A stretch of 19,492 nt of DNA from Dethiosulfatibacter sp. Its GTDB lineage: Bacteria > Bacillota_A > Clostridia > Tissierellales > Dethiosulfatibacteraceae. This document shows positions 1 to 19,492 of the stretch, one piece after another. Every line of letters starts with the position of its first letter. The stretch's first letter is position 1. The notes below the pieces were generated by a model. That model had not been told where the DNA came from and made no database searches. It saw only the letters and a program-made list of their open reading frames with translations. Made by a program: the position numbers and the translations under genes. The stretch is taken from positions 1 through 19,492 of the forward strand of contig JAHRFV010000110.1 in assembly GCA_019084435.1 (NCBI GenBank), in the 5' to 3' direction.

Positions 1-686
1 ACAGCAGCGAAAGTAATGAGATAATTGATGCCTCTTGATTTTTTCAGAAAAGAAAAGCCTTGAATGATATCTTTTTTGGTTTTTGCAAAACTTAGCCTGG
101 TTGATTTCTCCAAATGTGGCTTATATTCTATAAATAGCTCGCTTATTGCTGAAACCAGGAATGATATACCATCTATAATAAACACTATCCTGATTCCGGC
201 CAATCCGAATATGGCAGCGCCAATAATAGGACCCGCAATAAATGTCGCACTGTCAATACTGCCTATTATAGAGTTGCCTTTCAATAGCTTGTCCTTATCA
301 ACTATTTCGGGAACCATGGCAGCTGTTGCTGTGTCAAAAACAGAAAAAAAACTGGACAGAAAAATTTGACAGATGAATAGCAATGGTATGGATAATTCAC
401 CGTTGACAATGGTAAATGCCAGAAATAACGATGTCAAACCGCTAAAAACATCCATCATAATCATAATCTTTTTGCGATTGAAATTATCTCCCAAAACCCC
501 GCCCAAGGGCATGAGAAAGATTTGAGGTAATAGCTGAGCGAAAGCATACGTCCCCATCATCAGACCTGAACCTGTGGTTCTCAATATATACAATGGTATG
601 GCTACATTTTGAATACCGCTTCCCAACAATGAAATCATCCTACCTGTTGCAAACAAGGTAAAATTAGTGTTTATCAGTCGTTTCAT
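1..686 (-). CDS. MFS transporter, DHA3/MFS_3-like (partial, 3' end outside window)
   Basis: This reading frame is open from the ATG at 684-686 to the window edge, giving 228 codons of the N-terminal half of a membrane transporter. The start is supported by a GAGGGGG ribosome site 3 nt upstream. The protein begins MKRLINTNFTLFATGRMISL and continues with the LGSGIQ/AIPLYIL pattern of an MFS helix 1. A GGVLGDNFNRKK loop lies between helices 2 and 3, and MVPEIVDKD..LLKGNS, a cytoplasmic segment typical of DHA3-type multidrug/macrolide exporters, follows later. Several long hydrophobic stretches are visible. It is probably a proton-driven exporter in the cytoplasmic membrane, but the substrate cannot be inferred. 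It is transcribed in the same direction as the upstream sigma-54 regulator but has its own promoter, so it is probably a separate unit. Confidence 0.85.
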   Translation of the reverse strand, partial: MKRLINTNFTLFATGRMISLLGSGIQNVAIPLYILRTTGSGLMMGTYAFAQLLPQIFLMPLGGVLGDNFNRKKIMIMMDVFSGLTSLFLAFTIVNGELSIPLLFICQIFLSSFFSVFDTATAAMVPEIVDKDKLLKGNSIIGSIDSATFIAGPIIGAAIFGLAGIRIVFIIDGISFLVSAISELFIEYKPHLEKSTRLSFAKTKKDIIQGFSFLKKSRGINYLITFAA

Positions 687-738
687 TTTCCCCCTCTTTG
701 AGCCATTATTCAGTTATTTAGTGAATCATATTTTAATC

Positions 739-767
739 ATTGTATACAATAGATACCATCATGTCAA
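739..767 (-). promoter_or_regulatory. Sigma-70 promoter of the MFS gene with palindrome over the -10
   Basis: On the minus strand a perfect -35 TTGACA (762-767) is separated by 17 bp from a -10 TACAAT (739-744), about 50 bp upstream of the MFS start codon. The -10 box is half of a perfect 12-bp palindrome, ATTGTATACAAT (739-750). This would suit a repressor that occludes RNA polymerase, but the regulator is unknown. Confidence 0.75.
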
Positions 768-805
768 TTAAGTAAAGACATTATGATGTTTATTTAACAT
801 TTATT

Positions 806-2194
806 CTAAAGCCCTAGTTTTTTGATTCGGTATTGAAGGGTTTGTCTTGGAATTTTTAGTATTTCAGCAGCTTTGGAGATGTTATTTTCTGTACTTTCCA
901 GCGCTGCGCTAATTATTTTCTGTTCTGTTTTTTCAAGAACCTCGCTCAATGAACCGATATCATCCAATGAAATGCTGTCATTTTTTCTTCTGCCTGATTT
1001 AAATTGAAAAGGCAGATGCTCCTCTCTTATGATGTCAACATCAAACAGACTGGCAATACCCTCTATGGTATGCTGAAGTTCTCGTACATTGCCCGGCCAG
1101 TCATAGTTCATAAATATGTCCATAACATTACTCGAGAGATTTCTAATAAATTTATTTTTCTCCTTGTTGTACTTTTCAATGAAAAAATCCACGAGAACAG
1201 GAATATCCACCTTTCTCTCTTTCAATTCAGGCACAATGATGGATATTACATTTAGTCGATAGAAGAGGTCCTTGCGAAGCTGTCCCGTCGACAATATATC
1301 TTCAATATCTGAATTGAAGGCTGCCATGATCCGAACGTCCACATCAATTCTATTGGAGGCGCCAACTCGTCTGATATTGTGATTTTGAAGGGCTCGTAGA
1401 AGCTTTGCCTGCAGATCTAGAGGCATGGAGTTTATCTCATCCAGAAATAGAGTTCCCCCATGAGCCAATTCAAATAATCCAGGTCTGTTTTCGGCACCGG
1501 TGAAGCTTCCCTTGACAGAACCAAACAGTATACTTTCAAGCAGGTTTGCCGGTAGGGCGGCACAGTTCTGTGCGATGAAAGGCTTATTTTTTCTAGTGCT
1601 GGCGTTATGGATTGCTTGAACGAAAAGCTCTTTTCCGGTACCGGTCCTTCCACCGATTAGGACTGGTGAATCAGTTTGAGAGGCTTTGAAAGCCAATGTC
1701 TTTAGTTTTAGCATCTCTTTTGACTGACCGATTATATCCACAAAAGTATATTTTGCATCAGTGACAATATCCTTGGCATGAGACTGGGGCTTGTACAACT
1801 CACTCTGTAGATTGACAATTTTCTCAGAAAGTTCTTTAACCTGGGTAATATTTTTGGATACCTCTACCGCCCCAATAATCTTATTATTGGCCTTGATTGG
1901 AAATGAGGAGTTGACTGTGGATATCTTATCACCCTTGTAGTTGATAAATACCTGCTCCTTGTTGATGATGGTGCTTCTAGTTTCCATTGACTGCAGTAAA
2001 GTGCTGGTTTCATGTGTCAATGAAGGATAGATCTCCAATACATGTCTTCCCAGTGCGGTTTTGCCCTCTATGCTATCGACTATCCGAGCAGACTTATTAT
2101 AGTAAATGATCCTGCCTTTCTCGTCAATTATCTGGATACCCTCATCAATATAGTCCAAAATATTCAGTATTGATTCATAATATTTCTCATCCAT
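806..2194 (-). CDS. Sigma-54-dependent PAS/AAA+/Fis activator, probable lysine-cluster regulator
   Basis: This is a bacterial enhancer-binding protein of 462 aa that would use ATP hydrolysis to open promoters bound by sigma-54 RNA polymerase. The domain order is an N-terminal PAS sensor (about 10-115), a short coiled linker, and an AAA+ core (about 152-390). The core has Walker A GGRTGTGKE at 181-189, the sigma-54 contact loop GSFTGA at 229-234 (a variant of GAFTGA) and Walker B LFLDEI at 249-254. A C-terminal Fis-type helix-turn-helix (about 421-462) ends NISKAAEILKIPRQTLQYR. The Walker A carries R where E is usual. The ATG at 2194 is chosen because GGAGG lies 5 nt upstream; the ATG at 2206 has no site. 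It follows a DUF1934 gene by 31 bp and is divergent from kdd-kam, whose promoter is a -24/-12 type, so control of lysine fermentation is a strong inference. The ligand sensed is unknown. Confidence 0.9.
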   Translation of the reverse strand: MDEKYYESILNILDYIDEGIQIIDEKGRIIYYNKSARIVDSIEGKTALGRHVLEIYPSLTHETSTLLQSMETRSTIINKEQVFINYKGDKISTVNSSFPIKANNKIIGAVEVSKNITQVKELSEKIVNLQSELYKPQSHAKDIVTDAKYTFVDIIGQSKEMLKLKTLAFKASQTDSPVLIGGRTGTGKELFVQAIHNASTRKNKPFIAQNCAALPANLLESILFGSVKGSFTGAENRPGLFELAHGGTLFLDEINSMPLDLQAKLLRALQNHNIRRVGASNRIDVDVRIMAAFNSDIEDILSTGQLRKDLFYRLNVISIIVPELKERKVDIPVLVDFFIEKYNKEKNKFIRNLSSNVMDIFMNYDWPGNVRELQHTIEGIASLFDVDIIREEHLPFQFKSGRRKNDSISLDDIGSLSEVLEKTEQKIISAALESTENNISKAAEILKIPRQTLQYRIKKLGL

Positions 2195-2205
2195 GCAAAC
2201 CTCCA

Positions 2206-2221
2206 TGCCGATAATTCGGCA
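2206..2221. promoter_or_regulatory. 16-bp inverted repeat at the regulator leader, possible operator
   Basis: TGCCGATAATTCGGCA has perfect 6-bp arms around TAAT. It lies between the DUF1934 stop and the regulator start, just upstream of the GGAGG site. There is no T-tract, so it is not an intrinsic terminator. It resembles the dyad at 2726-2741 upstream of kdd (12 of 16 positions identical), which suggests a shared binding site and autoregulation. Confidence 0.45.
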
Positions 2222-2225
2222 CCTA

Positions 2226-2648
2226 TTAACTGGTTGTTATTTCTAACTTATTGATTGTTTCGGAATCGGTTCCAAAGGTCATCCTATATTCGAGAAAAAT
2301 CTTACCTTTCCCAAATTGGTCAAGACCGCAAATCACCTTTGTTGTGTTTAAAACAATCGCGAAAGTGCCATACTCCGTAACATAACTGCTTTTTGATTTT
2401 TCACCCTCTTGAAACTCTAGGAACGCAGACGCTTGCACACCGCTTCTTTTCATGGTCAGCTTTTTATCACCGTCTGTTATGAGTCTGGTGACAGAGCCCT
2501 CCATTCCTGATATTTCTGATTCAATATATTCAAAGCAGTAATGGCCGTCATCCATGAAAAAGTTACCTTCAGTTGTAAGCTCTGTGATCAGTGGATTTTC
2601 ACCCTTTGATGTCTGTGTGCTGATGACTTTGATCTTTATATCTTTCAT
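2226..2648 (-). CDS. DUF1934 (YwiB-like) calycin-type small protein
   Basis: This 140-aa protein of unknown function begins MKDIKIKVISTQ and resembles the DUF1934/YwiB family of small beta-barrel proteins. It has no signal peptide or membrane segment, and its many alternating beta-type stretches with a FEYIESE..GMEG segment fit a calycin-like fold. The start at 2648 is preceded by AAAAGGAG at 8 nt; an in-frame ATG at 2720 would intrude into the kdd regulatory region and has no comparable site. It is the first gene of a probable two-gene unit with the sigma-54 activator downstream. Family assignment is from recollection of sequence character. The biological role is unknown, and its link to lysine metabolism is positional only. 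Confidence 0.7.
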   Translation of the reverse strand: MKDIKIKVISTQTSKGENPLITELTTEGNFFMDDGHYCFEYIESEISGMEGSVTRLITDGDKKLTMKRSGVQASAFLEFQEGEKSKSSYVTEYGTFAIVLNTTKVICGLDQFGKGKIFLEYRMTFGTDSETINKLEITTS

Positions 2649-2715
2649 TTTTCCACTCCTTTTCTGTATTTTACCACAGCTTCTGTTAAAAAAAAAGCGA
2701 AATTGACAAAAATTA

Positions 2716-2741
2716 GGCAATTAATTGCCCGAAATTGGGCA
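2716..2741. promoter_or_regulatory. Overlapping palindromes upstream of kdd, candidate enhancer (UAS)
   Basis: A perfect 14-bp palindrome, GGCAATTAATTGCC (2716-2729), overlaps a second dyad, TGCCCGAAATTGGGCA (2726-2741, 5-bp arms). They lie about 80-110 bp upstream of the -24 element, the usual distance for enhancer-binding activators. The second dyad matches the one at the regulator leader (2206-2221). A third, weaker dyad, CGTTTT-N9-AAAACG, is at 2759-2779. Confidence 0.55.
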
Positions 2742-2822
2742 CACGATTTCTTTTAAAGCGTTTTATGTATTTAAAAACGTTGAAAAATGCTGCTTTTGGA
2801 TATTTAATCATGAAAAAAAACA

Positions 2823-2837
2823 TGGCATGCTAATTGC
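2823..2837 (+). promoter_or_regulatory. Sigma-54 (-24/-12) promoter of the kdd-kam operon
   Basis: TGGCAT-N5-TTGC matches the sigma-54 consensus TGGCAC-N5-TTGC at all but one position. GG (2824-2825) and GC (2836-2837) are separated by exactly 10 bp. Transcription should start near 2849, leaving a leader of about 60 nt before kdd. No competing good sigma-70 promoter was noticed in the gap. Confidence 0.85.
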
Positions 2838-2908
2838 AAATGATAGTAATAAGAAGAACATGACATTCTTATAATGACCGTTTAAATAAAATATTTGGAG
2901 GAATATCA

Positions 2909-3946
2909 ATGAAAAAAGGAAATCCATTCGGAACACACAGAGTTATCGAGCCAAAAGGCGTGCTGCCGCAGCCAGCGCTTAAAATCGACAACACCATGGA
3001 AATTTATGACAATGAAATTTTGATAGACGTCAAGACACTAAACGTTGACTCTGCAAGCTTTACACAGATAAAAGATCAGGCAGAAGGTGACGTGGAAAAA
3101 ATCAAGGAAATCATGAAGGGTATTGTAGCAGAAAGAGGGAAACACCAGAATCCTGTAACGGGTTCAGGAGGTATGCTTACCGGTACTGTTAAAGAAATTG
3201 GACCTGCGCTTGAGGGAAAAACAAGTCTTAAAGTAGGGGACAAAGTCGTAACACTCGTTTCACTGTCATTGACTCCGCTAGTGATAGAAGAGATTTTGGC
3301 AATCAGAAAGGACATAGACCAGGTTGACATCAAAGGTCAGGCGATTCTATTCGAGAGTGGTATTTATGCCAAGATGCCTGATGACTTGCCTGAGAATCTG
3401 GCGTTGTCAGTACTTGATGTTGCAGGTGCACCGGCACAGACAGCCAAGCTGGTTAAACCTGGAGATACGGTTTTGGTAGTTGGAGGAGCTGGAAAATCCG
3501 GTATCCTATGTCTATATGAAGCTAAGAAAAGAGCAGGCATCACAGGAAAGGTAATCTGCATGGCACATAGCGAATCATCACTGGATAGAGTCAGAAAGCT
3601 AAATCTGGCAGATGAATATATTGCAGGAGATGCCACAGACGCTGTTGGTGTATATGATAAAATAGTTGAACTGACAGACGGGAAGTTGTGTGATATAGTC
3701 ATCAACTGCGTGAGCAGACCAAACTGTGAGATGTCAAGTATCTTGGCATGCAAAGACAACGGAACAGTCTATTTCTTCTCTATGGCGACATCATTCACTA
3801 AAGCTGCATTGGGAGCTGAAGGAGTTGGCAAGGATGTCAATATGATTATAGGAAATGGATATACCAAAGATCATGCCGAGATAGCACTTCAGATTATGAG
3901 AGAAAGTGAGCCGCTCAAAAAGCTTTACAGCGAGATCTATGCATAG
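2909..3946 (+). CDS. kdd: L-erythro-3,5-diaminohexanoate dehydrogenase
   Basis: This enzyme oxidatively deaminates 3,5-diaminohexanoate to 3-keto-5-aminohexanoate with NAD(P), releasing ammonia, as the third step of clostridial lysine fermentation. The 345-aa protein has an MDR-like layout: a GroES-like N-terminal half with NPVTGSGGMLTGTVKEIG around 81-98, then a Rossmann fold with the dinucleotide loop VGGAGKSG at 191-198. It begins KGNPFGTHRVIEPKGVLPQP, which I recognise as characteristic of Kdd and its ornithine-pathway relative Ord. The kamA-E genes immediately downstream decide in favour of Kdd. GGAGG precedes the ATG at a good distance. It is the first gene after the sigma-54 promoter. 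In many lysine fermenters kce and kal precede it; here they do not. Confidence 0.9.
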   Translation: MKKGNPFGTHRVIEPKGVLPQPALKIDNTMEIYDNEILIDVKTLNVDSASFTQIKDQAEGDVEKIKEIMKGIVAERGKHQNPVTGSGGMLTGTVKEIGPALEGKTSLKVGDKVVTLVSLSLTPLVIEEILAIRKDIDQVDIKGQAILFESGIYAKMPDDLPENLALSVLDVAGAPAQTAKLVKPGDTVLVVGGAGKSGILCLYEAKKRAGITGKVICMAHSESSLDRVRKLNLADEYIAGDATDAVGVYDKIVELTDGKLCDIVINCVSRPNCEMSSILACKDNGTVYFFSMATSFTKAALGAEGVGKDVNMIIGNGYTKDHAEIALQIMRESEPLKKLYSEIYA

Positions 3947-3984
3947 CAGACTGTTGATATTAGTGTAAAAAGGAGAATAAAGAA

Positions 3985-5235
3985 ATGGCCTATTATAATG
4001 AAATAGAACTATATAAAGATGTGACACCAAAGGAATGGGACGATTGGAAATGGCAGGTAAGGAATAGAATAAACGATGTTGAGAAGTTGAAAAAAATTAT
4101 CAATATCACACCACAGGAAGAGGATGACATCAACAAGGTTCTTCAGAAATTCAGACTGGGGATTACACCTTATTTTGCTGCACAGATGGACAAGGATGAC
4201 CATAGATGTCCAATTCGGATGCAGGCAGTTCCTACTATCGCAGAAACACACGTCAGCGATGCGGATATGTTGGACCCCCTACATGAAGACCAGGACTCTC
4301 CGACACCGGGATTGACACACAGATATCCTGACAGAGTGCTAATGCTCCTGACAGATCAATGCTCTATGTACTGTAGACATTGCACCAGAAGAAGATTCGC
4401 AGGGCAAGCCGACCATGCTGTTCCGACTGAAAAAATTGACAAGGCAATCGAATATATCAGAAATACACCTCAGGTAAGAGACGTACTGCTATCTGGAGGT
4501 GATGCACTTTTGATTTCTGATGATAGGTTGGAATACATAATCAAGAGATTGAGAGAGATACCCCATGTTGAAATCATTAGAATTGGATCCAGAACACCTG
4601 TAGTCTGCCCACAAAGAATCACAGATGATTTGGTCAATATGTTGAAAAAATACCATCCAATATGGTTGAACACTCACTTCAATCATCCGAAAGAGATGAC
4701 TGATGAGACAAGAGAAGCCTGCAGAAAGTTGGCAGATGCGGGAATACCATTAGGGAATCAATCGGTATTACTGAGGGGCGTTAATGACTGTGTTCACATT
4801 ACCAAAAATCTAATGCACGAATTGGTAAAAAACAGGGTTAGACCTTATTATATCTATCAATGTGACCTATCACTTGGTATTGAGCATTTTAGGACATCAA
4901 TAGCCAAGGGTATAGAAATCATTGAAGGTCTTAGAGGACATACTTCTGGTTATGCTGTTCCCACATTTGTGGTAGATGCACCAGGTGGTGGCGGAAAAAT
5001 ACCTGTTATGCCGGATTATGTCATATCCAGATCACCACATAGACTGATTCTCAGAAACTACGAGGGTGTCATAACAACCTACACTGAGCCTAGCACTCTT
5101 TCTGATATCGATTGTGTTTGTGATGTGTGTACAGGCAAGAAGAAAAGCCATCTGACAGGAGTTGCCTCACTGTTGGCAGGAGAGAGATTGAATCTTGAAC
5201 CGACCCATCTTGACAGAAATGAGCGTAACAAGTAA
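3985..5235 (+). CDS. kamA: Lysine 2,3-aminomutase (radical SAM)
   Basis: KamA interconverts L-lysine and L-beta-lysine using SAM, a [4Fe-4S] cluster and PLP. The 416-aa length equals that of the well-studied clostridial enzyme. The cluster motif CSMYCRHC supplies C126, C130 and C133. K338 in the GGGGK stretch corresponds to the PLP lysine (K337 in Clostridium subterminale), and D294 (QCDLS) and D331 fit the substrate amino-group binders. C269 and the C-terminal CVCDVC cluster (C377, C379, C382) fit the structural zinc site. The N-terminal EWDDWKWQVRNRI is a strong family signature. The start has a GGAG site (3972-3975) 9 nt upstream and follows kdd by 38 bp. All key residues are present, so it should be active. 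Confidence 0.97.
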   Translation: MAYYNEIELYKDVTPKEWDDWKWQVRNRINDVEKLKKIINITPQEEDDINKVLQKFRLGITPYFAAQMDKDDHRCPIRMQAVPTIAETHVSDADMLDPLHEDQDSPTPGLTHRYPDRVLMLLTDQCSMYCRHCTRRRFAGQADHAVPTEKIDKAIEYIRNTPQVRDVLLSGGDALLISDDRLEYIIKRLREIPHVEIIRIGSRTPVVCPQRITDDLVNMLKKYHPIWLNTHFNHPKEMTDETREACRKLADAGIPLGNQSVLLRGVNDCVHITKNLMHELVKNRVRPYYIYQCDLSLGIEHFRTSIAKGIEIIEGLRGHTSGYAVPTFVVDAPGGGGKIPVMPDYVISRSPHRLILRNYEGVITTYTEPSTLSDIDCVCDVCTGKKKSHLTGVASLLAGERLNLEPTHLDRNERNK

Positions 5236-5265
5236 GACTATTGGAGTTAACACGAGGAGTATTCT

Positions 5266-6282
5266 ATGAGATTAATTGAAGAGTTGAATCAGAAATACAA
5301 TTCTGTATCGATTATTGGACTCGCCAAGAATGCAGGTAAAACTGTGACCTTGAATTATCTTATAGAACAAGCCTACGATTCAAATATTGTATTGGGTCTG
5401 ACCTCAACCGGCAGAGACGGCGAGAGGCTGGACCTGGTTACTGAGACAGATAAACCGGCTATATTTGTCGGCGAAGATACAATTATAGCAACAGCCATAT
5501 CCATGCTGGAAATTGGAGATGCAGGGCTTGAGATTCTGGAGACAACAGAATTCACAAGCCCTCTTGGCAATATCGTGCTGTGCAGAGTTAAAGAAGAAGG
5601 CAATGTTCAACTTGCTGGACCTTCAAACGCATCTGACACACGTTTGGTCAAAGAAAAAATGCTTGGCTATGGGGCAGACTTGGTTGTCATTGACGGAGCC
5701 ATCGACAGAAAAGCCGTTGCCTCTCCCCGCATAACAGATGCCTGCATAATAGCAACAGGAGCCGTGCTAAGTCGAGATATTAAAAAAGTGGTGTCACAGA
5801 CGGCCTATTATGCTTCTGTGTTCATGCTGCCAGGCACTAAGGATTTGGAGCTAATCAGACTTAAAGACCAGTTGAACAGAACCTGTATCATAGACGATGA
5901 ATATCATCTGGCTTATCCCAAAATCAAAACAAGTCTTGGACAGGGTCGAACACTAACATCAATGGTAGATGAAAAGACCAGATACATCTATTTGTCCGGA
6001 GCCGTGACGACATCAATGCTAAAAGACTTGATATTTGGAAAGTCCAACTTCATCATTTTGATTGATGATGGAACCCAAGTATTTTCTGATTATTATAGTT
6101 ATAACAGCCTGAAGAAAAAGGGATTGAGACTTGAAGTTCTGAACCCCATCAGGGTTGAGGCTATAACAGTCAACCCGACAGCACCATTAGGATATAGCTT
6201 TCCAAGTGATGAATTAGTCAGGATGATTGGAGAAGAGGTGGGACCAATCAAGGTAATAGATGTGTTGAGTGGAGGTGTATAG
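5266..6282 (+). CDS. kamB: P-loop protein KamB, putative lysine 5,6-aminomutase reactivase subunit
   Basis: This 338-aa cytosolic protein lies between kamA and kamD in lysine fermentation clusters, where it is usually paired with the MutS-like KamC. It opens with a nucleotide-binding loop, GLAKNAGKT (18-26), one residue longer between glycines than a classical Walker A and reminiscent of the KNSGKT loop of MobB-type GTPases. A Walker-B-like strand, DLVVIDGAIDR, follows (about 138-147). The C-terminal half has no domain I recognise. GAGGAG precedes the ATG by 6 nt, and the stop codon abuts the kamC ATG directly, so translation is probably coupled. A role in restoring inactivated KamDE is inferred from family annotation and context. 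I know of no biochemical proof. Confidence 0.75.
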   Translation: MRLIEELNQKYNSVSIIGLAKNAGKTVTLNYLIEQAYDSNIVLGLTSTGRDGERLDLVTETDKPAIFVGEDTIIATAISMLEIGDAGLEILETTEFTSPLGNIVLCRVKEEGNVQLAGPSNASDTRLVKEKMLGYGADLVVIDGAIDRKAVASPRITDACIIATGAVLSRDIKKVVSQTAYYASVFMLPGTKDLELIRLKDQLNRTCIIDDEYHLAYPKIKTSLGQGRTLTSMVDEKTRYIYLSGAVTTSMLKDLIFGKSNFIILIDDGTQVFSDYYSYNSLKKKGLRLEVLNPIRVEAITVNPTAPLGYSFPSDELVRMIGEEVGPIKVIDVLSGGV

Positions 6283-7896
6283 ATGGAATCTTTCATTGAT
6301 AAAAATTCACAGGACAAGATAGGTATAAATACATTGCTTAACAAAATAATACCTCTTTCTCCTTATGGCACAGCTAAAAAGAGAGAGATGCCTATATACA
6401 AACCCGGTCATGAGGATTTGTTGAAGATGGAGTACAATCTGATGGCTTATCTGGATAATTATTATCTGGATAGGGACGTGATTTCCATGCTAAACCATGT
6501 CAAGGATATCACCGAATCAGTCAAAAGAGCGGAATCAGGAGAGGTCCTGACAGCTGTTGAGCTATTCGAGATAAAAAATTTCGTCTTGCATACCATGAGG
6601 GTTTATAAGACTTTTAGAGATAATAAATTTTATGATGACATAAGAATTGAAAGAATGATGGATGTGATTGAGCTTCTGGATCCGGCAGGAGAAAAGCTGA
6701 ACACATTCTATATCTATGATGAATATTCAGCGAAGCTAAAGCAAATACGAACCGAAAAAATGCAAGTAAGCCATTTAATCAAAAAAATAAAGAAAGAAAT
6801 CAAAGACGAGATTCAAGTGAGCTACAATGTTAAACTGAGTTTAAAGGGTGATATTTATCTAAATAAATCAGAAGAAGATCTCATCCGAATGATGGATGAA
6901 GACAAAAGGCTCTACTGCTCCGACCAAACTATTTCACAGATCGTATACAGCATCAAGAACACAGATGAGTTGTATAGGCTTGATGTTCAGATAAATAATC
7001 TCAAAGCTCGTGAAGAGGATGAGGAATACGAAGTTTTGAAATATTTGTCTAAAGAAGTCGGTATAAGAAGTGGAAAATTCAGAAACAATTTCAGTGCTGT
7101 GGGTAAAATAGATTTGATTTTGGCTAAATTGAGACAGGCTAAAACAACTGATTCGAGACCACCAACCATTATCAAAGAGCACAGAGTAGAGATAGTCAAT
7201 GGAAGACACCTGAAAACTGAAGAGGTACTGACTAAGAAAAATAAAAGCTATACAGCTGTATCCATCAAATTGGATAGACCTGCAACATCAATAACAGGTG
7301 CCAATATGGGGGGGAAGACAGTCACCCTGAAAATGATTGGACAGATTGCCTGTGCTACTGCGTTAGGGCTTTATGTGCCAGCAGAGGAATGTACCATAGG
7401 TTTATCCGGCAAGATTTTCGTTTCCATTGGTGACGAGCAGTCAGTGGAGAAGGGCTTATCAACATTTGGAGCTGAAATCCAAAATCTCACAGAGGCCTTT
7501 AAAAATGTAAATGACAGATGCCTCATACTCATAGACGAGTTGGCCGGAGGGACAAATCCAGTAGAAGGATTTGCCATAACAAAAAGTATCGTTGGCTATC
7601 TGTCGGATAAGAATTCGATTTCAGTCATCACGACACATTTTGACAAAGCCGCAGGTCAAGAAGTTCAAAAGCTTCAAGTAGCGGGGCTTAAGAAAATAGA
7701 TTTGAAGAAATTGGAACAGGAGCTTTTGGAAAACCCGGGTAAGGGGATGGATATCATTACAGATAATATGGATTATCACTTGATTCCGGCAGAGGAATAC
7801 GATGAGGTTCCTAAAGATGCCATCAATATTGCAGAGCTGATGGGAATGCAAAAGGAAATTGTGGATCAAGCAAAAAAATATATTGAAGGGAAGTGA
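6283..7896 (+). CDS. kamC: MutS-like ATPase KamC, putative lysine 5,6-aminomutase reactivase
   Basis: This 537-aa protein has a helical, charged N-terminal part (a core/lever-like region of about 300 aa, with coiled-coil-like stretches near 150-260) and a C-terminal MutS-family ATPase. The ATPase shows Walker A TGANMGGKT at 338-346, a GDEQSVEKGLSTFGAE signature near 383-398, Walker B LIDELAGGTNP at 416-426 and ITTHF at 449-453. It lacks the N-terminal mismatch-recognition domain with its Phe-X-Glu motif, so it is not a mismatch repair MutS. GGAGG precedes the ATG. It starts on the base after the kamB stop and overlaps kamD at TGATG. Placement inside the B12 aminomutase operon, with an enzyme known for suicide inactivation, supports a chaperone or cofactor-exchange role. 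That role remains an inference. Confidence 0.8.
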   Translation: MESFIDKNSQDKIGINTLLNKIIPLSPYGTAKKREMPIYKPGHEDLLKMEYNLMAYLDNYYLDRDVISMLNHVKDITESVKRAESGEVLTAVELFEIKNFVLHTMRVYKTFRDNKFYDDIRIERMMDVIELLDPAGEKLNTFYIYDEYSAKLKQIRTEKMQVSHLIKKIKKEIKDEIQVSYNVKLSLKGDIYLNKSEEDLIRMMDEDKRLYCSDQTISQIVYSIKNTDELYRLDVQINNLKAREEDEEYEVLKYLSKEVGIRSGKFRNNFSAVGKIDLILAKLRQAKTTDSRPPTIIKEHRVEIVNGRHLKTEEVLTKKNKSYTAVSIKLDRPATSITGANMGGKTVTLKMIGQIACATALGLYVPAEECTIGLSGKIFVSIGDEQSVEKGLSTFGAEIQNLTEAFKNVNDRCLILIDELAGGTNPVEGFAITKSIVGYLSDKNSISVITTHFDKAAGQEVQKLQVAGLKKIDLKKLEQELLENPGKGMDIITDNMDYHLIPAEEYDEVPKDAINIAELMGMQKEIVDQAKKYIEGK

Positions 7897-9458
7897 TGTT
7901 ATTGAATAGCAAATTGGGTCTGAATCCTGAAGTCATTGAGAGAGCAAGAACAGCAGCGAGAAATATAGCCCGAGAGACGCAAGGATTTATAGACAAGAAT
8001 ACAACCGTAACAGTAGAGCGTACAGTTGCGAGGTTGCTAGGGATAGACGGTGTAGACGAAATTGAAAAACCATTGCCGAATGTTGTCATAGACAATATCA
8101 GAGATGGTGGGGGATTGTCACAGGGGGCGGCATTCTGGATTGGAAATGCCATAGTTAATACAGGTTTATCACCCCAGGAGATAGCAGAAAAGGTGAACAC
8201 AGGTGAAATTGACCTGACCAAACTCCCGATAGCGGACAAAGACAAGATATACAAGACAGTTCGTGAAATCGCTGAAAAAACAGCCGCTGGCATTAAGCAA
8301 AACAGGAAAATCAGAGAAGACTTCATAGAGAATGTAGGAGAAGGAAAAAAGCCTTATCTATACGTCATAGTGGCATCAGGAAACATTTATGAAGACATTG
8401 TTCAGGCACAGGCTGCCGCAAGACAAGGAGCAGATGTCATAGCTGTTATCAGAACCACAGCTCAAAGTCTACTTGATTATGTTCCATTTGGACCCACTAC
8501 TGAGGGATTTGGCGGAACCTATGCAACACAGGAAAATTTCAGACTAATGCGCGAGGCCTTGGATGAGGTTGGCAAAGATGTCGGTAGATATATCCGACTA
8601 TGCAACTACTGCTCCGGACTGTGTATGCCTGAGATTGCCGCAATGGGTGCTCTGGAAAGGCTGGATGTCATGCTGAATGACGCCTTATATGGCATACTGT
8701 TCAGGGACATAAACATGCAAAGGACCATTATCGACCAATTCTTTTCAAGAGTTATCAACGGTTATGCCGGCATCATCATCAACACAGGTGAGGACAACTA
8801 TTTGACAACGGCAGATGCTGTTGAAGAGGCACATACTGTTTTGGCCTCCCAGTTTATCAATGAGCAATACGCGCTTTTAGCTGGAATACCTGAAGAACAG
8901 ATGGGATTGGGACATGCCTTTGAGATGAATCCAAAGCTGGAGAACGGATTTTTGCTGGAACTGGCACAAGCCCAGATGACTAGGGAAATCTTTCCGAAAG
9001 CGCCTCTTAAATACATGCCACCGACTAAATTTATGACAGGCAATATTTTCAGAGGACATGTCCAGGATACACTGTTCAATCTCATTTCTATCTGGACTGG
9101 ACAGGGAATACAATTATTGGGGATGTTGACTGAAGCAATCCATACACCATTGCTCCATGACAGGATGCTATCCATAGAGAATGCACAATACATCTTTAAT
9201 AATGCTAGAGATCTGGGAGAAGAGATTGAGTTTAAGCAGGATGGCATGATTCAGAAAAGAGCCCAGTCTGTTTTGGCTGATGCTGAAAAAATGCTTATTG
9301 ATATAGAAAAAGAAGGTATTTTCGCCACTATCGAAAAGGGTAAATTCGGTGGTGTAAAAAGGGCATTTGAAGGTGGAAAAGGATTGAGAGGCGTGTTTGA
9401 GAAATCCGAAAACTATTTTAATCCATTTATCGAATTGATGCTTGGAGGTGACAAATAA
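7896..9458 (+). CDS. kamD: Lysine 5,6-aminomutase (beta-lysine mutase), alpha subunit
   Basis: This is the large subunit of the adenosylcobalamin- and PLP-dependent mutase that moves the terminal amino group of beta-lysine (or D-lysine) to give 3,5-diaminohexanoate (or 2,5-diaminohexanoate). The 520-aa product is close to the usual length of about 515. The stretches FGPTTEGFGGTYATQENF and RLCNYCSGLCMPEIA, and the C-terminal MLGGDK region, are typical of the TIM-barrel subunit that cups B12. I prefer ATG at 7896 because GAAGGG (7885-7890) is then 5 nt upstream; an in-frame GTG at 7893 would leave only 2 nt. The ATG overlaps the kamC stop as TGATG, and the stop overlaps kamE as TAATG, consistent with coupled synthesis of complex partners. 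Confidence 0.95.
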   Translation: MLLNSKLGLNPEVIERARTAARNIARETQGFIDKNTTVTVERTVARLLGIDGVDEIEKPLPNVVIDNIRDGGGLSQGAAFWIGNAIVNTGLSPQEIAEKVNTGEIDLTKLPIADKDKIYKTVREIAEKTAAGIKQNRKIREDFIENVGEGKKPYLYVIVASGNIYEDIVQAQAAARQGADVIAVIRTTAQSLLDYVPFGPTTEGFGGTYATQENFRLMREALDEVGKDVGRYIRLCNYCSGLCMPEIAAMGALERLDVMLNDALYGILFRDINMQRTIIDQFFSRVINGYAGIIINTGEDNYLTTADAVEEAHTVLASQFINEQYALLAGIPEEQMGLGHAFEMNPKLENGFLLELAQAQMTREIFPKAPLKYMPPTKFMTGNIFRGHVQDTLFNLISIWTGQGIQLLGMLTEAIHTPLLHDRMLSIENAQYIFNNARDLGEEIEFKQDGMIQKRAQSVLADAEKMLIDIEKEGIFATIEKGKFGGVKRAFEGGKGLRGVFEKSENYFNPFIELMLGGDK

Positions 9459-10213
9459 TGTCTTTAGGTAAAGTTGATCTGACTAAAATAAAACCCTATG
9501 GGGACACACTGAACGATGGGAAAATGCAACTAAGCTTTACACTTCCTGTGCCTAAGGGAGATGAAGCGGATGAAGCCGCAAAGCAATTGGCTAGAAAGAT
9601 GGGATTGACAGAGGCAAGTGTTGTCCATTCCCATGATCTGGGTGTTGGTTACACATTCTTCATTATGTACGGCAATTGCAGCCATACTGTAGATTACTCT
9701 GTCATAGAGGTACCAAAGGTAGATCTGGAGTTTATGGATAAGGAAGGTGTCGAGCAATATATAGAAGAAAACATCAAAAGAGACGTGGTTATCATCGGAG
9801 CCTGCACAGGTAGTGACGCTCATACCGTCGGTATAGATGCTATTATGAATATGAAGGGTTTTGACGGACACTACGGGCTTGAAAGATATAAAGGAATAGA
9901 GGCCATCAATCTTGGTAGCCAAGTGGTTAATGAGGATCTTGTTGCGAAAGCAATCGAGCTCAATGCAGATGCGATTCTCGTTTCTCAGGTAGTGACCCAG
10001 AAGGATGTTCATATTCCAAATCTCACCCAGCTGGTAGAGATGATTGAAGCCGAGGGAATCAGAGATAAAATTGTATTGGTCGCAGGAGGTCCTCGACTTT
10101 CACATGAATTGGCTCAGGAATTAGGTTATGATGCTGGTTTTGGTCCGGGATCCTTCGCTAATCATGTGGCTACATTTATAGTCAAACAGATGGTTGAGCG
10201 AAAACTAGTATAG
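9458..10213 (+). CDS. kamE: Lysine 5,6-aminomutase, beta (B12-binding) subunit
   Basis: This is the small subunit of the KamDE mutase; it carries the Rossmann-type cobalamin domain and the PLP lysine. The 251-aa protein has the base-off motif D120-A-H122-T-V-G125 (GSDAHTVG), where H122 would coordinate cobalt. Exactly 11 residues later is K133 (NMKGFDG), the same spacing as between His133 and Lys144 of the characterised C. sticklandii subunit, so K133 is the likely PLP Schiff-base lysine. A conserved LVAGGPRLSHELAQELGYDAGFG stretch ends the B12 domain. GGAGG precedes the ATG, which overlaps the kamD stop. It is the last gene of the operon. No classical terminator follows; a palindromic repeat at 10327-10385 is the nearest strong structure. 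Confidence 0.96.
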   Translation: MSLGKVDLTKIKPYGDTLNDGKMQLSFTLPVPKGDEADEAAKQLARKMGLTEASVVHSHDLGVGYTFFIMYGNCSHTVDYSVIEVPKVDLEFMDKEGVEQYIEENIKRDVVIIGACTGSDAHTVGIDAIMNMKGFDGHYGLERYKGIEAINLGSQVVNEDLVAKAIELNADAILVSQVVTQKDVHIPNLTQLVEMIEAEGIRDKIVLVAGGPRLSHELAQELGYDAGFGPGSFANHVATFIVKQMVERKLV

Positions 10214-10326
10214 AACAACGCCAAGAATGCATTATGCTATTACATAGTAAAAAACACAATTATAGTTACCATGATAATCATGCAAGTAACAAGCCATCCC
10301 ACTTTCTAAAGCAACTCTAAAAACAC

Positions 10327-10385
10327 TAACGGTTTCTAAGGTTCAGATGGCGTTTGAAACGCCACCTGAACCCAAGAACCCTGTT
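10327..10385. repeat. REP-like palindromic repeat, copy A (overlaps 3' end of purE)
   Basis: This 59-bp imperfect palindrome runs from TAACGGTTTCTAAGG to CCAAGAACCCTGTT. Inner stems are GGTTCAG/CTGAACC and TGGCGT/ACGCCA around a TTGAA loop, and the outer GGTTTCT/AAGAACC partly pairs. It matches copy B at 14105-14164 with two substitutions and one inserted base. It lies in the convergent gap between kamE and purE and contributes the last codons and the stop of purE. It is probably mobilised by the RAYT-type transposase at 13282-14019 and may also stop transcription from both sides. Confidence 0.8.
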
Positions 10386-10927
10386 GATTGGGTTGATATA
10401 TCGTCAGAAATCAAGCTCTCCTCAAGTTTCTCATTCAAGTCATATATAAGTGTTTCTTTGATTTGTTCAGATCTCTCATTTAATTTATTATACAGATTAT
10501 CATTTTTTATGGCTAATATCCTCGCAGCTAAAAGTCCTGCATTTTTAGAGTTATTAATTCCAACCGATGCTACTGGAACACCACCGGGCATTTGTACAAT
10601 CGACATCAAAGAATCTAATCCATCCAACTCCTTAAGCTTAACAGGAACACCAATTACTGGAAGTTGAGTCAAAGATGCAACCATGCCAGGCAGATGAGCT
10701 GCACCGCCGGCACCTGCAATGATAACCTCTAACCCTCTGCTTTGAGCAGATTTTGCATACTCAAACATTCTTTCGGGTGTTCGATGTGCGGAAACAACTT
10801 TAATTTCATATGGTATTGATAGCTCTTCCATTATCAATGCGGCATTCTTCATTACTTTTAAATCCGATTCACTTCCCATAATAATTCCAACCTTTGACAG
10901 TTGATCATGCATTTTACAGTATTTCAT
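10343..10927 (-). CDS. purE: N5-carboxyaminoimidazole ribonucleotide mutase (PurE class I)
   Basis: PurE converts N5-CAIR to CAIR in de novo purine synthesis, acting after PurK. Motifs are GSESD (18-22), SAHRTP (46-51), [11 protein letters not shown] (72-82) and [10 protein letters not shown] (111-120). The ATG at 10927 is preceded by AGGAG at 10 nt; an in-frame TTG at 10954 has no site. At 194 aa it is longer than the usual 160-170. The last 13 residues ([13 protein letters not shown]) and the stop codon are read entirely from palindromic repeat copy A, so the C-terminus has been rewritten by insertion of the repeat. This tail lies beyond the catalytic core and is probably tolerated. It follows purK by 33 bp and is probably co-transcribed with it. 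Confidence 0.93.
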
Positions 10928-10960
10928 ATTTTTATCTCTCCTATTAATTATCAATGATTG

Positions 10961-12127
10961 TTACTTTTGATGGATTTTGATATTTTGTAAAGCAATATTT
11001 GCTTTCTTGTCTGCTGCGTCTACAGTTTCGCCCAATACGGTTAGATGTCCAATTTTTTTTAAATTGTCCGTTTCTGGCTTCCCGTATAAATGAAAATAAC
11101 AATCGGGTATGTTCAATACTCCTTCAAGCCCTCTAATTTCATACTTTCCCTTCACATCATCACTTCCCAGCAAGTTATACATCACACAAGGTGTCCTGAG
11201 ATAAGTAGAACCAATAGGCATGCCGCAAATAATCCTCACCAGTTGCTCAAACTGAGATGAAGAACAACACTCAATTGTATAATGACCTGAGTTATGAGGT
11301 CGCGGAGCAATCTCATTAACAATCACATCTAAATTTTTATCTATAAAAAATTCAATACAATATACACCAAAATCGTCAATTGAATCGACTATTTTTTTAC
11401 TCGTATCTCTGATTTTTTCTGTTACTTCATCTGGTATTGAGGAAGGTACAAGTGTTTTTATTAATATACTATTCTGATGGATATTCTCAACAACTGGATA
11501 AAAGAAAACACCTAAATCACTTTTAGCTACAACAATTGAAACCTCTTTAATAAAATCAATCAATTCTTCTATCATAATCATTTGCCCGTCAAACCCATGA
11601 TATATGCTTTCTAGATCAGCAACATTTTTGATAATCATATTTCCTTTTCCATCATAACCATTTGTACATGATTTTAAGATTGCCTTTTGATTGAAATGAT
11701 TAAACGCATCCATTAGATCATCTATACTATTTATCATTCTGAATTCAGGAACTTTAACACCTATTTGCTGGAGCATATTTTTCTGATTGTATTTGTTTTG
11801 GATGACTTTAAGCGTTCTAGAAGATGGTATTATCCTAGAACCTTCATTTTCAATTAATGACAATATTTCAACATCTATATGTTCAAATTCAAAAGTCATT
11901 ATATCAGTTTTTCGTGCCAACTCACGATAAGCCCATATCTCATCAAATCCAGCAACAATTTGCTCATCTGCCACTTGTCCAGCTGGTGAGTTTGTTTTGG
12001 GATCCAATACAACAGCGTTATAACCCATTCGTTTGGCTTCACAGACAATCATCTTACCTAGTTGTCCCCCTCCAATAACTCCGATAGTGGATGGAGGATA
12101 TAATTTGTCAATTTTTCGTTTAATCAC
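10961..12127 (-). CDS. purK: N5-carboxyaminoimidazole ribonucleotide synthase (ATP-grasp)
   Basis: PurK carboxylates AIR with ATP and bicarbonate to N5-CAIR, the substrate of PurE. The 388-aa protein has the N-terminal IGVIGGGQLGKM loop (about 15-26), an ATP-grasp core with ILKSCTNGYDGKGN and IEELIDFIKEVSIVVA, and the NEIAPRPHNSGHYTIE signature, all diagnostic of PurK. The start is GTG at 12127 with AAGGAAGG just upstream. The pair purK-purE forms a compact minus-strand unit isolated from other purine genes. Its A/T-rich codons (many AAT, ATT, AAA) look different from the flanking kam and arc genes by eye, which could mean transfer. I have not computed composition. No purine riboswitch was seen ahead of it. 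Confidence 0.95.
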   Translation of the reverse strand: MIKRKIDKLYPPSTIGVIGGGQLGKMIVCEAKRMGYNAVVLDPKTNSPAGQVADEQIVAGFDEIWAYRELARKTDIMTFEFEHIDVEILSLIENEGSRIIPSSRTLKVIQNKYNQKNMLQQIGVKVPEFRMINSIDDLMDAFNHFNQKAILKSCTNGYDGKGNMIIKNVADLESIYHGFDGQMIMIEELIDFIKEVSIVVAKSDLGVFFYPVVENIHQNSILIKTLVPSSIPDEVTEKIRDTSKKIVDSIDDFGVYCIEFFIDKNLDVIVNEIAPRPHNSGHYTIECCSSSQFEQLVRIICGMPIGSTYLRTPCVMYNLLGSDDVKGKYEIRGLEGVLNIPDCYFHLYGKPETDNLKKIGHLTVLGETVDAADKKANIALQNIKIHQK

Positions 12128-12150
12128 TGAACACCTTCCTTACATAATTA

Positions 12151-12195
12151 TAATAAAAAGCCAATAACAAATTCTGTGAGGAATTGTTATTGGCT
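12151..12195 (-). terminator. Rho-independent terminator after the DUF2294 gene
   Basis: On the minus strand, a stem of AGCCAATAACAA plus ATTC (12159-12174) and its complement (12181-12195), with one bulged base and a 6-nt loop, is followed by TTTTTATTAT. It ends the DUF2294 transcript and separates it from purK-purE, about 25 bp downstream. Confidence 0.8.
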
Positions 12196-12237
12196 AACTT
12201 CTGACTGGTTTAAAACCTTTCTTTCAGTCTTCCAAGG

Positions 12238-12600
12238 TTATTCGTTAATACTTTCTTCTAGGTTTTTATCCACTACGATGGCAATGATTTTTTCTCCTGT
12301 TTTTGTGCTGACATCTGAATATGTGCTAATCACACCCACATCAATAACGGATTTAATCGCATCCTCTAAACCATCCCTTGCGTTTTCAAATAGAGCGGTT
12401 CTAACTTTTTTTATCAGCTCAATCCCTTCACGGTTCTGAGCTAGGTTCTTCTCAGAAGGACTTAGAAAACCCTTTAGTCTAATAATTATAAGATCTTGGA
12501 AAATGATGGTACGTATCTTTTCAGGGCCACGTCCCATTTGTTCAATCTCAAACTTACTTATTGCTTCGCTGATTTTCGACTCAATTTGTCCTTTTGTCAT
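12238..12600 (-). CDS. DUF2294 family protein
   Basis: This 120-aa protein begins MTKGQIESKISEAISKFEIE and has MGRGPEKIRT, RLKGFLSPSEKNLAQ and STKTGEKIIAIVVDK, the conserved blocks of the DUF2294 family as I remember it. There are no membrane segments or signal peptide. The function is unknown. The ATG at 12600 fits the family's usual N-terminus and has GGGGA about 8-9 nt upstream; earlier in-frame ATGs at 12615, 12609 and 12606 overlap that ribosome site. It has its own sigma-70 promoter and terminator and so is monocistronic. Confidence 0.75.
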   Translation of the reverse strand: MTKGQIESKISEAISKFEIEQMGRGPEKIRTIIFQDLIIIRLKGFLSPSEKNLAQNREGIELIKKVRTALFENARDGLEDAIKSVIDVGVISTYSDVSTKTGEKIIAIVVDKNLEESINE

Positions 12601-12679
12601 GAACATCATCCCCATAATTTACTGTGATGGCCGGTACTTAATTTAATAATACCCGAACTTTGCCAGTTAATGTTTCATG

Positions 12680-12708
12680 ATTATAGCACATATAATCTAT
12701 GTATTCAA
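12680..12708 (-). promoter_or_regulatory. Sigma-70 promoter of the DUF2294 gene
   Basis: On the minus strand, TTGAAT (12703-12708) and TATAAT (12680-12685) are spaced by 17 bp, about 80 bp upstream of the start codon. The -10 matches the consensus perfectly. No operator-like dyad was noticed around it. Confidence 0.7.
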
Positions 12709-12811
12709 CTAAAATCTATTACTTATCATAAATTTAACGGTATAATTCAAGAATATCACGAACAATTCACTATCTGCTTTTATTTTCAGATTATTCTTTA
12801 ACAAAAGTAAA

Positions 12812-12841
12812 GAAGGTACAGTTCCTTCGAACTGTACCTTC
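12812..12841. repeat. Perfect hairpin of the GGKACRGTTCC type, 3' of the glutaredoxin gene
   Basis: GAAGGTACAGTT (12812-12823) pairs perfectly with AACTGTACCTTC (12830-12841), and an extra C-G pair closes a CTTC tetraloop. Read on the minus strand it is followed by TTTACTTTTGTT, so it could terminate the glutaredoxin transcript. Its core, AAGGTACAGTTCCTT, matches 13 of 15 bases in the hairpin at 13212-13226, which suggests a repeat family rather than a one-off terminator. Confidence 0.7.
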
Positions 12842-12880
12842 CTGTGATTGATAAAGAACCTTAAAATATCTATCTTAGAT

Positions 12881-13108
12881 TCAGTCTAGCAGAGAATCGA
12901 TTTTATTGGTATCGAAACCAACTACTTCAGTACCATCAACAATCGTTACCGGTACGCCCATATGTCCCATAGCCATAAGCTCTTTTCTAGCTTCTGCGTC
13001 AGAAGAAACATTTCTTTCAGTGTAAGAAACACCTTTGGTGTTCAAATAGTCTTTCATCATTGTACAATATGGACATGTGCTGCTTGTGTAAACTTTTATA
13101 TCTTTCAT
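12881..13108 (-). CDS. Glutaredoxin-like thiol-disulfide protein
   Basis: This is a 75-aa thioredoxin-fold protein with the dithiol site C12-P-Y-C15, the cis-proline loop GVPVT (P53) and a GFD turn (64-66). It resembles the short glutaredoxin/NrdH-like proteins of anaerobes and probably reduces disulfides or persulfides in the cytoplasm. AGGAGG precedes the ATG. The promoter is covered by a CsoR/CstR-type dyad, so expression probably responds to copper or to reactive sulfur species. It is flanked by two related hairpins (12812-12841 and 13200-13238) and is probably monocistronic. The electron donor cannot be inferred from the window. Confidence 0.88.
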   Translation of the reverse strand: MKDIKVYTSSTCPYCTMMKDYLNTKGVSYTERNVSSDAEARKELMAMGHMGVPVTIVDGTEVVGFDTNKIDSLLD

Positions 13109-13150
13109 TTTAAATCCTCCTAAGTGATTATTAATATTTTCTATAATCGA

Positions 13151-13179
13151 AGTATACCCCTATAGGGTATCAAGTTCAA
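13151..13179 (-). promoter_or_regulatory. Glutaredoxin promoter with CsoR/CstR-type operator in the spacer
   Basis: On the minus strand, TTGAAC (13174-13179) and TATACT (13151-13156) are spaced by 17 bp. The dyad ATACCCCTATAGGGTAT (13154-13170, plus strand) fills the spacer. G/C tracts flanking TATA inside ATAC/GTAT arms are the style of operator used by the CsoR-RcnR-CstR repressors for Cu(I), Ni or persulfide. No such repressor gene is in the window. Confidence 0.7.
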
Positions 13180-13199
13180 TAGTTTTGGTCAAATTTCTT

Positions 13200-13238
13200 C
13201 TCAAAAAACAAAAGGGACGGTTCCTTTTGTTTTTTGAG
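13200..13238. repeat. 16-bp perfect hairpin ahead of the RAYT gene
   Basis: CTCAAAAAACAAAAGG (13200-13215) and its exact complement (13223-13238) flank the 7-nt loop GACGGTT. The core GGGACGGTTCC is related to that of the hairpin at 12812-12841. Position just upstream of a Y1 transposase suggests a recognition or left-end structure. A -10-like TATAAT lies at 13244-13249 with no good -35, which would fall inside the hairpin. Confidence 0.75.
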
Positions 13239-13281
13239 CATGATATAATCAATTATAGTCCATAAGAAAGGAGCAATTCAA

Positions 13282-14019
13282 ATGCCTAGACTGAAAAGAG
13301 AAAAAAGTGCCACAGGAATATACCATGTCATGCTCAGGGGAAATAACAAGAATCGGATCTTCGAGTTGGAGCAGGATAAGGGGAAATTATATAACATATT
13401 AAAGGAAGTGAAGGACGAGTATTCATTTAAACTATATGCCTATTGCATAATGAATAACCATTGCCATTTACTGGTGAAGGAGGAAGATATACCAATCAAT
13501 GAATTCATGAAAATGATTAACCAAAAGTATGCGGTTTATTACAACAGAAACAGAAACAAGGTAGGGCATGTTTTTCAGGATAGGTTCAGAAGCGAACCTG
13601 TTGAGGACGATAGTTATTTTCTTGGTCTTGTCCGATATATCCATCTAAATCCAGTGGAGGCAAAATTGGTTGACGATCCCTACCAATATAAATGGTGCAG
13701 CTATAAGGAGTATTTCTACGAAACGCCTTTGATGATTGATTCCGAGTTTGTCAAAACCAACATCTGTCCTGAAAGGGAAAACTTCAGAAAAAATTTCATC
13801 AATCTCCACAGGGGTGATGATGAAAATTTGTATCTCGATACATATGAAACGAAAGAGGCGAGAAAAACGAAGATTGCTGAAAGAGTATTTCATAATAATG
13901 GGGGTGTCAATGAAAAGTCGATTAAAAGGCTTAAGGACAACACGGGTATGACCTTCAGAGACATAGCTCGAGTTGCGAATATCTCCATCAATATGGTCAA
14001 TAAATTTCTTAACCTATAA
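13282..14019 (+). mobile_element. RAYT-type Y1 (HUH) transposase, IS200/IS605-related, REP-associated
   Basis: This 245-aa single-strand DNA transposase of the TnpA_REP/RAYT group is predicted to nick and join palindromic single-stranded DNA through a 5'-phosphotyrosine. The HUH motif is H60-C-H62 (MNNHCHLLV), and the nucleophile is probably Y119 in LVRYIHLNP. GHVFQDRF (95-102) and the opening LKREKSATGIYHVMLRGNNK are family signatures. Beyond about 160 it has a C-terminal extension ending in a helix-turn-helix (TFRDIARVANISINMVNKFL) like those fused to many Bacillota RAYTs. The start has AAGGAG at 8 nt. The reading frame is intact, so activity is plausible. It is flanked by a 16-bp hairpin on the left and palindromic repeats on the right. 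The stop codon abuts a repeat end. Confidence 0.9.
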
Positions 14020-14038
14020 CCCAAGAACCCTGTTTACC
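14020..14038. repeat. Half copy of the REP-like repeat abutting the RAYT stop codon
   Basis: CCCAAGAACCCTGTTTACC here is identical to the right end of copy B (14150-14168), and its first 16 bases match copy A (10371-10385) at every base but the last. Only the right end of the palindrome is present, directly after the transposase TAA stop. It may mark the element's right boundary or an earlier excision scar. Confidence 0.75.
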
Positions 14039-14047
14039 CGATGACTA

Positions 14048-14092
14048 ACAGTGCTAAGACTCCCACTTCAATAACTGGGAGATAAGCACTGT
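14048..14092. repeat. Imperfect stem-loop between repeat copies
   Basis: ACAGTGCT (14048-14055) pairs with AGCACTGT (14085-14092), and CTCCCA (14060-14065) pairs with TGGGAG (14076-14081) around a 10-nt loop, giving a two-part stem. There is no T-tract. It lies between the half copy and copy B, in the convergent gap between the RAYT gene and the PHP gene. Confidence 0.65.
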
Positions 14093-14104
14093 AGAGTCCC
14101 TGGA

Positions 14105-14168
14105 TAACGGTTTCTAAGGTTCAGATAACGTTTGAAAACGCCACCTGAACCCAAGAACCCTGTTTACC
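14105..14168. repeat. REP-like palindromic repeat, copy B (supplies the PHP gene stop codon)
   Basis: This second full copy of the palindrome (60-bp core to 14164, extended by TTACC shared with the half copy) has inner arms GGTTCAG/CTGAACC and AACGTTT..AAAACG. The TAA stop of the PHP-domain gene (14164-14166, minus) lies inside its right end, as the purE stop lies inside copy A. Confidence 0.8.
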
Positions 14169-14997
14169 TCGCCTCAGCATATTGGTATAAAAGATTGGTA
14201 TCCTTTATGCCATATTGACCGATAACAGCTTCCCAGGTAGTAAAATCACCATGCCAGTCAGACCCACCTGTTGCAACCAGATTGTTTTTTGAAACAAAAT
14301 CATTGTATCGTTTATTCAGTTTATCGTCATGATAAGGATAGTAAACCTCGATACCGCCCAGGCCATGTGGCAATAGCTTATCTATTTCCTTTAGGTCTTC
14401 ATTGCCTAATCTAGCAGGATGGGCAAATACAGGGATGCCACCGGCTTCTATGATAATTTCAACAGCATCAGCTGAAGCAAATGGAAATTTATCAGGAAAG
14501 GTATAAGAAAACCGATTGTAGGTTCGCATGTAAAAATCAGGCCAATCCTTAAGCTTGTAAGGATGCCCGTCTTGAATCATTGCCTTGTACAAATCCGAAA
14601 GATAGATGCTATCCTTGAAAGACATCAGTTCTTCAACCCTTGACGCCCTGTAATCAATCATACCGAGCCTATTGAGCTTGGATATCATATCCAATGAGTA
14701 CTTTGTAGTATATTCATTGGTTATTTTTATGAAATCCAATAGCTGGCGACATTTGTGGTCTATGAGGTAACCAAGTACGTGAATAGAGTGGCTATTGGAG
14801 ACTGAAGTCAGTTCAATTGCAGGAATGACAGCTATGTCATGTTGTGTGGCAATCGATGTTATTTGGTCTATGCCTGAGACAGTATCATGATCAGTCAGCG
14901 AAAATTCCTTGATACCATTTTCTCTTGCAATCTCAATTATTTCTTCGATCGAATCAGTACCATCTGATAAATCCGAGTGAATATGTAAATCAATCAT
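14164..14997 (-). CDS. PHP-domain metal-dependent phosphoesterase (TrpH/YciV-like)
   Basis: This 277-aa member of the PHP family has H5-I-H7 (DLHIHSDLSDGT), LTDHDT (34-39), IELTS (61-65), FAHPAR with H193, and GSDWHG (245-250). These give the histidine/aspartate set for a tri- or dinuclear metal site. Relatives hydrolyse 3',5'-nucleoside bisphosphates (pAp) or act as 5'-3' exonucleases on short RNA, so a nucleotide or RNA salvage role is likely but unproven. The start is ATG at 14997 with AAAGGA 9 nt upstream; an in-frame TTG at 15006 directly abuts that site. It is divergent from the IclR-type regulator and convergent with the RAYT gene. Its stop codon comes from the palindromic repeat. Confidence 0.9.
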   Translation of the reverse strand: MIDLHIHSDLSDGTDSIEEIIEIARENGIKEFSLTDHDTVSGIDQITSIATQHDIAVIPAIELTSVSNSHSIHVLGYLIDHKCRQLLDFIKITNEYTTKYSLDMISKLNRLGMIDYRASRVEELMSFKDSIYLSDLYKAMIQDGHPYKLKDWPDFYMRTYNRFSYTFPDKFPFASADAVEIIIEAGGIPVFAHPARLGNEDLKEIDKLLPHGLGGIEVYYPYHDDKLNKRYNDFVSKNNLVATGGSDWHGDFTTWEAVIGQYGIKDTNLLYQYAEAR

Positions 14998-15028
14998 CGT
15001 GTTCAATCCTTTAAAATATAATAAGGCT

Positions 15029-15056
15029 ATTATACATGAATCAGAAAATATTACAA
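15029..15056 (-). promoter_or_regulatory. Sigma-70 promoter of the PHP gene
   Basis: On the minus strand, TTGTAA (15051-15056) and a perfect TATAAT (15029-15034) are spaced by 16 bp, about 30 bp upstream of the start codon. It is divergent from the IclR promoter, with the two -35 boxes about 43 bp apart. Confidence 0.65.
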
Positions 15057-15098
15057 CTCAATTAAGGTTAACACAAGGTTAATAATCTCTACAAAAAT

Positions 15099-15128
15099 AT
15101 TGAAACGTTGTTTCAATAGTGATATAAT
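15099..15128 (+). promoter_or_regulatory. IclR gene promoter with overlapping operator dyad
   Basis: TTGAAA (15100-15105) and TATAAT (15123-15128) are spaced by 17 bp. The 19-bp dyad ATTGAAACGTTGTTTCAAT (15099-15117) covers the -35 and most of the spacer. The TGAAAC-N3-GTTTCA core is of the type bound by KdgR-like IclR proteins and reappears ahead of arcA, so autoregulation is likely. Confidence 0.8.
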
Positions 15129-15150
15129 TTTACTGTCAGGAGGTGAAAGA

Positions 15151-15927
15151 TTGAAAGAAGATTACAATTATATAACCATGATCGAAAGAGCCACAGACAT
15201 TATGGATTTGATTTTTGTAGCCAACAAGGAACTGGGAGTTTCTGAGATATCTCATGAACTGAATCTGCCAAAAGCCACAGTTTACAGGATATTGATTACC
15301 TTGGCAAAGGGAGGGTTTATCTCCAAGGGATATGAGACGGAAAAATATACTCTCGGGGGAAAATTCATCAAGTATAGCGACAGAGTGAAAAGAGATATTA
15401 ATGTTTATACAATCGCAAAGCCCTATATGGAGCGACTAGCGAAAAAAGTGGGTGAAACCGTCAATCTAGCCATAGATTACGATAACCAGTCACTCATAAT
15501 AGACAGAGAGAACGGGGAGCAGACATCTTTGTTGTCAAAACTAGTTTCAGATGCACCTTATAATTGCTCTTCATCAGGCAAGATTTTTCTATCCCATAAA
15601 TCAGATAAAGAGATTAGAGAATATTTTAAAAACAAACATGCAAAAAAAAGAACCATCAAATCCATCACGGATTTCGAGACCTTTGATGAGCAAAGGAAGG
15701 ATATACTGGAGAAGGGATACGCCATAGACGATGAGGAGTATGATTACGGACTCTATTGTATCGGAAAGCCTGTCTATTCACATTCCAAAAAACTGATGGC
15801 TGTCATTAGCTTGTCCGGACCAAAAAGCAGGCTTGAACACAGGGGTTATGAGTTTATCAAAAGCAGCTTAGCTGAAACAGTTAATGAGATTCAATCCAAA
15901 ATTAACAAGTTGGAAATAAATGAATAG
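15151..15927 (+). CDS. IclR-family transcriptional regulator, probable arc operon regulator
   Basis: This 258-aa regulator has an N-terminal winged helix-turn-helix (about 8-70; GVSEISHELNLPKATVYRIL is the recognition region) and a C-terminal GAF-like effector domain (about 85-255) with NCSSSGKIFLS and DDEEYDYGLYCIGKPV, typical of IclR proteins. The start is TTG at 15151, chosen because AGGAGG lies 7 nt upstream and the residues after it begin the HTH. The in-frame ATG at 15100 lies within the -35 box and has no site. It is 90 bp upstream of arcA and shares a dyad with the arcA promoter. It is therefore likely to control arginine deiminase expression. The effector (arginine, ornithine or another signal) is unknown. 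ADI operons more often use ArgR- or CRP/FNR-type control. Confidence 0.88.
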   Translation: MKEDYNYITMIERATDIMDLIFVANKELGVSEISHELNLPKATVYRILITLAKGGFISKGYETEKYTLGGKFIKYSDRVKRDINVYTIAKPYMERLAKKVGETVNLAIDYDNQSLIIDRENGEQTSLLSKLVSDAPYNCSSSGKIFLSHKSDKEIREYFKNKHAKKRTIKSITDFETFDEQRKDILEKGYAIDDEEYDYGLYCIGKPVYSHSKKLMAVISLSGPKSRLEHRGYEFIKSSLAETVNEIQSKINKLEINE

Positions 15928-15959
15928 ATATACTGTTGATGAATAATATTCAAATTATC

Positions 15960-15988
15960 TTGACATTTGAAATGACGTTTCATAAAAT
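15960..15988 (+). promoter_or_regulatory. arcABC promoter with IclR-type operator in the spacer
   Basis: A perfect TTGACA (15960-15965) and TAAAAT (15983-15988) are spaced by 17 bp. TGAAATGACGTTTCA (15968-15982) sits exactly between them and matches the dyad at the IclR promoter at 11 of 12 arm positions. Protein bound there would block RNA polymerase, so repression that is relieved by an effector is the simplest reading. Confidence 0.8.
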
Positions 15989-16017
15989 ATAGTTAATAAA
16001 ATGAAAGAGGTGTCTCT

Positions 16018-17229
16018 ATGAAACCAATTAACGTAACAAGCGAAATTGGACGATTGAAAAAAGTACTGCTACACAGACCGGGTCAAGAAATTGAGAATTT
16101 GATGCCGGAATATCTGGAAAGACTTTTGTTTGATGACATACCTTACCTTAAAATAGCTCAAGAGGAACACGATGAATTTGCCAAAATATTGAGAGATAAT
16201 GGCGTTGAGGTTGTATATCTCGAAGATCTTGCGACAGAATCTATTAAAGACAGCGCTGTCAAAGAAGCTTTTATCGAAGAATATCTCAATGAAGCCAATA
16301 TCTGGAACAAAAGAAGGTTTGAAGGCCTTAAACATTACTTCATGGAAATGGAAGAGAAGGAATTGGTTGACAAAATGATGGCAGGACTGAGAAAGAATGA
16401 TTTCATAAACTTCTCTAAAAGAGGACTGAAGGATTTTCTAAATAACGACTATCCATTTATTATCGATCCGATGCCTAACCTTTATTTTACTAGGGACCCA
16501 TTCGCTTCAATCGCAAATGGCATATCTCTGCATAGGATGAAAACTTTTACGCGTAATAGAGAAACTCTTTTTACAAAATATATTATCAACCATCATCCTG
16601 ATTTTGCACCACACAATATACCGTTATGGTATGACAGAACCGATAGGTTTTCGTTGGAGGGTGGCGACATTCTTATACTGAATGAAAATATCATTGCAGT
16701 TGGAATCTCGCAAAGGACAGACCCGGTGGCCATTGAGATATTTGCTGAGAGAATACTGAGTTCCGAGAATGAATTCAACAGAATTTTAGCCTTTGATATT
16801 CCCAAGTCAAGGTCATTCATGCATTTGGATACTGTTTTTACGATGGTTGATCATAATAAATTCACCATTCATCCCAACATACAACAAACCATCACCGTCT
16901 ATTCACTGACACTTCAGGACGGGAAAATAGAGATTGATGAAGAGCGTGACTTGCTGGAGAACATATTGTCCAAATACCTTGAAATTGACAATGTGGAGCT
17001 TATCAAATGCGGTGGCAATAGCATGATAGATGCTGCTAGAGAACAATGGAATGATGGATCAAACACATTGGCAATAGGTCCTGGAGAGGTTGTTGTCTAT
17101 TCCAGAAATTATGTCACAAATCAACTACTCGAAGATAGAGGGATCAAAACCTATGTTATGCCTAGCTCAGAGTTATCTAGAGGCAGAGGTGGTCCAAGAT
17201 GTATGAGCATGCCTTTAATTAGAGAGTAA
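16018..17229 (+). CDS. arcA: Arginine deiminase
   Basis: This enzyme hydrolyses L-arginine to citrulline and ammonia, the first step of the energy-yielding ADI pathway in the cytoplasm. The 403-aa protein is of normal length and has the complete active site: D160 in FTRDPF, E214 in LEGGD, H269 and D271 in HLDTVF, and the nucleophile C395 in the C-terminal [13 protein letters not shown] motif. The ATG at 16018 has an AGAGGTG site (16005-16011) 6 nt upstream. It begins the arcABC operon and is preceded by a strong, operator-bearing promoter. Nothing suggests truncation. Confidence 0.97.
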
Positions 17230-17281
17230 TTCTAGAAAACAAATTTAATACATATAAATGAAGAATAATGGAGGAATTAAA

Positions 17282-18271
17282 ATGCCAGTAAATTTAAAAG
17301 GTCGAAGCTTCATCACACTGAAAGATTTCACACCTGAAGAAATCAAGTATATGCTGGATCTATCAGCAGATTTGAAAAGAAAAAAGAGAGCGGGAATCAA
17401 GAATGATTTGCTCAGAGGAAAAAATATCGTTTTAATTTTTGACAAGACTTCCACCAGGACAAGATGCGCATTTGAGGTTGCTGCTTTTGATGAAGGCGCA
17501 AACGTGACTTTCCTGACAAACAGTCAGATGGGAAAAAAAGAGTCCGTAGAGGACACCGCCAAAGTTCTTGGTAGATACTACGATGGTATTGAATTCAGAG
17601 GATTTAAACAAGAAACGGTTGACAGTCTGGCTAAGCATGCAGGCGTTCCGGTATGGAATGGATTGACCGACCTATATCACCCGACACAAATACTAGCTGA
17701 CTTTTTAACGGTCATGGAGCATGTCAACAAACCTTTAAACAAGGTGAAATTTGTCTATGCTGGAGATGCGAGAAACAACATGGGTAATTCCCTGATGATT
17801 GGCGCAGCGAAAATGGGCATGCATTTTGTGGGAGTTGCTCCAAAGGAACTGTTCCCTTCCGAGGAACTGGTTGCAGAAATGAGAGAAGTTGCCAAGGAGA
17901 CAGGCGCTATAATCGAGTTGACTGATAATATTGAAGAGGGTGTGAAAGATGCGGATGTCATCTATACAGACGTATGGGTGTCAATGGGTGAAGAGGCTCA
18001 TTTTGAAGAAAGAATTAAGCAATTGAAAGCTTACCAGGTCAATATGGACATGATCAAAAAAACGGGCAATCCGGATGTCATATTCCTTCACTGCCTACCT
18101 GCTTTCCACGATATGGAAACGGAAATCGGAAAAGAGATATACGAAAAGTATGGTTTGACTGAAATGGAAGTCACAGATGAAGTCTTCAGAAGCAAACATT
18201 CAAAAGCGTTTGATGAAGCGGAAAATAGAATGCATACCATTAAAGCGGTAATGGTTGCAACAATGGCTTAG
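17282..18271 (+). CDS. arcB: Ornithine carbamoyltransferase (catabolic)
   Basis: In this operon the enzyme runs in the catabolic direction, splitting citrulline with phosphate into ornithine and carbamoyl phosphate. The 329-aa protein has the carbamoyl-phosphate loop STRTR (57-61), HPTQ (133-136), and the ornithine/catalytic HCLPAFHD (270-277). The ATG at 17282 is preceded by GGAGG at 6 nt; an in-frame ATG at 17258 has no site and adds residues unlike the family. It stands between arcA and arcC, which supports ArcB over biosynthetic ArgF, though the sequences of the two are hard to tell apart. Confidence 0.95.
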
Positions 18272-18302
18272 GATTCATAGATAATAAACTGGAGGAAAAT
18301 TT

Positions 18303-19250
18303 ATGCCAAATTTAACAAGAGTCGTTATAGCATTAGGCGGCAATGCCTTGCAGGAAAGCGGAAGCCCCGCAACTGCAGAGGAACAGTTGAGAGTCGTTAG
18401 CAAGACATGTGAGACACTTGCAGATATAAGCAGTCAAGGATATGAAATAGCAATCGTACACGGAAATGGACCACAGGTCGGTAGAATTTTGCTTGCATCA
18501 GAATATGCAAAAGATGTGACACCTGCCATGCCGTTTGATGTTTGTGGCGCTATGAGTCAGGGATATATCGGATACCACATCCAGCAGAGCCTTCGCAAGG
18601 AATTGCATAAGAGGAACAGAAATGTACCAGTCGCTACAATAGTAACCCAAGTAGTTGTGGACAAGGATGATGAGGCTTTCAAAAATCCTACCAAACCCAT
18701 TGGACCTTTCTACTCAAAGGAAGAGGCAGATGAGATCGCCGGAGACAAAGGCTATGTCATGAAAGAGGACTCAGGCAGAGGTTGGAGAAGAGTTGTGCCA
18801 TCCCCAATGCCTAATAAAATTGTTGAAGTGGACACCATTGAAAGGCTTTGGTCATCAACTATAGTTGTCATGTGTGGTGGCGGTGGAATTCCGGTCATAG
18901 AAGATGGAGAAGGCGGATACTCAGGGGTGGCGGCTGTAATCGATAAGGACCTGGCTGCCGAAAGATTGGCAGAGGCTATAAATGCAGACATACTTCTAAT
19001 ACTCACAGAAGTTGAAAAGGTAGCCATTAATTTCAACAAGCCTGATCAGAAAAACCTGTCTGAAATCAGCTGCGATGAAGCCAAAAAGTACATGGCTGAA
19101 GGGCATTTTGCCCCTGGAAGCATGCTTCCTAAGGTCAAGGCTGCAGTCATGTTTGCAGAGTCGAAGCCCGGCAGAAAATCTATTATAACTTCCCTTTACT
19201 CTGCCAATGAGGCGCTTAAAGGCGAGAGTGGAACATTGATTAAAAACTAG
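18303..19250 (+). CDS. arcC: Carbamate kinase
   Basis: This enzyme transfers phosphate from carbamoyl phosphate to ADP, making the ATP that is the yield of arginine fermentation, with ammonia and CO2. The 315-aa amino-acid-kinase-fold protein has ALGGNAL (10-16), the HGNGPQVG loop (53-60), CGGGGIPV and AAVIDKDLAAERLA, all characteristic of ArcC. GGAGG precedes the ATG. It is the last gene of arcABC and is followed directly by a strong terminator. An arginine-ornithine antiporter (arcD) is not in the window. Confidence 0.96.
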   Translation: MPNLTRVVIALGGNALQESGSPATAEEQLRVVSKTCETLADISSQGYEIAIVHGNGPQVGRILLASEYAKDVTPAMPFDVCGAMSQGYIGYHIQQSLRKELHKRNRNVPVATIVTQVVVDKDDEAFKNPTKPIGPFYSKEEADEIAGDKGYVMKEDSGRGWRRVVPSPMPNKIVEVDTIERLWSSTIVVMCGGGGIPVIEDGEGGYSGVAAVIDKDLAAERLAEAINADILLILTEVEKVAINFNKPDQKNLSEISCDEAKKYMAEGHFAPGSMLPKVKAAVMFAESKPGRKSIITSLYSANEALKGESGTLIKN

Positions 19251-19268
19251 ACTAAATATTCAGGACAT

Positions 19269-19303
19269 AAAAAAGGCGAAGAATAATTTCTCCGCCTTTT
19301 TTT
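19269..19303. terminator. Bidirectional rho-independent terminator after arcC
   Basis: AAAAAAGGCG (19269-19278) pairs with CGCCTTTTTT (19293-19302), with AGAA/TTCT inside and one A-C mismatch, closing on a TAAT loop. The A-run on the left and T-run on the right let it stop arcABC and also any convergent gene from the right. Its right half is duplicated at 19435. Confidence 0.9.
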
Positions 19304-19343
19304 AATAACTTCATCTTAATACTTCCAATGCCTTCTGCAACTG
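19286..19343. repeat. Direct repeat, first copy (58 bp, period 149 bp)
   Basis: Starting in the terminator loop (ATTTCTCCGCC), these 58 bases recur without a mismatch at 19435-19492, where the window ends. The true repeat length is therefore unknown and may be the full 149-bp unit. Confidence 0.9.
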
Positions 19344-19406
19344 CAAATCTACTGTATCATCGTGCTGATAGTCATCTAGCGCTTTCATCAGAGCATCCAG
19401 AGAGAT
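19311..19406 (-). pseudogene. Possible broken 3' end of a convergent gene
   Basis: On the minus strand a short open frame ends with ALDDYQHDDTVDLQLQKALEVLR and a TGA stop at 19311-19313. Upstream in the same frame is a stop at 19407-19409. One frame over, MDKVLNLS... begins with wording that would join smoothly to SLDALMKALDDY if one base were removed. This reads like a frameshifted gene tail. Its last residues recur in the second repeat copy, so an intact gene may lie to the right of the window. The family is not recognised. Confidence 0.35.
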
Positions 19407-19434
19407 TCAGGACTTTATCCATACGGTTTGTTGG

Positions 19435-19492
19435 ATTTCTCCGCCTTTTTTTAATAACTTCATCTTAATACTTCCAATGCCTTCTGCAACTG
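19435..19492. repeat. Direct repeat, second copy (runs off window)
   Basis: This copy is identical to 19286-19343. It contains only the right half of the arc terminator: the left arm is replaced by unrelated sequence (ACGGTTTGTTGG), so the duplication breakpoint fell in the terminator loop. Confidence 0.9.

What the first reader, a model, noticed from the sequence alone, without database searches (positions are those of the whole stretch)
10327..14168. RAYT transposase with dispersed palindromes that supply C-terminal codons and stop codons to neighbours
Seen: two near-identical 59/60-bp imperfect palindromes (10327-10385 and 14105-14164, two substitutions and one indel apart) plus a half copy (14020-14038). 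All lie at gene 3' ends in the two convergent gaps around an intact HUH/Y1 transposase. Copy A encodes the last 13 residues and stop of PurE, copy B holds the stop of the PHP gene, and the half copy abuts the transposase stop. Known: RAYTs mobilise REP palindromes in gammaproteobacteria. Inferred: this is a clostridial RAYT-REP system whose repeats favour convergent 3' ends, may act as bidirectional terminators and can rewrite protein tails.
Basis: partly seen in the sequence, partly recalled or inferred. Interest (0 to 1): 0.75.

Follow-up and report, generated by a model that had tools for sequence, protein, structure and literature searches.

The report
Self-nesting hairpin element near transposase
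The repeated palindromes beside this transposase gene are pieces of a 129-base, two-hairpin mobile element without a gene of its own that has dozens of copies in each of three related genomes, inserts after TTTAT-like sites (sometimes into its own copies) and can change a protein's last residues, while the neighbouring transposase is probably not its dedicated partner.

Summary
The palindromes are real but are the right half of a larger unit. Copy B is the 3' half of a 130-bp element (window 14038-14167) with two hairpins; copy A keeps only the right hairpin; the "half copy" is an 18-20-bp right-end scar. Three related genomes hold 26, 99 and 39 left ends (reversed control 0). Filled/empty comparisons and nested copies show insertion 3' of TTTAT-like sites without target duplication, the IS200/IS605 mode. 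Both hairpins covary. So this is a non-autonomous IS200/IS605-type element (MITE/PATE).

The RAYT link is weak. The orthologous transposase loci of two relatives lack the element, as do all 36 other sources searched (34 distinct Y1 places). The protein's Y motif fits subclass 2.1, for which no REPs are reported; another palindrome sits upstream of the gene and recurs in a relative. The mobilising enzyme is not identified.

Tail rewriting is real: PurE gains 14 residues over its closest relative; PHP has the same kind of tail in a sister genome. Stop-codon hits (7 of 51, 4.2 expected) show no clear excess, gene contexts match expectation, and no terminator is seen. Unexpected: elements insert into each other's hairpin loop, giving 35-bp ladders.

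The parts
   Evidence: (R1, positions 1-129, E 2.6e-24, but this copy is one of the 30 rows R1 was built from)
14048..14093 (+). left (LE) hairpin, coordinates approximate; core similar to hairpins upstream of tnpA in some IS605-type loci of relatives; its loop is the self-target in other copies
14018..14037 (+). 18-20-bp right-end scar (AACCCAAGAACCCTGTTTAC) of another copy, directly before the full element; its first two bases are also the end of the transposase stop
10327..10388 (+). solo right hairpin (copy A), an element without its left part, ending TTGAT
10343..10387 (-). purE codons supplied by copy [15 protein letters not shown] plus stop TGA
10343..10954 (-). purE
14164..15006 (-). 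PHP-domain gene; its stop TAA lies in the last bases of the element; the G002 ortholog reads 14 codons into its copy
13282..14019 (+). Y1 (HUH) transposase of the REP-associated type; motifs NHCH and YIHLNP; same place in G001 and G003
13200..13238 (.). palindrome CTCAAAAAACAAAAGGGACGGTTCCTTTTGTTTTTTGAG just upstream of the transposase; also upstream of it in G001, with further copies there; candidate own repeat of the RAYT

Best explanation
The repeat is a 129-130-bp non-autonomous transposable element of the IS200/IS605 (single-strand, HUH/Y1) type, a MITE/PATE, with a left hairpin, a right hairpin and no gene. SHOWN by comparison: it starts at CCGATGAC, usually ends at TTGAT or TTAAT, sits 3' of TTTAT-like sites and leaves no target duplication. 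Both hairpins are under pairing constraint. Some copies lie in the TTCTAT loop of another copy's left hairpin. Some lie inside stop codons, adding SDD-stop on one side or [18 protein letters not shown] on the other. INFERRED: a Y1 transposase acting in trans excises and inserts it as single-stranded DNA, and the internal GGATAACGG pairs with TTTATCC on the left or CCTGTT(G)AT on the right and so helps choose the site. In the window lineage one copy lies in the RAYT-PHP gap; G002 has one at the PHP end too and G001 none. Another lay at the purE 3' end and kept only its right hairpin. The RAYT next to it is most likely an old, separately inherited gene and not the element's dedicated partner.
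For: Copies in G001 (22 of 47 matches span 122-140 bp) and G002; left ends 26/99/39 in G001/G002/G003, reversed control 0. Of 63 full copies 59 end TTGAT or TTAAT; the 5' flank is TTTAT in 24 of 54 after dropping 8 nested copies and one cut copy. Empty sites: arcC in the window against G002; G002 (for L014) and G003 (for L131) with a stop codon across the junction; the PHP end empty in G001, filled in window and G002. Nested copy resuming without duplication; 35-bp ladders. Covariation: 16 of 44 pairs changed on both sides, 0 of 500 shuffles. Left hairpin core matches hairpins upstream of tnpA in 3 IS605-type loci. PurE tail.
Against: No autonomous element with both ends was found. G001 has no PF01385 (TnpB) hit and only the RAYT plus an IS200 remnant as Y1; G002 has no Y1 hit. 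The right hairpin was not matched to any IS605 element. Of 25 IS-type Y1 places not chosen for the hairpin, 24 lack a hairpin-1 match and one has a weak one. The left cleavage site would pair with sequence 3' of its hairpin, whereas the IS608 guide is 5' of it. Two of 11 folded copies show no such pairing and two only part of it. The G001 site matching L127 is not clean: it holds what looks like a right-end scar. The structure tested was drawn from one of its rows. The genomes are a MAG and unnamed assemblies, some clearly incomplete.
Confidence: 0.8

Rival explanations
1. The RAYT (or its relatives) mobilises the element in trans: a clostridial RAYT with an unusual two-hairpin partner.
For: RAYT-like genes are the only intact Y1 genes seen in G001 and G003; G017, with 20 model matches, has only four long RAYT-like Y1 genes; copies are up to 99% identical to the typed consensus and so look recent.
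Against: No element beside the orthologous RAYTs of G001 and G003 or the other fetched Y1 loci. Y1 genes are common in relatives without the element. The Y motif fits subclass 2.1, for which no REPs were found (PMC6006769). The RAYT has another palindrome upstream. No conserved GT[AG]G at a 5' hairpin foot.
Confidence: 0.15
2. The element is kept as a functional RNA or DNA structure (terminator, mRNA stabiliser) and its spread is incidental.
For: Strong conserved two-hairpin structure.
Against: No Rfam match at gathering score in the window, no terminator-like site at the copies, contexts as expected, presence and absence between sister genomes; the structure is equally expected of a single-strand transposon.
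Confidence: 0.04
3. The element is favoured or retained at stop codons, so that supplying stops and tails is more than a by-product.
For: PurE and G002 PHP share nearly the same 14-residue tail; several copies split T|AA or T|AG stops. Leaving out 9 copies that lie inside called ORFs, as the control did, gives 7 of 42 against about 3.5 (one-sided p 0.054).
Against: 7 of 51 against 4.2 expected for target-like sites (p 0.12); contexts as expected.
Confidence: 0.1

Closest known systems
PATEs / MITEs derived from IS200/IS605 (e.g. the PATE-like element of Halanaerobium hydrogeniformans, PMC7290912, passages seen)
   Same: Short, gene-less, left and right hairpins, thought to move by a transposase in trans
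   Different: No parent IS found here; many copies; one internal GGATAACGG can pair with both cleavage sites in folds; the left loop mimics the target, giving self-nesting and 35-bp ladders
IS608 / ISDra2 (autonomous IS200/IS605; PMC5934647, passages seen)
   Same: Insertion 3' of a short target retained in the left flank; subterminal hairpins; guide-target base pairing in IS608
   Different: No tnpA/tnpB; target TTTAT-like; at the left end the candidate pairing partner lies 3' of the hairpin, not 5'
REP/REPIN-RAYT systems (PMC6006769 sections, PMC3733652 passages; PMC2817692 and PMC3116915 search listing only)
   Same: Dispersed palindromes in genomes with a Y1 gene; stop codons provided to ORFs by GTAG REPs are already described (PMC3733652)
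   Different: 129 bp with two unlike hairpins, no conserved GT[AG]G foot, not found flanking the RAYT in other genomes
TIRYT / Y1 subclass 2.1 (PMC3733652, PMC6006769): comparison for the window's transposase
   Same: Length 245 aa, YIHLNP motif, weak C-terminal helix-turn-helix match, GGGAC-containing palindrome upstream
   Different: HUH is NHCH, not a listed form; one upstream palindrome seen and no pair of terminal inverted repeats; the published TIR motif is GGGGWSAS

Membership tests
IS200/IS605-type non-autonomous element (MITE/PATE) | subterminal hairpins at both ends | tested here: met
   (44 pairs, 91% of cells paired, 16 pairs with double changes, 0 of 500 shuffles; structure drawn from one row)
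IS200/IS605-type non-autonomous element (MITE/PATE) | inserts 3' of a short target, no target duplication | tested here: met
IS200/IS605-type non-autonomous element (MITE/PATE) | no transposase gene inside | tested here: met
   129-130 bp
IS200/IS605-type non-autonomous element (MITE/PATE) | shares both ends with an autonomous IS | tested here: inconclusive
   left hairpin core matches in 14 of 39 loci, 13 of which were in the set because an earlier search had matched them; 3 have tnpA detected downstream; right end not matched to an IS
IS200/IS605-type non-autonomous element (MITE/PATE) | moved by a TnpA in trans | not testable with these tools
   needs an assay
REP/RAYT (REPtron) | repeat family flanks the RAYT gene | tested here: not met
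   seen in the window only; 0 of 36 other sources (34 distinct Y1 places, about 10 with long RAYT-like frames, orthologs in G001 and G003 among them; about 1.5 kb each side where the contig allows) match R1 at E <= 1
REP/RAYT (REPtron) | GT[AG]G at the 5' foot of a short hairpin | tested here: not met
   alignment A1 (30 rows): GTAG appears on the 3' side of hairpin 1 in part of the rows and is not conserved; none conserved at a 5' foot (read)
REP/RAYT (REPtron) | Y1 protein of the RAYT kind | tested here: inconclusive
   NF047646 79.1 bits against cut-off 80; Y1_Tnp 62.6 bits, cut-off 23
TIRYT / Y1 subclass 2.1 (the window's transposase) | Y[IV]HLNP motif, about 238 aa, C-terminal helix-turn-helix | tested here: inconclusive
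   YIHLNP and 245 aa met; HUH is NHCH, not the listed NHVH or NH[YF]H; HTH_24 E 0.0046, below its cut-off

The most novel reading that the evidence does not exclude
A two-hairpin single-strand element in which one internal guide (GGATAACGG) serves both cleavage sites in mutually exclusive pairings, and whose left-hairpin loop is a copy of its own target, so that copies enter each other and the element grows by 35-nt steps into composite mobile units, driven in trans by a RAYT-like enzyme rather than by a classical TnpA.
Probability: 0.12. Interest if true: 0.65.

Novelty: new member of a known kind. Interest (0 to 1): 0.42.

Why it matters
It shows that palindromes beside a RAYT gene need not be its REPs, and gives a case, with natural empty sites, where a gene-less element changes protein C-termini because its target (TTTAT and the like) can overlap a stop codon. 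The loop that mimics the target makes self-insertion and stepwise growth of a single-strand transposon directly testable.

Tried and rejected
Own genome: not held. Plasmids and phages: no match to window 14000-14180. Viral contigs: no exact match for two patterns. Genome contigs with the RAYT protein: one locus, L001. TnpB (PF01385) in G001: none. Convergent preference: tested and dropped. Stop-codon preference: no clear excess. Terminators: 4 terminator-like sites in 9900-14700 against 2.7 in shuffles, none at a copy. RNAalifold lost the right hairpin on the mixed alignment, so I gave the structure by hand from the fold of L002; the counts lean towards it. R1 was built from the window and genomes G001, G002, G003, G017, G045 and G057, so its matches there are by construction; new strong ones are G025 and G044.

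Rows dropped: one search counts only BLAST pieces that reach from element position 6 or earlier to 122 or later, and includes one cut copy (L019) with wrong borders. Searches also drop copies with under 300 bp of flank and repeated flanks (52 and 51 left; one search also drops window and L142). The control leaves out target sites inside called ORFs while 9 of the 51 observed copies lie in one; ORFs were called by a simple length rule. Genome searches scored only part of the candidates (G002 40 of 136; 34 per genome; 8), so those copy numbers are lower bounds; one search gives totals but did not list all matches. An earlier count said that several nested sites resume AAGTGGG; only L142 and L203 were seen to do so.

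Papers: PMC6006769 outline, sections 12 and 15 (part 1) and passages; PMC3733652, PMC5934647, PMC7290912, PMC4853749 passages; PMC10969869 a term search without hits; PMC2817692 and PMC3116915 search listing only. I found no report of this element in searches of one open-licence library; ISfinder was not available.
Full report
What is in the window. Copy A supplies the last 14 codons and the stop of purE; the element that holds copy B ends over the PHP stop; the half copy abuts the transposase stop. Both palindromes fold better than every shuffle, and the stretch between half copy and copy B folds too (z -5.05).

The real unit. One relative was found through the transposase: L001, from "MAG: Clostridiales bacterium 38_11", 85-90% identical in DNA over the shared stretches. 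Its genome (G001) gave 47 matches to window 14015-14170, 22 of them spanning 122-140 bp. The unit is window 14038-14167, CCGATGAC...CCCTGTTTAC, with copy B as its right half, copy A as a solo right hairpin and the half copy as a right-end scar. G002 gave 65 matches with 40 of 136 candidates scored. A left-end pattern gave 26, 99 and 39 sites in G001, G002 and G003 and none for the reversed pattern. By covariance model 14 of 100 genomes (G001 included) have a match at E <= 0.01, eight at 2.4e-7 or better; six of those eight had given sequences to the model.

How it inserts. Of 63 full copies, 48 end TTGAT and 11 TTAAT. After dropping 8 copies nested in another and one cut copy, 24 of 54 are preceded by TTTAT, and the last base is T in 51. 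Empty sites agree. G001 has TCTAT directly followed by the PHP end, where window and G002 carry the element; of G002 only the right half and PHP side are assembled. The window's arcC end is empty where G002 has a copy, nothing duplicated. A nested G002 copy splits another's loop between TTCTAT and AAGTGGG, again without duplication. One tested site is not clean: for L127, G001 holds what looks like a right-end scar. Insertion 3' of a short target is the IS200/IS605 mode (PMC5934647 passages).

Structure. On 30 aligned copies the two-hairpin structure keeps 91% of pairs, with 16 of 44 pairs changed on both sides; none of 500 shuffles reached this, and slid versions fall to 28-47% paired. I named the structure from one copy, which favours it. 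When TTTAT is added in front, it pairs wholly or mostly with the internal GGATAA in 7 of 11 folded copies, in part in 2, not in 2; without it the same region pairs with the right end in 6 of 11. I read this as a shared guide, which is inference.

Self-nesting. Eight of 63 copies lie in the left-hairpin loop of another. Of ten G002 stretches, most picked for close left ends, nine show one or two 35-bp units in front of a full or cut element. At one site G001 has a single copy and G002 a 35-bp unit plus a full copy between matching flanks. Only two nested sites were seen to keep the outer copy's remainder (L142, L203); collapse of a 94-bp direct repeat after nesting would explain the rest (inference).

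Protein tails. P0002, the closest listed PurE (89% identical), ends DDISIQ where the window has DDISTQ followed by [14 protein letters not shown]. None of the 8 relatives fetched has this tail, though P0008 and P0009 have other longer ends. In G002 the PHP protein reads into its copy and ends STGFLCSGGFSNAI. On the other side, copies inside stop codons add SDD: L005, L008, L021 and L131 end in SDD, L014 in a longer variant (the L131 frame is only 99 aa). The matching sites in G002 (for L014) and G003 (for L131) have TAA across the junction; for L021 the G003 alignment is gapped there. Stop-codon hits are 7 of 51 against 4.2 expected (p 0.12), or 7 of 42 against about 3.5 if copies inside called ORFs are left out (p 0.054): no clear excess. 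Contexts (33 tandem, 8 convergent, 9 divergent, 1 unassigned) match expectation. Stop codons supplied by REPs are already described (PMC3733652 passages). So the tail effect is real and, as far as tested, incidental.

The transposase. It is a Y1 protein just under the REP-transposase cut-off, with motifs NHCH and YIHLNP. By the table in PMC6006769 the Y motif and length fit subclass 2.1, for which no REPs were found; NHCH is not among the listed HUH forms. It sits at the same place in G001 and, more diverged, in G003, without the element. One search covered 37 sources; apart from the window none of 36 (34 distinct Y1 places) matched at E <= 1. A palindrome with GGGACGGTTCC lies just upstream in window and G001. 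In G003 a degenerate form can be read there, but the hairpin scan did not report it. In G001 the pattern has 9 forward and 8 reverse matches at 9 places, control 0; two of these places share flanks and are probably one. That is the better candidate for the RAYT's own repeat. Y1 genes occur in 76 of 100 genomes, so co-occurrence tells little. G002 has none, but its assembly lacks the RAYT region.

Which enzyme moves it is open. The left hairpin core matches hairpins upstream of tnpA in loci of G045, G031 and G078, which hints at a TnpA-like enzyme, but those loci came from a search for this very sequence; 24 of 25 IS-type Y1 places not so chosen lack it, and the right end was matched to none. 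Against me: in G001 and G003 the only intact Y1 genes seen are RAYT-like. I leave the RAYT-in-trans reading at 0.15.

Verdict. A new family of a known kind with a striking self-nesting habit.

Noticed in passing
window 10213-12879: purE, purK and an MpsC-like gene are missing from the same place in L001 and G003 (L141), which keep the ora genes, the glutaredoxin-like gene, the transposase and PHP in order.
   Followed up: partly
window 13200-13238: A 39-bp palindrome just upstream of the transposase is also there in G001 and has further copies in that genome; candidate repeat of the RAYT.
   Followed up: partly
window 12810-12843: A 15-pair hairpin with a T-rich tail on the minus strand, the longest terminator-like site of 9900-14700.
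   Followed up: no
window 19286-19343 and 19435-19492: An exact 58-bp direct repeat at the very end of the window.
   Followed up: no
L199 (G002:C197:7900-8600): A tandem block of about 160 bp that includes a truncated element and its flank.
   Followed up: no
L038, L051, L057 (G033): Near-identical stretches with the left hairpin core that stop shortly after it at the end of the fetched sequence, in a genome with no Y1 hit.
   Followed up: no
G001:C124:39896-40189 (L195): The site matching G002 copy L127 holds an apparent right-end scar (AACCCTGTTGAT), like the scar at window 14018-14037.
   Followed up: no
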